NCBI GenBank assembly: GCA_000227525.2 | Contig: AGIG01000035.1 | Location: 1 to 63,149, forward strand | Direction of reading: 5' to 3' | Length of the DNA stretch: 63,149 nt | DNA from: a gamma proteobacterium HIMB30 | GTDB taxonomy: Bacteria; Pseudomonadota; Gammaproteobacteria; Pseudomonadales; Litorivicinaceae | Shown here: positions 1 to 63,149 of the stretch, in pieces | How the letters are laid out: each line of letters starts with the position of its first letter | How positions within the stretch are numbered: position 1 is the stretch's first letter | Made by a program: the position numbers and the translations under genes | Notes under the pieces: generated by a model | Seen by the model: the letters and a program-made list of their open reading frames with translations, nothing else | What the model was told of the DNA's origin: nothing | The model's database searches: none

Positions 1-1557
1 ATTTTCAACGACGTCAACACAGAGTGGTTCGGCACGCTTCTCATATTGTGAATTACCTGATTGCCGAAAGCGTTCTTTATAGACGGCATGCTTGATCGAG
101 ATGCCTAAATGCTTCGGAACCCACTGCCGGATCAACTGCCGCCGATGGTTGGCCTTTTTTGGATCAACTGTTTTTGGTGGTCGATATTCCTGAATATGTA
201 AATAATCAGCGAATTGATCAATGACCACGTTATATTCGGGTAAATCAGAATCATAGATTCGGTAGCAGTTGATGTCATTATTTTTCAATAGTTTAGAACG
301 AGATTTGAGATTTTTTGAAAGGCGATTGAGTAACGGTATGATCTCTTCTGGAGGATCAAGCTCTTGCTGATGATCAACCGCTTGGGGCGGTAGCCCAAGG
401 CGGAACTTGGCAATATTGAGCCGAAGGCCTCCCGCCTGCATTTCCCATTTCTTATCCGCGCGTAATCCGAGCGCTTGAATCAATTCCTTTTCTGAGGTCA
501 CTAAACCGAGCTTGGCATTCTGGAATGCCTTACATCGGTCTCCAAGCGTCCGGTATAGGCTCGCCAGATCGTCATTTCGACCCAACCGAGTACCATAAGG
601 AGGATTCGCCAGAATCCAAACTGTTTCTGAATTCGTGACTTGAGCCGTGGCTGGTGACAACGATTCGATTTCGCTGATCTCAACAGAAATTCTGTCAGAC
701 AGTCCTGCACGCTCGATATTGGCGCGCGCACGGTCGACCGCCTCAGCATTGATATCAAATCCCAAAAAACGTGTCGGGGTTTGTATTTCGTTCAATCGTG
801 TTGTCGCAACTAAATCAGTCCAAGAAAGTTTTTCTAATCCAGTCCAACGAGACAACTGATTTGAGAGCCGCTGTCTTTGTGGTGCGATCTGATTCAACCT
901 CATGCAGGCCTCAATCAGGATCGTTCCACTACCACAGCAAGGATCGATAATTACAGATGGCGGATGCTGGTCAATCTTCAATCGTGCCAGCATGACTTGG
1001 GCAAGTGTTTCCCGTAATGGTGCCTCTCCTCCCTCGGTTCTGTAACCACGCTGATTGAGTGGGGCACGGTTTAAATTAATCCCGATATCAACCTGACCAC
1101 GCCCAAACCGGATCGCAAGACGTACCGCAGGGTCTTCCGTGTCATGGTCTGGTCGTGGGCGCTTGGCCAAAGTGGCTTGATCGCGAATTGCATCCATCAC
1201 TAATTGACCGGCGAAGCGCGTATCTTTTAACCAGCCCACTTTGCCAGTGATATCAACCCGAACACTCGTTCCGGCGTGGAGATGTGCATTCCAGTCAATC
1301 GCTCTCAGTAACTCTCGAAATTGGTCAGCTGTCGTCGCCTCTCCACGATCCAACAACCACACAACACGGTCTCCGACCCGCGTCGTCAAAAGCACTCGAT
1401 ATGCATCTAAAAGCGAACCAGCCGCAGTGACCCATCCGAGCTGGCGACCCTTGACTTCAAGGCCGAGTGCCTGAACCTCGTCAGCAACTAAATCATCAGT
1501 GGCCAGAAGAGTTCCAATTGCGAAAACACCTGTGCTATTTTCAATCTCGTAGTTCAT
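1..1557 (-). CDS. rlmKL: RlmKL, bifunctional 23S rRNA guanine methyltransferase (3' end cut by window edge)
   Basis: The frame reads 519 codons from the ATG at 1557 to base 1 without a stop, so the C-terminus lies outside the window. The protein begins MNYEIENSTGVFAIG, followed by a THUMP-like region. The first Rossmann methyltransferase domain has DPCCGSGT (S-adenosylmethionine loop) and NPPYGTRLG (catalytic NPPY). After these comes the start of the RlmK half, with EYRPPKTVDPKKAN, a stretch typical of this family. In E. coli the protein is about 700 residues; the N-terminal half makes m2G2445 and the C-terminal half m7G2069 of 23S rRNA. The gene is divergent from rmf, 70 bases apart, an order common in Pseudomonas relatives. 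The assignment is firm; only completeness is unknown. Confidence 0.93.
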   Translation of the reverse strand, partial: MNYEIENSTGVFAIGTLLATDDLVADEVQALGLEVKGRQLGWVTAAGSLLDAYRVLLTTRVGDRVVWLLDRGEATTADQFRELLRAIDWNAHLHAGTSVRVDITGKVGWLKDTRFAGQLVMDAIRDQATLAKRPRPDHDTEDPAVRLAIRFGRGQVDIGINLNRAPLNQRGYRTEGGEAPLRETLAQVMLARLKIDQHPPSVIIDPCCGSGTILIEACMRLNQIAPQRQRLSNQLSRWTGLEKLSWTDLVATTRLNEIQTPTRFLGFDINAEAVDRARANIERAGLSDRISVEISEIESLSPATAQVTNSETVWILANPPYGTRLGRNDDLASLYRTLGDRCKAFQNAKLGLVTSEKELIQALGLRADKKWEMQAGGLRLNIAKFRLGLPPQAVDHQQELDPPEEIIPLLNRLSKNLKSRSKLLKNNDINCYRIYDSDLPEYNVVIDQFADYLHIQEYRPPKTVDPKKANHRRQLIRQWVPKHLGISIKHAVYKERFRQSGNSQYEKRAEPLCVDVVEN

Positions 1558-1627
1558 TTGAAATCACAAGTGGCAACCAAAGATAAGGGGTCGGTTTTAG
1601 ACGCCGACTCCGAGGAGATCACAGTTA

Positions 1628-1837
1628 ATGAAAACGATAAAACGTAGCTTAATTGACCGTTTCTATAATCGCGGTTATCGCGCTGGAATTGGTGGCAAAT
1701 CAAGGGAGCTTTGCCCTGCCATCGCCGGCTCGGGTCGCGATGCCTGGCTCTCAGGTTGGCGAGATGGTCGAGCCGCTTCTTGGGACGGCCTAACCGGCGT
1801 GTCCGGGATTCATTGTGACCCGCAAATCGCTTCGTAA
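1628..1837 (+). CDS. rmf: Ribosome modulation factor
   Basis: This is a 69-residue basic protein. The core RGYRAGIGGKSRELCP followed by AWLSGWRDGRA matches the RMF signature of E. coli (RGYQAGIAGRSKEMCP, WLGGWRE). RMF binds the 30S subunit in stationary phase and drives dimerisation into inactive 100S ribosomes. It is about 14 residues longer than the E. coli protein, mostly at the C-terminus after the Trp-Arg motif. An AGGAG ribosome binding site lies 8-10 bases before the ATG. The gene sits between rlmKL and pyrD, its usual place in Pseudomonadales-type genomes. A stem-loop lies just downstream, between rmf and the convergent pyrD. Confidence 0.93.
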   Translation: MKTIKRSLIDRFYNRGYRAGIGGKSRELCPAIAGSGRDAWLSGWRDGRAASWDGLTGVSGIHCDPQIAS

Positions 1838-1849
1838 CGATGTAATGTG

Positions 1850-1872
1850 CCACGTCCTCACAAGGGACGTGG
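1850..1872. terminator. Stem-loop between convergent rmf and pyrD
   Basis: CCACGTCC and GGACGTGG form a perfect 8-bp stem around a 7-base loop in the 51-base gap between the rmf and pyrD stops. It has no strong T-run on either side, so it may be a weak bidirectional terminator or an mRNA 3'-end stabiliser. Confidence 0.5.
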
Positions 1873-1888
1873 TTGAGGCGCTCTTCTC

Positions 1889-2887
1889 TCATCGCGTCAT
1901 CCGAATCGCATCACGGACTAAGACCGGACCTCGATAAATCAACCCGGTATACAACTGAACAAGTTGAGCCCCGAGCTCTAATCGTCGTTTCGCATCGTCA
2001 CCAGACATCACGCCTCCGACTGAAATCACGGGCAGTGTCGCCTCAAGCGCATCAATTGCAATTCTCAGACAATGCTCAGCTTTGGTAGTCAATGGTGCCC
2101 CAGACAGCCCCCCCGATTGTTCCCGAAAATTGCTTCTCAGTCGCTCTCGGTTCAGGGTGGTATTGGTTAAAATCACGCCGTCCGCTTGAGTCCGTTTAAG
2201 CGCCTCGAGTACTTGAATTAAGTCTTGATCCTCGAAGTCTGGCGCGAGTTTGACAAACACAGGCAAGTAACCGTCTTTTCGATTGTGTAGATCACTCCGT
2301 GCTTCCAGAACGGGTGCCACGACATCGAGAATTTTTCTGGCTTCAGCTAAATCACGAAGCCCGGGGGTATTGGGACTCGACACATTGATCGTGATGTAGT
2401 CACACACTGCGGCAGCCTTTTGAATACAGGCTACGTAGTCAAGATGCGCCTCTTCGTTTGGCGTGTCTTTATTCTTTCCAATATTGACACCGATAATTCC
2501 CTGATAGGGATGATTCTGCAGTCGCTCAACGAGCGCGTCGACGCCGTGGTTGTTAAAACCAAAGCGATTGATCAGACCGGCATCTTCCTCGAGTCGAAAC
2601 ACGCGTGGCTTGGGATTACCAGGTTGAGACCGCGGGGTCACGGTGCCAACTTCAAGATGACCAAAGCCAAGACGAGAAAAACCAGAGACAGCCACCGCAT
2701 CTTTATCAAGACCTGCCGCCAATCCAATTGAATTCTTGAATCGCAATCCTGCGATTTCACAAGGTCGACCTTCCTCAGGAGCTGAGGGTCCCAGGCATTG
2801 ACCGAGCACTTTTAGGGAATTGATCGTCAGATCGTGCGCCACCTCTGGATTGATCCGAAATAGTGCAGGTTTGATTAGTGAGTACAC
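1889..2887 (-). CDS. pyrD: Dihydroorotate dehydrogenase (quinone), class 2
   Basis: The 332-residue protein oxidises dihydroorotate to orotate with FMN and passes electrons to quinone at the inner membrane, the fourth step of UMP synthesis. Visible class-2 features are the N-terminal helical membrane-associating segment (MYSLIKPALFRINPEVAH), GLAAGLDKDA, the NVSSPNTPGL active-site loop near residue 170 with the catalytic serine region, the FVKLAPD strand and SVGGV near the C-terminus in the FMN phosphate site. Length matches the family (about 336). It converges on rmf. The next gene upstream starts 66 bases away on the same strand and ends at 2954. Confidence 0.95.
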   Translation of the reverse strand: MYSLIKPALFRINPEVAHDLTINSLKVLGQCLGPSAPEEGRPCEIAGLRFKNSIGLAAGLDKDAVAVSGFSRLGFGHLEVGTVTPRSQPGNPKPRVFRLEEDAGLINRFGFNNHGVDALVERLQNHPYQGIIGVNIGKNKDTPNEEAHLDYVACIQKAAAVCDYITINVSSPNTPGLRDLAEARKILDVVAPVLEARSDLHNRKDGYLPVFVKLAPDFEDQDLIQVLEALKRTQADGVILTNTTLNRERLRSNFREQSGGLSGAPLTTKAEHCLRIAIDALEATLPVISVGGVMSGDDAKRRLELGAQLVQLYTGLIYRGPVLVRDAIRMTR

Positions 2888-2953
2888 AACAATTCCCCGA
2901 TTGGAAGGCTCGCTATGGTATCGAACCTTCAGCTAGAGGGCCACGACATCCGA

Positions 2954-4591
2954 TCAAGTCAGTGTTGTTTGCTCATCACCCAAGTGAAAAGAATCTTTTG
3001 AAACAAGCGACCAATATGTTCTGAGCCGCGGATCTTCGACCACGCCTTCTCCTGTCAACAATGCGCCATCAGAGACGCGTGGATAGATCTGATCTGCAAG
3101 TTTGATTTGACTTGCCGATAGACGTCTGACGATATGACGGCGGTTCAAGTCTTTTGGATGAGGTATTCCAGCCGCTCCAAGCAACTCAGCAACTGCCTCG
3201 AGGGTATGCTTATGAAAATTTCGTACGCGTTCGGCACGCGATGGAATATCAATGGCTCGATACCGCTGAGGATCCATGGTTGTAATTCCTGTCGGACAAT
3301 GCCCGGAACCACAATCTTTTGCTTGGATACATCCAAGGGCAAACATGAATGGCCGCGCCATATTGCACCAGTCGGCGCCTAAGGCACAGACACGGGTAAT
3401 ATCGTATGCGCTCACAATCTTCGCAGACGCTCCGATTTTGACCCGCTCTCTCAAGCCTGCTCCGCGTAGCGCATTATCGACGAAAACAATGGCATCCCGA
3501 AGTGGTGATCCGATATGGTCTGAAAATTCAGTGGGAGCGGCCCCCGTCCCGCCTTCGGAGCCGTCAACCGTGATGAAATCGAGCACCTGCCCGGTTTCAA
3601 CCATTGCTTTCACCAGCGCCACAAACTCCCATGGATGACCGATACAGAGTTTGACGCCGACAGGTTTGCCGCCAGACAGTGATTTCAAACGTTGGCCGAA
3701 CTCAAGAAGTTCTGTCGGCGTTGAAAATTCGGCATGACTAGCTGGCGATTCACAGGTTTGACCCATTGGGATTCCACGCGTGCGCGCAATTTCTTCAGTC
3801 ACTTTTGGTGCAGGTAACACCCCGCCGTGCCCGGGTTTTGCACCTTGACTGAGCTTAATCTCAATCATTTTCACTTGGGTTAAAGTCGCGTTTTGTTTGA
3901 ATAACTCCGCATCAAAGCAACCGTCCGGAGTACGGCAGCCAAAATAACCCGTCGAAATCTGCCAGATCAAATCCCCACCACCAGCGGCGTGATAACGAGA
4001 CAACGATCCCTCCCCCGTATTCTGTGCAAACCCCCCAAGTTGAGCCCCTTGACTCAGAGCTTCCACAGCCGGTGGGGACAACGCGCCAAACGACATACCA
4101 GAAATATTCAATAAAGACATCGAATACGTGAGATCTTGGCCCTCAACACCGACTTCTGTTCGAAAATCATGATCAGTGATTTTGATCGGATTCACTGAGT
4201 GATTCAGCCAATTAAAGTCTTCTTCGTACACCGCTTTTTCGGTTCCGAACGATCGCTTTGCTTGATTATTCTTTGCACGCTGATAAACCATCGCTCGCTG
4301 GTTCCGCGAATAAGGCGTTTCATCGGTATCCGACTCCCAAAAGTACTGACGTAATTCAGGTCGGATACTTTCGAGTAAATAGCGTAAACGACCCATGAGT
4401 GGATAATTTGCGCGAACTGGATGGGTACTCTTGAAGTAATCTCGGCATCCTAAAACTGCAAAGAAACCAAAGACCACTGTCGGCCAGATCATGTGCGACG
4501 ACAGCAAAATTCCCAGAGCCGATAACACTGTCAAACCGCATACTGCTGACCAAACAGCGTAACGACCGAATAATATTTCTTTCAATAGCAC
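2954..4591 (-). CDS. Membrane-anchored FMN-binding glutamate-synthase-family protein
   Basis: The 545-residue protein starts with two hydrophobic segments (about residues 12-30 and 32-48), followed by a domain like the FMN/Fe-S central part of glutamate synthase large subunits. Motifs include GEGSLSRYH, KLSQGAKPGHGG, the ITVDGSEGGTGAAP phosphate loop and a cysteine cluster (CIQAKDCGSGHCPTGI) matching the GOGAT Fe-S ligand region. It lacks the glutaminase domain, so the substrate is not clear; family members are annotated only as FMN-binding glutamate synthase family proteins. The start is GTG, two bases after the pepN stop, without a clear ribosome binding site, so it is probably translationally coupled to pepN. 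The actual reaction cannot be told from the sequence. Confidence 0.8.
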   Translation of the reverse strand: MLLKEILFGRYAVWSAVCGLTVLSALGILLSSHMIWPTVVFGFFAVLGCRDYFKSTHPVRANYPLMGRLRYLLESIRPELRQYFWESDTDETPYSRNQRAMVYQRAKNNQAKRSFGTEKAVYEEDFNWLNHSVNPIKITDHDFRTEVGVEGQDLTYSMSLLNISGMSFGALSPPAVEALSQGAQLGGFAQNTGEGSLSRYHAAGGGDLIWQISTGYFGCRTPDGCFDAELFKQNATLTQVKMIEIKLSQGAKPGHGGVLPAPKVTEEIARTRGIPMGQTCESPASHAEFSTPTELLEFGQRLKSLSGGKPVGVKLCIGHPWEFVALVKAMVETGQVLDFITVDGSEGGTGAAPTEFSDHIGSPLRDAIVFVDNALRGAGLRERVKIGASAKIVSAYDITRVCALGADWCNMARPFMFALGCIQAKDCGSGHCPTGITTMDPQRYRAIDIPSRAERVRNFHKHTLEAVAELLGAAGIPHPKDLNRRHIVRRLSASQIKLADQIYPRVSDGALLTGEGVVEDPRLRTYWSLVSKDSFHLGDEQTTLT

Positions 4592-4593
4592 GT

Positions 4594-7191
4594 CTAATCT
4601 ACTGATTTACTGACAATTTCATACAAATCTTTTGACAAGTCTTTTGCTGCCATACGACGTAATTCTGCTTTCATTTGTTCTTGGAATGTTGACTCGAAAC
4701 GGCCCCATTGACACAACGGCATCACCAATCGAGATGCGATCTGTGGATTCATCGCATCCAGTTTCAGAACGGAGTCGGCTAATAAACGATAACCATCAGG
4801 CGTGTGGAATGCTTTAACGTTCCGATTCGCAAATGCTCCCAACACGGATCGCACACGGTTTGGGTTGGTCCATGCGAATCGCGGATGCGATGTCAGTTCT
4901 TTGATGCGATCAACTGTCGCCGTATTTTCGTTCACCGCCTCAGTCGATAACCATAAATCAAGCACTTCGTCTGTCTCAGCGCGATCGATAAATCGTTGTG
5001 AGAGTTCCAGCGAAACAGATTCACTCGCGTCACTTCGGGCGATACGGTACGCGGCATAGCGTTCCGTTAAATTCGAAGCGTTTGCTTCAATGTCGAGAAT
5101 CAAATGATCAATTGACTCCACCTTTGCCATATAACCAAGTGCTGTGATCGCTAATGAACGGCGACCAATGGCATCAGCGCTTGGCTGATATGGCCCTGCG
5201 ACTCGCATCGCTTCGAATAACGTACGCCACATCGACGACCCAGCTAAAGCAATTCGTTGCCTTAGACGCTTACGAGCTTCGAGTATCTTTTGTGGATCTG
5301 TAGGCTGTAAGGCATCCCAGAGAATGTTGTCTTGCGGCAGCGTGAGCATTTCAGAAAGACATGCCGGGTCAGAGATACTGCTGGGATCTCGAATCAAGTC
5401 ACAAATCAACTGCTGTAGTGACGCATCGAGGTTTGCCTCCGGAGTTTCGAGAAACTCCTGAATCGCATGCATGTACAATTCTTGAATTGCGTCCCACCGG
5501 TTGACACCATCATCATCGAAACGCGCCAGCGCGACGAGGTCGCTCGTCTGACGATCCATCTCTAATTTAACGGGTGCTGATAAACCTCGTAATATGGAAA
5601 CCACCGGACGAGCCGATACCCCAGCACAGGTAATTGAAGCGACTTCTTCAGTCAATTCAAACAACGTTTCAGGAACAAGCACGTCACCAGTTTGCTGATC
5701 AATCACTTGATACCTAACAGGTATTGCGTATGGCTTGTGCGAGTCCTCACGTGCGATGACAGGTGACTTTTGAGCCAATTGAATGGTTAAGGTCTCAGTA
5801 TTCTGATCGTGCTCGATATCAACACGCACTCTTGGCGTACCTGGCTGCTGGTACCATCGCATGAACTGGGAAAAATCCCGCCCCGAGACCTCGCCCATCG
5901 CGTCGACAAATTCATTGATTGTGACCGCTTGGCCATCATGTCGATCAAAATAAAGATCACTTCCTTTACGGAAGAGTTCTGCTCCGAGAAGCGTGTGAAT
6001 CATCCGCACGACTTCAGCACCCTTTTCGTAGATTGTCAGGGTATAAAAATTAGAGATTTCCTGATACTCCGATGGTTGCACTGGGTGCGCTGTTGGACCT
6101 GAGTCTTCTGTAAATTGCGCACTACGAAGAAAGTTCACGTCTTGGATGCGCTTGACGGCACGAGAATTGGTATCCGCACTGAACTCACTATCTCTAAATA
6201 CCGTCAATCCCTCTTTGAGACTTAACTGAAACCAGTCACGGCAGGTCACCCGATTCCCAGACCAATTGTGGAAATACTCATGCGCGACGATTGCTTCAAT
6301 TCGCTGAAATGCCTGGTCAGTGGCAGCAGCAGCATTTGCAAGCACACAACTTGAGTTAAAAATATTAAGGCCTTTATTTTCCATGGCGCCCATATTGAAA
6401 TGGCTTACGGCAACAATCATGAAGATGTCGAGGTCATACTCACGACCATACACCCTCTCATCCCAAGCCATCGCGCGCTTCAAACTCTGAAGTGCGTAAT
6501 CGACTCGATCCAAGTCTTTTGGTTCAACATAAATTCGTAGATCGATACAACGACCGGACATTGTCACGAATTCATCGTGCTTAACCGCAAGGTCGCCTCC
6601 AACCAAAGCAAATAGATAACAAGGTTTTGGGAATGGATCACGCCAAACCACCTCGCGTCGGCCATCCGGCAACAGTTGATCGCTGACTGGATTGCCGTTA
6701 GACAGTAACACCGGGTGGCTGGCATCGGAGATGATCCGTGTCGTGAAAATACTCATGACATCTGGACGATCTGGATAATAGGTAATCCGCCGAAAACCCT
6801 CAGCCTCGCACTGTGTACAAAACATGCCGTTCGATAAGTACAAACCCTCAAGCGCAGTATTCGCCTCAGGATTGATTTCGGTCTCTATCTCGAGATGAAA
6901 CTCATCCGGCACTTGACGAATCATTAATGTCTCATCGATTTCCACCAAGCGATCGGCCTCAATCTCAGCACCATCAACTTTGATTGAGATTCGATTAAGG
7001 TTTTTGCCATTCAGCTCGAGTGCGTGCTGACCCTTCATAATCCGACGCACGACCGATGATTGGGTCACTCGAGTACGTGTCGGGTCGAGCGCAAAAGTCA
7101 GATCGACAGAGTCGATTGCAAAAGGGAACGCCTCATAATCAACGAGGCGCGTAATGGATGGCGCAGAATTCATGGTGCGCGAGTCAGTCAT
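4594..7191 (-). CDS. pepN: Aminopeptidase N (M1 family)
   Basis: This cytoplasmic zinc aminopeptidase removes N-terminal residues from peptides. The substrate-anchoring GAMEN motif (FNMGAMENKGLNIF) is followed by the zinc site HEYFHNW with the third ligand Glu in LKEGLTVFRD, the standard M1 order. Length is 865 residues from the chosen start against about 870 in E. coli. The longest frame starts at a TTG two codons earlier; the ATG at 7191 is preferred because AAGGAT lies 7 bases upstream. It overlaps the end of the DUF1315 gene by 8 bases and is followed after 2 bases by the GOGAT-like gene, so nadK-DUF1315-pepN-GOGAT looks like one transcription unit. Confidence 0.95.
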   Translation of the reverse strand: MTDSRTMNSAPSITRLVDYEAFPFAIDSVDLTFALDPTRTRVTQSSVVRRIMKGQHALELNGKNLNRISIKVDGAEIEADRLVEIDETLMIRQVPDEFHLEIETEINPEANTALEGLYLSNGMFCTQCEAEGFRRITYYPDRPDVMSIFTTRIISDASHPVLLSNGNPVSDQLLPDGRREVVWRDPFPKPCYLFALVGGDLAVKHDEFVTMSGRCIDLRIYVEPKDLDRVDYALQSLKRAMAWDERVYGREYDLDIFMIVAVSHFNMGAMENKGLNIFNSSCVLANAAAATDQAFQRIEAIVAHEYFHNWSGNRVTCRDWFQLSLKEGLTVFRDSEFSADTNSRAVKRIQDVNFLRSAQFTEDSGPTAHPVQPSEYQEISNFYTLTIYEKGAEVVRMIHTLLGAELFRKGSDLYFDRHDGQAVTINEFVDAMGEVSGRDFSQFMRWYQQPGTPRVRVDIEHDQNTETLTIQLAQKSPVIAREDSHKPYAIPVRYQVIDQQTGDVLVPETLFELTEEVASITCAGVSARPVVSILRGLSAPVKLEMDRQTSDLVALARFDDDGVNRWDAIQELYMHAIQEFLETPEANLDASLQQLICDLIRDPSSISDPACLSEMLTLPQDNILWDALQPTDPQKILEARKRLRQRIALAGSSMWRTLFEAMRVAGPYQPSADAIGRRSLAITALGYMAKVESIDHLILDIEANASNLTERYAAYRIARSDASESVSLELSQRFIDRAETDEVLDLWLSTEAVNENTATVDRIKELTSHPRFAWTNPNRVRSVLGAFANRNVKAFHTPDGYRLLADSVLKLDAMNPQIASRLVMPLCQWGRFESTFQEQMKAELRRMAAKDLSKDLYEIVSKSVD

Positions 7192-7450
7192 GATCAATAT
7201 CCTTCGATGGGATGACGTCAGAAGTAGCGTCCATAATGCCGGAAGCCTGCTTTTTTCGATGAATAAATCCGGTTCGCTCTTCTTCAGGGAGTTTCAATGC
7301 GTCGTAAAGGATTGTCGCTTCAATCATCAGCTCTTTCTGTTCACGTGATACAACCCGACCATCCGGGAACTTCCCTAACTCGATCGCCTGCTTGAGATCA
7401 CTCACCATGCTAGGAGTGAGTGATTCGACCAATTCATTCACTGTATTCAT
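7184..7450 (-). CDS. YeaC-like DUF1315 protein
   Basis: This is an 88-residue soluble protein. The stretch AIELGKFPDGRVVSREQKE resembles E. coli YeaC (AVELGKWPDGVALTEEQKE), which defines the DUF1315 family; its function is unknown. Its ATG overlaps the nadK stop by 4 bases (ATGA) and its stop overlaps the pepN start by 8 bases, so the three genes are translationally coupled. The position between nadK and pepN recurs in Pseudomonas-type genomes. Confidence 0.85.
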   Translation of the reverse strand: MNTVNELVESLTPSMVSDLKQAIELGKFPDGRVVSREQKELMIEATILYDALKLPEEERTGFIHRKKQASGIMDATSDVIPSKDIDHD

Positions 7451-8343
7451 TCGTCATCCTGCTGAGATTCGATACGCCCACCCCATTGCAGTTTCGATCG
7501 GCACACGTCGTAATATGAGTAACCTGGCGGATGCAACAGGGTTAACTCCTCGTCTGATTGCCGAATCACAATTTGATCACCCAACAGCACGGCGATGTGT
7601 GTTTGCCCGTCGCAACTGACTTGAGGCAATGCTTGATGTTTTTCCGTCACAGTCACCGACACAACACAATTGGCCGGAACGACAATCGGTCGCGCGTTTA
7701 GGGTATGAGGAAACATGGGGACGAGGACCAGCGCATCAACCTTCGGATGCATAATCGGACCACCTGCCGATAATGCATACGCGGTCGAACCGGTTGGCGT
7801 TGAAACAATCAACCCGTCCGAGCGACTGGAATACACGAATTGTCCATCGATAGAGAGATCGAACCCAAGCATCCGTGCACTTTGACCTTTATGCAGAACA
7901 ACGTCGTTCAACGCTGTCGCCTGTGCGATGATTTGACCTTCCCGAATGACCTCGACCGCATTCAATCGCCTCTTTTCTTCTGTGAATTGGCCCTGAATGG
8001 CCTGACCAACCTTTTCAATCGCTTCTGATGGTCGAATATCCGTGAGAAAACCCAAAGTTCCGCGATTAACCCCCAAAACCGGGGTATCAAATTTTGAAAG
8101 TGCACGGCTCGCGCCAAGCAAACTTCCGTCGCCTCCGACAACGATCGCCAATTCTACTTTTTGCCCAATATGGTCGAGTGCGCAATGCGGCAGATCTGAG
8201 AATTCCCCGACATCAGCGATTTCATCTTCAATCCAGATTTCAAGCGATTGCTGTCTCAAGAAATCGACCAACCGTGCTATCGTTTCGATTGCTTGTTGAT
8301 GACCTGCACGACCAATCAGTGCGACACTTTTAAACTTATTCAC
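7447..8343 (-). CDS. nadK: NAD kinase
   Basis: The 298-residue enzyme phosphorylates NAD to NADP, the only route to NADP. The conserved GGDGSLLGASR (catalytic Asp) lies near residue 70, followed by GVNRGTLGFLTDI, DGLIVSTPTGSTAY and ALSAGGPIMHP, all hallmarks of the family. Length is normal (E. coli 292). The start is GTG at 8343 with AGGGA upstream. Only 20 bases separate it from the divergent DUF1853 gene, so at least one promoter must lie inside a coding region. It heads the nadK-DUF1315-pepN run. Confidence 0.95.
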   Translation of the reverse strand: MNKFKSVALIGRAGHQQAIETIARLVDFLRQQSLEIWIEDEIADVGEFSDLPHCALDHIGQKVELAIVVGGDGSLLGASRALSKFDTPVLGVNRGTLGFLTDIRPSEAIEKVGQAIQGQFTEEKRRLNAVEVIREGQIIAQATALNDVVLHKGQSARMLGFDLSIDGQFVYSSRSDGLIVSTPTGSTAYALSAGGPIMHPKVDALVLVPMFPHTLNARPIVVPANCVVSVTVTEKHQALPQVSCDGQTHIAVLLGDQIVIRQSDEELTLLHPPGYSYYDVCRSKLQWGGRIESQQDDE

Positions 8344-8363
8344 TAATCATCCCTGGAAGCTCA

Positions 8364-9290
8364 ATGCCTAAATTGCCCATGTTGTCAGACGCAAATCATG
8401 CAGATGCAATCGCGCGGGAACTGCAATGGCTGCTCGAAGCAAAACCGATCTGGTCGTCTGATACAGAGCTTGATTGTGTGCCACTGAAGAAAATTTGCAA
8501 CGGCTCAATGACAGAAATCGCTGAGAATTTATCAAATGAATGGGCCTGGCACGGTTCACCTAAGCGTTTGGGGCGACGATTCGAGAGCTTATTGACTGCA
8601 CTATTTGAGCAAAGTGAACACGCGAAGCTTCTTGGTCATGGGATTGTGGTGAAAGATCAGAAACAAACCATTGGGGAATTGGATTATCTCATTGAATTAC
8701 CCGATCGAATTATCCATCTTGAAGTTGCAATTAAGTTTTACGCAGGGATCGGAAGCTCAATCGATCGATTAAGTCAGTCTGCCTGGGTCGGTCCAAGTTG
8801 CCAGGATCGGTTGGATCTGAAGATCAACCACCTCAAAAACCATCAATTGCCCCTAAGTCAGACTGCATTGGGCCAAAAGTCGATCACTGATGAAGGTTTA
8901 GTCAAACCCGATGCAACACTCGGATTGATCTTTGGTTATCTGATCGAACCATGGTCGGATGTCGGGCACCTCCCCGTCGGGTTTCAAACATCAAATCCGG
9001 CGTACTGGACCACGCATCAAGATGCAAATGCAGCGATGCGTCATGTCAGTCGACCCTATTCGACAGACTATGGTTGGACTCGCTTAGAACGTGACCATTG
9101 GATTGCGCCATATTTTGGTCAGGCAAATTTACCGCTGGTTGTGAAATCATTGGACAAGCCGACTCAGGCCGATTGTTATGCGCTCACGGCACGGCGGGCG
9201 CCGTCGGCCGAAAAGCTTCGGCTATTCGTGATGCATGATGATTATAGGAGTGAAGCGAACGCGGCAATGCAGAGAGCCAAAGAATGCTAA
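8364..9290 (+). CDS. DUF1853 protein, possibly of PD-(D/E)XK nuclease fold
   Basis: The 308-residue protein resembles DUF1853 proteins found next to nadK in related genomes; no function is established to my knowledge. The segment GELDYLIELPDRIIHLEVAIKFY places an Asp, then about 14 residues later E-V-A-I-K, the spacing of a PD-(D/E)XK active site. Upstream helices carry RRFESLLTALFEQ, as expected before such a core. No signal peptide or membrane segment is visible. The ATG at 8364 has GGAAG nearby. The nuclease-fold idea is an inference from spacing, not a demonstrated activity. Confidence 0.75.
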   Translation: MPKLPMLSDANHADAIARELQWLLEAKPIWSSDTELDCVPLKKICNGSMTEIAENLSNEWAWHGSPKRLGRRFESLLTALFEQSEHAKLLGHGIVVKDQKQTIGELDYLIELPDRIIHLEVAIKFYAGIGSSIDRLSQSAWVGPSCQDRLDLKINHLKNHQLPLSQTALGQKSITDEGLVKPDATLGLIFGYLIEPWSDVGHLPVGFQTSNPAYWTTHQDANAAMRHVSRPYSTDYGWTRLERDHWIAPYFGQANLPLVVKSLDKPTQADCYALTARRAPSAEKLRLFVMHDDYRSEANAAMQRAKEC

Positions 9291-9293
9291 CAA

Positions 9294-9566
9294 TTATTGG
9301 CTTGGGTGGATCTCCATACAGTATCTCACCTCACGAAATGCCTTCTCCGAATGCTCTTTGGTGATGCGATAGTTTCCCCATTCATTTTTTGTAAATGACA
9401 GTTTTGCTTCACCAGCACCATCAAAACTTTGAAAATAACGCATCAGATCCGACTCACACTCTGAACGCATGTCATACACGCCCGAGCCAATCTTCCCAGT
9501 CGATGGCGCAGCCGTTCCCTGAAATACTGGATCCATGCCCAATACGACGATAATCGTTACCCACAT
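9294..9566 (-). CDS. Small exported-looking protein of unknown function
   Basis: I do not recognise this 90-residue protein. The frame is open further upstream, but the ATG at 9566 has GGAGAG 6 bases before it and gives a short hydrophobic N-terminus (MWVTIIVVLGM), possibly a degenerate signal. Two cysteines (in SECESD and RYCMEI) could form a disulfide. It ends 3 bases from the stop of the convergent DUF1853 gene and lies downstream of the ABC exporter on the same strand. Confidence 0.5.
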   Translation of the reverse strand: MWVTIIVVLGMDPVFQGTAAPSTGKIGSGVYDMRSECESDLMRYFQSFDGAGEAKLSFTKNEWGNYRITKEHSEKAFREVRYCMEIHPSQ

Positions 9567-9658
9567 ACTCTTCTCTCCAACATTCCAGAGACAATACAGC
9601 AAACCTAATCGAAACGCGGACGCAATTTCAAAGTGGGCACCGACATAACGCGATGCAT

Positions 9659-11461
9659 TCAACAGGACTCAGTGGTACGGGCCAGCCCTCCGAACTGCAA
9701 CTCGACCATTTGCGCGTAAGTCGTATTTCGCTCCATCAGCTCACTGTGTTTCCCTACATCAAGGATTTTGCCGGAGTTCAACACCACGATTTTGTCAGCC
9801 TGACGGATTGTCGCGAGCCGATGCGCAATAACCAAGGTGGTTCTGTTCTTTTGTAAAGCATTCAACGCAGATTGCACCAAGCATTCGCTTTCAGCATCCA
9901 AAGCGCTTGTCGCCTCATCAAGAAGCAAAATCGCAGGGTCTGCAAGAATTGCACGAGCGATCGCGATGCGCTGCTTTTGGCCGCCAGAGATTCTAGTCCC
10001 TTTTTCCCCCAAAAAAGTGTGATATCCATCGGGGAGCTGATCAATGAAATCATGGGCCAAAGCTGCTTTGGCCGCTTCAGCGATTTGCGCATGAGAAGCG
10101 TTTGGACGACCAAACCGAATATTCGACTCCACGCTGTCACCGAAGATGACGCAATCCTGCGGCACCAATGCCATCAGAGATCTAACGGCCTTTGGATCTG
10201 CAACATGAATATCGACGCCATCAATGCAAATCCGACCTGACTGCGGATCATAAAATCTGAGCAACAGTTGGAAGATCGTACTTTTTCCAGCTCCTGATGG
10301 ACCGACGAATGCAACATGTTCTCCGGGCTCAATATCGAGGGAGAACTGTCGTATCGCAAATTCATTGGTTCGCGATGGATAACTGAAATCGAGCTGTTCA
10401 AAACGAACTGCTCCGCGGACTGGGCGCGGAAATTCGATAGGTACTTCAGGAATTCGGATATTCGATTGTATATTCAGTAGCTCTGTCAGTCGCTCCATGG
10501 CACCGGCCGCTCGCTGAACCTCACCCCAAACTTCACTCAATGACCCGGCAGCAACGCCAACCAGCATTGCGTACAAAACGAATTGACCAAGTTCACCACC
10601 CGATAATGTTCCCACCAGGACTTCTTGAGCCCCCAACCATAGAACGAAGATCAATGCGCCAAAAACGCTCACTGTCCCAACCGTTGTTAACAGCGCGCGT
10701 ACTCGAATTCTGCGCACGGCAGTTCTGAAACTTGTCTGAATAGAAGCAGAGAATCGCTCAATTTCAAGATGTTCTGCTGTAAACGACTGGACTGTCTGCG
10801 CATTCCCCAGAATTTCGGCAGCTTGACCACTGGCATCTGCAATCCGATCCTGACTATCGCGCGAGAGTTTCCTTAGCCATCGACCAACCAACATGACTGG
10901 TAGTAAGACCAATGGAAAAATTAACAACAGAACACCAAGTAATTTGATACTGGTAAAACCCAACAAAACTAATCCACCGATTAATTGGATTGACGATCGA
11001 AGAAAAATTGAAATGGTTACACCAGAGACCGACTGAATGAGCGTCGTATCGGTCGTAAGACGCGACAACACTTCTCCAATCTTGGTTGTTTCAAAAAATC
11101 CAGGGTCCATATAAATCACATGTGCGAAAACCTTGCACCGTAGATCGGCGACAACCCTTTCGCCGAGCCAGTTCACAAAATATGCGCGCATTGCCCCAAA
11201 AAGTCCGATGACAAACACAAAAAATAGCAAGATGAAAAAATAACGATCGATGTTTGCAGCATCGTCAACGGAAAACCCATGATCGATAACGTTTCGAACA
11301 GCGATTGGCATTGTCAGCAAAGCCGCCGAGGACACAAGGAGTGCAAGGATAGCGATCGCCAAAGTGCCTTTGTAAGTTGCAACCAATGGAATCAGCGAAC
11401 GTAATGGCTGAATTGATTTCGATTGAGGTCGGTTCTCTGAAGTGATTCTATTCACACTCAA
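9659..11461 (-). CDS. MsbA-type ABC exporter (fused membrane and ATPase domains)
   Basis: The 600-residue half-transporter has about six membrane helices in residues 20-330 and one ATPase domain in 340-590. Walker A is GPSGAGKST, the signature is ISGGQKQR, Walker B is ILLLDEATSAL and the switch His is in VIAHRLAT. It is expected to dimerise in the inner membrane and export a lipid or hydrophobic substrate. It resembles the MsbA-related family common in proteobacteria rather than MsbA itself (no lpxK neighbour). The longest frame starts at TTG; a GTG two codons later is also possible. The substrate cannot be told from the sequence. Confidence 0.88.
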   Translation of the reverse strand: MSVNRITSENRPQSKSIQPLRSLIPLVATYKGTLAIAILALLVSSAALLTMPIAVRNVIDHGFSVDDAANIDRYFFILLFFVFVIGLFGAMRAYFVNWLGERVVADLRCKVFAHVIYMDPGFFETTKIGEVLSRLTTDTTLIQSVSGVTISIFLRSSIQLIGGLVLLGFTSIKLLGVLLLIFPLVLLPVMLVGRWLRKLSRDSQDRIADASGQAAEILGNAQTVQSFTAEHLEIERFSASIQTSFRTAVRRIRVRALLTTVGTVSVFGALIFVLWLGAQEVLVGTLSGGELGQFVLYAMLVGVAAGSLSEVWGEVQRAAGAMERLTELLNIQSNIRIPEVPIEFPRPVRGAVRFEQLDFSYPSRTNEFAIRQFSLDIEPGEHVAFVGPSGAGKSTIFQLLLRFYDPQSGRICIDGVDIHVADPKAVRSLMALVPQDCVIFGDSVESNIRFGRPNASHAQIAEAAKAALAHDFIDQLPDGYHTFLGEKGTRISGGQKQRIAIARAILADPAILLLDEATSALDAESECLVQSALNALQKNRTTLVIAHRLATIRQADKIVVLNSGKILDVGKHSELMERNTTYAQMVELQFGGLARTTESC

Positions 11462-11642
11462 TCACCCAGCCACATCAGATGGTTCAGCGAACAATTACCG
11501 AGCTTGAATTGATTACAGGCAAACAAAATACTTACGCCCCTTCGACTGTTAGAGCCTTACCGGATCCGATGATTGAGGACACAAAAGAACCGACAATTCT
11601 TTTTGTAAGGGTATGTCGGTGAGCAACAAGCCCGCCAAACAC

Positions 11643-11668
11643 GAAAAAGCCACGTATTCCGTGGCTTC
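11643..11668 (-). terminator. Rho-independent terminator of the tRNA-Val/tRNA-Asp unit
   Basis: On the minus strand AAGCCAC and GTGGCTT form a 7-bp stem around GGAATAC, followed directly by T residues. It starts 12 bases after the 3' end of tRNA-Asp. The stretch from here back to the ABC exporter (11462-11642) holds no gene I can support. Confidence 0.85.
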
Positions 11669-11679
11669 TTGCGTAATAA

Positions 11680-11756
11680 TGGCGGAGCGGACGGGACTCG
11701 AACCCGCGACCCCCGGCGTGACAGGCCGGTATTCTAACCAACTGAACTACCGCTCC
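11680..11756 (-). tRNA. tRNA-Asp (GUC)
   Basis: The minus strand folds as a cloverleaf with acceptor GGAGCGG/CCGCTCC, D-arm GTTCAGTTGGTTAGAAT, anticodon loop CTGTCAC (anticodon GTC), T-arm with GGTTCGAGTCC and an encoded CCA end. It is 77 bases long. It follows tRNA-Val by 23 bases and shares its promoter. Confidence 0.96.
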
Positions 11757-11779
11757 AAGCGGTCCATTGCTGCATGCTT

Positions 11780-11855
11780 TGGTGGGTGGAGAGGGGCTCG
11801 AACCCCCGACCCTCGCCTTGTAAGGGCGATGCTCTTCCAACTGAGCTATCCACCC
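11780..11855 (-). tRNA. tRNA-Val (UAC)
   Basis: The 76-base cloverleaf on the minus strand has acceptor GGGTGGA/TCCACCC, anticodon loop CTTACAA (anticodon TAC), T-loop GGTTCGAGCC and an encoded CCA end. A near-consensus promoter lies 20 bases upstream. Confidence 0.96.
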
Positions 11856-11875
11856 GACAGCAACGATGGGGGCGG

Positions 11876-11903
11876 ATAATACTGCCTCTGAAAATTGTGT
11901 CAA
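11876..11903 (-). promoter_or_regulatory. Sigma-70 promoter of the tRNA-Val/tRNA-Asp unit
   Basis: On the minus strand a perfect TTGACA (11903-11898) is followed after 16 bases by TATTAT (11881-11876). Transcription would start about 11869, just before tRNA-Val. It is back to back with the aroF promoter. Confidence 0.8.
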
Positions 11904-11912
11904 TAGATTTTC

Positions 11913-11940
11913 TTGCTTCTATGACACACGCCTCTACAAT
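11913..11940 (+). promoter_or_regulatory. Likely sigma-70 promoter of the DAHP synthase gene
   Basis: TTGCTT (11913-11918) is followed after 16 bases by TACAAT (11935-11940). The predicted start near 11947 leaves a leader of about 30 bases, too short for an attenuator. No TyrR-like box was recognised with confidence. Confidence 0.55.
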
Positions 11941-11976
11941 AGCCGGCTTAATTCACAACCCACGTGACACGACGCT

Positions 11977-13041
11977 ATGCGCTTATCGGATTTAAATATT
12001 GATGACTATCAGGTGGTTATTACGCCAACTGAGCTTAAGAAAGAACTTCCTCTGCCCGAATCAGTACGTGATTTAGTGGCTCAATCACGCCAAACGGTCA
12101 AAGACATCTTAGACGGCAAAGATGATCGGCTATTTGCAGTGGTCGGCCCGTGTTCAATTCATGACACCGATCTGGCACTCGAATACGGTAAGCGACTCAA
12201 AGCGTTGGCAGATCAGGTGAGTGATCACATTGTGATCATTATGCGAGTCTATTTTGAGAAACCACGGACGACTGTCGGATGGAAAGGCTTGATTAATGAT
12301 CCCCATTTGAATGGGAGCTTTGATATCGAAACTGGATTGCGAAAAGCACGTAATCTATTGATTCAACTGTCAGAAATTGGTCTTCCACTTGCAACCGAAG
12401 CGCTTGATCCGATCTCGCCACAATATTTACAAGACACCATCACCTGGACAGCGATTGGTGCTCGAACCACAGAATCACAAACGCACCGCGAAATGAGTTC
12501 AGGTCTTTCCTCGCCCGTTGGCTTTAAGAATGGCACCGACGGCTCACTAGATGTTGCAGTCAACGCGATGAAATCCGTAGTGAGTGGACACGCATTCTTA
12601 GGCATTAATCCCCAAGGTCAGGTCGCGATCACCAAGACGATGGGGAATCAGTACGGGCACGTGGTACTTCGTGGCGGTGGTGGCAAACCAAACTACGACT
12701 CAGTCAGCATTGCACTCTGTGAGCAAGCACTTGAGAAAGCGAAATTGCCAACAAACATCGTGGTCGACTGTTCACACGCGAATTCAAACAAGGATCATAA
12801 TGTACAGCCACTGGTTCTTGATGACATCGCGCACCAGATCAAAGACGGAAATCGCTCAATTTGCGGCGTCATGATTGAGTCAAACATCAACGAAGGCAAT
12901 CAGAGCATTCCGGATGACCTGTCGCAGTTGAAGTATGGCGTCTCGGTAACCGACGCATGCATTAGTTGGGAATCTACAGAAAAGTCATTAAAGAAGATGG
13001 CAGATACCCTGTCTGGCCATCTCAACAACCGCAGAAGTTAA
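11977..13041 (+). CDS. aroF: 3-deoxy-7-phosphoheptulonate synthase, tyrosine-type (AroF-like)
   Basis: The 354-residue enzyme joins phosphoenolpyruvate and erythrose-4-phosphate in the first step of the shikimate pathway. Signatures are VGPCSIHD (metal-binding Cys), RVYFEKPRTTVGWKGLINDP, GARTTESQTHRE and VDCSHANSNKD. Across the molecule it tracks E. coli AroF (for example LPLATEALDP, GVSVTDACISWE) more closely than AroG or AroH, so tyrosine feedback is likely; that is inference. Length is normal. The TAA stop directly abuts the stop of the convergent gpsA. The ribosome binding site is weak, but a promoter lies about 30 bases upstream. Confidence 0.92.
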   Translation: MRLSDLNIDDYQVVITPTELKKELPLPESVRDLVAQSRQTVKDILDGKDDRLFAVVGPCSIHDTDLALEYGKRLKALADQVSDHIVIIMRVYFEKPRTTVGWKGLINDPHLNGSFDIETGLRKARNLLIQLSEIGLPLATEALDPISPQYLQDTITWTAIGARTTESQTHREMSSGLSSPVGFKNGTDGSLDVAVNAMKSVVSGHAFLGINPQGQVAITKTMGNQYGHVVLRGGGGKPNYDSVSIALCEQALEKAKLPTNIVVDCSHANSNKDHNVQPLVLDDIAHQIKDGNRSICGVMIESNINEGNQSIPDDLSQLKYGVSVTDACISWESTEKSLKKMADTLSGHLNNRRS

Positions 13042-14064
13042 TCAAAGAGCCGGGCTCGCGCCCGGCATTAAGAATTCAACATCTGACGTGTGTGCCGCCT
13101 GCATCATCTTGAGCGCGGTCTGCCTCACAGGCTTACCGCCAAAAATGACATCATGAAGCGCGCTCAAAATGGGCATCGAGATGTCGTCTTTACTACACTG
13201 CTCGTAGACTAGTCGGAGCGTATTTACCCCTTCAGCAACCTGACCAAGGACCGCTTCAGCCTCTTCAAGCGAAGATCCATCCGCCAGAGCTCGCCCAACA
13301 CGGAAGTTTCGTGACAGTGGCGACACGCTAGTCACATATAAATCTCCGACGCCAGCAAGGCCCAAGAAGCTGAGGGGATTACCGCCCATATGGGACGATA
13401 ATCGAGACATCTCAGCGAGCGCACGTGTGATCAAAAGCGCCTTGGTGTTTTGGCCAACATCGAGGCCATCGGCGAGGCCTGCGGCGATGGCATAGATATT
13501 CTTCAACGCACCACCAAGCTCGACGCTGATTAAATCCTCGGAGCTGTAGAGCCGAAAGTATTTGGTCGCAAACGCATCACGGGCTAACTGTCGAACCGCT
13601 GAAGACTCGCTCGCAACGACTGATGCAGTCAGGTGACGTTGCCTAATTTCGTGCGCTAAATTTGGTCCTGATAACACACCAACTGGGTGATTAGGCAAGC
13701 GCTCACTCAGCACCTGACTCATCAATTTAAATCCGTCCGCTCGAATACCTTTGGTGGTGGACAGGAGCGCTACACCAGGATCAATAACATGTGCCAATTC
13801 CTGACCAATCGCATCCATCGACCTCGAGGGTACCGATAACAGAACGAGATCTGCGCCCGATACGACGGCTGATAAACGACTGGAAGCAACGATTGACGCG
13901 TGAAGCTCAAGATCAGGGTGATACTGTGGATTACGGTGCAATGTATTGATTGCATTGACCATTTCTTCACGACGCGCGTACATTCTGACGTCGCACTCAT
14001 TATGAGCAGCGATGTCTGCGAGAACGGTACCGAAGCTTCCCGCTCCGATGATAGCTACCTGCAT
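13042..14064 (-). CDS. gpsA: Glycerol-3-phosphate dehydrogenase [NAD(P)+]
   Basis: The 340-residue cytosolic enzyme reduces dihydroxyacetone phosphate to sn-glycerol-3-phosphate for phospholipid synthesis. The N-terminal dinucleotide fold has GAGSFGTVLADIAA and the discriminating YARR. Further conserved segments are STKGI, GVLSGPNLAHEI, GGALKNIYAIAAG (catalytic Lys), NTKALLITRALAEM and GLAGVGDLYVT. GGGA lies 6-9 bases before the ATG. It follows selO on the strand after 9 bases and its stop abuts the aroF stop. Confidence 0.95.
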   Translation of the reverse strand: MQVAIIGAGSFGTVLADIAAHNECDVRMYARREEMVNAINTLHRNPQYHPDLELHASIVASSRLSAVVSGADLVLLSVPSRSMDAIGQELAHVIDPGVALLSTTKGIRADGFKLMSQVLSERLPNHPVGVLSGPNLAHEIRQRHLTASVVASESSAVRQLARDAFATKYFRLYSSEDLISVELGGALKNIYAIAAGLADGLDVGQNTKALLITRALAEMSRLSSHMGGNPLSFLGLAGVGDLYVTSVSPLSRNFRVGRALADGSSLEEAEAVLGQVAEGVNTLRLVYEQCSKDDISMPILSALHDVIFGGKPVRQTALKMMQAAHTSDVEFLMPGASPAL

Positions 14065-14073
14065 GCGGAATCC

Positions 14074-15498
14074 CTAGGAACTACAGCTGAGATAATACGG
14101 GGCGGTCTGATCGGGAGGGGTTCGCCCCAGCTCGATGGCGGCCTGACAGGGCTCATTGAGTCCTCGATGGATCGCCTGACGGATTGACTGAACCAACGAT
14201 TCATCTCCTTGTTCCGTTCGCTGAATGACTTGATCAAGTAACCAATGACTCAACATCCAGACCGGCGCTTTTTGGCGCGCTTCTGCAACACAAGATGGAT
14301 CTACCATTTCAGACCATCTCACACGAATTTGATCAAGCTGCGCTTGCCCGTCAGACGGCACAGATAGACCGCTGAACGAATCATCAAATAACGACGCAAA
14401 CAATTCCGGATAAAACATACCGGAACCCGACCAGTATTCTTTTACACTACTAACGAGTTCTGGAAGCTCCTCATGAGTCGGATCAATTGCAAGCCGGCTC
14501 GCCATTTCTACCCGGTAATACTCTCGATATTTGTCTGGAAATTCATTTAACAAAGCACGCAAAGTTTCCACGGAGACAAACGGGGTTAAGGTCTCCGCCA
14601 AACATCCTAAATTCCAATGCATGACTCGAGGCTGTTGACCATAGGCGTATCGACCATGTTGATCCGTGTGGTTAATCACATAATCATCACGATACGCCAT
14701 CAAGAAACCATAGGGCCCATAATCCAAGGTTTCACCTGACAAGGCAGTATTGTCTGTGTTCATCACACCATGAACGAACCCAACCGCCATCCATTGAGCA
14801 ACAAGCTTCGCAGAGCGATCGATGTAGCGCGCAAACACTTCTTCGAATCGACTGGATACTCCATCCAAATCTCGATCCAACTGCTGAATCGCAAAATCGA
14901 TCAATTCGCCAAGCGCTTGATGTGAGTTGTGATGATAGAAATGCTCAAAATGACCGATCCTCAAATGGTTCTTCGCAAGACGAGTCAAAGTCGCACCTCG
15001 CTCGAGGGTTTCTCTTTGAACCGGAGTGTCAGACGCAATCAATGTCAACGCGCGTGTTGTCGATAGCCCAAGTGCGTGCATATATTCAGAGCCCAAGTAC
15101 TCTCGAATTGCACTTCTGAGAACGGATCGTCCGTCACCAAACCGCGAATATGGTGTTTTTCCGGCACCTTTGAGATGCCATTCAAACCCAGCGCATTCAC
15201 CAAGGTATAGCCCTCGCCCATCGCCCAATTGGCCCGCCCATTGGCCAAATTGATGACCACTGTAAACCTGCGCAATCGGATTCCATCCATCAAGCGGAGT
15301 TCCACCGGCAAAGGCCTCGAGCGTTTTTGGACTCTTGGTATCAAGTTGGAGTCCCATTGCTTCGAGTAAATTCTCGTTGATATCGATCCATCTCGGATTC
15401 GACAGAGCCGATGGTGACACCTTCGCGTAAAAGACGTCTTCGCCGAGGGCCATAAACGGAGAAGACCAACTAAGCGGCTGTCTCGCCATGCGATCCAT
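14074..15498 (-). CDS. selO: Protein adenylyltransferase SelO (YdiU)
   Basis: The 474-residue pseudokinase-fold enzyme transfers AMP from ATP to Ser, Thr or Tyr of target proteins and is linked to redox stress. [18 protein letters not shown], the [19 protein letters not shown] stretch, [18 protein letters not shown] and the C-terminal YYLSCSS are family hallmarks; the Cys sits where eukaryotic SelO carries selenocysteine. Length matches E. coli YdiU (478). Its start lies inside rhlB, overlapping 29 bases; a second ATG three codons later is also possible. Confidence 0.93.
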
Positions 15499-16708
15499 CT
15501 AACAGAGATTCAGGGGCTTGCTCACAAGGCAATTGACGACCGATGAATTCTTCGATTTCGGGAAGCAAGAATGAGTCATCTTCACAGGCAAAACTGATGG
15601 AAGTCCCTTCTGTTCCAGCGCGACCGGTTCGTCCGATTCGATGCACATAATCTTCCGGATCTTCAGGTAGTGTGTAATTGATCACATGGCCGACACCATC
15701 AATATGGATCCCTCGCCCTGCGACATCAGTTGCAACCAAGATTCGTGTTTTACCCTCTTTAAAGCGATCCAGGGTTTGGATTCTCTTCCGTTGTGGCACC
15801 TCACCACTTAACAGTGCTGCATCGATCTCGTCTTTAACCAGGCGATCAACAAGATCTCTACACAGATCACGACGATTCGCGAACACCATGACTTTATGAA
15901 GATCACGCGTGTGAATAACATTCTTGAGTAGTTGGTATTTCGTCTCTGCCGTGGTGATGTAAACGATCTGCTCGACTGTCTCCGTCGTGACATGTTCTGG
16001 CTCAATTTCGATTCGCGTTGGCTCAAAAGTCCAACGCTCAGATAATTCGACAATTTGCGGAGTAAAAGTCGCCGAAAACAGAAGAGTTTGACGTAGTTCT
16101 TTCCTCGGACAAGCACGAACGATTCGACGCACATCTGGCATAAAACCCATATCCAGCATGCGATCAGCTTCGTCCAGTACCAAGACTTCAATTTTACGTA
16201 AATTGATTTCATTTTGACCAAGGAAATCGATTAATCGGCCAGGCGTTGCGACCATAATATCGCAGGGCGATTGCCGCAGATCGTCACGCTGTTTTTGATA
16301 ATCCATGCCGCCAACAATCGAAACCACCGACAACCGTGTGTATTTACACAGGTTTTCCGCATCTTTCGCTATCTGGACGACAAGTTCTCGCGTCGGTGCA
16401 AGAATCAGCGCACGAGGAGTACCCGTTCGCCGCTTGCCATCGATGGGCTCTCTTAGAAACGTATCGATTATTGAAATGAGGAAAGCAGCCGTTTTACCTG
16501 TTCCGGTCTGCGCCTTTGCAACGATATCCTCACCATCCAGAACTACCGGCAACGATTCGCTTTGGATTGGACTTGCATACCGAAATCCAAGATCTGCAAT
16601 TGCATGCACCAAGGCTTTTGGTAACCCGAGGTCGTGAAATCGTGTTTTACCCTCTTCTGGTTCAACACTGAAGGATTCCACATCCCAGGAAGTATTCGTG
16701 TCAGTCAT
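15470..16708 (-). CDS. rhlB: ATP-dependent RNA helicase RhlB
   Basis: This is a DEAD-box helicase of about 412 residues. Motifs in order: [10 protein letters not shown] (I), PTRELVVQ (Ia), [10 protein letters not shown] (Ib), LDEADRMLD (II), FSATF (III), [14 protein letters not shown] (V) and [10 protein letters not shown] (VI). The N-terminal [17 protein letters not shown] and the [10 protein letters not shown]-motif resemble Pseudomonas RhlB, the helicase that partners RNase E in the degradosome. The C-terminal basic tail is short. The longest frame begins at a TTG four codons earlier; the ATG at 16708 is preferred and has GAGGG just upstream. The 3' end overlaps selO by 29 bases. Confidence 0.9.
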
Positions 16709-16769
16709 GATCCCTCGCAACTTGTGGTCGAAACGACAAGTTTACACGAGGGATCAATCACGGTGTGAA

Positions 16770-17948
16770 TTAACGTTCGATTGCGAGCGCCACTCCCTGA
16801 CCACCTCCGATACACAATGTTGCGAGACCTTTGTTCGCATCTCGCTTGATCATTTCGTGAATCAAACTCACAAATACGCGACATCCAGACGCTCCGATTG
16901 GGTGACCGATTGCGATTGCTCCACCATTCACGTTGACTTTCGACGTATCCCAACCGAGGCCCTTATTAACCCCAATTGCTTGAGCTGCGAAAGCTTCATT
17001 AGCCTCTACAAGATCTAGCTCCTCATGCGTCCACCCTGCTTTTTCAAGACATTGCTGAGTCGCCGGGATCGGGCCTGTTCCCATGATCTCCGGATCAACC
17101 CCCGCAGACGCATAGGCTTTGACTTTGGCAAGAATTGGGAGGCCCAGCGCTTCGGCTTTCTCGACTGTCATCAACATGACGGCGGCAGCGCCATCGTTGA
17201 TGCCTGACGCGTTCCCAGCAGTCACCGTACCCTCTTTATCAAAGGCTGGTCGTAATTTGCCGAGAGCCTCAGCTGTTACTCCATCCCGAATAAACTCATC
17301 AACTTTAAACTCAATCGGATCCTTCTTGCGCTGCGGTACCAACACTGGGACGATTTCATCGTCGAACCGACCTTCTGAGCGCGCTTTCGACGCTTTGGAC
17401 TGAGACGCAGCGGCAAATTCATCTTGCTCTTCACGCGAAATATCGAACTTCTTCGCCACATTCTCTGCAGTTATCCCCATGTGATAACCGCCAAAGGTAT
17501 CGGTCAGTCCATCTTTCAGCATGGTATCGACAAGCGATGCATTTCCCATACGGAAACCATCACGAGAACCAAGCAGCACGTGACTGGATTGACTCATGTT
17601 CTCCTGTCCACCCGCGATGACGACTTCAGCGTCACCTAAAAGAATTGCCTGTACACCCAGGCTCACTGCCTTAAGACCCGAACCACAGACTTTATTAATA
17701 GTCATCGCTGGACAAGTTTCTGGTAGACCACCGTTAATCGTTGCCTTACGTGCTGGGTTTTGTCCTTGACCTGCTGTCAGAACTTGCCCAAGAATCACCT
17801 CAGAGACCTGATCCGCAGATAAACCGGTATCGGCAAGTAATTGACGGATTACAGTTGCCCCTAATTCGTCTGCTGATACCGATGCAAGTGATCCAGCAAA
17901 ACTCCCAACAGCCGTTCGTTTGGCGGCAACAATCGCAACTTGTGACAT
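16770..17948 (-). CDS. atoB: Acetyl-CoA C-acetyltransferase (thiolase)
   Basis: The 392-residue thiolase condenses two acetyl-CoA to acetoacetyl-CoA, or the reverse. It has the nucleophile in NKVCGSGLKAV near residue 90, NGGAIAIGHPIGASGCR (catalytic His) and the second Cys in CIGGGQGVA near the C-terminus. GAGGAATAAATTCT precedes the ATG. It follows dinG by 5 bases. With no fadB, phaB or ctf neighbour, the pathway (fatty acids, polyhydroxybutyrate or ketogenesis) cannot be fixed from context. Confidence 0.92.
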   Translation of the reverse strand: MSQVAIVAAKRTAVGSFAGSLASVSADELGATVIRQLLADTGLSADQVSEVILGQVLTAGQGQNPARKATINGGLPETCPAMTINKVCGSGLKAVSLGVQAILLGDAEVVIAGGQENMSQSSHVLLGSRDGFRMGNASLVDTMLKDGLTDTFGGYHMGITAENVAKKFDISREEQDEFAAASQSKASKARSEGRFDDEIVPVLVPQRKKDPIEFKVDEFIRDGVTAEALGKLRPAFDKEGTVTAGNASGINDGAAAVMLMTVEKAEALGLPILAKVKAYASAGVDPEIMGTGPIPATQQCLEKAGWTHEELDLVEANEAFAAQAIGVNKGLGWDTSKVNVNGGAIAIGHPIGASGCRVFVSLIHEMIKRDANKGLATLCIGGGQGVALAIER

Positions 17949-17953
17949 AGAAT

Positions 17954-20074
17954 TTATTCCTCAATGAATTGAAACGCAGGAAGTTCTTTTAGCAGGCTTT
18001 GGCCCCAACGGGTATTCACCAAACGGCGATCAAGTATCGTCACCTGGCCCGTATCTGTTTCAGAGCGTATCAAACGACCGACCGCTTGCCGCAATCGAAT
18101 CGTTGCAGCCGGCAGCGATAATTCATTAAAGGGGTCACGACCCTGACTTTTGAGGTATTCCGCCAACGTTGCTTCTCGAGGATCATCAGGCGGCTGAAAT
18201 GGCAATCGTGTAATGACTACTTCATTGGCTAAATCACCAGGCAAATCAAGCCCTTCTGCCATACTCTGCAAACCAAATATAATTGACATCTTCCCTTCGT
18301 TGCGCCGCTTTTCATGCGCTTGAAGAAGAAGCGCCAGGGGCTTTTGACCCTGAACCAAGGTGACCTTTCGGACAGCTTCTTCCAATAACTCTTCGACCTG
18401 GAAACACAAACGCCAACTCGTGAATAGCACGAGAATTCCGATATTTTCCTCAATGCGTGTATCCAGATATCGCGCAATGCGTTCCGCATGGGATTGATCT
18501 TCACGAGGGTCACCTGAGAACTTCGAGATCACCAAGCGCCCTTGCGATTGATAATGGAATGCGCCATCCACAATTAACCCAGACTTGATGGGAATACCCA
18601 AGGTACCCGCTGGAATCTCAAATTCGCCGCGATGCGCAAGCGTTGCAGAGGTCAGGACGCATGCCCCGATCTTTCCCCAAAGAGCATCTGCTAACGCATC
18701 AGCAGGCTCCATAGGGCTGACCCAAAACTCAAGATCGGTTGGATCGTCAGGTGTTGCATACCGGACATCCTGACCAACGCGTAACCAGCGCGCATCACCA
18801 CTCTGCGTCGCATCATTGGAAAATGCAGCGATGAGCTCTGGAATTGCCTCGAGACGTCCTAATGCCATTGAAATTTGTTCAGACAATAACTCGGCATCTG
18901 TTTCAGACATCAGGTCTGGGTCACTTTGAGATACGAGTGATTTCAGCCAATCACGCACTTTTTGGATACGTGACAGCGTTGTTGTCACCGATTCAAACCC
19001 ATCGGTCGTCGCTGGGAAGCATTCGGATAATTGCAGCCTGTAGCGGGAACCCCCATTTTGGAACGCGAAAGCGGTATCCGGTAGGTTCTCGAGCTTTTCG
19101 AGACAGCTTTTTCCCCAGTTTGCCAAGATGTGTCCAAACCCCTCGAGCGGCTCTGGCAGACGGCTGAGATCGTTTGCGATTCGATGATCGGCTGGAGGCA
19201 TTCCCTGCAAGGTTGAAATCACACGCTCAATGGTCTTGATTGCACCTAAACTTTGGGCAATTCGACAATGTGCCGTAAATTGATCTGAGGCGACACTGGC
19301 TAACTGATGTGCTTCGTCAACAATCAGTATCAGTCGCTCTAACGGAGGCAAGATCACTCCGCCACCGAGCTTTAAGTCAGACATGAGCAAGTCATGGTTA
19401 ATGACAAGCAAGTCCGCATCCAACCAAGAATCGCGCTCATTGAAATAGGGGCAGACTTTGAAATGTCGGCAACTGCGGCCTTGGCATCGCCGGTGATCGG
19501 TCGTGATTGCAGTCTTCACTGAATCCGAGATCACTTGAGGAATTTGGTCCATATCTCCCACCCATCGACCTTCGGCCCAAGCCTTTGCCAAATCGGAGAC
19601 AACATCTTTGTCATCAGAATCGAGGACCAGTGTCAGTTCATCCGGATAGACGGCCTGACCATCGGTGAGGGTCTCGAGCGCAGCCTCCAGACGAACTGGA
19701 CACAAATAGCGACGACGACCTTTAGCCAGGGCGAAGCTGAACATCAGTCCTGTTGAATCAATCAGCTCAGGAATGTCTTTTTCGATTAATTGCGTCTGAA
19801 GGGAAACCGTCGCTGTTGAAATGACTAGCGGCATTTCGCGCTCCATTGCATCAGGAAGCGCGCCGATCAGATAGGCGAGCGTTTTTCCAGTACCGGTACC
19901 CGCCTCAATAAAGCCAATCGGTGCAGAGTCGCGATCGCCGATTCTTGATAGAATACGTGCCACTTCAGCAATCATCTGTTTTTGACCAAGCCGAGGCTTC
20001 AACTGCTTGGCCTCAAGAAAGTCGCTATACAGTAACTGAATGCTCTGTTTGGTACTCGCTGAAATTGCTGTCAC
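17954..20074 (-). CDS. dinG: ATP-dependent DNA helicase DinG (Fe-S, XPD-like)
   Basis: This 5'-3' helicase unwinds R-loops and damaged forks. It shows Walker A IEAGTGTGKTLAYL, a four-Cys iron-sulfur domain (RYLCPVRLE, then CQGRSCRHFKVCPYF), DEAH box LIVDEAHQLA and the C-terminal GLQSMAEGLDLPGD and RQAVGRLIRSETDTG motifs. The open frame runs to 20173 but would then overlap the divergent suhB-like gene by 55 bases. The in-frame GTG at 20074 lies close to where E. coli DinG begins and gives about 706 residues (E. coli 716); it lacks a clear ribosome binding site, so the exact start is uncertain. Confidence 0.9.
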   Translation of the reverse strand: MTAISASTKQSIQLLYSDFLEAKQLKPRLGQKQMIAEVARILSRIGDRDSAPIGFIEAGTGTGKTLAYLIGALPDAMEREMPLVISTATVSLQTQLIEKDIPELIDSTGLMFSFALAKGRRRYLCPVRLEAALETLTDGQAVYPDELTLVLDSDDKDVVSDLAKAWAEGRWVGDMDQIPQVISDSVKTAITTDHRRCQGRSCRHFKVCPYFNERDSWLDADLLVINHDLLMSDLKLGGGVILPPLERLILIVDEAHQLASVASDQFTAHCRIAQSLGAIKTIERVISTLQGMPPADHRIANDLSRLPEPLEGFGHILANWGKSCLEKLENLPDTAFAFQNGGSRYRLQLSECFPATTDGFESVTTTLSRIQKVRDWLKSLVSQSDPDLMSETDAELLSEQISMALGRLEAIPELIAAFSNDATQSGDARWLRVGQDVRYATPDDPTDLEFWVSPMEPADALADALWGKIGACVLTSATLAHRGEFEIPAGTLGIPIKSGLIVDGAFHYQSQGRLVISKFSGDPREDQSHAERIARYLDTRIEENIGILVLFTSWRLCFQVEELLEEAVRKVTLVQGQKPLALLLQAHEKRRNEGKMSIIFGLQSMAEGLDLPGDLANEVVITRLPFQPPDDPREATLAEYLKSQGRDPFNELSLPAATIRLRQAVGRLIRSETDTGQVTILDRRLVNTRWGQSLLKELPAFQFIEE

Positions 20075-20118
20075 TAAACTATCTTTGTTGTCCGAAAAGC
20101 TGAGTGTAGGGGATTTTA

Positions 20119-20919
20119 ATGAAGACGTCTGATATCGCGAAACAAGCGGTTCGCCTGGGTGGTCAAAAGGCACTCGAATTTTTTACCAATAGGGATCAAC
20201 TCACGATTGATGTCAAAGGACCTCAAGACTACGTCAGCGAGGCAGATCGCACAGTTGAAGCGATCATGATCGATTTTCTACAAAGACACTTTCCAGACGA
20301 TGGATTTCTTGGAGAAGAATCCAGCGAAATCAAACAGACGAAACAGTGGGTCATTGACCCCATCGACGGAACAACGAACTTTATTCGCGGACTCCCCTAT
20401 TTTTGCACCACTTTGGCGCTGGTTGAGAATGAACGAGTCATTGGCGGCTGGATTTTTGATCCCACACGAGATGAGCTTTATGAGGCTCATCTCGGAGACG
20501 GCGCGTACTGTAATGGTCAGCGTCTTCAACCGAATTGGCGACATAGTTTTTCGACTGGGCTGGTGGGTATCTGCCACAGTTCGAGGCTCACAGCTCAGGA
20601 ACTCGCGGGTCGCATTACAGGAGCCCTCGAACGAGGTGCCATCTTGAGACAACCCGGTGCAGCGGCACTGATGCTGTGTGATCTGGCTGCTGGACGACTT
20701 GATGTGTTATTTGACCAGCATCTCAAACCCTGGGACTCAATTGCGGGCTTACTGATTGCTCATGAGGCTGGTGCAATCGTCAGCGACTATCTCGCACACT
20801 CAGACTGGCGAACAAGTCCACAGATCACGTTTGCGTCAGGCCCGGCAATCTATTCTGAAGTACTCGAGCTTTGGCCAGAAGCGACCAACATTCCGCTATT
20901 AGCGCACACCTCGAATTAG
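20119..20919 (+). CDS. Inositol-monophosphatase-family protein (SuhB-like)
   Basis: The 266-residue protein has the metal-binding signatures GEESSE, WVIDPIDGTTNFIRGLP and KPWDSIAGLLIAHEAG, in the order of Mg-dependent inositol monophosphatases. E. coli SuhB, also an rRNA antitermination factor, is similar in outline but diverges in the middle, so I leave the symbol blank. Substrates could be inositol phosphate, 3'-phosphoadenosine phosphate or histidinol phosphate. AGGGG lies before the ATG. It is divergent from dinG and its stop overlaps the stop of the convergent lipoprotein gene (TTAG). Confidence 0.83.
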   Translation: MKTSDIAKQAVRLGGQKALEFFTNRDQLTIDVKGPQDYVSEADRTVEAIMIDFLQRHFPDDGFLGEESSEIKQTKQWVIDPIDGTTNFIRGLPYFCTTLALVENERVIGGWIFDPTRDELYEAHLGDGAYCNGQRLQPNWRHSFSTGLVGICHSSRLTAQELAGRITGALERGAILRQPGAAALMLCDLAAGRLDVLFDQHLKPWDSIAGLLIAHEAGAIVSDYLAHSDWRTSPQITFASGPAIYSEVLELWPEATNIPLLAHTSN

Positions 20920-21572
20920 AAACCGACTGGCAGGAAGACAATCGAGGCAGCTCCACGGGCAACAGCGTTTAACGTTCGCTGATCTTTGTTCGCAAGCGCT
21001 GTCGATAATGCGTCCTGTAAGCCGATCATTTCCCCCATCAATTGAGAGTAGGATGCATTTAATATCTGATCTTGGATTCCGTCAGCATAAAGATAGGGCT
21101 TCCCATCCCTGTTTCGCTTTGTTCGGAGCAAATAGGCTGCAGTTTCTATGTTGCGGGCAGAGTTATAAATAAACTGCGCGGTCGGCAGATCATCCAGCAA
21201 GAGAAATTCGCGGCGATGATCAAAAGCGTGATTCACCATCGATTGCAGACCGGCAACAAACGCGTAAACCCTGTCACCTGTAAAATCAGGATGAAACGCC
21301 ATACGCACCAGTTGATCAGGCTTCTGACGATCAAACTCTTGTAAATTGAGGCGTGCTGCTTTGAGCTGTTCGACCCGAACTTCGATTGTTGTATTCGTGG
21401 GTAACTGAACGGGATTCCGGCGGTAGAGCTTCACCAACAAAAGACCCAAGCTTTGATCAAGCTCGGATCTGACAGCTTCGACAAAAAAAGCAGTGTCACT
21501 TTTGGCGAGATTTTTTACCTCCGGCGGTGCCTTAATCGGCACCGCACATGCAGTCAGCACCAGGCTGATCAA
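20916..21572 (-). CDS. Predicted outer-membrane or periplasmic lipoprotein, unknown function
   Basis: The N-terminus contains the lipobox LTAC after a hydrophobic stretch, so the mature protein should be lipid-modified at that Cys. The rest (about 205 residues) is mostly helical and soluble, with no motif I recognise. The longest frame begins at TTG and leaves only eight residues before the Cys, without a positive charge. The frame stays open upstream (K-V-S-I-G-L-L), so the real start may be a non-standard codon near 21585-21590, next to GAAGG and close to the htpG stop. It follows htpG and converges on the phosphatase gene with a 4-base overlap. Confidence 0.6.
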   Translation of the reverse strand: MISLVLTACAVPIKAPPEVKNLAKSDTAFFVEAVRSELDQSLGLLLVKLYRRNPVQLPTNTTIEVRVEQLKAARLNLQEFDRQKPDQLVRMAFHPDFTGDRVYAFVAGLQSMVNHAFDHRREFLLLDDLPTAQFIYNSARNIETAAYLLRTKRNRDGKPYLYADGIQDQILNASYSQLMGEMIGLQDALSTALANKDQRTLNAVARGAASIVFLPVGF

Positions 21573-21592
21573 CAGCCCAATCGATACCTTCG

Positions 21593-23485
21593 TTAGACAG
21601 AGAGCTCTGTTAATAATGCGTTCACCCGTTTGAGGTAACCAGGCGCATCATCCAGCTTGCCTTCGGCTCCGAGTTGCGCGTGGTCAAAGACCAACCGAGC
21701 CAGCTCGTTAAAGCGGCCCGCATCCGTCTCAGATTCTAACCGCATTAGAAGCCCATGGTCAGTGTTGATCTCAAGAATCGGCTTAGAAACGGGCATTGCC
21801 TGTCCAGCAGCCTCCATGATTTGACGCATTTGTGGCCCCATATCGTGCTCAGTCAACACCAAAACAGCCGCAGAGTCTGTCAAACGCACCGATGGCTTCA
21901 CATCTTCCACTTCATTGGAGAGCGCTTCTTTCATGCGCTTGAGCAGTTCCTTATGCGCTTTGGACTCCTTTTTCTGCTCTTTTTTCTCGTCCTTGCCCTC
22001 ACCCGGAAGCTCCAAGCCATCACGTGTCACGTCGACAAACTTGTGCTCCTGATATTCCTGGAGATGACCCATCAGCCACTCATCGATACGATCAGACAGC
22101 AAGAGCACTTCAATGCCCCGCTTCTTAAAAGCTTCAAGATAAGGCGATCCAAGCGCGTTGGTGTGCGACTCGGACACCAGATAGTAAATCTCCTTCTGCC
22201 CCTCAACCATGCGGCTGATATAGTCCTCTACCCCAACTTCCTGCTTTTCGGTATTGGTCTGAGTTGACGCAAATCGCAACAGTTTTGTGATGCGCTCTTT
22301 GTTTTGATGATCTTCGGCAGGCCCCTCTTTTAAACACTCACCGAAGGTTTCCCAGAAATTCTGATACTTCTCGGTATCATCTTTCGCCAATTTCGCGAGC
22401 ATATCCAATGCTCGACGCGTCACTGCAGACTTCATGGCTTCGACACGTGCGTCTTTTTGTAAGATTTCTCGGGAGACGTTGAGACTCAAATCGGATGAGT
22501 CAACCACACCACGGATAAATCGCAAATACAGCGGCAAGAACTCTTCAGCGCGATCCATGATAAATACACGCTGTACGTACAGCTTCAAACCACGTGGGCT
22601 TTCACGATTCCAAAGATCAAAAGGCGCTCGTGCAGGCACGTATAGAAGCCCTGTGTATTCGCTTTTACCCTCAACTTTGTGGTGACTCCAAGTCATTGGG
22701 TCCTCAAAGTCGTGCGCGACGTGCTTGTAGAATTCGTTGTATTCCTCGTCAGTTATTTCAGTACGAGGACGTGTCCACAGCGCGGTCGCCTGATTAACCT
22801 GATCCCATTCAGATTTCGCTTCTGAATCATCGTCTTTTTCAACTTCATTCTTCAGATAGACAGGAATCGAGACGTGGTCTGAATACTTAGTGACCAAATG
22901 CCGAATTCGATACGCTTCACCAAATTCACCCGCATCCTCTTTGAGCGTTAAACGAATTTCAGTACCGCGATCGGCTTTATCGATCCCCTTAATCGTGTAC
23001 TGACCGTCACCATCTGACGACCATTCAATCGCGTCACTCGATTCATTACCCGCGCGTCGAGTTCTAACAACAACCCGGTCGGCAACGATAAACGCCGAAT
23101 AAAAGCCAACGCCGAATTGGCCAATAAGATTCGCATCTTGTTTTGAGTCGCCAGATAAATTCTTGATGAATTCAGCAGTCCCTGACTTCGCAATGGTCCC
23201 GAGATTCTGAATCACGTCCTCGCGAGTCATACCGATACCGTTATCAGCGATCACGAGCTCTTTTGTTTCCGGATCAATTGAAATACGGACGGCCATTTCC
23301 GAATCCGACTCCATCAGATCCGGCGCATCAAGCGCTAAGAACCGAAGCTTGTCGCAGGCATCGTTCGCATTTGAAATCAGTTCTCGAAGAAAGATTTCGC
23401 GATTTGAATACAGAGAATGCACCATCAGGTGCAGTAGTTGTTTGACTTCCGTCTGGAATCCTAAGGTTTCTTCGTTTGCAGTCAT
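21593..23485 (-). CDS. htpG: Chaperone HtpG (Hsp90)
   Basis: The protein of about 630 residues has the GHKL ATP site: ELISNANDACDKLR, ELVIADNGIGMT, GTIAKSGTAEF and IGQFGVGFYSAF. The middle domain has DSSDLSLNVSREILQ. Hsp90 assists late folding of client proteins in the cytosol. The longest frame begins at a GTG four codons earlier; the ATG at 23485 gives MTANEETLGFQTEVKQ, the usual family N-terminus. A short poly-Lys/Glu linker (GKDEKKEQKKESK) sits near residue 500. It lies downstream of sucD, separated by a terminator. Confidence 0.95.
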   Translation of the reverse strand: MTANEETLGFQTEVKQLLHLMVHSLYSNREIFLRELISNANDACDKLRFLALDAPDLMESDSEMAVRISIDPETKELVIADNGIGMTREDVIQNLGTIAKSGTAEFIKNLSGDSKQDANLIGQFGVGFYSAFIVADRVVVRTRRAGNESSDAIEWSSDGDGQYTIKGIDKADRGTEIRLTLKEDAGEFGEAYRIRHLVTKYSDHVSIPVYLKNEVEKDDDSEAKSEWDQVNQATALWTRPRTEITDEEYNEFYKHVAHDFEDPMTWSHHKVEGKSEYTGLLYVPARAPFDLWNRESPRGLKLYVQRVFIMDRAEEFLPLYLRFIRGVVDSSDLSLNVSREILQKDARVEAMKSAVTRRALDMLAKLAKDDTEKYQNFWETFGECLKEGPAEDHQNKERITKLLRFASTQTNTEKQEVGVEDYISRMVEGQKEIYYLVSESHTNALGSPYLEAFKKRGIEVLLLSDRIDEWLMGHLQEYQEHKFVDVTRDGLELPGEGKDEKKEQKKESKAHKELLKRMKEALSNEVEDVKPSVRLTDSAAVLVLTEHDMGPQMRQIMEAAGQAMPVSKPILEINTDHGLLMRLESETDAGRFNELARLVFDHAQLGAEGKLDDAPGYLKRVNALLTELSV

Positions 23486-23554
23486 CGTCCTAATCACTGT
23501 TTCGTTGATGAATGAATGGGTGGTTAGATTGGGATCTTTTTTTAAATTCCAAGC

Positions 23555-23588
23555 ACAAAAAAGCCCCGCAAAATGCTCTGCGAGGCTT
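23555..23588 (-). terminator. Rho-independent terminator after sucD
   Basis: On the minus strand AAGCCTCGCA and TGCGGGGCTT pair with one G-T wobble around an 8-base loop and are followed by a run of T. It ends the sdh-suc transcription unit ahead of htpG. Confidence 0.85.
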
Positions 23589-23623
23589 CCTTTTGAATCA
23601 CTATGAATTCAGCAGATTCGATC

Positions 23624-24496
23624 TCACCAACCGGTCGCTTGCTTAAGCGTTGATCCGATTTCGGCAAGATTTCGAGTCACTGTCACACCTGCAGCCTCGA
23701 GTGCGGCAAATTTTTCAGCAGCGGTCCCTTTGCCACCTGAAATGATCGCACCGGCATGTCCCATTCGCTTACCCGCAGGAGCGGTCACGCCCGCGATATA
23801 GCTAACGACAGGTTTTGTTACATGATTCTTGATGAATTCGGCAGCTTCTTCTTCCGCGGTTCCACCAATTTCACCGATCATGACGATCGCCTCGGTCTCA
23901 GGATCTTCCTGGAATCGCGCTAAAACATCAATGAAGTTTGTTCCCGGAATTGGGTCACCACCAATACCCACACAAGTCGATTGACCGAAGCCCATGTCCG
24001 TCGTTTGCTTCACAGCCTCATAGGTCAGCGTTCCAGAGCGTGACACAATACCGACCCGCCCTTTTTTATGGATATGGCCCGGCATAATTCCGATTTTGCA
24101 CTCATCTGGCGTAATAATACCCGGACAGTTAGGACCGATCAGAACGACTCCCGCGCTGTCACAAGCGACTTTACACTTCAGCATGTCAAGGGTTGGGACC
24201 CCTTCCGTAATGCAGACAATGATTTGGATGCCCGCACCAATGGCTTCCATAATGGAATCCATCACAAATGGCGCTGGAACATAGATCACCGATGCATCAG
24301 CACCGGTCGCCTCAACAGCATCAGCAACTGTATTGAACACAGGAAGTCCAAGATGCTCAGTTCCTCCCTTACCTGGAGTCACCCCTCCAACCATTTGAGT
24401 CCCATACGCAATCGCTTGCTCCGAGTGAAATGTCCCGTTTTTTCCGGTGAACCCCTGACAAATCACTTTGGTGTCTTGGTTGATCAGAATGCTCAT
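23624..24496 (-). CDS. sucD: Succinyl-CoA synthetase, alpha subunit
   Basis: The 290-residue subunit carries the CoA-binding Rossmann fold ([17 protein letters not shown]), the [10 protein letters not shown] segment and the phosphorylated His in [15 protein letters not shown]. With SucC it makes succinate and ATP from succinyl-CoA in the TCA cycle. Its ATG overlaps the sucC stop by 4 bases (ATGA), so the subunits are translationally coupled. It is the last gene of the sdh-suc block. Confidence 0.97.
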
Positions 24497-25662
24497 GCTG
24501 CACCTCCTGCTGCGGCGACCACTTTTTGGGCAGCATTGGTCAGACTTTCACCGGCGATGATATTCAGTTGAGACTGACTCAGGATTTCAGCACCTTTATC
24601 AGCGTTATTTCCTTCAAGACGCACAACCACAGGAACTTCAACACCCACTTCTTCAACAGCGCCAATAATTCCTTCAGCGATCATGTCGCAGCGAACGATT
24701 CCTCCGAAAATATTGACGAATACCGCTTTCACATTTGAATCTGACAAGATGATCTTGAACGCTTCTCCAACCCGCTCTTTTGTCGCGCCACCACCGACAT
24801 CAAGAAAATTCGCTGGGTCGCCACCATGAAGTTTGACTGTGTCCATGGTCCCCATCGCGAGACCGGCTCCGTTCACCATGCAACCGATGTTTCCATCCAG
24901 AGCGACATAGTTCAGTTCCCACTTCGCCGCCTGTGCTTCGCGCTCATCTTCCTGCGACGGATCGTGCATCGCGTCGAGTTCAGGGTGTCGATACATGGCA
25001 TTCGAATCAACAACCACTTTCGCGTCCAGGCAATGTAAGTTGCCCTCTTCGGTGATGACTAATGGGTTCACTTCAATCAACGCAACGTCTTTTTCCTCAA
25101 AAAGGTTTGCTAAGCCCATGAAAATTTTTGTGAATTGCTTCATTTGCGTTGGATTCAACCCAAGCTTGAAGCCGATTTGTCGCGCTTGATTTGGCTGTGG
25201 CCCTACCAGCGGATCAATCGCTGCTTTCAAGATTTTCTCTGGAGTTTCTTCTGCAACCTTTTCGATCTCAACGCCACCTTCAGTCGATGCCATAAACACG
25301 ATGCGACGGGTTGAACGATCAACAACGGCCCCGAGGTACAGTTCGTTTGCGATATCGGTACAGGATTCGATCAAAATCTTAGAAACGGGTTGTCCGCTCG
25401 CGTCTGTTTGGTAGGTGACAAGACGACTACCAATGTGGCGCTCACAGAATTCACGTATTTCCGCTTCTGTTTTGACGAGCTTCACTCCACCCGCTTTCCC
25501 GCGGCCACCTGCGTGAACTTGGGCTTTAACCACCCACATGTCACCACCAATTTGTTTTGCTGCGGCAAGAACTTCTTCCGTGGTATCGCACGCTACGCCA
25601 TCAGATACTGGCAAACCGTACTCGCGGAACAAAGCTTTACCCTGATATTCGTGAAGATTCAT
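24493..25662 (-). CDS. sucC: Succinyl-CoA synthetase, beta subunit
   Basis: The 389-residue subunit has an N-terminal ATP-grasp domain ([36 protein letters not shown]) and a C-terminal domain with [17 protein letters not shown] and the LEGNNAD motif. Length equals the E. coli protein (388). It starts 99 bases after lpd and overlaps sucD. Confidence 0.97.
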
Positions 25663-25761
25663 ATCCTTAAAGTCACTTATTTCTCAGGTCAATAGAAAAC
25701 CGACTCGTGATCGGTCACATAGCAAAATAGGACATCAGGCGTACCGATACCCTATTCACGA

Positions 25762-27213
<1,452 letters not shown>

Positions 27214-28413
27214 TTACACGTCTAGCAACATACGCGCTGGATCTTCCAGCATGTCTTTAATTGCGACTAAAAATTGAACAGCGTCTTTTCCATCGATCAT
27301 TCGATGATCGTATGAGAGCGCAAGGTACATCATTGGTTGGATCACGACTTGGCCATTGACAGCCATCGGACGCTCTTGAATTTTATGCATGCCGAGAATT
27401 GCTGTTTGTGGTGGATTCAAAATTGGTGTCGACAACAATGAGCCAAACACACCACCATTGGTAATTGTGAAAGTTCCACCAGTCATATCTTCGATCGCAA
27501 GCTTGCCATCTTTCGCAGCAACTGCGTAATTTTTAATGCCGCCCTCAACTTCAGCGATCGACATTTTGTCGCAATCACGAAGTACGGGAACAACCAGACC
27601 CCGCTCAGTCGACACCGCGACACCAACATCGTAATACCCGTGATAAACGATATCGTTGCCATCAATTGACGCATTCACCGCTGGGAAACGTTTCAACGCT
27701 TCAGCAGCCGCCTTCACGAAGAACCCCATGAAGCCAAGCCGCGTGCCATTGTGTGTCTTTTCAAATAAATCTTTGTATTGCTTCCGCAGATCCATTAATG
27801 GACCCATGTTGACTTCGTTGAAGGTGGTCAGCATTGCAGCGTTGTGTTGCGCATCCAGCAAACGCTTGGCAATCGTTGCACGTAGACGTGTCATTGGAAC
27901 ACGCTTCTCAACCCGCTCACCTGTCAACGCTGGAACAGCTGGTTTCTGCGGAGCCGGCTTGGTTGGGGCTGTCGCCTTTGGCGCAGTGATCGCGTTTTGA
28001 ACATCTTCCTTTAAGATGCGACCGTCCTTGCCTGTCCCTGTCACAGAAGCCAAATCAATATGATTTTCCTCCGCGAGTTTTTTCGCTGCAGGATTTGCTG
28101 CTAAAGCTGCTTGTGTTTGTTCGTCGGCAGATGCCGATGGCGCCTTTGCGTCCCTGTCCGAGGGGCTCGCTACCGCACCGGCTTCAATTTTTCCGATCAA
28201 CTCCTGTGACAACACAATATCGCCTTCTTGTTTTGTCACTTCAGTCAGGACACCATCTTCTGCAGCGACGACTTCCAATACGGTCTTATCAGTTTCAATA
28301 TCAACGATCAGTTCATCACGGCTTACCGCCTCACCAACCTGCTTGTGCCAGGTTGCGATAGAGCCTTCCTCAACTGATTCTGGGAATTGTGGAGCTTTAA
28401 TTTCGATTGCCAT
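27214..28413 (-). CDS. sucB: Dihydrolipoyllysine succinyltransferase (E2 of 2-oxoglutarate dehydrogenase)
   Basis: The 399-residue protein has an N-terminal lipoyl domain with the lipoylated Lys in [12 protein letters not shown], an Ala/Pro-rich linker, a peripheral-subunit-binding domain ([25 protein letters not shown]) and a C-terminal acyltransferase domain with catalytic [12 protein letters not shown]. The longest frame begins one codon earlier; the second ATG is better spaced from AAGGA and matches the family start MAIEIKAP. It lies 30 bases after sucA and 12 before lpd. Confidence 0.96.
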
Positions 28414-28446
28414 CATATTTCCTTAACGAGTCACTTTCGGTGACGA

Positions 28447-31278
28447 TTACCCTTCAAGAGCGTCCTGTATCAATGCTTGTTGTTGAGCGACATGCAATGC
28501 CATGTATCCCGCAGCGGGTGTCGCGGCAGCAGCACGCCCTGCGAAACGCAGGAATTTATTTGGCAAATGCCGCCACATTGCATTCAACATCGATTGTTGA
28601 CTTTGGAACCATGCACCCTGATTCATCGGTTCTTCTTGGCACCAAACCATCTCTTCCATGTTCACGTAGGGCGCGAGTGCCTCGACCAAATCATCCTCAG
28701 GGAACGGATAGAGCTGTTCAATGCGCAAGATGACGCGATCATCGATCCCTTTTTCCGCTCGATAGGCCTCTAAGTCGTAGTACACCTTGCCTGAGCAAAG
28801 AATCACTTTCTTGATCTGCTTCGGATCAAGACCAGCGGTATCCTGAATGACTGTCTGGAACTTGCCATTAGCGAGCTCTTCAAGCGTTGACACTGCTTCT
28901 TTCTTGCGAAGGAGTGACTTGGGACTCATCACAATCAATGGTTTACGTAGCGGACGAATTGCCTGCCGACGCAGCATGTGGAAGACCTGAGCAGGAGTCG
29001 AAGGAACACACACCTGAACGTTGTTCTCTGCGCACAATTGGAGAAAACGCTCTAGACGCGCTGAGCTATGCTCCGGTCCCTGTCCTTCATAACCATGAGG
29101 TAACAACATTGTCAGGCCACACAGTCGACTCCACTTCACTTCACCTGAGGTGATGAATTGATCGATCACAACTTGTGCCCCATTGGCAAAATCACCAAAT
29201 TGCGCTTCCCAAATCGCCAAGCGACGAGGCTCTGTCGTTGCGTATCCATATTCAAATGCGAGTACAGCTTCTTCCGATAAGAATGAATCGAATAACTCAA
29301 AACGTGGTTGCTCATCAGCGAGATGTTGAAGTGGCGTGTAGGACTCACCGGTTTTTTGATCGTGCAAGGTCGCTTGGCGATGGGAGAAGGTTCCACGACC
29401 CACATCCTGACCGGTAAAGCGAACACCGACATTCTGATCAAGCAGCGTGGCATAAGCCAACGTCTCAGCAAAGCCCCAATTACATGGCAACGCGCCGGCC
29501 GCCATTTTCCGACGGTCTTCATAGGTCTTCTCGACCTGCTTTTGCATGGAGAACCCGGTCGGAACTGTATTAATCTGCTGACCAAGCTCCTGAAGTCGCT
29601 TCATTGGAAAGCTGGTGTCATGGTCTGCTGTCCACTCATGACCCAAATATGGCTTCCAATCGACAAACAACTGACTGTCAGGCTCTCGAACCAGAGCCTT
29701 AACCACAGGTTCACCTGCTTCGAGAGCCGAGCGGTAGGCGTCTTCCATCTGTTTTACACTGGCATCCGATAGAACACCCTCAGACACCAACTGCGCAGCA
29801 TAACGCGCACGTGTGGTCTTCTGTTGCTTAATCTGTGCGTACATCAACGGCTGTGTCGCACTCGGTTCGTCCGCTTCGTTGTGCCCGCGGCGACGATAAC
29901 AAATCAGATCGATGACGATGTCTTTTTTGAATTCGTAGCGATAATCCATTGCCAGGTGAGTGACAAAATTTACCGCCTCAATATCATCGGCATTGACGTG
30001 AAATATCGGACTCTGGACCATTTTTGCAACGTCAGTGCAATACTCGGTTGACCGAGAATCTTCGCGTCGTGACGTTGTGAAGCCAACCTGGTTATTCACA
30101 ATGATGTGAACCGTACCACCGGTCTTGTACCCGCGAGTTTGAGACATCTGAAATGTCTCCATCACGACACCCTGACCAGCAAAGGCTGCATCACCGTGCA
30201 CCGAAATCGGCACAACACGATCTCCGGATGGATCACCTCGACGATCTTGGCGCGCTCGGACACTGCCTTCAACGACCGGAGACACGATTTCAAGATGCGA
30301 TGGATTGAACGCCATCGCAAGGTGTACTTCACCACCAGGTGTCGAAATATTCGAGCTGAAGCCTTGGTGATACTTCACATCACCGTGATTTTCGAATGTC
30401 GCCTTGCCATCAAATTCATCAAATAAATCTTGCGGACTTTTTCCAAGAGTGTTGACTAACAAATTCAAACGTCCGCGGTGTGCCATTCCGATGACAACTT
30501 CTTTCGCGCCATGCGATCCAGCGCGCTGAATCAGCTCATCAACACAAGGCACTAATGATTCGCCACCTTCAAGACCAAATCGCTTGGTTCCCGGATAACG
30601 TGACTGCAGATATTTTTCGAGGCCTTCAGCTGCTGTAAGACGTTCAAGAAGATGCATCTTGATTTCCGCTGGATACTTTGGCTTGCCCATCACCCCTTCA
30701 AGCCGATTCTGTAACCACAGACGCTCTTCAGTATCAACAATGTGCATATATTCGGCACCAATCGAGCTGCAGTAGGTGGTCTCGAGCGCGCCAATGATGT
30801 CCTTGAGCTTTCCTTCAGACATGCCGAAATTTTGCATACCGATTTGGAAGACTGTGTCTAAATCCGCTGCCGATAGATCGTGAAAACCCAGATCCAAATC
30901 AGGAACCCGTTCACGATCCATGATGCCGAGAGGATCAAGCGCAGCACGTTGATGGCCACGAATTCGATACGCATTAATAAGACGCTGGACTTGAACTTGT
31001 TTACGATCGAAATCGGATGAGACTGACCCAGTACCGGCTGAGATCGAACGATTTCGATCTTTTCCAAGGAGTAAAAACTGTTCTTGAATCGTGGAATGTG
31101 GAACGTCTCCCGTAATCGCACCCTCAACGCGAGGAAGTGAATCGAAATATTGCCGCCATTCATTGGGTACGCTGTTGGGATCTGAAAGATAGGCTTCGTA
31201 AAGTTCGTCGAGATAATGCAGATTGCCACCCGCGAGATGCGAGGACTTCAGGCTTTGCTCCATTGAGCCTTCAGACAT
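28447..31278 (-). CDS. sucA: 2-oxoglutarate dehydrogenase E1 component
   Basis: The 943-residue thiamine-diphosphate enzyme decarboxylates 2-oxoglutarate and feeds succinyl groups to SucB. Landmarks are the N-terminal YLDELYEAYLSDPNSVP segment that binds E2, GMAHRGRLNLLVN, the ThDP region GDAAFAGQGVVMETFQMS, RRGHNEADEPS, TGQDVGRGTFSHRQA and LPHGYEGQGPEHSSARLERF. AAGGAG precedes the ATG. A 216- to 220-base gap with a stem-loop separates it from sdhB. Confidence 0.97.
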   Translation of the reverse strand: MSEGSMEQSLKSSHLAGGNLHYLDELYEAYLSDPNSVPNEWRQYFDSLPRVEGAITGDVPHSTIQEQFLLLGKDRNRSISAGTGSVSSDFDRKQVQVQRLINAYRIRGHQRAALDPLGIMDRERVPDLDLGFHDLSAADLDTVFQIGMQNFGMSEGKLKDIIGALETTYCSSIGAEYMHIVDTEERLWLQNRLEGVMGKPKYPAEIKMHLLERLTAAEGLEKYLQSRYPGTKRFGLEGGESLVPCVDELIQRAGSHGAKEVVIGMAHRGRLNLLVNTLGKSPQDLFDEFDGKATFENHGDVKYHQGFSSNISTPGGEVHLAMAFNPSHLEIVSPVVEGSVRARQDRRGDPSGDRVVPISVHGDAAFAGQGVVMETFQMSQTRGYKTGGTVHIIVNNQVGFTTSRREDSRSTEYCTDVAKMVQSPIFHVNADDIEAVNFVTHLAMDYRYEFKKDIVIDLICYRRRGHNEADEPSATQPLMYAQIKQQKTTRARYAAQLVSEGVLSDASVKQMEDAYRSALEAGEPVVKALVREPDSQLFVDWKPYLGHEWTADHDTSFPMKRLQELGQQINTVPTGFSMQKQVEKTYEDRRKMAAGALPCNWGFAETLAYATLLDQNVGVRFTGQDVGRGTFSHRQATLHDQKTGESYTPLQHLADEQPRFELFDSFLSEEAVLAFEYGYATTEPRRLAIWEAQFGDFANGAQVVIDQFITSGEVKWSRLCGLTMLLPHGYEGQGPEHSSARLERFLQLCAENNVQVCVPSTPAQVFHMLRRQAIRPLRKPLIVMSPKSLLRKKEAVSTLEELANGKFQTVIQDTAGLDPKQIKKVILCSGKVYYDLEAYRAEKGIDDRVILRIEQLYPFPEDDLVEALAPYVNMEEMVWCQEEPMNQGAWFQSQQSMLNAMWRHLPNKFLRFAGRAAAATPAAGYMALHVAQQQALIQDALEG

Positions 31279-31423
31279 TGATGTGCTCCTTTACACCAAG
31301 GCACTTGTCAACGACGTTTTGGAGTGGCCTCGTAGGCCATGCATTTCCATTTCGGCGTATGCCCCGGTCTTTGTCATTCGACCTTAAAAACCAACAAACT
31401 CAGGGGATGACAACTGAGCCTGT

Positions 31424-31456
31424 AAAACGGCACCTTCTGGATCGCAGAAGATGCCG
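31424..31456 (-). terminator. Stem-loop between sdhB and sucA (attenuator-like)
   Basis: On the minus strand a 12-bp stem with one mismatch and a 5-base loop is followed by TTTTACAGG. It lies 39 bases after the sdhB stop and about 145 bases before sucA. It may partly terminate the sdh transcript or stabilise its 3' end, making suc expression separable. The rest of the 31279-31494 gap holds no gene I can support. Confidence 0.55.
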
Positions 31457-31494
31457 CTATTGTGCGCCCTCAAAGCACACAAGCCAACCTAGAC

Positions 31495-32199
31495 TTAGGT
31501 TGCCCGTGACAACAACATGTCGCGTATGTGACCAATCGCTTTGGTCGGATTCAAGCCTTTCGGACACACAGACACGCAATTCATAATCCCACGACAACGG
31601 AATACGCTGAATGGGTCATCGAGATCTGCCAATCGTTCCTCGGTCGCCTCATCTCGGGTATCGGCCAAAAATCGATAGGCCTGTAACAGCCCCGAAGGGC
31701 CAACAAACTTTTCAGGGTTCCACCAGAACGAGGGACAACTGGTCGAGCAACACGCGCACAGAATACATTCATACAGACCATCGAGCTTCGCGCGGTCCTC
31801 TGGTGACTGGAGTCGTTCCCGACCTCCAGCCGGCGTCGAATTCTGCAAATATGGCTTAATACGCTGATATTGCTTGTAAAATACACCCATATCGACCACG
31901 AGATCACGAACGACAGGAAGCCCGGGTAATGGGCGAACCACCAACTTGCCTCGAGAAACTACCTCAGAGACAGGCGTGATACACGCCAGGCCGTTTTTAC
32001 CGTTCATGTTGACACCATCCGATCCACAAACACCTTCACGGCATGAGCGACGATAGGACAATGATTGATCCTTTTCCTTGATCAGATTGAGCACATCCAA
32101 AACCATGAGGTCTTTTCCTTCCGGAAGCGACACTTCAACATCTTGCATGTAGGGCTCACGGTCCGTTTCAGGGTTATAGCGATACACACTGACTAACAT
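31495..32199 (-). CDS. sdhB: Succinate dehydrogenase iron-sulfur subunit
   Basis: The 234-residue subunit of complex II carries three Fe-S clusters: the [2Fe-2S] ligands in SCREGVCGSDG with the fourth Cys in GLACITP, then CILCACCSTSCPS and CRGIMNCVSVCPKGL for the [4Fe-4S] and [3Fe-4S] clusters. The frame is open 24 codons upstream into sdhA; the ATG at 32199 (MLVSVYRYNPETD) is chosen because AGGGGG lies 7 bases before it and sdhA ends 10 bases away. Confidence 0.96.
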   Translation of the reverse strand: MLVSVYRYNPETDREPYMQDVEVSLPEGKDLMVLDVLNLIKEKDQSLSYRRSCREGVCGSDGVNMNGKNGLACITPVSEVVSRGKLVVRPLPGLPVVRDLVVDMGVFYKQYQRIKPYLQNSTPAGGRERLQSPEDRAKLDGLYECILCACCSTSCPSFWWNPEKFVGPSGLLQAYRFLADTRDEATEERLADLDDPFSVFRCRGIMNCVSVCPKGLNPTKAIGHIRDMLLSRAT

Positions 32200-32209
32200 T
32201 TGATACCCC

Positions 32210-33979
32210 CTAGTACGTACGAACTTTTGGCTCAAACGTGTCAACTGTCTTTGGTTTGAAGTTGACATCACGCTTGGTTAATTTCTTTGTCTCCGGATGA
32301 TACATCGAATGGCACAACCAGTTCTTGTCATCGCGCTCGGGATAATCATTTCGAGAATGCGCGCCGCGACTTTCTGTCCGTTCATCGGCGGCAATTGCCG
32401 TGGCTTCGGCGACTTCGAATAGATTCTGTAGTTCAAGCGCTTCCATCCGGGCGGTGTTGAAAGCTTTTGACTTATCTGAAATCGCAATATTCGCGACTCG
32501 ATCCCGCATCGTATTCAATTCATCACGGCCTTTTTTCATGTATTCGCCATCTCGGAATACACCAAAATAATTTTGCATGCAGGTTTGCAGTTCTCGCTTC
32601 AAAACCGCAGTGTCTTCGCCATTGTCATTTGAATCCAACGCATTTAAGCGACCCATCGCACGATCAACGTCGTCTTCTGATGCCAACCGGTAATCAATCC
32701 CTTGTTGCAATTGTTCTTCAATGAAGATGCCGGCTGCGCGACCGAACACGACCAGATCAAGTAATGAATTACCACCCAGACGATTTGCACCGTGTACTGA
32801 AACACATGCTGCTTCACCACAAGCGTAGAGCCCGGGAATCACCTGATCTTTTCCTTTGATTTGCGTAATCGCCTGGCCATTCACATTGGTTGGAATGCCA
32901 CCCATCATATAATGACAAGTTGGAACAACCGGAATCGGCGCGTTCACTGGATCCACGTGTGCGAAGGTCTTGGACAATTCAGTGATCCCAGGGAGACGTG
33001 AGTGCAGGATGTCTTTCCCGAGATGATCGAGCTTCAAATAGACGTGATCACCATTTTCACCACAACCACGGCCCTCAAGGATTTCTGTCATCATTGAGCG
33101 TGCAACAACATCGCGCCCTGCCAAATCTTTTGCATTCGGAGCATAACGCTCCATGAAACGCTCGCCATCTTTGTTGATGAGATATCCACCTTCGCCACGA
33201 CAGCCTTCGGTCACAAGCGTACCTGCGCCGTAAATACCTGTTGGATGGAATTGCCACATCTCAATATCTTGAACCGCATAACCTGCGCGCAGCGCCATAC
33301 CGATCCCGTCACCGGTATTGATGTGGGCGTTGGTCGTTGATGCATAAATACGACCTGCACCACCTGTGGCCAATACTGTGGCTTTCGATTCAACGAAAAC
33401 AACCTCGCCAGTCTCGATCTCGATCGCAATCACGCCGACGACGACACCGTCTTGGTTACGGACCAAATCAACGGCAAACCATTCGTTCAAGAAGGTTGTA
33501 TTGTTCTTCAGATTCGCCTGGTACAGCGTGTGCAACAATGCGTGACCTGTTCGGTCCGCCGCGGCGCACGTTCGAGCCGCCTGACCGCCTGCACCATAAT
33601 CCTTCGACTGCCCACCAAATGGACGCTGATAAATACGTCCATTTTCAAAGCGCGAAAACGGCAAACCCATGTGCTCCAGTTCAAAAACCGCCTCCGGTCC
33701 GACTGAGCACATGTACTCGATTGCATCCTGGTCTCCGATGTAATCAGACCCTTTTACGGTGTCATACATATGCCAGCGCCAATCGTCATTGGGGTCCGCA
33801 CTCGCGATCGCGCAAGTAATGCCGCCTTGAGCAGAAACCGTATGCGATCGGGTCGGGAAGACTTTTGTCAGGCATGCGGTTTTGAAGCCCGACTGAGCCA
33901 TCTGTAATGAGGCACGCATCCCAGCGCCACCGCCACCAATCACAACCGCATCAAACGATAATTTACGAAGTCCTGTCAT
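32210..33979 (-). CDS. sdhA: Succinate dehydrogenase flavoprotein subunit
   Basis: The 589-residue catalytic subunit has covalent FAD. It shows the FAD fold [17 protein letters not shown], the flavinylated His in [30 protein letters not shown] in the substrate site, and [29 protein letters not shown] site precedes the ATG, which lies 3 bases after sdhD. Length matches E. coli (588). Confidence 0.97.
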
Positions 33980-33982
33980 GGT

Positions 33983-34339
33983 TTAAAATCCCCAGAGAAT
34001 ACTGATGCCCCAAACGACATAGACGAATAATGATATCGCTACGCTCCCCAAAAACGCGACGCGAACACCACCTTTTTTCATATAGTCTGTCGCCACTGTC
34101 CACAACCCAATCCAGGCGTGTCCAGCAAGTGCAAGAACCGTCAAGAGCGTAAAAATACGAACCCATGTCTGACCCATGAAGCCCTGCCATTGAGCAAAGG
34201 TTAATTCGCCACCGTTCACTGCAAGCCAAATAACCATCACGACTGTGTAGGCTGCTAAAATCAGTGCGCTAAATCGTTGTACAACCCAATCAGCGACTCC
34301 ACTCCGACCGTAATTCAAAACATTCGTTACCATACCCAT
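33983..34339 (-). CDS. sdhD: Succinate dehydrogenase membrane anchor subunit
   Basis: The 118-residue protein has three predicted membrane helices (about residues 20-40, 55-77 and 88-112). The RFSALILAAYTVVM stretch and HAWIGLWTVATDYMKK carry the Arg, the heme-ligand His region and the quinone-site Asp-Tyr typical of SdhD. It overlaps the sdhC end by 13 bases. Confidence 0.93.
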   Translation of the reverse strand: MGMVTNVLNYGRSGVADWVVQRFSALILAAYTVVMVIWLAVNGGELTFAQWQGFMGQTWVRIFTLLTVLALAGHAWIGLWTVATDYMKKGGVRVAFLGSVAISLFVYVVWGISILWGF

Positions 34340-34707
34340 ACTCCCGCGAGCACCATCAGCACGACAGCCGAAGCCATTGAGACTTTTGCAAAGATCGGAC
34401 CAGACTCGAGCGTTTCCCCATAGCCCATATCCATGAACAAATGTTTCACTCCGGCCACAAAATGGTAAGCGAGCGCTGCCAGAACACCCCAGATAATGAA
34501 TGCGAAAAAACCATTGTCGAGCAGTGCCAGCGCATCAGCAAAACCAGCTTCGTCGTCTAATGACATACCCAGTAACGCCATCAAAATGAAGCTACCGAAG
34601 AACAAAACAACGCCAGACACTCTGTGTAGGATGGAGGCGATTGCCGTTATCGGAAAGCGGAAGGTTGTCAGATCTAAGTTGACCGGACGGTCACTCGACA
34701 TAGCCAT
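34327..34707 (-). CDS. sdhC: Succinate dehydrogenase cytochrome b556 subunit
   Basis: The protein has about 126 residues and three membrane helices. RPVNLDLTTFRFPITAIASI with LHRVSGVVLF (quinone-site Ser/Arg) and HFVAGVKHLFMD (heme b ligand His) are SdhC hallmarks. The open frame extends to a GTG at 34749, but that codon overlaps the -10 box of the predicted promoter, so it cannot be the start. The ATG at 34707, with AGAGGA upstream, is preferred; 34701 and 34728 are alternatives. Confidence 0.92.
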   Translation of the reverse strand: MAMSSDRPVNLDLTTFRFPITAIASILHRVSGVVLFFGSFILMALLGMSLDDEAGFADALALLDNGFFAFIIWGVLAALAYHFVAGVKHLFMDMGYGETLESGPIFAKVSMASAVVLMVLAGVWVW

Positions 34708-34750
34708 TTCTTGAAGATCCTCTTTCATACCGGTGATCAGTGAGGGCACG

Positions 34751-34779
34751 AGTATAATCGGGTCTTTATAACGTTACAA
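34751..34779 (-). promoter_or_regulatory. Likely sigma-70 promoter of sdhCDAB
   Basis: On the minus strand TTGTAA (34779-34774) and TATACT (34756-34751) are spaced by 17 bases. Transcription would begin near 34744, about 37 bases before the chosen sdhC start. Confidence 0.6.
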
Positions 34780-34822
34780 AGGGTAACGCATGCTCCTTTA
34801 TGACTAAATCAACTATGGCGAA

Positions 34823-34850
34823 TTGACACTTTCATCACCCTGATTATAGT
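34823..34850 (+). promoter_or_regulatory. Sigma-70 promoter of gltA
   Basis: A perfect TTGACA (34823-34828), a 16-base spacer and TATAGT (34845-34850) point toward gltA. The leader of about 85 bases includes the imperfect hairpin TTGTG...CACAA near 34870. It is divergent from the sdhC promoter about 45 bases away, so a shared regulator could act on both arms. Confidence 0.75.
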
Positions 34851-34941
34851 GGGCGACGCTTCCGCACGTTGTGTGCGCCGCACAAAGACTTGAGGAATTC
34901 GAGCTAACTCGCGGATTTACAAACAAAGGAACCGAAAAACC

Positions 34942-36216
34942 ATGGCTGAACAAAACGCCACACTAACCCTCCCAACGGGTGAAGTTGTCGAGCTACCGGT
35001 GCTCAAAGGATCATATGGGCCAGATGTCATCGATGTTTCTGGATTGTTAAAGGCAGGATTTTTTACATACGACCCAGGATTCATGTCGACCGCTGCGACT
35101 GAATCAACAATTACATACATCGATGGTGGCGAAGGTGTCTTACTGCATCGCGGCTATTCAATCGAAGACCTTGCCGAAAATTCCAATTATTTAGAAACCT
35201 GCTATCTCTTGTGGTACGGCGAGCTCCCTTCGAAAGCGCAAAAGCAGGAATTCATGACAAGCATCACACGTCATACGATGCTTCATGAGTCTCTCGCACA
35301 CTTCTTTGATGGCTTCCATCATAACGCGCACCCGATGGCGATGATGTGTGGCGCCGTGGGCGCTCTATCTGCGTTTTATCATGACGTGATGGACATCCGT
35401 TCAGAGCATCACCGCGAAATCGCTGCACACCGACTCGTCGCGAAAATGCCAACACTCGCAGCCATGTGCTACAAGCACTCAATCGGCCAGCCGTTTATGT
35501 ATCCGCGCAACGATCTGTCTTATGCCGCTAACTTTCTCTACATGATGTTTGGAACCCCCTGTGAGGACTACACAGTGAGCCCCGCGGTCGAAAAAGCGAT
35601 GGATCGGATTTTCCTATTACATGCAGACCACGAACAGAATGCATCGACATCGACAGTGCGTCTTGCCGGCTCAACTGGAGCGAATCCATTTGCCTGCGTG
35701 TCTGCTGGTATCGCTGCACTCTGGGGTCCAGCGCATGGTGGCGCGAACGAAGCAGTATTGAGAATGCTTGACGAGATTGGTTCTGTGGAAAACATTCCAA
35801 TGTTCATCGACAAAGCGAAGGACCCAGACGATCCTTTCAAATTGATGGGCTTTGGTCATCGCGTTTATAAGAATTTCGATCCGCGCGCGAAAGTCATGAA
35901 AGCATCGTGCGATGAAGTCTTGGCTGAACTCGGTGTGAAAGATCCGCGCTTGGCAGTCGCAATGGAGCTCGAGCGCATAGCATTATCAGATCCATATTTC
36001 GCTGAACGCAAGTTATTCCCGAACGTTGACTTTTATTCGGGAATCATTCTGAGTGCGATTGGCATTCCAACAAGCATGTTTACAGTGATTTTCGCTGTAT
36101 CGCGCACGATTGGATGGATCTCTCACTGGCACGAGATGATTTCGAGTCCTTACAAGATCGGTCGTCCACGCCAGCTATACACAGGAGAGCCGCCTCGCCC
36201 CTATCAGGCGACATAA
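34942..36216 (+). CDS. gltA: Citrate synthase (type II)
   Basis: The 424-residue enzyme condenses acetyl-CoA and oxaloacetate. It has [13 protein letters not shown], the catalytic His in [20 protein letters not shown] and in [25 protein letters not shown], and the active-site Asp in NVDFYSGI. An N-terminal beta domain of about 50 residues is present, as in hexameric, NADH-sensitive Gram-negative enzymes. AAAGGA lies 11 bases before the ATG. A strong terminator follows. Confidence 0.97.
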
Positions 36217-36227
36217 GCGATCAAAGG

Positions 36228-36252
36228 CCCCGGAGAGTCCGGGGTTTTTTTT
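36228..36252 (+). terminator. Rho-independent terminator of gltA
   Basis: CCCCGGA and TCCGGGG form a 7-bp stem with loop GAG, followed by eight T residues. It lies 12 bases after the gltA stop. Confidence 0.93.
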
Positions 36253-36271
36253 GAGTCAAGGACGACCGCAA

Positions 36272-37078
36272 ATGACAATACCCTGCTCTCTAGCTGATCT
36301 ACAGTTGCTCTCATACATCGCAATCACCGGCTCATATCGTGGCGTATCGAGAATGACGGGCTTGGCACATACCACAGATTCAAGACGCATCAACCGTCTA
36401 GAGACTCAACTCGGTATCCCTGTTATTCAGCCAGATACTCATCCAATGATGCTCACCCCATGGGCGGCGCGGCTAATCCAGTCATGTGATCTTCAGATTG
36501 CCCAGATTCGTGACACCATCACGGAAGCGCAGCTCGACTTCGATCAGACGCGGACCATCGCGATCGATGAAACACTTCTCGACCTCGCACCCCACTTATT
36601 TTCTGTCATTGAGGCATTCAAGCGCGTGCACACCGATGTTGTCGTCGCGCCAAGGGCACAGAGCAAATCTAGTATTCGATACCAGACAAGTCTTTCCAGA
36701 ATTGACCATTCATTATCAGCTCACCATCGTCTGGAATGGGCTGTGTTCGCCCATCGCGGCTTACGATATGACATCCAACGACTTCCATTATTTCGATCTG
36801 TTAATTCACCGATGATTGAATCACTTCAGGTGGCAGCCTTCAGTTCAGTCGAAGAGGTCGCGACATGCAACCATGTTCTCCAATTGGCATTGCATCGCCA
36901 GGGGTTAGGACTATTACCATTAGGTCTTGCAGAAATGACCACAGAACTCGTTGAAGTCACAGTCGAACACGAGCGAATTCTTGACAACAAACTACTGACG
37001 CTGGCATCAGAATTCCGTATTTTTCCTGCGCATCTATCCTTATTTGAGCAACTCGCATCGCATTGTCGAACGCATTAG
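36272..37078 (+). CDS. LysR-like transcriptional regulator
   Basis: The 268-residue protein has an N-terminal winged-helix region (DLQLLSYIAITGSYRGVSR, then RRINRLETQLGIPVIQ) that matches the LysR helix-turn-helix layout, with several unusual residues in the recognition helix (AHTTDS). The effector domain is short and divergent (RQGLGLLPLGLAEM near the end is recognisable). The frame opens at a TTG inside the gltA terminator T-run; the ATG at 36272 with AAGGAC 8 bases upstream is the start. The stop overlaps the stop of the convergent HIT gene. It might regulate the adjoining Moco or sulfur genes, but nothing in the sequence shows this. Confidence 0.7.
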   Translation: MTIPCSLADLQLLSYIAITGSYRGVSRMTGLAHTTDSRRINRLETQLGIPVIQPDTHPMMLTPWAARLIQSCDLQIAQIRDTITEAQLDFDQTRTIAIDETLLDLAPHLFSVIEAFKRVHTDVVVAPRAQSKSSIRYQTSLSRIDHSLSAHHRLEWAVFAHRGLRYDIQRLPLFRSVNSPMIESLQVAAFSSVEEVATCNHVLQLALHRQGLGLLPLGLAEMTTELVEVTVEHERILDNKLLTLASEFRIFPAHLSLFEQLASHCRTH

Positions 37079-37488
37079 GCAAATGCGGTTTTAAAACTAT
37101 TCAGTCTCGCTGCAAGTTGATCTGAGTCATAGGGAACCGATTCACCGACTCCCCATACCGGATTCGGCCACGCGTCATCGTCGATAAAGCGCGCAATACA
37201 GTGAATGTGAAGTTGTCGAACCTGATTGCCAAGTGCGGCAATGTTTAATTTATGCGGCGACAGTTGATCCCGCATTACCCGTGCAACGTGGTCGATTTCA
37301 AGCCAAACGGTACGACGAAGCTCAGGACTCAAATCAATCAGCTCAACCGCATGTGGCACTCTGGGGATAATCAACAACCAAGGCCAACGCTGATCATCAA
37401 CCAAACGTAGATCACAGACGTCGAGCGAGACCAGTGGATAACTGGTTTGCTTCAGTTGAGAGTCAATTTCGAAGGTGGCTGCATCCAT
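37075..37488 (-). CDS. HIT-family nucleotide hydrolase/transferase
   Basis: The 137-residue protein carries the histidine-triad region VRQLHIHCIARF. The first His of the canonical HxHxHxx is Gln here, a variant I recall from gammaproteobacterial HIT proteins of the Ap4A-hydrolase branch. WPWLLIIPRVPHAVELIDL is the conserved strand before it. Substrates are probably dinucleoside polyphosphates or nucleoside-phosphate adducts. It begins 10 bases after moaE on the same strand, so it is the last gene of the moa unit, an unexplained but possibly functional link. Confidence 0.85.
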   Translation of the reverse strand: MDAATFEIDSQLKQTSYPLVSLDVCDLRLVDDQRWPWLLIIPRVPHAVELIDLSPELRRTVWLEIDHVARVMRDQLSPHKLNIAALGNQVRQLHIHCIARFIDDDAWPNPVWGVGESVPYDSDQLAARLNSFKTAFA

Positions 37489-37498
37489 GCCAATACCC

Positions 37499-37957
37499 TT
37501 AATCCTTTCTTAATGAATGTCCATCGAGCCAACGTTGCTCGTCATCCGGCCCAATCTCTTTTTTCCAAATCGGCACGCGTATTTTGAGTTGATCGATTGC
37601 TTCAGACACTGCGCCGAGCGAATCCTTCCGATGCGCACTGCTCGCTGCAATAACAACACTAGCCTCACCCACCCTAACAAGACCGCGCGAGTGAATCATC
37701 ACCAGTTTCACTGGATAGTTCGTGCACAACTCTTGGCACAATTCCCCCAACGCTTTCAGCGCCAATTCCGGATGGACATCATAGTCGACAGCTGCGGCCG
37801 ACAAACCTTCGTTATGGTTACGAACAACCCCAGAGAATTGGGCTATCGCTCCATGAGCAGGATCTTGAACCCAGCGATCGAGACCCTCGATTTGACAGGG
37901 TCCATCGATCAATCCACACACGTAGTGCTCACCATCATTGCGGGCAAATAAGTCCAC
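37499..37957 (-). CDS. moaE: Molybdopterin synthase catalytic subunit
   Basis: The 152-residue MoaE, with MoaD, inserts the two dithiolene sulfurs into cyclic pyranopterin phosphate. It has GAIAQFSGVVRNHNEG, HSRGLVRVGEASVVIAASSAHR and the catalytic-lysine motif VPIWKKE. The frame is open far upstream through moaD; the GTG at 37957, with GGAGG 5 bases before it and 1 base after the moaD stop, is the start. Confidence 0.93.
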   Translation of the reverse strand: MDLFARNDGEHYVCGLIDGPCQIEGLDRWVQDPAHGAIAQFSGVVRNHNEGLSAAAVDYDVHPELALKALGELCQELCTNYPVKLVMIHSRGLVRVGEASVVIAASSAHRKDSLGAVSEAIDQLKIRVPIWKKEIGPDDEQRWLDGHSLRKD

Positions 37958-37958
37958 C

Positions 37959-38210
37959 TTAACCTCCAGCCACGGGTGGCAGAAGACTGACTTCGCTTCC
38001 TGAGACGGTCGCATGATCTTTGAGTAGCTCGTCACCTTCAGCAAAAACAGAACGCGTGAGGACCGTATTTAAATCCGCGCGGCCCCTTGCTACGAGGCTA
38101 CTCGAGACTGCAGCGCGAATCGAGGCAACGCTCACATCGTCAACATCGACAACCAAGCTGTCTCCGAGAGCCCGGAACGCACCCAAACAATGAACCGTAA
38201 TTGACGTCAC
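37959..38210 (-). CDS. moaD: Molybdopterin synthase sulfur carrier subunit
   Basis: The 83-residue ubiquitin-like protein ends in PPVAGG; the C-terminal Gly-Gly is adenylated and thiocarboxylated. The start is a GTG whose first four bases overlap the moaCB stop (GTGA), with AGGG upstream, so it is translationally coupled. An upstream in-frame ATG would add 25 residues unlike MoaD and is rejected. Confidence 0.9.
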   Translation of the reverse strand: MTSITVHCLGAFRALGDSLVVDVDDVSVASIRAAVSSSLVARGRADLNTVLTRSVFAEGDELLKDHATVSGSEVSLLPPVAGG

Positions 38211-39217
38211 AGTCGCCCTTTGCGCCCTTGTTTTTCGATCATTACGATGGCTTTTGGTAAGCCCTCGATGAAAATGCCGAAACATTCTTTAACTGCCTGC
38301 AAACTACCAGGCAAGGTGATCACTAGCGCCCGACCGATTAATCCGCCGCCCATGCGTGAAAGCCAAGCGGTTTTGGTGTAGACGGCACTCTCAGAACGCA
38401 ACCACTCACCAAACCCTGGTAGTTCAGGATTCAGATGATCAGCCAGCGCCAGCGGCGTCACGTCCCGTGGTCCGGGCCCCGTGCCACCGGTGCATAAAAT
38501 CACATGCGGATCATGAGTTTCGGAAATCTTTAAAATCGTCGCTTGAATTAAATCAAAATCATCCGGAATCACCTGATACTCACAGATCTCAGCGCCCTGC
38601 GCCTTCAGCGACTCAACGAGGTACTGACCCGACTCATCATCATATGTCCCTTCCGACGCCCGATCACTCATCACGACAACCGCGACTTTTCTCTCAGCCA
38701 GAGGTGTGGTTGAGGGTAACCGCTCTAGAACCCATTCGGGAATCAGTGCGTCAGGATTAATCCAAACGCCGGACTTTCCACCTGTTTTTGTTAACAGCTC
38801 AAGATCACTGATGCGAAGTACCGGATCCGTACCCTTGCACAGATCCCAAATACACAACAACGCAGCATTCGCGCCCGCTAGTGCTTCCATTTCGACGCCA
38901 GTTTTCGCATGAGCTGCCGCTTCACAATAAACTCGAACAGATTGCGCATCGTGATTTAACTCAAATGAAACCAGCACCTGGTCGAGTGGTAGTGGATGAC
39001 ACATCGGCAGAAGATTCGCGCATTGCTTGGCTCCATTCACTCCGGCGATTTCTGCCATGGGAAAGCAATCGCCTTTAGGGAGCGTTTTATCGCGGACTTT
39101 CACAAATGCGTTGGGTCCGAGGTGGATGGTCCCAGCAGCGACGGCTCGACGGGTCGTATGCCGCTTACCACCGACATCGATCATCGAGAAATTCGAAATA
39201 AGCTCACTCGCAGACAA
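38207..39217 (-). CDS. moaCB: Fused MoaC-MoaB: cyclic pyranopterin phosphate synthase and MogA/MoaB-like domain
   Basis: Residues 1-160 are MoaC: FSMIDVGGKRHTTRRAVA, LLPMCHPLPLDQV, and AKTGVEMEALAGANAALL with DLCKGTD. It converts 3',8-cyclo-GTP to cPMP. Residues 170-336 are a MogA/MoaB domain (VVVMSDRASEGTYDDESG, ILCTGGTGPGPRDVTP, LPGSLQAVKE), which adenylates molybdopterin before MoeA inserts molybdate. The fusion is known in several proteobacteria. The start is TTG at 39217 with AGGGGG 5 bases before it, 1 base after moaA. No separate mogA is seen in the window. Confidence 0.93.
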   Translation of the reverse strand: MSASELISNFSMIDVGGKRHTTRRAVAAGTIHLGPNAFVKVRDKTLPKGDCFPMAEIAGVNGAKQCANLLPMCHPLPLDQVLVSFELNHDAQSVRVYCEAAAHAKTGVEMEALAGANAALLCIWDLCKGTDPVLRISDLELLTKTGGKSGVWINPDALIPEWVLERLPSTTPLAERKVAVVVMSDRASEGTYDDESGQYLVESLKAQGAEICEYQVIPDDFDLIQATILKISETHDPHVILCTGGTGPGPRDVTPLALADHLNPELPGFGEWLRSESAVYTKTAWLSRMGGGLIGRALVITLPGSLQAVKECFGIFIEGLPKAIVMIEKQGRKGRL

Positions 39218-39218
39218 A

Positions 39219-40196
39219 TTAACCCCCTATCGATGCAAAATGAGGAGTCGCGCCCGTATTTCGCTCATGCAGTCCATGACCTGCGACCTTGAGATCCAGT
39301 AACTCGCAAATGGTTTCTTTCAGTAATTCCTTATCCGAATCCTTTTGCAACAGGGGACGTAAATCGTGTCCGCCGTCACCGAATAAACACAGGTGTAAGC
39401 CTCCTTTGGCCGACACGCGGAGTCGGTTGCACGTCGTGCAGAAATCTTTCGAATAGGGTGCGATTAAGCCAACGCTGCCGATATGGTTCGGATGCTTCCA
39501 CACGCGAGCAGGTCCACCGAGCGCATCACGTGGCGCTTCGACCCACCCGTTCGCCACAAGCTTTTTCACAAGGACATCGCCCGAGAGATGGTGTTTTTCA
39601 AAATAGTCGCCGTTCTCACCAGTTTCCATCAATTCGATGAATCGCAAATTAACGCCTTCGGCCGCCCAATGAATAAACGCATCCAGCTCTGTGTGATTTA
39701 AGTCTTTCAGTAATACGGCGTTGACTTTGACTGGCGAAAATCCAATGTCTTGGCACAATTTCAGGCCACTCATGACCTCTTCGAACCGATTTTTACCGGT
39801 AATCAATTCGAATCGTTCTGGCGTCAGCCCATCAATTGAGACGTTGATCGCATTCACTCCGGCGTCAAAAAAACTTTGCGCACGCTCTGGCAGTTTATAA
39901 CCATTCGTAGTCATGGCTACGGTCTCGATTCCAGGCGTTTGCGAGACAACGCGAGCAATATCGAGGAAATCTTTTCTCAGTGTTGGCTCACCACCAGTCA
40001 GCCTGACTTTTCGTGTACCGAGCTCGGCGAAACCGGCAATCAGGCGACGTATTTCATCAACACCCAAAAACCCGTCTGCCTCACCTTTGTACCCGTCAGG
40101 GAGACAATAAGTGCATTTAAAATTACACACATCAGTAATTGATAATCGGAGGTATGGAAAGCTTCTACCAAACCGATCGATTAAGATTTTTTCCAC
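39219..40196 (-). CDS. moaA: GTP 3',8-cyclase (radical SAM)
   Basis: The 325-residue enzyme opens Moco synthesis by rearranging GTP. The N-terminal radical-SAM cluster is C24/C28/C31 in CNFKCTYC. LTGGEPTLRKDF is the SAM-binding motif. The C-terminal second cluster is in CTTCNRLRVSAKGGLHLC, and the protein ends in the functionally required Gly-Gly. It is first in the moaA-moaCB-moaD-moaE-HIT run, with 67 bases between its ATG and the moeA stop. Confidence 0.96.
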   Translation of the reverse strand: MEKILIDRFGRSFPYLRLSITDVCNFKCTYCLPDGYKGEADGFLGVDEIRRLIAGFAELGTRKVRLTGGEPTLRKDFLDIARVVSQTPGIETVAMTTNGYKLPERAQSFFDAGVNAINVSIDGLTPERFELITGKNRFEEVMSGLKLCQDIGFSPVKVNAVLLKDLNHTELDAFIHWAAEGVNLRFIELMETGENGDYFEKHHLSGDVLVKKLVANGWVEAPRDALGGPARVWKHPNHIGSVGLIAPYSKDFCTTCNRLRVSAKGGLHLCLFGDGGHDLRPLLQKDSDKELLKETICELLDLKVAGHGLHERNTGATPHFASIGG

Positions 40197-40252
40197 TATG
40201 GCCCGCCTTGGTCAACGTCGACTCATTATTTAGAGCGAAGGATCGCATAACG

Positions 40253-40276
40253 CGTTATATACGTCAAAATATATCG
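40253..40276. promoter_or_regulatory. Candidate ModE-like operator upstream of moaA
   Basis: CGTTATAT and ATATATCG form an inverted repeat with an 8-base spacer, resembling the half-sites of the molybdate regulator ModE (CGxTATAT). It overlaps the last codons of moeA and lies about 57 bases upstream of moaA. Just beside it is the 12-bp palindrome ATAACGCGTTAT (40247-40258). No modE gene lies in the window, so this is inference from similarity. Confidence 0.35.
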
Positions 40277-41514
40277 GGTAGGCCGCGGGGGTTTGATGGA
40301 TAAAAATTGACCAACTCACCGGCTTGTATCGATCCCACGTGTTCGCTTAAGACAATCCAACCATTCATCTCAAGCAGTGGCATCGTTTGAAACGACTCCT
40401 GCCCCTCAAGCGCTCGGACAAGGGCACCACCCTTCCCCCGGAGGCATTGGGCTTTCAAAAAGACAGCCAATCCTTGTGGTTTTTCAATCTCGTTTTCCAG
40501 CCTTAATCGAACCGGCGTCTCAAGTGGTTTCTGTTGCATCACTGACAACGCGTAATGCACATAAAACCGACAATTTACAACTGTCGACACCGGATTTCCG
40601 GGCAATCCAAAATACAGGGTACCGTTTGGTAAAATCGCGAATAACAATGGTTTACCCGGTTTTTGCGTGACTTTATGGAAAACAATTTCAGCACCAACGG
40701 CCTCAAGCGCCGGCTTCACAAAGTCGTAACTGCCCATCGAAACCGCGCCGGACGACACAACAAGGTCTAGCGACGCCTCCATGACGCGATTTAAGAAGCC
40801 CACCATCTCATCGAGGGTGTCGCCGACATGCTCATTCACGACAACCTCACAGCCAAATGAGCGCATCATGGCCGTCATGAATGGACGATTTGAATCATAA
40901 ATTTGACCAGAACCCGGCGGCCCTGATTTGACATCAACAAGCTCTTCACCGGTTGAGCAAAGACCCACCCGTGGTTTTGTATGGATGACAGCCTCCACAA
41001 CACCACTCGAGGCAAGCGCCTGGACGTGTTCAGGAATAATCCGGCGTCCGGGCTTCAGAATCTCTGACGTCTCGGCGATGTCAGAACCTTTTGGTCGGAT
41101 CCATGCGCCAGGCTCAGGTAGACGATTGATGATCACCGTTCCGTCATCATCCAGGGTCAGGTCTTCAATCATCACGATCGCTTCTGCCCACGACGGAACC
41201 GGTGCCCCAGTCATAATCCGTGCAGCATCACCATCGATTCCATTGGCGACTTCCACAGAATCACCCGCTCGCAGCTCACCAGCAAGCTTGACCGGACTCC
41301 CTGCTTTTGCAACCGAAAGACCTGAAGCTGATAACACAACGCCGTCACGTGCCGAATTATTGAATGGAGGAATTGATAATTTGGCCACTGCGGGCTCAGC
41401 CAGTATCCGTCCAACGGCATCCTCCAATGGAACTAATGCGGTCGAAATTAATCGCCGCGAAGCACGCTCCTCAATCTCTCCATATGCTTCTTCCATTGAA
41501 ATAAATTGCTGCAT
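40264..41514 (-). CDS. moeA: Molybdopterin molybdenumtransferase
   Basis: The 416-residue protein inserts molybdate into adenylated molybdopterin. It shows IPPFNNSARDGVVL, RIMTGAPVPSWAEAIV, IYDSNRPFMTAMM, VSSGAVSMGSYDFVKP and YFGLPGNPVSTVVN. Length matches E. coli (411). It lies 9 bases downstream of the rhodanese-like gene and ahead of moaA on the same strand, so cytochrome-CXXCW-moeA-moa may be one long transcript. Confidence 0.95.
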   Translation of the reverse strand: MQQFISMEEAYGEIEERASRRLISTALVPLEDAVGRILAEPAVAKLSIPPFNNSARDGVVLSASGLSVAKAGSPVKLAGELRAGDSVEVANGIDGDAARIMTGAPVPSWAEAIVMIEDLTLDDDGTVIINRLPEPGAWIRPKGSDIAETSEILKPGRRIIPEHVQALASSGVVEAVIHTKPRVGLCSTGEELVDVKSGPPGSGQIYDSNRPFMTAMMRSFGCEVVVNEHVGDTLDEMVGFLNRVMEASLDLVVSSGAVSMGSYDFVKPALEAVGAEIVFHKVTQKPGKPLLFAILPNGTLYFGLPGNPVSTVVNCRFYVHYALSVMQQKPLETPVRLRLENEIEKPQGLAVFLKAQCLRGKGGALVRALEGQESFQTMPLLEMNGWIVLSEHVGSIQAGELVNFYPSNPRGLPDIF

Positions 41515-41523
41515 GATCCCTCT

Positions 41524-42096
41524 CTAAAAATCGACATTGACTGGCGTTGGCTCGGTGAGCTCCAGCTGATATCCAGCTTCAACCCAGCCATCGGTTCCTC
41601 GCGGCGCCCAAAATATCTGACTAAACCCCGCATTAGCAAGGTGCTGAACCGCGTTCCATCCCATCCAGCAATCACTCACACAATAAATTAAAATTGGATA
41701 ATCAAAGTCACCATTTGTCGCGTCACTTGTCTCGTCGAGGAAGTACTTCAACATATCTGGCGACGGCCGACCAAAGCCGACATTTGGCAACCAGATGCTA
41801 CCGGGAATATTGTAACGAGGTTCGTAGTCTGACCACGATCCATCAAGCTCGTCATAACGAACTCCCGAAATCGACAGTACATCGATCAGCGCAACGCGAC
41901 CTGAGTCGATCAAGTCTTTCACGCCAGCGGTATCGAGAACGGTCCCTCCGGGAACATGGTCGGGGACCGGGTCCGTGTAGTGGTGAATTCTTAGACCCGT
42001 ATCAGGATCGAAATACGACTCCTGAGCCATCGCGGTCGGAGCGACCGCGATGCATAAGACAATCAATAATGTGATTGTCCGCTCAATGATCGGCAT
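41524..42096 (-). CDS. Periplasmic rhodanese-like protein with CxxxCW motif
   Basis: The 190-residue protein has a Sec signal (hydrophobic core at residues 8-20, cleavage after AMA). The rhodanese-like domain carries LIYCVSDCWMGWNAVQH in place of the usual active-site loop, closely like the PQQ-dependent-catabolism-associated CXXCW family seen next to quinoprotein dehydrogenases and cytochromes. Function in that family is not established; a thiol or sulfane carrier role is plausible. Its ATG shares one base with the stop of the upstream cytochrome c (TAATG), so the two are coupled. Here the context is Moco and sox genes, not PQQ genes. Confidence 0.8.
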   Translation of the reverse strand: MPIIERTITLLIVLCIAVAPTAMAQESYFDPDTGLRIHHYTDPVPDHVPGGTVLDTAGVKDLIDSGRVALIDVLSISGVRYDELDGSWSDYEPRYNIPGSIWLPNVGFGRPSPDMLKYFLDETSDATNGDFDYPILIYCVSDCWMGWNAVQHLANAGFSQIFWAPRGTDGWVEAGYQLELTEPTPVNVDF

Positions 42097-42404
42097 TACT
42101 TTTGGCTTGCGTAAAACGCCGAGATATCTGCGATATCTTGATCAGATAAGGCGGCAGCCATACCGTACATGATCGCAGCCTGATATCCCTTGCGCTCTTG
42201 GGTTTTATACGCCTTGAGTGCGCCCTCGAGATAGGCAGCGTTCTGTCCCGCAAGACTTGGGTAGTTCGGCACCATTGCCTTACCGTTCATGCCATGACAT
42301 CCCGCACATGCGGCTACTTTATTTTTCCCGGCAGCTGCATCACCTGCAGCCATTACGCCGGCACTCAACGACCCAGCAACGAGAGCCACAATCACTTTCT
42401 TCAT
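42096..42404 (-). CDS. Periplasmic class I cytochrome c (about 8 kDa mature)
   Basis: The 102-residue precursor has a Sec signal ending near VMA. The single heme site is C33-A-G-C36-H37, and the distal Met is probably in [14 protein letters not shown]. The [20 protein letters not shown] segment is typical of c553/c5-like small cytochromes. It is coupled to the CxxxCW protein by TAATG and could take electrons from it or from SoxCD/SoxXA toward a terminal oxidase. That role is inference. Confidence 0.9.
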
Positions 42405-42580
42405 AAATCACTCCTTATCAAACACGATACACCGATGAAATTTTTGGCATATACTTATGCCACCTAATTATTAGTGGCCATGATAGCGTATTTTTGAGTT
42501 TAACAAATCGTTCATGACGGTAAACTCAACATTTGATGCCACGTCACAAAATCGGGGCCGAGACATTCAAGGAGACAACC

Positions 42581-43495
42581 ATGCAAATCGGAAGAGCCAT
42601 CCAGACCACCTGCCTAGTCATTGGAATTAGCATGAACAATGTTTGGGCCCAGAGCACCCTCAACCACAACGATCTGGCGGCCGACTTCTACGAGGCCGAC
42701 GGAGATGTCGCGGTCATCTTGCTGCATGGCACCCTCGCACACAACCGGATGGAAATCATCACAACCATCGCAACGTTAATCGCAGACGACTACGGCTATC
42801 CTGTATTGACCCCCAATCTCTCGTTGAATGATGAAAATCGGATGGGAGATAAGGTTCAAACCTCGACCAAAGGTTACGCTGCACTGACCGCCTGTGACAT
42901 CAATCACACGCACCGATACCAAGACGCAATCACGGAGCTAGCCAACTGGGTGGATTACCTAAAGCAGCAAGGATTTGAGAAGATCGTCGTGACTGGACAT
43001 TCCCGCGGTGGCCGACAGGTCTCAGCATATCTAGCGGGGGCGTCCGATGAACCATCAGTCGTTGGCGGTGTTTTAATCGCCTCCGGTTTATCTCGGAATG
43101 AGCGAAGTATCGCCAACTATAAAAAAGATACAGGGCTCGACCTACCGGAACTTCTTGCGCAATTCGCGAAACTTCCACAGGACCAATATGTCGATGTTCC
43201 GAAATTTATTTATTGCGACAACCCCAAAGTGACCGCTGGTGCCTTCATCGCTGAGTACGAGGATAATCCGGCACATAGCGCACCCTTTAACGTCCAAAAA
43301 GTGACCAATATTCCCGTGCTCGTGATTGGAGGCTCAGAAGACACTGTCGTCCCCGATATCGAATCTGACTTTGAGAGCCTCGCTGACCAAGAGAATTTAA
43401 CCGTCGAAGTCATTGATGGCGCAGATCATTTTTTCCGTGATCTGTACGCTGATGACGTAGCCACAATGATTGTGGATTTAATTGAGAGCATCTAA
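42581..43495 (+). CDS. Exported alpha/beta hydrolase linked to the sox cluster
   Basis: The 304-residue protein has a signal peptide ending near VWA. The alpha/beta-hydrolase core has VILLHGTLAHNR (oxyanion loop), nucleophile GHSRGG near residue 145, acid in GGSEDTVVPD and His in DGADHFF. The open frame begins 16 codons earlier; the ATG at 42581 has AAGGAG 7 bases upstream. Its stop shares one base with the SoxW-like start (TAATG), so the two periplasmic proteins are made together. The substrate is unknown; a thioester, ester or organosulfur bond are possibilities. Confidence 0.8.
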   Translation: MQIGRAIQTTCLVIGISMNNVWAQSTLNHNDLAADFYEADGDVAVILLHGTLAHNRMEIITTIATLIADDYGYPVLTPNLSLNDENRMGDKVQTSTKGYAALTACDINHTHRYQDAITELANWVDYLKQQGFEKIVVTGHSRGGRQVSAYLAGASDEPSVVGGVLIASGLSRNERSIANYKKDTGLDLPELLAQFAKLPQDQYVDVPKFIYCDNPKVTAGAFIAEYEDNPAHSAPFNVQKVTNIPVLVIGGSEDTVVPDIESDFESLADQENLTVEVIDGADHFFRDLYADDVATMIVDLIESI

Positions 43496-43941
43496 TGTTC
43501 AGAGTCGTCATCGCAACTCTATTGCTGCTACCTGCGTTCTTCGTGAAAGCGAACGCTGGTTCTTCTCTTGAGGAGCCAGTGTTCTCGAGCAAAGATCCCC
43601 GAGCATGGGTGGTGATGGTCACCCAGCCCGGATGTTCTTTTTGCGTGCGCCTCGAGACTGAAATCCTTCAACCGTTACGCGCCTCAAACCTATTCAAAGA
43701 GAAGGTGCGATTTACAGCGGTTGACATTGGGGCCGCGATTCCAATGACAGATTTTGATGGAACACGAACGACGACGATCGAATTTGCAAATCGTTATCAA
43801 GGATTCGGAACCCCAACACTACTGTTTCTCAGTTCTGACGGCAAAGTACTCGCTGCGCCGAAGTTTGGCGTTCCTGATATCATCGATTTCTATGCCTACG
43901 AAATCGAAGAGACAATTCGAAGTCTCCCCGCCGTCAACTGA
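43495..43941 (+). CDS. soxW: SoxW-like periplasmic thioredoxin
   Basis: The 148-residue protein has a Sec signal (cleavage near ANA). A thioredoxin fold contains QPGCSFCVRLETEIL (CxxC) and the cis-Pro loop FGTPTLLFLSSDG. Members of this group (SoxW, thioredoxin-like SoxW) are encoded in sox clusters and are thought to reduce SoxY or other sulfur-carrier disulfides. The C-terminus overlaps the convergent HupE/UreJ-type gene by 8 bases. Symbol given by motif and context. Confidence 0.75.
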   Translation: MFRVVIATLLLLPAFFVKANAGSSLEEPVFSSKDPRAWVVMVTQPGCSFCVRLETEILQPLRASNLFKEKVRFTAVDIGAAIPMTDFDGTRTTTIEFANRYQGFGTPTLLFLSSDGKVLAAPKFGVPDIIDFYAYEIEETIRSLPAVN

Positions 43942-45091
43942 AGTGGTAATACACCACACGCTCGACCGCCCAGTAAGCACCCAGTCCTCCGATCAGTAGC
44001 GATCCTGGAATCACAACCGATCGACGATACACGTATTGATCAGTAAACCAGATCGTGATCGCGAGGTAGGCCCCAATCAGCAAGGCAACCTGACCAAATT
44101 CCACTCCCACGTTGAACCAAAGTAAAGCTGCCAAATAGAGATCTGCAGGCAATCCGAATTCAGTCAAAATCGATGCAAAACCTAGCCCATGCAGAAGCCC
44201 AAACGCAAAAATCACAGGAAGTCGGAAGCGACTCAGTCGATCACTTACCAAGTTCTCAAATGCAACATAGGCGATTGACAGAGCGATCAACGGCTCGACC
44301 ACCTGAGGCGGGAGATGAATCAACCCAAACACGCCGAGTGACAGTGTCAGCGAGTGCGCAATCGTAAACATCGTCACCTGAAGCAGTAATGGTTTGAGTC
44401 GCATCGACATCAAAAAAATACCGAGGATGAAAAGAATGTGATCAAGCCCTTTGGGCACGATATGTAGGAAGCCGGCCGACAGATATAGCGAAGACACAGA
44501 CCAAAATGTTGGCTTGCTAAACACTTGCGTCAAGGAAAACGGCTCGGTGGGCCGATCATCTTTGATCCACTGGTGACCAGACCAGTGGTACTCACCGGCC
44601 TCTTCATTCACCTGACGCACTCGTACTGCCTGATCTCCAAACCGCAGCGGGTAGTACCATCGAAGCGATATCGATTCCTTTGGGATGACACCAACCAAAT
44701 AAATCACACTGGCTCGAGGCACCTTGGTATACCCCGGTGGTGCGATTGTGATCTCGCCGATCTCGAGAGGAATCGACGCGCCATCAACAACCAGCTCGAC
44801 GCCATCCAATAACTCCCCATGAAATGCCACAAACTGCTCACGAAGATCCCCGGCCTCAAGCACTCTCAATTTATCGTATGCATCCGCATTGGGCGCTTCT
44901 TGCGTGTTTCTGTAACGACCGTTAATTCCAGTCAGTAGCGCCTCAATGCTGGTGCGAATTTCGATCGTAACCCGTGCATCAGAGAATACGCTGATTTCAA
45001 CCAAAGCAGGCTTCACAACATCCGCAGAAACTGGTAAACATAAGCTTATAACTGTGAAGAATAACGAAAGTTTTTGAAGGATCTTTTGCAA
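43934..45091 (-). CDS. HupE/UreJ-type membrane protein with extracytoplasmic domain
   Basis: The 385-residue protein has a signal peptide, an extracytoplasmic beta-rich domain (about residues 25-195) and then six or seven membrane helices. The membrane part has GFLHIVPKGLDHILFILG, FTIAHSLTLSLG and FGLLHGLGFAS, the His/Asp motifs of the HupE/UreJ family, some of which move nickel or cobalt. The substrate here is unknown; no nickel enzyme is seen nearby. The start is TTG without a good ribosome binding site, so it is uncertain. It is divergent from soxB (95 bases). Confidence 0.8.
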   Translation of the reverse strand: MQKILQKLSLFFTVISLCLPVSADVVKPALVEISVFSDARVTIEIRTSIEALLTGINGRYRNTQEAPNADAYDKLRVLEAGDLREQFVAFHGELLDGVELVVDGASIPLEIGEITIAPPGYTKVPRASVIYLVGVIPKESISLRWYYPLRFGDQAVRVRQVNEEAGEYHWSGHQWIKDDRPTEPFSLTQVFSKPTFWSVSSLYLSAGFLHIVPKGLDHILFILGIFLMSMRLKPLLLQVTMFTIAHSLTLSLGVFGLIHLPPQVVEPLIALSIAYVAFENLVSDRLSRFRLPVIFAFGLLHGLGFASILTEFGLPADLYLAALLWFNVGVEFGQVALLIGAYLAITIWFTDQYVYRRSVVIPGSLLIGGLGAYWAVERVVYYHFS

Positions 45092-45186
45092 ACGCGTTAC
45101 ACTCGGCCGACCGGGTTCGTGGAGCGGATGCTAGCACAGCATTTTTACCCTTCAAGGAATTCATTTATCAGACTGCAAGGACAAGC

Positions 45187-47097
45187 ATGAATACACTCAA
45201 TCGTCGTCAATTTATGAAGCTGATGGCGGCTGCAGCTGCAGCTGGTTCAATCCCAGCGATTTACAGCTCACGCGCGCTCGCGAGTAAGTCAGCACCCACA
45301 GGATTCTATGACAAGCCCATGGAGGGCGATGCACGGATACTCCACGTCACGGATGTTCACGGTCAGTTACTTCCCGTGTATTTCCGCGAACCCAACGTCA
45401 ATCTCGGTGTTGGTGACGCCTATGGACGTTTCCCACATATTGTTGGGCAACAATTCCTTGAGGCAAATCGCTTTGAACCTGGCTCGCCGGAAGAGTACGC
45501 CTTTACGTACTTAAATTTTGCCAAGCATGCCGAGCAATTAGGACGAACAGGCGGATTCGCTCATGTAAAAACACTTCTTGATCGCTTGCGTGATCAGGCT
45601 GGAGGATCGTCTAACACGCTGACAGTCGATGGTGGTGACTTATGGCAAGGTTCAGCGACATCGCTTTGGACTCGTGGCGTTGACATGGTTGAGGCCTCGA
45701 ATATTCTTGGGATCGACGTCATGGTTGGCCATTGGGAATTTACCTATCGTGAAGACGAAGTGCTTTCCAACGTCGCCTTATTTAAAGGTGACTTCATTGG
45801 CCAAAACGTCCGTGTGTTGGAAGATTCCTTATTTGGTGATGAATACCCTGCTCTGGTCGAGCGATTCGATGGACGTGGACTCTATGACGAGGATACTGGC
45901 CACGCGTTCCAGCCATACGTCATCAAAGAAGTGAACGGCGCACGAATTGCTGTGGTTGGGCAGGCTTTCCCAAGAACTGCCAACGCGAATCCGAAAGAAT
46001 TTTTCCCAGACTGGTCATTCGGTCTACGAGAAGACGATATGGCCGAACTCGTTGAGCAAATCCGAGGTGATGAATCTCCTGATGCAGTGGTCTTGGTCTC
46101 ACACAACGGGATGGATGTTGATATTAAGATGGCTGAGCGTGTACCAGGTCTCAACGCAGTATTTGGCGGCCATACGCACGACGGATGTCCATTACCGGTC
46201 AAAGTGAAGAATCCGGCTGGACATGACTGCTGGGTTACCAACGCCGGATCGAACGGGAAATTTGTCGGTTGTATGGACTTTAAATTTGGTGACGGACAAC
46301 TCGAAGGCTTGTCTTATCAAATGTTCCCAGTGATCAGTGATTGGCTTGATGCGGATAAAGAAATGGAATCCTTTATTACCCAAATGCGTCAAACAAAGTA
46401 CTCAGACAAAATTATTCAAAGCCGTCGCAAAGATGCGTTCTTCACACCTCAATGGGTCGGCAAGACTTACGATGAAATTTTGACCGAGAAACTCGCAAAG
46501 GCTGATCGTCTTTTGTATCGCCGTGGGAATTTCATGGGCACCTGGGATCAGGTCATCTGTAACGCTTTGCGTTGGGAATATGATGCCGACGTCGCCATGT
46601 CCGCCGGTGTTCGCTGGGGTACAACCACGTTGGAGGGCGACTGGATCACAATGGACGATGTGATGAGTCAGGTCGCGACCACCTATTCGGAAACCTATGT
46701 TTCTGAGATGACCGGCGAGCAGTTACTGTCCACCCTCGAAGCGGTCGCTGATAATCTCTTCGATCCTGATCCGTATCTACAATCAGGTGGCGATATGGTT
46801 CGTATCGGTGGTATGGATTACACCATTGCACCCAAGAAAGGTCTTGGTGAGCGAATCACCGATGCCCGTTTAGATAATGGCGACGCCATTGATCCCGCGA
46901 AGACATACAAAGTGACTGGCTGGGCGACGGTCAATAACACCCCTGATGGACGCCTGATCTGGGATATTATCCGTGACTACATCAAAGCCAATAAAGATGC
47001 TGATGACGTATTGAGGCTTGCGAAGATTAATCATCCGAAGGTGATCGGTATGAACGAGAATCCGGGGATGGCTGACTACCCGGGCGAATCTGGCTAA
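45187..47097 (+). CDS. soxB: Thiosulfohydrolase SoxB
   Basis: The 636-residue periplasmic enzyme hydrolyses the sulfate group from SoxY-bound cysteine-S-thiosulfonate. A twin-arginine signal (NRRQFMKLMAAAAAAG) exports it folded with its metals. The dimetal site motifs of the 5'-nucleotidase-like fold are visible: VTDVHGQLLPVY, DGGDLWQGSATSLWTRG, VGHWEFTYR, VLVSHNGMDVD and FGGHTHDGCP. The C-terminal substrate-binding domain contains ADVAMSAGVRWGTT. It has its own downstream terminator and converges on soxCDXYZAK. Confidence 0.96.
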   Translation: MNTLNRRQFMKLMAAAAAAGSIPAIYSSRALASKSAPTGFYDKPMEGDARILHVTDVHGQLLPVYFREPNVNLGVGDAYGRFPHIVGQQFLEANRFEPGSPEEYAFTYLNFAKHAEQLGRTGGFAHVKTLLDRLRDQAGGSSNTLTVDGGDLWQGSATSLWTRGVDMVEASNILGIDVMVGHWEFTYREDEVLSNVALFKGDFIGQNVRVLEDSLFGDEYPALVERFDGRGLYDEDTGHAFQPYVIKEVNGARIAVVGQAFPRTANANPKEFFPDWSFGLREDDMAELVEQIRGDESPDAVVLVSHNGMDVDIKMAERVPGLNAVFGGHTHDGCPLPVKVKNPAGHDCWVTNAGSNGKFVGCMDFKFGDGQLEGLSYQMFPVISDWLDADKEMESFITQMRQTKYSDKIIQSRRKDAFFTPQWVGKTYDEILTEKLAKADRLLYRRGNFMGTWDQVICNALRWEYDADVAMSAGVRWGTTTLEGDWITMDDVMSQVATTYSETYVSEMTGEQLLSTLEAVADNLFDPDPYLQSGGDMVRIGGMDYTIAPKKGLGERITDARLDNGDAIDPAKTYKVTGWATVNNTPDGRLIWDIIRDYIKANKDADDVLRLAKINHPKVIGMNENPGMADYPGESG

Positions 47098-47114
47098 TAG
47101 GTCACTACCGCCAT

Positions 47115-47150
47115 TAGCCGCACGAGTCTGACTGGTGCGGCTATTTTTTT
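47115..47150 (+). terminator. Rho-independent terminator of soxB
   Basis: TAGCCGCAC and GTGCGGCTA form a 9-bp stem with an 11-base loop, followed by seven T residues, 17 bases after the soxB stop. Confidence 0.92.
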
Positions 47151-47197
47151 GCCTGCCGAACGGTCGTCAAGGAAGTCCATCAAATCAAAATTCACGC

Positions 47198-47227
47198 AAA
47201 AAAAACGCGGCACAGAGGCCGCGTTTT
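47198..47227 (-). terminator. Rho-independent terminator of soxCDXYZAK
   Basis: On the minus strand AAAACGCGGC and GCCGCGTTTT form a 10-bp stem with a 6-base loop, continuing into a T-run. It lies 16 bases after the soxK stop. Confidence 0.9.
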
Positions 47228-47243
47228 CCACTTCGACACACGT

Positions 47244-47549
47244 TCACTTCGGAACGCGCATCTGCCAGGTTTCTGACTCAATCTTGGCTTGCTTACGCGT
47301 CGCCTCAACCAAGTCCATTGCCTGATGCGCTAACTTACGTGCTCCTGCATCGTCACCTTCTTTCAGTGCTTTCTGTGCAGCCTTAATCGCTTTAACAGTC
47401 ACTGTCCACTGATATCCGGTGTCTTTCGCAAGTTGCTTGTAGGCAGCAGTTGCAGCCTCGATGTGTTCAGCAGTCGTACCGTTCCCGGCAACCGCGAGCG
47501 GTGCCGAGAGCGCTAAACCGAGAACCAATGCTTTCATTCCCTGATTCAT
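47244..47549 (-). CDS. soxK: SoxXA-binding protein (SoxK/SAXB-like)
   Basis: The 101-residue precursor has a Sec signal (cleavage near AVA) and a helical mature part rich in Ala and Lys (TAAYKQLAKDTGYQWT, KAAQKALKEGDDAGARKLAHQAMD). This matches the small SoxXA-binding proteins encoded after soxA, as in Allochromatium soxXAK, which raise SoxXA activity. AAGGAT precedes the first ATG; it begins 9 bases after soxA. Confidence 0.85.
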   Translation of the reverse strand: MNQGMKALVLGLALSAPLAVAGNGTTAEHIEAATAAYKQLAKDTGYQWTVTVKAIKAAQKALKEGDDAGARKLAHQAMDLVEATRKQAKIESETWQMRVPK

Positions 47550-47558
47550 AACTAATCC

Positions 47559-48395
47559 TTACTTCCGAGCCGCAGGGCCATTAAATTCCAATCCATTAGA
47601 CATATACGTCACGAAGTATTCGAGATTCCGATACTCCTCGCCCTGTGCCTTGTATGGATTCGCCCGGATGTTGTTATGACAGCCAGCAAAACGACGGTGC
47701 AAGGTACCCATTGCCTGCCACTTCGAACGGAACACAGGCCAGCTGGTCGCGTGACCAAACGCAGGAGACGTCGTGTCGGCCCTGTACATCATACCCGCCG
47801 TATGCATGTGGCAATCCGCACACGCGAAGTTCAGCTGTCCACGCTTGGTGTAGAAGTGCTCCTTACCATTCTCGTATGCCGCCAGTGCGCGAGGGTCATC
47901 CGCTGGTATTTCCACGTTAACCATCTGCCCACGAGAATTGTAAGACATGTATGCGGTGACGTCGGCCATCGCGCCCTTCTTATACTTCAGTGGCTTCTCA
48001 CCGTTCGCTTCCAAGCACTCATTGACAGCGAGCTCCATGGTCATCACCATACCGCGCTCTTTGTTCCAATGAGGGTACTCCGAACGGACTGCACCGTCCT
48101 CACCAAAACAGTCCTTCAACGACTTGCCGTTGGCAAATGTTTTGTTGTAGATCTCCTCACCGCGCTCGATTGCGAGCTCATATGGAGGAAATTCTTCGAT
48201 GGATTCCCACTGCTCACGAGCTGCTGGGAGGATTGAGTATACTCCGTTTTTAAAATCGTCAACCGGTGTATCTGGAAAGCGATTCTCATAAAACTTCTGG
48301 AACGCTGCACGATCCTCAGCGGGACCAGCGACTGACGCCGCTGCCACCGAGGCCCCAAGCAAACCAAAAGCAACGTTACGAATTATTGTTTTCAT
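47559..48395 (-). CDS. soxA: SoxA, diheme-family cytochrome subunit with one heme site
   Basis: The 278-residue protein has a Sec signal. With SoxX it links thiosulfate oxidatively to the SoxY cysteine. Only one CxxCH is present (C192-A-D-C195-H196). The N-terminal repeat keeps C96 and C127, which in monoheme SoxA proteins form a disulfide in place of heme 1. C239 in RFAGCHNN is the cysteine persulfide ligand of the active heme. Length is normal. It lies between soxZ and soxK. Confidence 0.95.
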   Translation of the reverse strand: MKTIIRNVAFGLLGASVAAASVAGPAEDRAAFQKFYENRFPDTPVDDFKNGVYSILPAAREQWESIEEFPPYELAIERGEEIYNKTFANGKSLKDCFGEDGAVRSEYPHWNKERGMVMTMELAVNECLEANGEKPLKYKKGAMADVTAYMSYNSRGQMVNVEIPADDPRALAAYENGKEHFYTKRGQLNFACADCHMHTAGMMYRADTTSPAFGHATSWPVFRSKWQAMGTLHRRFAGCHNNIRANPYKAQGEEYRNLEYFVTYMSNGLEFNGPAARK

Positions 48396-48413
48396 TGCCC
48401 TGTCTCCAAACAG

Positions 48414-48719
48414 TTACTTAACTTTAGTTTCGGCTGAGTCCGTCGCGCCGTTGCTATCTTTCCATGAAATCTTCAGCGTATCGCCCTTAGCACCCGCGTA
48501 CGCAAACGCGAGGTATGGATCTTTTGAGATGGAGGTATTGAACGCAGCAGCAAACACAACCTTACCGTTCGCTTCCGCAGTCACGTCCTGGATCCAGTGC
48601 TCGGGAATCTTCTTACCGCTCTTGTCCTTGCGAAGACCAGTCTCCATAGGATGCTTCATCAAAGACTTCACATCGACCATGCCTTTGCGCTCTTTTGCTT
48701 TGATTCGAATTGATGACAT
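48414..48719 (-). CDS. soxZ: SoxZ, sulfur-carrier complex subunit
   Basis: The 101-residue protein has no signal and is co-exported with SoxY. It begins with SSIRIKAKERKGMVDVKSLMKHPMETG, the conserved SoxZ N-terminal strand and loop, and has PEHWIQDVTAEANG and KGDTLKISWKD in the Ig-like fold. AATAGGAGATCAAC precedes the ATG. It follows soxY by 12 bases. Confidence 0.95.
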   Translation of the reverse strand: MSSIRIKAKERKGMVDVKSLMKHPMETGLRKDKSGKKIPEHWIQDVTAEANGKVVFAAAFNTSISKDPYLAFAYAGAKGDTLKISWKDSNGATDSAETKVK

Positions 48720-48731
48720 GTTGATCTCCTA

Positions 48732-49184
48732 TTAGCCGCCGCAGCCGCCGATTGTTACTTTCACTTCCTTAGACGCCGTGTAGAGCTTGCCGCCAGATTT
48801 AACGACAGCCGTCACGTTGGTTGTCTTACCCATCCGGCAACGTGTCTTCACAAGGCCCTTCGTACCCGCCGGAATTTCGGCAGTAATAGCCAACGGTGAC
48901 GGATTCTCGGTGATCAGAATCGCGATCGACTCGGCTTCCATGTCTGTCTGAACCTCGAGAGGAACAACTGCGCCATTTTCCGCGATATCAGGTGCTTTCA
49001 ACTTCACCTGATCGCTCGGGGTGGTCGCATTCGCGCCATAAGCGTTTTGCAGTGCATCCGCACCTGCCTTCTGCTTGAATGCCTTTTCTGAGTATGCTGC
49101 AAACGCAACACGTGGAAGTGCTACCAATGCTGTAGCGGCGGCTGTAACAGCTCCCGCAACTTTAAGTACGCCACGACGATCCAT
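48732..49184 (-). CDS. soxY: SoxY, sulfur-carrier subunit
   Basis: The 150-residue precursor has a Tat signal (MDRRGVLKVAGA) and ends in IGGCGG; the Cys of this swinging arm carries the sulfur intermediates through the Sox cycle. A second Cys (KTRCRMGK) lies mid-protein. AAAGGAG precedes the ATG. It follows soxX by 21 bases. Confidence 0.96.
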   Translation of the reverse strand: MDRRGVLKVAGAVTAAATALVALPRVAFAAYSEKAFKQKAGADALQNAYGANATTPSDQVKLKAPDIAENGAVVPLEVQTDMEAESIAILITENPSPLAITAEIPAGTKGLVKTRCRMGKTTNVTAVVKSGGKLYTASKEVKVTIGGCGG

Positions 49185-49205
49185 CGTAACTCTCCTTTTT
49201 GTTTT

Positions 49206-49541
49206 CTACAGTGTGTAAAGATAATCTACAACGAGGTTGATTTCTTGCTCAGTCAAAATCTTATTTCGACCAAAAGGCGGCATCGCCGTCATAGGGTTCC
49301 GCTTCGTGGGGTCCTTGATGTACTCGACCAAGGCTTTCCGTTCAGGGAACCGGGCTTTCATGGCCACCATTGGTGGCCCGACGTTACCCGTCTGCTGACC
49401 ACCTTCAAACATGTGGCAGGTCAAACAATTCCCTTTTTTTCGATCCCAGGCGATTTGCTTACCCTTTTCAATCGTGTCTGCCGACGCGACCGGTGTAAGC
49501 AGTGATGCAGCCAATATAGCTGTCAGGAGTTGCCCTTTCAT
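49206..49541 (-). CDS. soxX: SoxX, monoheme cytochrome c
   Basis: The 111-residue precursor has a Sec signal (cleavage near ASA). The heme site is C39-L-T-C42-H43 in NCLTCHMFEGG, followed by GNVGPPM; the distal ligand is probably the Met in TAMPPFG. It pairs with SoxA. GAGGAAACAATA precedes the ATG. A 118-base gap to soxD contains half of the tandem duplication. Confidence 0.94.
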   Translation of the reverse strand: MKGQLLTAILAASLLTPVASADTIEKGKQIAWDRKKGNCLTCHMFEGGQQTGNVGPPMVAMKARFPERKALVEYIKDPTKRNPMTAMPPFGRNKILTEQEINLVVDYLYTL

Positions 49542-49611
49542 TATTGTTTCCTCTCCTCTTGAGTTTTAAACCGAGCCTACTGGCTCGATTCAACCATAAA
49601 CGCAACCGCGT

Positions 49612-49724
49612 TACTTACTTCTTCATCCGAAAGCGACATATTGCCACCTTTTGCAGGCATTACGCCATACTTACTTCTTCATCCGAAAGCGACATATTGC
49701 CACCTTTTGCAGGCATTACGCCAT
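49612..49724. repeat. Exact 56-bp tandem duplication at the soxD 3' end
   Basis: Bases 49612-49668 and 49668-49724 are identical with a period of 56 bases (two copies, no mismatch over 57 positions). The period is not a multiple of three. Copy 2 is read first by soxD and copy 1 holds what would be the original end of the gene. Confidence 0.97.
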
Positions 49725-50589
49725 TAGGACCTTGGTAGCCATTGATCGCATTGCTTGACATGCTGGCCATCCCCGTCTGAATCCGATCAACCCAGGCCGA
49801 CGCGTCGCCAACTTTCGGTGCGCCGGCAACACCCATTCCGTGGCACGCCTGGCACGCTTTGTCGTAGACCGACTTGCCCGCCGTTGCTGCGTCGGACATC
49901 GCGACCTCAACAGCTTTCACGGCCGGTTCCGAATCGCCATAGTGGTTCGCTGCAACACCAGAATCCTCTTTGAAGTGACCGGTTGGGGTCACGCCGTTGA
50001 TCGTTGTCACGATCGTGAAGTTTGCTGGATCCGCGCAGTTTTCCATGCAACGCGTGTTTTGCACGTCAGGCCGGTTGTCGATGTAGAAATTCGGCTCGTT
50101 TGGCATCTTGACTGCCGCAAAAGACTCTCGATCCGCCACAAAATCATCATCAACGATATCGTTGAGATACAAAACATATGCTGAAATCGCATAGGTTTCA
50201 TCGTCAGTCAGAGACTGCGGCGCAGGGTATGGCATCGCTCTGTGGATGTAGTCCCAAAGCGTAGATGCATACGGCCAATAAGAACCGACGGTTTTTTCTG
50301 GGTGCAACGTATCAAGAGTACCCTCACCACCCGCGAGAATCGGCCAGCGCCCCTCGCCCTCACCAAACAAACCATGACAACTTGCGCACTTCGCCTCATA
50401 CAATGGCTCACCCTCGGCGACAGATCCTCGACCTGGAGGGAGTCCCATCCCATCGGGACGAATATCGATGTCCCAGCCCGCAATCATTTCAGGTGTGGCA
50501 GTCGATCCAATTCCAAGAGGACCTGCTTGAACTGCACCAGCCAAAACGATGGCTGCCGCAGCTACTGCAAGATTAGGTAATTTGAACAT
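49660..50589 (-). CDS. soxD: SoxD, diheme cytochrome c of sulfane dehydrogenase (C-terminus altered by duplication)
   Basis: The 309-residue precursor has a Sec signal (cleavage near VQA). Heme sites are C68-A-S-C71-H72 and C246-Q-A-C249-H250. SoxD carries electrons from the SoxC molybdenum centre. The frame is read from the ATG at 50589 (GGGGAAG upstream), overlapping soxC by 17 bases; a longer open frame upstream is rejected. After DEEVS the tandem duplication shifts the frame and the protein ends in Met-Ala. In the unshifted copy the frame continues as NAVAFMVESSQ then TAG, a normal terminal helix of class I cytochromes. Both heme motifs and the second-domain Met region (NGVMPAKGG) are kept, so the product may still fold. 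Confidence 0.9.
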   Translation of the reverse strand: MFKLPNLAVAAAAIVLAGAVQAGPLGIGSTATPEMIAGWDIDIRPDGMGLPPGRGSVAEGEPLYEAKCASCHGLFGEGEGRWPILAGGEGTLDTLHPEKTVGSYWPYASTLWDYIHRAMPYPAPQSLTDDETYAISAYVLYLNDIVDDDFVADRESFAAVKMPNEPNFYIDNRPDVQNTRCMENCADPANFTIVTTINGVTPTGHFKEDSGVAANHYGDSEPAVKAVEVAMSDAATAGKSVYDKACQACHGMGVAGAPKVGDASAWVDRIQTGMASMSSNAINGYQGPNGVMPAKGGNMSLSDEEVSMA

Positions 50590-51889
50590 TGAATACTTCC
50601 CCGCTTTCCGTAACGTTCCATGTGTGGATTGAGTTCTTGTGATAGATCGACCAACCACCACGCTCATCACGCAGCTGTTTCAAAGTCGGTTGCACGTATC
50701 CCGTTTCATCAATTGCACGCGACTGCAACAACCAAGGCTCGCCATTCCATTGTGTCTTCAAGGAGAACTGCGTAAGAGCCTTTGGTATCACCAATTCACC
50801 AAGCTCTGTACGCTGCCAATTGACGCCGCCATCCAATGACACATCAACCGCCTTAATCTTTCCGCGACCAGACCAAGCAAGTCCTCGGATTTCAACAAAC
50901 CCACGTTGCATCAGTGGCTTCTCTGGGCAAGGAGATGTGACCACTGAGTTACATTCCTGCTCATAAGTGAAGCGACGCGAACGACCGTCTGGCATCAAGT
51001 CCGTGTACTTGGATGTTTCCTCACGGTGGTGCCATGGCTGATCGCCAATTTCAAGGCGACGCAACCACTTCACAGAGGTATTACCCTCCCAACCCGGATT
51101 GAGCATCCGTAATGGGTAACCCTGCTCTGGACGTAACGCCTCACCGTTCTGACCCCACGCAATGATGGTGTCATCGAGTGCTTTCTCTAACGGAATCGAA
51201 CGCGACATTCCTGCTGCGTCAGCGCCCTCAGCCAAGATCCACTTACCTTCTGGCTTGACACCAACTTCCTCGAGAAGCGTCGACAGCTTCACTCCGGTCC
51301 ACTCACAGCACGACAGCATCCCGTGTGTGAACTGTAACGCTTCCATCTGAGCACCACGCCACTCCATACCACCGTTAGCAGGGCACTCAATGAAGCGAAT
51401 TTGTGATACCGAAGGGAAACGACGCAGGTCATCCATTGTCAGAACCAATGGACGCTCAACCAAACCATGAATGATCAAACGATGTTGGTCCGGATTCACG
51501 TTCGGAATACCACCGTGATAGCGCTCGAAGACCACTCCACTCGGAGTAATGATTCCTTCGAGATCCTGTAGTGGTGTCATCGAGATCGACGAAGCCGCGT
51601 CAGCTGTCAACCAAGGCACTGTGCGCCGCTGGAGGTCTTCGAATTCAGACGGATCACCGTAAGGCTTGGCAACAACACCACGACCCAAGTAGCTCTGCCA
51701 TTCCGGAAGATTTGGTGGAAGATTTGCAGATGCGTTGGCTTTCGGGATCATTTGTACGCTCGAAAGTCCGGCTACTGCCGCGATTCCGCCCTTGAGAAAA
51801 TTACGGCGGTCCATGCCTCTCATACCCTTCGCTTCGGTCGCAATTGCTTCCATCAGCTTTGGTAGAGACGGTTCATACAGCTTCGTCAT
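50573..51889 (-). CDS. soxC: SoxC, molybdenum sulfane dehydrogenase
   Basis: The 438-residue precursor has a Tat signal (DRRNFLKGGIAAVAG), needed because molybdopterin is bound before export. The sulfite-oxidase fold shows RLIIHGLVERPLVLTMDDL and the molybdenum-ligand Cys in RFIECPANGG, then GVKLSTLLEEVG, GYPLRMLNPGWEGNTSVKWL and a C-terminal dimerisation domain (SGRGKIKAVDVSLDGG). It oxidises the sulfane sulfur left on SoxY, six electrons, passed to SoxD. The ATG at 51889 has GGAAGGG 4-5 bases upstream; the longer frame (to 51958) would include the promoter. The nearby moa/moe genes supply its cofactor. Confidence 0.95.
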   Translation of the reverse strand: MTKLYEPSLPKLMEAIATEAKGMRGMDRRNFLKGGIAAVAGLSSVQMIPKANASANLPPNLPEWQSYLGRGVVAKPYGDPSEFEDLQRRTVPWLTADAASSISMTPLQDLEGIITPSGVVFERYHGGIPNVNPDQHRLIIHGLVERPLVLTMDDLRRFPSVSQIRFIECPANGGMEWRGAQMEALQFTHGMLSCCEWTGVKLSTLLEEVGVKPEGKWILAEGADAAGMSRSIPLEKALDDTIIAWGQNGEALRPEQGYPLRMLNPGWEGNTSVKWLRRLEIGDQPWHHREETSKYTDLMPDGRSRRFTYEQECNSVVTSPCPEKPLMQRGFVEIRGLAWSGRGKIKAVDVSLDGGVNWQRTELGELVIPKALTQFSLKTQWNGEPWLLQSRAIDETGYVQPTLKQLRDERGGWSIYHKNSIHTWNVTESGEVFNVQIT

Positions 51890-51929
51890 ATTACCCTTCC
51901 AAAGAGTTCTATCGTTATTACGAAAAAGA

Positions 51930-51958
51930 ATATTAAAAAAATTTGCGCTCAGTGCCAA
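51930..51958 (-). promoter_or_regulatory. Likely promoter of soxCDXYZAK
   Basis: On the minus strand TTGGCA (51958-51953) and TAATAT (51935-51930) are spaced by 17 bases. Transcription would start near 51922, about 33 bases before the soxC ATG. No SoxR-type operator was identified. Confidence 0.5.
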
Positions 51959-52075
51959 GCGTCCTAACCGAAAGTCTGACGCCTATGTTGCTGTGCGCAA
52001 ATTCCATTGATCCACTCCGGTTGAAAAAACTACCAGATCGACTGTTGCGTTGAACTATCCATTAGGAGGACGTTT

Positions 52076-52288
52076 TTATTGCGGCGCGTAAAGGTCAGCG
52101 AAAGAGACTTGAGGGAGGCTGTCACCCGAATCCTGGGGTACGCATTGCAAGGTATACTTCATATCGAATGATGCGGCCATTTCGAAAGCCGCATCGTTAC
52201 ACTCGGCGAGGGTATCGAACTGCATTCCCGTCTCGACCGGATCGAAACTTCCAGGCAGAAAATACACAAGAACATAAATCAGTTTCAC
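52076..52288 (-). CDS. Small protein of unknown function
   Basis: This 70-residue frame starts at GTG with GGGG about 7 bases upstream. It has two cysteines (in LAECNDAA and LQCVPQ) and a hydrophobic N-terminal strand (KLIYVLVYFLP). The pattern of an aromatic-rich N-terminus, Ala-Glu-Cys helix and Cys-Val-Pro resembles small hypothetical proteins of marine bacteria and phages. I assign no function. It lies between soxC and the ABC-2 transporter genes. Confidence 0.5.
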   Translation of the reverse strand: MKLIYVLVYFLPGSFDPVETGMQFDTLAECNDAAFEMAASFDMKYTLQCVPQDSGDSLPQVSFADLYAPQ

Positions 52289-52469
52289 TGGCCGCCCCTC
52301 TCACATTATTTTTATTCGTCGCCGCACTCTAACGATCATCCACTGGAATGGAAAGGTGTGACAGGCCCAGTTGACCCAAGCATTCTCACCAATCGCTGTT
52401 GACTGACGAATGCTTTTACATTCAAAACATCAAGGAATCGAAGCACCATTGGCTGTTTGGTTTTACTGA

Positions 52470-53237
52470 TCACTGCCTCAAGCGGTATCCGGTGGCGAAA
52501 ATCCGCCAGATAATCGCAAAGAAAATCATCGCGAAGATCGCTAGCGAGAGGAGAGAGATTGCGATCGATACGTCTGACACCCCAAAGAATGCCCAACGAA
52601 AACCGGAGATCACGTACATTGCGGGATTAAATAAGCTCACTGTTTGCCAGAGCGATGGCAGCATATCGATCGAATAAAAACTGCCGCCCAGAAAAACCAG
52701 AGGCGTAATGATCAATGTCGGAACGACATTCAACTGCTCAAAATCTTTAGCCCACAAGCCGAGGATAAAACCAAGCAGGGAAAAACACAGCGCCGTCGCA
52801 AATAAGAACCCAATCATGAGAAGTGGGTGCTCGATCTCCAGCGGAACAAACAGGAATGAGACCGCCAATATGATGCAACCGACACCGGCCGACTTAGTCG
52901 CGGCGGCACCGACGTAACCGATCACCATTTCAAACGATGAAATAGGCGCGGATAAATGTTCATAGATGGTTCCTAAGAATTTCGGGAAATAGATCCCGAA
53001 CGATGCGTTGGCTACAGACTGGGTCATTACCGTTAACATAATGAGTCCCGGTACGATAAACGCACCGTAAGAAATCCCATCAATAGGAGTCATCCGGTTT
53101 CCGATTGCTGATCCAAAGACAACAAAATAAAGAACAGTCGAAATGACCGGTGATGCAAACGACTGAAGCGGTGTCCGATAAGTGCGTGACATCTCGAACC
53201 GATAAATCGCTTTGATCGCGTAAAAATTGATCATCAT
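52470..53237 (-). CDS. ABC-2 type transporter permease (YadH-like)
   Basis: The 255-residue protein has about six membrane helices and the ABC-2 signature region with SFASPVISTVLYFVVFG near the N-terminus and the conserved ISSFEMVIGYVGAA segment mid-protein. The layout matches E. coli YadH (256 residues). Its ATG overlaps the ATPase stop by 4 bases. The exported substrate is unknown. Confidence 0.87.
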   Translation of the reverse strand: MMINFYAIKAIYRFEMSRTYRTPLQSFASPVISTVLYFVVFGSAIGNRMTPIDGISYGAFIVPGLIMLTVMTQSVANASFGIYFPKFLGTIYEHLSAPISSFEMVIGYVGAAATKSAGVGCIILAVSFLFVPLEIEHPLLMIGFLFATALCFSLLGFILGLWAKDFEQLNVVPTLIITPLVFLGGSFYSIDMLPSLWQTVSLFNPAMYVISGFRWAFFGVSDVSIAISLLSLAIFAMIFFAIIWRIFATGYRLRQ

Positions 53238-54157
53238 CGCTCAGCGACCAATTCGATAAAAATATCCTCTAACGAGCTCTGCTCGGTATGGACATCGCTA
53301 AAACCAATCCCCTCGGCCTTTAACGCCCCAAGTACCTCCGGGATTCCACTTTTTTCAGTTGCCATGTCATAGGAGTAACTCAGTTGACGTCCGTCATTCT
53401 GCAGCCTGACGCCAAGGCTCGCGAGTCCTTGTGGTACCTCTATGAGTGAGTCTGATAGCTCGATCAACAGCTCCTTTTTGCCCAATCGATTCATCAGCAC
53501 ATGTTTATCCTCGACCAACAAAATTTGCCCTTCATTGATCACCGCGACTCGATCAGCAATCTCTTCAGCCTCTTCGATATAATGCGTTGTCAGGATCACA
53601 GTGACGCCCTCGGCCTGCAGATCTTTCACAAGCCGCCACATATCACGCCTTAGATCAACATCAACACCTGCCGTGGGCTCATCAAGAAATAGAATTTTCG
53701 GTGCATGACTTAAGGCCTTCGCAATTAAAACCCGTCGTTTCATCCCTCCAGATAATTCCCGGATGGGTGAATCTCGCTTCTCCCACAGTGATAATCGTGA
53801 CAGCAAACCCTCAACATAGTCATTGTTGGGTGCCTGGCCAAAAAGCCCTCTCGACAACGAGACAGTACCCATCACAGTCTCAAAGGGTTCAAGGGTCAGC
53901 TCCTGTGGTACCAAGCCGATCAATGATCGTGCCTCGCGATAATCCAATTGAATATCGAAGCCATCGACAGTCACACGGCCGTCACTGATTGTTGTTAATC
54001 CACAGATAATCGAGATCAGCGATGTTTTTCCTGCTCCATTCGGACCAAGCAACGCAATAATTTCTCCGCGCATGAATTCAACAGATAGATCCTTCAACGC
54101 CAGTTTTCCATCGCCGTATCTTTTCGTTAAATTCTTGATTTGAACAACAGCGCTCAC
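53234..54157 (-). CDS. ABC transporter ATP-binding protein (YadG-like)
   Basis: The 307-residue ATPase has Walker A GPNGAGKTS, Q-loop GLVPQELTLEPF, signature LSGGMKRR, Walker B ILFLDEPTAGVD and switch His in LTTHYIEEAEE. A C-terminal extension of about 80 residues is typical of the YadG group. It pairs with the overlapping permease gene. Confidence 0.92.
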   Translation of the reverse strand: MSAVVQIKNLTKRYGDGKLALKDLSVEFMRGEIIALLGPNGAGKTSLISIICGLTTISDGRVTVDGFDIQLDYREARSLIGLVPQELTLEPFETVMGTVSLSRGLFGQAPNNDYVEGLLSRLSLWEKRDSPIRELSGGMKRRVLIAKALSHAPKILFLDEPTAGVDVDLRRDMWRLVKDLQAEGVTVILTTHYIEEAEEIADRVAVINEGQILLVEDKHVLMNRLGKKELLIELSDSLIEVPQGLASLGVRLQNDGRQLSYSYDMATEKSGIPEVLGALKAEGIGFSDVHTEQSSLEDIFIELVAER

Positions 54158-54208
54158 AGAGAAGCCTTCGATGACGCAAGAACTCCGAGTGGCGATATAT
54201 CACAAAAA

Positions 54209-54239
54209 CAAAAAATCGAGCGCTCCAACTGAGGCGCTC
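54209..54239 (-). terminator. Probable terminator after the small membrane protein gene
   Basis: On the minus strand GAGCGC and GCGCTC pair around a 10-base loop that can extend the stem imperfectly, followed by GATTTTTTG. It abuts the stop codon at 54239. Confidence 0.65.
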
Positions 54240-54436
54240 TATTTGTCATCGGTATCATCGTCACCCCAGACCAAAAGTCGTTCACGTAAAACCCAATAAA
54301 TCACCAAAGGAACGAGCAGTACAAAGGTCGTGACACTGCTCAAACGCCCGGGAAATATTGGATAAATGAATTGATAAACCAACGCAGCCCACAGACCGGT
54401 GACAGCAATATATTCAAGAATTCTAGATTTGTTCAT
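54239..54436 (-). CDS. Small membrane protein, two predicted helices
   Basis: The 65-residue protein from the ATG at 54436 has two hydrophobic segments (about residues 9-24 and 32-50) and an acidic tail (GDDDTDDK). The open frame extends 48 codons upstream (to 54580) with an unlikely sequence, so the shorter form is preferred, though its GAG ribosome binding site is weak. I assign no function. Confidence 0.5.
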   Translation of the reverse strand: MNKSRILEYIAVTGLWAALVYQFIYPIFPGRLSSVTTFVLLVPLVIYWVLRERLLVWGDDDTDDK

Positions 54437-54674
54437 CAATGATCTCAGCGCGTGTTGTCCATCCAGGAAGATCGAAAAAGAATGATTCTCTAAGTCTGAT
54501 TTAATGCTCAATGCTGATTTTGCAACAGGTTTGCGAACTTTGGTAAATCGCCTGATCGCGTGGGAAGCAGTATGCGTCACTCCTGAGATCGACAGGTTTT
54601 GTTATCAGTGGCTATTGAGGTTTCAAACAGATGACTGTTGATCCGAACTCGGCTGGCTGTTTGAAGTGACTGAG

Positions 54675-54692
54675 ATGGTGGAGCTAGGCGGG
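54675..54692 (+). repeat. Left attachment site of the tRNA-Ala element
   Basis: ATGGTGGAGCTAGGCGGG repeats exactly, in the same orientation, at 61277-61294, where it is the 3' end of tRNA-Ala plus two flanking bases. The flanks differ from the tRNA after base 54692. The 54437-54674 stretch to its left holds no gene I can support. Confidence 0.88.
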
Positions 54693-54752
54693 GGTTCCGC
54701 TAGTCGACACTGAAACCCTCTAAACCCCTGTAAATCTACCTTACAGCCATTT

Positions 54753-54766
54753 CAAACTCCATACAA
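54753..54766 (+). repeat. Left copy of a subterminal direct repeat inside the element
   Basis: CAAACTCCATACAA lies 60 bases inside the left end; CAAACTCCATGCAA (13 of 14 identical) lies at 61214-61227, 49 bases inside the right end, in the same orientation. This placement suits arm-type integrase or excisionase sites. The left copy also covers part of the probable integrase promoter region. Confidence 0.45.
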
Positions 54767-54773
54767 TACTGTT

Positions 54774-56096
54774 ATGACGAGACGTAATCGAAATGACAAT
54801 CTCACCATCAACCGAAATAAGTCAAAGAACTGGCTGGTGAATTTTAGGGTACCGGAGAGCCACCGCCATCTACACCCTTTCAGAGGGCGACAAGTATACC
54901 AATGCTCAACTGGTACATCCGATTACAAACTCGCTTGTAAGTTTCGAGATGACTTCTTTACCCAGCACGATCTGTTTCAACCAGAGTTGACCACCCCTCC
55001 CAACGAACTGTATTGGAGGACTTTTAGTGGGTCAGAGCCAGTGAGTACTGAGGAATATGAGCGGCTGATTGAGGTGTCTGAAGATACCATTGGTGTCGGA
55101 AGCCATTTACCCGAGACCTACGCGAGCCGCCTTAACGGCCACCGGAATCATTTGGCGTTAGTGCGAAACCCATCAACTGAGATTGAACATCGCTATCCCC
55201 TCAATATTGCGGCACTACATTCCTCTTATCTCGACTATCGAGGAAGTGATCTTTCAGCAAAAACGGTTAGCCGAAGTATGCGAGCGATCAAAGCATTCAA
55301 CACGTTTGTAGGTGATGACGATTTTGACTTCACTAAGGTGAACAAGAAACTTGTCTTCAGATTTATCCAGCAACTTGAAACAAATAAGCTCAGTAGCGTG
55401 ACGATCAAAGGATATGTCTCTGCGCTCGGATTAGTTTTCGATTTCTCGCAACGAATGGGCTACGTGGTCGATGACAAGATTAATCCTTTCAAGGGTCAGC
55501 AGATTCGGTCGATTAAGACCTCCCCTTCTCGTAACACCATGCCACTGAACTACGCGGTCGAGTTATTTAATGAAGCGACTGATAAACAACTGGTCCTTCT
55601 CATCGCTATCGGCCACTACACTGGAGTACGTCTCTCAGAAGCGTATTCAGGCATTATCGAGGTCAAGGGAGATCAGGTCTCCTTAAGAGTCGCTGATGAT
55701 GGAGGAAAGACGAAGGCGGCGACACGTCAAATACCCGTCCACGATCACCTCTGGGAGATTCTCCAAGGCACAGGGATGCTTGATTTAAAGTCAGGCAAGA
55801 TACGGTGGACTGCACCTAATTCGGATGCGCTCGGTAAACGCTTCGGTCATTTTAAGCGACGGTACTTTGAAAGTATTGACGTTGATGACAAGCCGTACGT
55901 GTTTCATTCCTTTCGACACGCATTCTCTACGTACCTTGTGAACAGTTTCAGTGAATTGAAGGCGTCTGAGCTAACTGGGCACGATAAAAGCTCTTCGAGC
56001 GCAACAGAGTTGGGACGAACTTATTACAAGGGACTGGACTGGGAAGAAAAGAAGGTGATGATTCAATCGTTGCCTTTACTAAACAGTCATACTTGA
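54774..56096 (+). CDS. int: Tyrosine recombinase (integrase) of the tRNA-Ala element
   Basis: The 440-residue protein has an N-terminal DNA-binding region, a SAM-like core-binding domain (about residues 150-250: SSYLDYRGSDLSAKTV, FIQQLETNKLSSVTIKGYVSALG) and a C-terminal catalytic domain. Catalytic residues are visible: Arg in GHYTGVRLSEA, H378 and R381 in HSFRHAF, H403 in LTGHDKSS and the nucleophile Tyr 417 or 418 in RTYYKG. The domain appears complete, so the element may be mobile. It starts 82 bases from the left attachment site and reads into the element. Confidence 0.93.
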   Translation: MTRRNRNDNLTINRNKSKNWLVNFRVPESHRHLHPFRGRQVYQCSTGTSDYKLACKFRDDFFTQHDLFQPELTTPPNELYWRTFSGSEPVSTEEYERLIEVSEDTIGVGSHLPETYASRLNGHRNHLALVRNPSTEIEHRYPLNIAALHSSYLDYRGSDLSAKTVSRSMRAIKAFNTFVGDDDFDFTKVNKKLVFRFIQQLETNKLSSVTIKGYVSALGLVFDFSQRMGYVVDDKINPFKGQQIRSIKTSPSRNTMPLNYAVELFNEATDKQLVLLIAIGHYTGVRLSEAYSGIIEVKGDQVSLRVADDGGKTKAATRQIPVHDHLWEILQGTGMLDLKSGKIRWTAPNSDALGKRFGHFKRRYFESIDVDDKPYVFHSFRHAFSTYLVNSFSELKASELTGHDKSSSSATELGRTYYKGLDWEEKKVMIQSLPLLNSHT

Positions 56097-56581
56097 TTGG
56101 GGTCGACGCAGAGTTTGGGGACTCTGCGTCGCCCACTCCCAACGGTAAGCAATATATGCGCACAATGTGCACCCTGCGGGCTTACCTTAGGGGTACCCCT
56201 AATGGGGATCAGGATGCCTGTGTTTCACGCCAATGTTTCACACTCCGGCTTACCGTTGGTGTAGCGAAGGGTATGCCAATGTTGTGTTACGGACATAAAA
56301 AAACCGACGGGAGTGTCGGTAGGTCTATTATGGGTTTACCCCGGTGGGCCTCAAGCCCATTATGGTAACGGATCTGGGTTTCGTCCAATTGTCCTTTGTT
56401 TGATTTTGATAGGCTCAGGCTATGATGAGTATCCCAGCAGGTTCCCAGATTGTGACTGCATACTTAAAACTTTTAAGACTGGGAATGAGGCCACTCATCG
56501 GGACACAACGATTGACAAAATCAAATACCTTGGCGACTTTCCGCCGATTTTGTTGACGACTTATTTGCAGCTCCCGGCAAA
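56097..56581. other. 485-base gap rich in palindromes between int and the unknown operon
   Basis: No gene can be supported here. It contains an 11-bp perfect stem CGACGCAGAGT/ACTCTGCGTCG with a 6-base loop (56104-56131), a 16-bp perfect palindrome TTAGGGGTACCCCTAA (56187-56202), and a 12-bp inverted repeat CCAACGGTAAGC/GCTTACCGTTGG (56139-56150 and 56248-56259) with a third GCTTACC between them. TGTTTCAC occurs twice near 56221-56241. The density suggests protein-binding sites (excision, origin or regulation) rather than only a terminator. Confidence 0.6.
56297..56320 (-). terminator. Rho-independent terminator facing the minus-strand operon
   Basis: On the minus strand ACCGAC and GTCGGT form a 6-bp stem with a 6-base loop and run into seven T residues. 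It lies 262 bases after the stop of the gene at 56582-57247, so it may end the unknown operon. Confidence 0.7.
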
Positions 56582-57247
56582 CTAATGATCAACTCTATCT
56601 TGATCTTCCACGCCAAAAATTTTTTGCACTCTTTCAGATGAATAACACAAGGGATGTCCATAATTATCAATGCCCGCATTTAAGCAATCTCTTATGAATT
56701 CTTCATCGTCCAGTAGGACCGTTGGGGCATTCAAAAATAACTGATCCTTTATGTCTTCGGGATTGTCATCGATCCGCGTCCAGACGCCAATTATAAAGTC
56801 ACCGGAAGCTTGTAATTTTGAAAGAGTCATTAACGACCAAACAAACATAAAAATTGATAAGCCATCGCTCGGAAAATACTCCAAAAGAAATTCTTTATCT
56901 AATCCGCTTTCGTGTTCATAACCTTCATACCGAAAATCCGGATGCGGCAACGAAACGCCATATAGATTTGCTTTTTCAATTAAAGAAAAGATGAACTCAA
57001 GCGCACAAGGATCTGCATCTGAATCTTGAAGTTGAAAAATTAACTCCGGTTTCATTGCCAGAAGAATTATCCATTCTTCTTCACAGAAATTTGCAAATTT
57101 GTCAATGCGAACCCAAGTGGTCAGCTCATCATCCAAAGCAGGGCAAACAGGCCCACCGACATCAACTACCCAGTTCGCAAATCTCTCCGGCGGGACGGCT
57201 ATCTTGAAGTGCTCCTTCCGCTCTTTAGTTAAATTCGGAATGTTCAT
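56582..57247 (-). CDS. Acidic protein of unknown function (element cargo)
   Basis: I do not recognise this 221-residue protein. It is soluble and acidic, with patches such as LDDELTTW, DSDADPCALEF and VEDQDRVDH, a central stretch with aromatic residues (FPSDGLSIFMFVWSLM) and five cysteines. No signal peptide or known motif is visible. It is the last gene of the minus-strand run in the tRNA-Ala element, 100 bases after the GIY-YIG gene. Confidence 0.6.
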   Translation of the reverse strand: MNIPNLTKERKEHFKIAVPPERFANWVVDVGGPVCPALDDELTTWVRIDKFANFCEEEWIILLAMKPELIFQLQDSDADPCALEFIFSLIEKANLYGVSLPHPDFRYEGYEHESGLDKEFLLEYFPSDGLSIFMFVWSLMTLSKLQASGDFIIGVWTRIDDNPEDIKDQLFLNAPTVLLDDEEFIRDCLNAGIDNYGHPLCYSSERVQKIFGVEDQDRVDH

Positions 57248-57347
57248 CCTGTAAATCTCGAATTCTTCCCCTTTGCCCTATGGTCGTTAAGGGCAGCTTC
57301 TTGTCAGGTGCATGCACTGCACAGATGTCGCCCTAAACCGAATCGCA

Positions 57348-57953
57348 TTAACCGAAGAATGCCTTCCACTTATCTCTGCTCGCTCGGTTGCCTACGCTAC
57401 TCTCAGTGTTCAGAAATCGCTCCTTCGGGTTAGTCACGCAAAGGCCGTAAAACACCAGTGCTTCCATATCATCCACGTGCTCTTTAACCGTCGTCCCCTG
57501 CAAAACAGATTGGAAATCGCGAAGATCATAAAACCCTATTTCAAAGTCATCCAAACGCTCAAAACCTTGACCACTGCGTTTCGATCGCTCAATTACGTAC
57601 TTCTGCCACTTCACTGGGTGATGCCACTTGTTGACCGCCGTCAGCTTTGAAACATGAGCATCAAATCGTTGTTTTATGTTTCTGTCTGTCAGGCCAATGT
57701 AAATGACGGAGAACTCATCGCGTATCACATATATTCCTACTGATTCAGGAGTAAGGCTCAGTTCATTGTCATCGAAGAGCCGCAAATCAAACGAAGCATT
57801 CCTATCAACTGGCCTCGTTTCGCCGTCGACTCTTTCGTACTGACCGTCCCATTCTTTTCGATCCTCATTTGGCGAGTAGGACCAAACGTCAGTGAATGGA
57901 ACAAATGTCGTTCTCAGCTTTTCAGCGACTGATTCTGCACTAGTCATTACCAT
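57348..57953 (-). CDS. GIY-YIG domain protein (element cargo)
   Basis: The 201-residue protein has VGIYVIRDEFSVIYIGLTDR near residue 90: G-I-Y, eleven residues, then Y-I-G, as in GIY-YIG nucleases, followed by IKQRFDAHVSK with the conserved Arg. A clear catalytic Glu further on is not certain (candidates in the EHVDDMEALVFYG segment). About 85 residues precede the domain and are acidic and unassigned. Its 5' end overlaps the 68-residue gene by 14 bases. It could be a DNA-cleaving cargo enzyme; activity is not shown by the sequence alone. Confidence 0.7.
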   Translation of the reverse strand: MVMTSAESVAEKLRTTFVPFTDVWSYSPNEDRKEWDGQYERVDGETRPVDRNASFDLRLFDDNELSLTPESVGIYVIRDEFSVIYIGLTDRNIKQRFDAHVSKLTAVNKWHHPVKWQKYVIERSKRSGQGFERLDDFEIGFYDLRDFQSVLQGTTVKEHVDDMEALVFYGLCVTNPKERFLNTESSVGNRASRDKWKAFFG

Positions 57954-58146
57954 CCACCTTCTGATGCTTCGCGATTTCCCACTTAAGATTCTCTAACCAT
58001 ATTGATACCTCGTCAGCGCTTTCCATCAACTTGCCTTCACTACACAAATCCGCAGGAATATGTTTGCTCCGTAACAGGGTGAGATCCATCAGGTACTCCC
58101 GAAGTAGTTCATGCGGCAAAAGATCAGCCTCCAACAACTCCTGCAT
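57940..58146 (-). CDS. Small helical protein, possibly 5'-truncated by a codon-2 stop
   Basis: The 68-residue frame (MQELLEADLLPHELLREYL start) is acidic and probably helical; function unknown. Its ATG has only a weak GAG site. The same frame is open for 17 more codons upstream to a TGA that directly follows an in-frame ATG at 58200 (ATG TGA GTC GCG). So the gene may originally have begun there and been truncated by a nonsense change in codon 2. It overlaps the GIY-YIG gene by 14 bases. Confidence 0.5.
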   Translation of the reverse strand: MQELLEADLLPHELLREYLMDLTLLRSKHIPADLCSEGKLMESADEVSIWLENLKWEIAKHQKVDGND

Positions 58147-58203
58147 AAACTCGTCTGCAGCATCAAGGCCAGCTTGTAGATCGTGTTGCGCGACTCACAT
58201 TTT

Positions 58204-58893
58204 TTAATCCATCGTCATCTCATCATCATCTTCATCCCACACATCACTAAACAACACTTGAAGAAAATCACCATCATCATCTTTTTCGAAATACTGCATC
58301 TCGGCATCACACATTGAGAAGCTGAGATCGTAGCCAAATTCGTAGGTCTCTCCATCATAGGAAATGGAATAAACCTCAAGCTCAGCTCCCTCACTTAGAT
58401 TTGAGTCTTGGAGGTAAACTTCATCACGCAAAATCTCTGGATCAAGATCAAGAGAACGAGTTAAGACACGAATATCTGACCATTTGAAATCATCTTTAAC
58501 GTCGAGGTTGCACTCGATCCATCCAGCTCTGTAGCGATCATACTCAAATACTATTGCAGCGACTGACGAGTCTGGGTCGACCGCGTTATGCTCAACGGTG
58601 CAAGATTCGACGATGATGGTGTCGTCAGTGATATCTTGCTCGTCATAGTCGTATGCATAGTCGATTGATTCAACCTCAACGTCATCAAGAGTTGCAGTAA
58701 GCTCAAACTCAGGATGATCGATACAAATACCGTAAGACAAATTTTGCGTCGAATCCGCTCTTTCTTGGATGTATTCCCAAGGGGTTAATCCGTCTCGATC
58801 CTTCGCTTTAAATTTGTCATTGGTATCTGACTCCAAGTAATAGGCATATGATTGAACTCCGGGAGAGCAAAATCGTAATCTCAGTTTCTTCAT
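58204..58893 (-). CDS. Strongly acidic protein of unknown function (element cargo)
   Basis: The 229-residue protein has about 61 Asp+Glu (27%) against about 17 Lys+Arg. It is tyrosine-rich, with alternating short strands (YDYDEQDITDD, ISYDGETYEFGYDLSF) and a final acidic cluster (VWDEDDDEMTMD). No motif is recognised. GAGGTG lies 5 bases before the ATG. Such charge suits a DNA mimic or a protein partner of a basic surface; that is inference. It belongs to the minus-strand run in the tRNA-Ala element. Confidence 0.65.
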   Translation of the reverse strand: MKKLRLRFCSPGVQSYAYYLESDTNDKFKAKDRDGLTPWEYIQERADSTQNLSYGICIDHPEFELTATLDDVEVESIDYAYDYDEQDITDDTIIVESCTVEHNAVDPDSSVAAIVFEYDRYRAGWIECNLDVKDDFKWSDIRVLTRSLDLDPEILRDEVYLQDSNLSEGAELEVYSISYDGETYEFGYDLSFSMCDAEMQYFEKDDDGDFLQVLFSDVWDEDDDEMTMD

Positions 58894-58948
58894 AAAAGCA
58901 CCTCAGTCAGCGATATCAGACATCAGATAATTCGTCAGCGTTAAATTC

Positions 58949-59761
58949 TTAATCCTCATCCTCATCCTCATCCTCATCCTCATCCTCATCCTCATCCTCA
59001 TCGTCGAACGGATCGTTGCCTAAAACCAAGTGTGAATACCACAAGTCAAACAGGTCGACGTCACTGGGATCAACAGAGTCCTCACCATCATGGAAAAATA
59101 ACTCACATTCATCGTATTCATCATTGATAGTGCACACAGAGCTATCCACTCCATCTTCGATAAATCGAGTTAGTCGCAACCTGATCCAATAGCCGTCCTC
59201 GACTGGTCCAGTCTCCCCGAATCTGAAGAGTTTTTCTTCGATAACAGCATCCTCAGATGGCTCAAAATTTATTTTTTGATCTACGCATGATATCTCGTAG
59301 ATTTCAGCCGGACATCGCACCTGCCAGATTTGTGTGCGGGGTAAATAGTCTGCCAACCAGTCCGTGAAATGCTCAAGTTGCGACGGGTCGTCTCCGGCTT
59401 CGTAATTCTTAACCTGCAGTTTATTCAGCTCGTAACTCTCGTCGAATTGGATTGCCGACCCTGCAGATTGCAATTCATTGAGTCCTGAATACCTTACCCT
59501 TAACTCTTCATAGTCTAATTCAGGGTCATGGAGCTCGCTAAATCTCTGATTAATCAACTCAGGGACAATATGATCGCCCGAGTCATAAGTATCGCCTGAG
59601 ATTTCAAAAATTCCGGTCACCGGGAAAAATCTAAAAATCTCGACTGAAGTGAATCCTCCGTCGATAGGGTCAGCTTGATCGACAAAAAAACCACGATACT
59701 CCTCCCAAATATGACTGATTTCCCGGCAAGGATAATTTTTTAAAATATCGATCAGTTGCAT
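58949..59761 (-). CDS. Acidic protein with a Glu-Asp repeat tail (element cargo)
   Basis: The 270-residue protein is acidic throughout and ends in an alternating Asp-Glu tail of about 18 residues after NDPFD. The tail is encoded by eight perfect GAG-GAT units. The body is soluble, with many aromatic strands and no recognised motif. Its ATG overlaps the end of the 139-residue gene by 10 bases, with GGAG 8 bases upstream. Hexanucleotide copy number could vary between strains without changing frame. Confidence 0.65.
   Translation of the reverse strand: MQLIDILKNYPCREISHIWEEYRGFFVDQADPIDGGFTSVEIFRFFPVTGIFEISGDTYDSGDHIVPELINQRFSELHDPELDYEELRVRYSGLNELQSAGSAIQFDESYELNKLQVKNYEAGDDPSQLEHFTDWLADYLPRTQIWQVRCPAEIYEISCVDQKINFEPSEDAVIEEKLFRFGETGPVEDGYWIRLRLTRFIEDGVDSSVCTINDEYDECELFFHDGEDSVDPSDVDLFDLWYSHLVLGNDPFDDEDEDEDEDEDEDEDED
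58952..58999 (-). repeat. Eight perfect hexanucleotide repeats encoding Glu-Asp
   Basis: ATCCTC on the plus strand (GAGGAT on the coding strand) is repeated eight times without error and sits directly before the stop codon. Unit length keeps the frame, so slippage would change tail length only. Confidence 0.97.
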
Positions 59762-60171
59762 CTAGGTATCTCCAACGTCACAAAATCTGAAGGATTGGAT
59801 AGGAATTTTTCCAGTGACAGTGGTCGAAATACTTCATCACTGCGATCAATGGCGATACAACCGGAATCGAATCTCGATGGAAAAATGATAGTAAGCGGAT
59901 GCTTTTCGTCACAACGCAGGGGGATTGAAAAAAGACGAGATTGGGCAACCGCTCGACCGCTCTCATGGAATTCAGCAAATATTAATTGAGGAATCCCGTC
60001 ATAACCTTTCGGCATCCCCGTGTAGCCGTCGATAACTCTCGGTCTACAGCCGTTTGCATCAGCCAGTTCATAACACCAATCCAGCAAACGCCGAGAAAGT
60101 GAATGGTGGGGCTCACTCAATCCCTCAAAAAATTCAGCGGCGGATTGTGGCAATCCCTGTAAGGTAGTCAC
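59752..60171 (-). CDS. Protein of unknown function (element cargo, first gene of the run)
   Basis: I do not recognise this 139-residue protein. It has an N-terminal helix (SLSRRLLDWCYELADANG), then strands (QLIFAEFHESGRA, HPLTIIFPSRFDSG) and an acidic-neutral C-terminus. The stop lies 10 bases into the next gene, so the two are coupled. The 111-base gap upstream, to the divergent nuclease-like gene, must hold the promoters for both directions. Confidence 0.6.
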   Translation of the reverse strand: MTTLQGLPQSAAEFFEGLSEPHHSLSRRLLDWCYELADANGCRPRVIDGYTGMPKGYDGIPQLIFAEFHESGRAVAQSRLFSIPLRCDEKHPLTIIFPSRFDSGCIAIDRSDEVFRPLSLEKFLSNPSDFVTLEIPRCN

Positions 60172-60282
60172 TCTGGTTCTCCCTCGGGATCACTCCTTTG
60201 ATTAGATCGTCCGACTACCTTGTCATTTACGTTTACTGCCCGAACATAATGAATAACGGAAGTCATTTCAAGGATTAAAAAA

Positions 60283-61059
60283 ATGGCCACAAGACATCGA
60301 AGTACCTTTGACCCGAATAATTCCGCCCCATATGAACTCAGTCGATCACGCATCGAAAACTTCGTGCGCTGCCCTGCTTGCTTCCATCTACAACAAGTAA
60401 AAGCTGTGCCATTTCCGGGAATCCCCGGATTCAATATCAACGAAGCGACCGATATTCTTCTAAAGCGTGACTTCGACAAATACAGAGGCTCTCAGACCTC
60501 ACATCCTTTCCTTCAGGAGATTGGTATGGGGCACTTAGTACCATACCAGCACGATGACTTCGAAAAGTGGACACAGAGCCTCCATTTCGGTGCTGAGGGG
60601 CGTATGAATACTGTGCACGAGGAGAGCAATATCAAACTCGGTGGCGGACTCGATGATATCTGGCTCAATACCGAAACAGGAAAGCTTCATATCGTTGATT
60701 ACAAGAGCACTTCACAGAAGACTCAAGGTAAACAGATCACGCTCGATGATCAGTGGAAGGCCGGATACAAACGCCAAATGGACATGTACGTCTGGGTAAT
60801 GCGACGCAAAGGTTTTGAAGTGAGTTCTACGGGTTACTTCCTGTACTGCGATGGCGACCGCTTTGGTGACTACGAATTTCTCAATACCGAAGATGCCGTG
60901 ATGCATTTCAAGATGAGTCTCATTCCCTACGAGGTGTCAACAGACTGGATTGAGCCCACGCTGATGAAGATCAAAGAATGTTTGACTCGAGAACAGACGC
61001 CCGCGCATTCTGACTCGTGTGAGTTTGGGGTATTTTTGAGGGCTTTGAGTACCACTTAG
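60283..61059 (+). CDS. PD-(D/E)XK nuclease-like protein (element cargo)
   Basis: The 258-residue protein begins with SRSRIENFVRCPACFHLQQ, the N-terminal helix and Cys pair seen in RecB/Cas4-like nucleases. GGGLDDIWLNTETGKLHIVDYKST places Asp, then D-Y-K, as in PD-(D/E)XK sites, and QMDMYVWVMRRKG matches the QxxxY motif after it. One Cys (SDSCEFGVFL) near the C-terminus is left of the usual three-Cys Fe-S group, so a full cluster is doubtful. AAGGAT lies 7 bases before the ATG. It is divergent from the unknown acidic-protein operon. Confidence 0.82.
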   Translation: MATRHRSTFDPNNSAPYELSRSRIENFVRCPACFHLQQVKAVPFPGIPGFNINEATDILLKRDFDKYRGSQTSHPFLQEIGMGHLVPYQHDDFEKWTQSLHFGAEGRMNTVHEESNIKLGGGLDDIWLNTETGKLHIVDYKSTSQKTQGKQITLDDQWKAGYKRQMDMYVWVMRRKGFEVSSTGYFLYCDGDRFGDYEFLNTEDAVMHFKMSLIPYEVSTDWIEPTLMKIKECLTREQTPAHSDSCEFGVFLRALSTT

Positions 61060-61213
61060 CAACCAATCCCGCAAAACCATCAGCTACTGAAGGCCTGTCA
61101 AATTCCCAAAAACATAAAATCACGGGGGGAGTTGCGTATAGATCTAGTGGGTACCGGGGTGGCCCTTGCGTGGGGATGGGGTGGAGGAATATTTCTGCGA
61201 ACGAAGTCCCATA

Positions 61214-61227
61214 CAAACTCCATGCAA
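61214..61227 (+). repeat. Right copy of the subterminal direct repeat
   Basis: CAAACTCCATGCAA matches 54753-54766 at 13 of 14 positions and lies 49 bases inside the right attachment site. The 61060-61277 stretch around it is G-rich on the plus strand and shows no gene. Confidence 0.45.
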
Positions 61228-61277
61228 GTCGGAGCTTTATTGGAATAACATACTGATTTAATTCGTTTTATCTTGTA

Positions 61278-61353
<76 letters not shown>

Positions 61354-61373
61354 ATCCCAAAAGCACGCGAAGA

Positions 61374-62885
61374 TTAGTTCGCATCCTTTTCTATGTCAAT
61401 GGAGCGGATTGCTTCCTGATAGCTTTTCTCGAGGCGCTTCAACCCTTTTTTGGACACGCCGCCCATGACATTCAGCCCGGCCCTAACACGCGCTCGAGTC
61501 CGATCGGGGCCCAGAAGCACGGCAAGATCAAACGCACTGATTGCTTGGCGCGTACCACTGAACACCATAAACACAACCGGCATCACATCTTTAAGTTTTA
61601 GGTCAAGGGAGTCTGCCACCCAGCGGATTTCTGTCTCCACAACCTCTCGAGTCCAAATAGACGTGTCCTCAAAGCGCCAAATGAGATACTGCAATAGAGT
61701 TGCCAATACATCTGTTTCAAGACCGAGATCAGTCAGCATCTCTTCTGTGATTGGAACATCCTTAATCCACAACGGATTGAGCCATTGGCTCGCTTCTGAA
61801 AACACATCGATTCGGGATTGCAAATGCGGAAGCGCCTGGTCGAAAAAGGAATCGCTGCACATCCACGCCATCAAACGATCTCGATACTCAACGTCGTTGA
61901 GCGTATTTTTGAGCCATTGGCCGTTGAGCCAAGTCAACTTGTCGAGATCAAATATCGGACCACCCAGCGACACGCGATCAATATCAAATGCACTCACCAT
62001 CTCGTCAAGACTGAATTGCTCGCGTTCATCTGGCATCGACCACCCCATCCGACCGAGATAGTTCAGAACAGCCTCGGGCAAAAATCCTTGGTCTCGATAG
62101 TAGAGAATCGACGTTGGATTTTTACGTTTGCTCAATTTGGATTGATCGGGATTGCGTAACAACGGGAGATGGCATAATTCCGGCATTTCCCAGCCAAAAT
62201 ATTGATAAAGCAACTGATGCTTCGGTGCTGATGGGATCCATTCTTCACCACGAATCACATGGGTGATTGCCATCAAGTGATCATCAACCACATTGGCGAG
62301 ATGGTAGGTGGGAAGACCATCGGCCTTCATCAACACCTGCATATCCACTTGAGACCACGGAATCTGAATATTACCCCGTAATCGATCATGCACGACACAG
62401 TCGCCCTCTGTCGGGATTCGCATCCGGATCACGTGCGCTTGACCTTCAGCTAACCGCTGCGAGACCTCATCTGCGGTTAATCGCATGCAACGCCCGTCAT
62501 ACCGGGGTGTTTGTTTCGCCGCCATCTGCTCAGCTCGCATCGTGTCGAGCTCTTCTGCCGAACAAAAACAGTGAAACGCATGCCCTGCATCAACCAGCAA
62601 TTGGCAGTGAGTCTCATAATGTTTTCGACGTTCGCTTTGTCGATATGGGCCGAAATCACCACCGACATCAGGCCCTTCATCCCACTCGAGGCCTGTCCAG
62701 TGCAGGGCATCTAAAATCGCTTGTTCTGATTCTGCGGTTGAGCGCTTCTGATCGGTGTCTTCGATACGTAAAACAAATTGTCCACCATGCTGTTTTGCGA
62801 ACGCATAATTAAACAAAGCAATGTAGGCAGTACCGACATGCGGGTCACCCGTCGGAGAGGGCGCGATACGAGTACGAACAGTCAT
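61374..62885 (-). CDS. gltX: Glutamyl-tRNA synthetase
   Basis: The 503-residue class I synthetase charges tRNA-Glu. The HIGH-like motif is RIAPSPTGDPHVGTAYIAL and the KMSKS-like loop is KLSKRKN. The Cys cluster region CFCSAEELDTMR is present. The C-terminal anticodon-binding domain ends with GVSKKGLKRLEKSYQEA. The frame opens five codons earlier; the ATG at 62885 with GGAGG 5 bases upstream is the start. tRNA-Ala follows and may be co-transcribed. Confidence 0.96.
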   Translation of the reverse strand: MTVRTRIAPSPTGDPHVGTAYIALFNYAFAKQHGGQFVLRIEDTDQKRSTAESEQAILDALHWTGLEWDEGPDVGGDFGPYRQSERRKHYETHCQLLVDAGHAFHCFCSAEELDTMRAEQMAAKQTPRYDGRCMRLTADEVSQRLAEGQAHVIRMRIPTEGDCVVHDRLRGNIQIPWSQVDMQVLMKADGLPTYHLANVVDDHLMAITHVIRGEEWIPSAPKHQLLYQYFGWEMPELCHLPLLRNPDQSKLSKRKNPTSILYYRDQGFLPEAVLNYLGRMGWSMPDEREQFSLDEMVSAFDIDRVSLGGPIFDLDKLTWLNGQWLKNTLNDVEYRDRLMAWMCSDSFFDQALPHLQSRIDVFSEASQWLNPLWIKDVPITEEMLTDLGLETDVLATLLQYLIWRFEDTSIWTREVVETEIRWVADSLDLKLKDVMPVVFMVFSGTRQAISAFDLAVLLGPDRTRARVRAGLNVMGGVSKKGLKRLEKSYQEAIRSIDIEKDAN

Positions 62886-62936
62886 TAGATCCTCCAGCAA
62901 GCGCGGAAGTATAACGCCAGCTGGAGGCTTTGAGGA

Positions 62937-63149
62937 TTAGATTGTGATTTGCTCGAGGCGGCCACCACCGTTTAAGAACGCCTCAACCCACTTCGGCTGA
63001 CGTCCGCGGCCGGTCCAGGTGTTTTCACGATTATTTGGATCTCGATATTTCGGCGCAACGGTTCCGCGCTTGGTTGTATTTTTTGAGCCTGAAATTAATT
63101 TCAATTCCTCCGCTGATAATCCATATTCAGCTGCGATTGATTTAATTTT
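62937..63149 (-). CDS. H-NS-family DNA-binding protein (5' end cut by window edge)
   Basis: Only the last 70 residues are inside the window. KYRDPNNRENTWTGRGRQPKWVEAF is the C-terminal DNA-binding domain of H-NS-like proteins, with the TGRGRQPKW AT-hook-like loop. The N-terminal oligomerisation helices begin outside. Such proteins silence AT-rich acquired DNA, which could include the neighbouring element. Confidence 0.9.
   Translation of the reverse strand, partial: KIKSIAAEYGLSAEELKLISGSKNTTKRGTVAPKYRDPNNRENTWTGRGRQPKWVEAFLNGGGRLEQITI

Follow-up and report, generated by a model that had tools for sequence, protein, structure and literature searches.

The soxD gene of the gamma proteobacterium HIMB30, as assembled, carries an exact 56-bp tandem duplication that shifts its reading frame, so that SoxD would stop within the final helix of its second cytochrome c domain. 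We put at about even the chance that the cause is a single and very recent duplication, private to this strain and present in the sequenced culture. If the duplication is real, the predictions of sulfur oxidation made with this draft depend on a damaged soxD, and the strain provides a natural test of the need for the second heme domain of SoxD. If it is an artefact, one gene is to be corrected, and perhaps a second locus too.

LSUCC0096 belongs to the same genus as the genome analysed here, which corresponds to the OM252 clade, also named 'Ca. Halomarinus' and placed by GTDB in the family Litoricolaceae. In a paper on OM252 (PMC8269220), LSUCC0096 and HIMB30 are given as pure cultures, with a HIMB30 genome of about 2.17 Mbp, and soxABCDXYZ is placed in both subclades, one species cluster excepted. 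The same paper reports thiosulfate-driven growth for LSUCC0096 and presents the functions of HIMB30 as predicted, without experimental proof. The assembly used here comprises 36 contigs (2,168,870 bp, 98.55% complete); the window, by which we mean the whole stretch of DNA analysed, is one entire contig of 63,149 bp. A literature search for soxD together with frameshift gave no title on bacterial soxD among the matches listed.

The duplication and the soxD reading frame

An exact 56-bp tandem duplication at the 3′ end of soxD was the central claim of the original prediction, and two methods confirm it. Tandem Repeats Finder reports positions 49612-49724 with a period of 56, 2.0 copies, 100% matches and 0 indels, and a script comparison finds the two 56-bp copies (Table 1) to be identical. 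The matching run amounts to 57 bases, with position 49724 also matching; this base beyond the two copies is a chance match. The junction homology of the duplication is 1 bp, and the strand folding of the 56-bp unit is nothing unusual (z -0.62; equalled or surpassed by 48 of 200 shuffles). The nearer end of the contig is some 13.4 kb away from the duplication. No 20-mer is repeated elsewhere on the direct strand of the window, with the exception of an ATCCTC array at 58952. This array (58952-59002) is made of 8.5 copies of a 6-bp unit with 100% matches, and it would not alter a frame because its unit is a multiple of three.

Table 1. Positions of soxC, soxD and soxX in the window, with the two copies of the 56-bp unit and the displaced end of soxD
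Feature	Position	Strand	Remarks
soxC, sulfite/sulfane dehydrogenase molybdopterin subunit	50573..51958	-	TIGR04555, 639 bits vs cut-off 420; unsplit
soxD as given	49660..50589	-	ATG at 50589, TAA stop 49660-49662; 309 residues
Upstream copy (soxD sense) of the 56-bp unit	49668..49723	-	in soxD frame reads GVMPAKGGNMSLSDEEVS
Downstream copy (soxD sense) of the 56-bp unit	49612..49667	-	out of soxD frame; leads into conserved end NAVAFMVESSQ
Remnant of the normal 3′ end of soxD, out of frame	49577..49611	-	rest of NAVAFMVESSQ and TAG stop; matches SoxD ends of three relatives, in the other frame
soxX, next gene downstream of soxD	49206..49541	-	TIGR04485 above cut-off; unsplit vs 2/3 relatives

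Translation with and without one copy also bears out the claimed frameshift and the Met-Ala end after DEEVS. As given, SoxD ends in MSLSDEEVSMA followed by the stop; when one 56-bp copy is removed, the frame reads DEEVSNAVAFMVESSQ and reaches a TAG stop at 49577-49579. The frameshift costs SoxD 11 residues (NAVAFMVESSQ), as had been stated, and adds two (Met-Ala). These residues had been placed near the second heme domain, whereas they belong to the domain itself, as its last helix. Two ways of rescuing the protein were also weighed, -1 frameshifting and reinitiation at the TAATG where the early stop overlaps a start codon. Neither is proposed; reinitiation was set aside because its product would be a peptide of only 27 residues that lacks a signal sequence.

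The gene is named soxD for its position beside soxC and its match to the solved structure 2xts_B, which PMC5061964 names as Paracoccus pantotrophus SoxD. No NCBIfam model reached its cut-off on the protein. In Pfam it has two cytochrome c type stretches, with CASCH at residues 68-72 and CQACH at residues 246-250. The gene thus adjoins soxC within the sox cluster and encodes two CxxCH cytochrome c domains, as a soxD should, and what the window protein does not have is the complete second domain with its terminal helix found in relatives. Downstream, soxX, soxY, soxZ and soxA each score above their own NCBIfam cut-off.

The integrity of the cluster was assessed by comparing the ORFs from the sox loci of three relatives (L061, L064 and L068) with the window. 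At the duplication, SoxD from each of the three finds its match in two different frames. SoxC, SoxY and SoxZ of the three relatives each match in one piece, soxC through a single collinear 438-residue match from each of them, and SoxX and SoxA do so for two of the three, with no match from L068. Among the sox genes compared, soxD is the only one that is split.

Outside the sox genes, the same comparison brought up an L061 ORF whose match to the window is broken into two pieces with a frame offset of one base (45243-45127 and 45109-44801). This match (44801-45243) lies upstream of a minus-strand gene at 43934-45091 and spans the start, at 45187, of a divergent gene on the opposite strand.

The end of SoxD in relatives and the second heme domain

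The contig scan gave 173 relatives, the best 80 of which were kept; each is of another species than HIMB30, and 19 belong to the same family. Among the 56 other genomes, a nearly full-length SoxD match was found in 16 of the 21 of the same genus and in all three others of the family. In each of these 19 family members the unit is single-copy and SoxD finishes normally, in NAVAYMVESSR or a closely similar sequence. The full C-terminal helix is present in each of the best 80 relatives of the 173, where 26-32 residues separate the Met of the MPxKGG motif from the stop, versus 18 (from Met292) in the window SoxD. Neither the two-copy state nor the Met-Ala end occurs in any of these 80. The original prediction had called for this comparison of C-termini, and by its result the duplication is not ancestral. 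Furthermore, the loss of the helix looks selected against, since none of the 80, 19 of them of the same family, is truncated.

The identity of the missing residues is documented by a solved structure. The heme-2 domain of relative L061 aligns with the cytochrome c-555 4j20_A over residues 8-90 of 91 (E 2.2e-28), and NAVAYMV terminates both partners of the alignment. As the match ends in this motif, the residues missing from SoxD are part of a cytochrome c terminal helix; the earlier reading of NAVAFMVESSQ as a normal terminal helix agrees both with this alignment and with the ends of the relatives. The best solved relative of the whole SoxD is 2xts_B (205 residues), and its match is confined to profile positions 24-192, that is, to the heme-1 domain.

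We would expect the heme-2 domain of the shortened protein to be destabilised or lost, with SoxC and the heme-1 domain of SoxD remaining whole. SoxCD would then be impaired, or would function like the heme-2-less SoxCD1 form. The modulation of SoxCD put forward in the original prediction is conjecture. The paper on the 2xts structure is said to have found a SoxCD form lacking heme 2 as active as the full one. Because the heme-1 domain is intact and 2xts_B matches this domain only, the effect is perhaps mild: the truncation may disturb the heme-2 domain and yet spare catalysis. Structure prediction was also tried, with a mean pLDDT of 32.8 for the window SoxD and 51.3 for L061; these AlphaFold models are too poor to be given any weight. 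In these low-quality models the last helix is longer in L061 (303-316) than in the window SoxD (303-308).

A second duplication in the draft and the origin of the first

We scanned 911,873 readable bases of this draft, which represent 42% of the genome and include the window. Apart from the soxD case, they contain one isolated and exact two-copy duplication whose unit reaches 25 bp: the unit measures 34 bp, and the duplication is located at 14278-14345 of locus L169 (contig C21, 54306-54373). Its unit ends in ATGAAAACG, where a gene probably begins whose product has Fer2_3 and 4Fe-4S dicluster domains and, judged by these domains, would be of the succinate dehydrogenase/fumarate reductase iron-sulfur type. 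The 34-bp duplication covers the leader and the likely first codons of this gene. Its junction homology is 0 bp and its length, like 56, is not a multiple of three. Of the 21 further genomes in the genus, two have this locus, and in both the unit is single-copy. The units of 18 and 24 bp found elsewhere (L146, L148 and L177), and the longer periods in L177, are multiples of three. Contig C29 (L177, 1-840) opens with short repeats whose periods are multiples of three, which may explain the contig end at this point.

As controls, 399,996 bases of two genomes of the same genus (199,996 and 200,000) and 768,628 bases around soxD in the best 80 of the 173 relatives were searched, and neither set contained an exact tandem unit of at least 25 bp. 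Shorter exact tandem units, of 12, 13 and 17 bp, occur in the soxD loci of three of these 80 relatives, and two of them have non-triplet units: 17 bp, twice, in L066 and 13 bp in L079. As no exact unit of at least 25 bp occurs in the control sequence, the 56-bp copy is not a chance match. The rate gap (2 vs 0) is small and not significant, and is too little for proof.

These numbers bear on the reading that competes most directly with a mutation in the cell, namely an assembly artefact. Pieces sharing a 56-bp end would have been joined head to tail with their overlap left unmerged, or gap filling would have doubled the stretch, and the real SoxD would be normal. We regard this as quite possible, at a little below an even chance. 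The single copy and intact end in all of the best 80 of the 173 relatives are in line with it, as are the two isolated exact duplications in the draft as opposed to none in the controls, despite the weakness of that contrast. A junction homology of 1 bp in one case and 0 bp in the other is also what an unmerged overlap is expected to leave; an unmerged overlap or template switching fits these values better than classical slippage does. However, the lengths 56 and 34 differ, so no constant k underlies both. Moreover, among the 28 of 72 contig ends compared (17 small contigs were left out), no exact overlap of at least 12 bp was detected, nor any common 25-mer within 500 bp of these ends; a k-mer overlap of 56 has thus left no trace in them.

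The recent, strain-private duplication is the explanation that we favour. It is supported by the absence of the two-copy state from the 80 relatives, by the unsplit condition of the other sox genes compared, by the distance of the duplication from the contig ends, by the lack of overlaps among the contig ends compared (28 of 72) and by the restriction of the 2xts_B match to the heme-1 domain. The second exact non-triplet private duplication of the draft, of 34 bp, is a counterpoint, as it could signal a recurring assembly error; both duplications may be recent mutations, or both may stem from one type of assembly error. The apparent selection against loss of the helix also speaks against this explanation. 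We infer that the 56-bp duplication would be present in the cell, beyond the assembly alone, and that replication slippage or template switching would have produced it at a junction of minimal homology. Its very recent date is indicated by the copies, which are undiverged, and by the out-of-frame remnant, which is undecayed. Events of this kind are ordinary. Direct repeats of 56 bp can revert to a single copy, and the mutation would thus be reversible by accident and not by an evolved mechanism.

A reversible slippage switch had been suggested. If it were maintained, frequent gain and loss would keep both forms always in the population and turn the heme-2 domain off and on. This is unsupported, and we hold it to be very improbable. 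In its favour, a unit of 56 bp is not divisible by three, and the frame would shift whenever a copy is gained or lost, while the remnant still codes for the normal end; reversible tandem duplications inside genes occur elsewhere, as in pneumococcal capsule genes. Against this, none of the best 80 of the 173 relatives, all of other species, has two copies, the fold of the unit is unremarkable and its ends have 1 bp in common. Furthermore, one long unit is present twice, with no array of short repeats. We consider it equally far-fetched that the duplication is a live reversible state toggling SoxCD between one form with two hemes and another with heme 1 only, so that one 56-bp unit would tune thiosulfate oxidation.

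Least probable of all is an older and tolerated shortening, by which the strain would dispense with the heme-2 domain and the truncated form would be fixed: it could appeal to the restriction of the 2xts_B match to the heme-1 domain and to the reported activity of such a form, but the copies show zero divergence, the remnant keeps the conserved end undecayed and none of the best 80 of the 173 relatives is shortened.

Comparison with known systems

Reversible tandem duplications inside genes are known, for example in cap3A of the Streptococcus pneumoniae capsule. The soxD case resembles cap3A in that an exact tandem copy within an ORF changes the frame, as in phase-variable duplications. It differs in that the two-copy state of the window soxD is known from one assembly and occurs in no relative examined. 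Simple-sequence contingency arrays consist of many short units, of about 1-10 bases, and soxD has a single 56-bp unit, twice.

The duplications that arise from unmerged overlaps in draft assemblies are likewise head-to-tail exact copies of some tens of bases with minimal junction homology, and the 34-bp duplication is a second case in this draft. Here, however, the lengths are not constant, and no overlaps are found among the 28 of 72 contig ends.

On the side of the protein, the window SoxD is like the Paracoccus pantotrophus SoxD (PDB 2XTS) in that its gene adjoins soxC, it has two CxxCH motifs and its heme-1 domain is homologous to 2xts_B, but the frameshift cuts its heme-2 domain short in the last helix. 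With the SoxCD1 form of Paracoccus, which lacks heme 2, it shares a whole heme-1 domain next to a heme-2 domain that would be lost or damaged. In the window, however, a frameshift would be the cause, and most of the heme-2 domain, its heme motif included, is still encoded.
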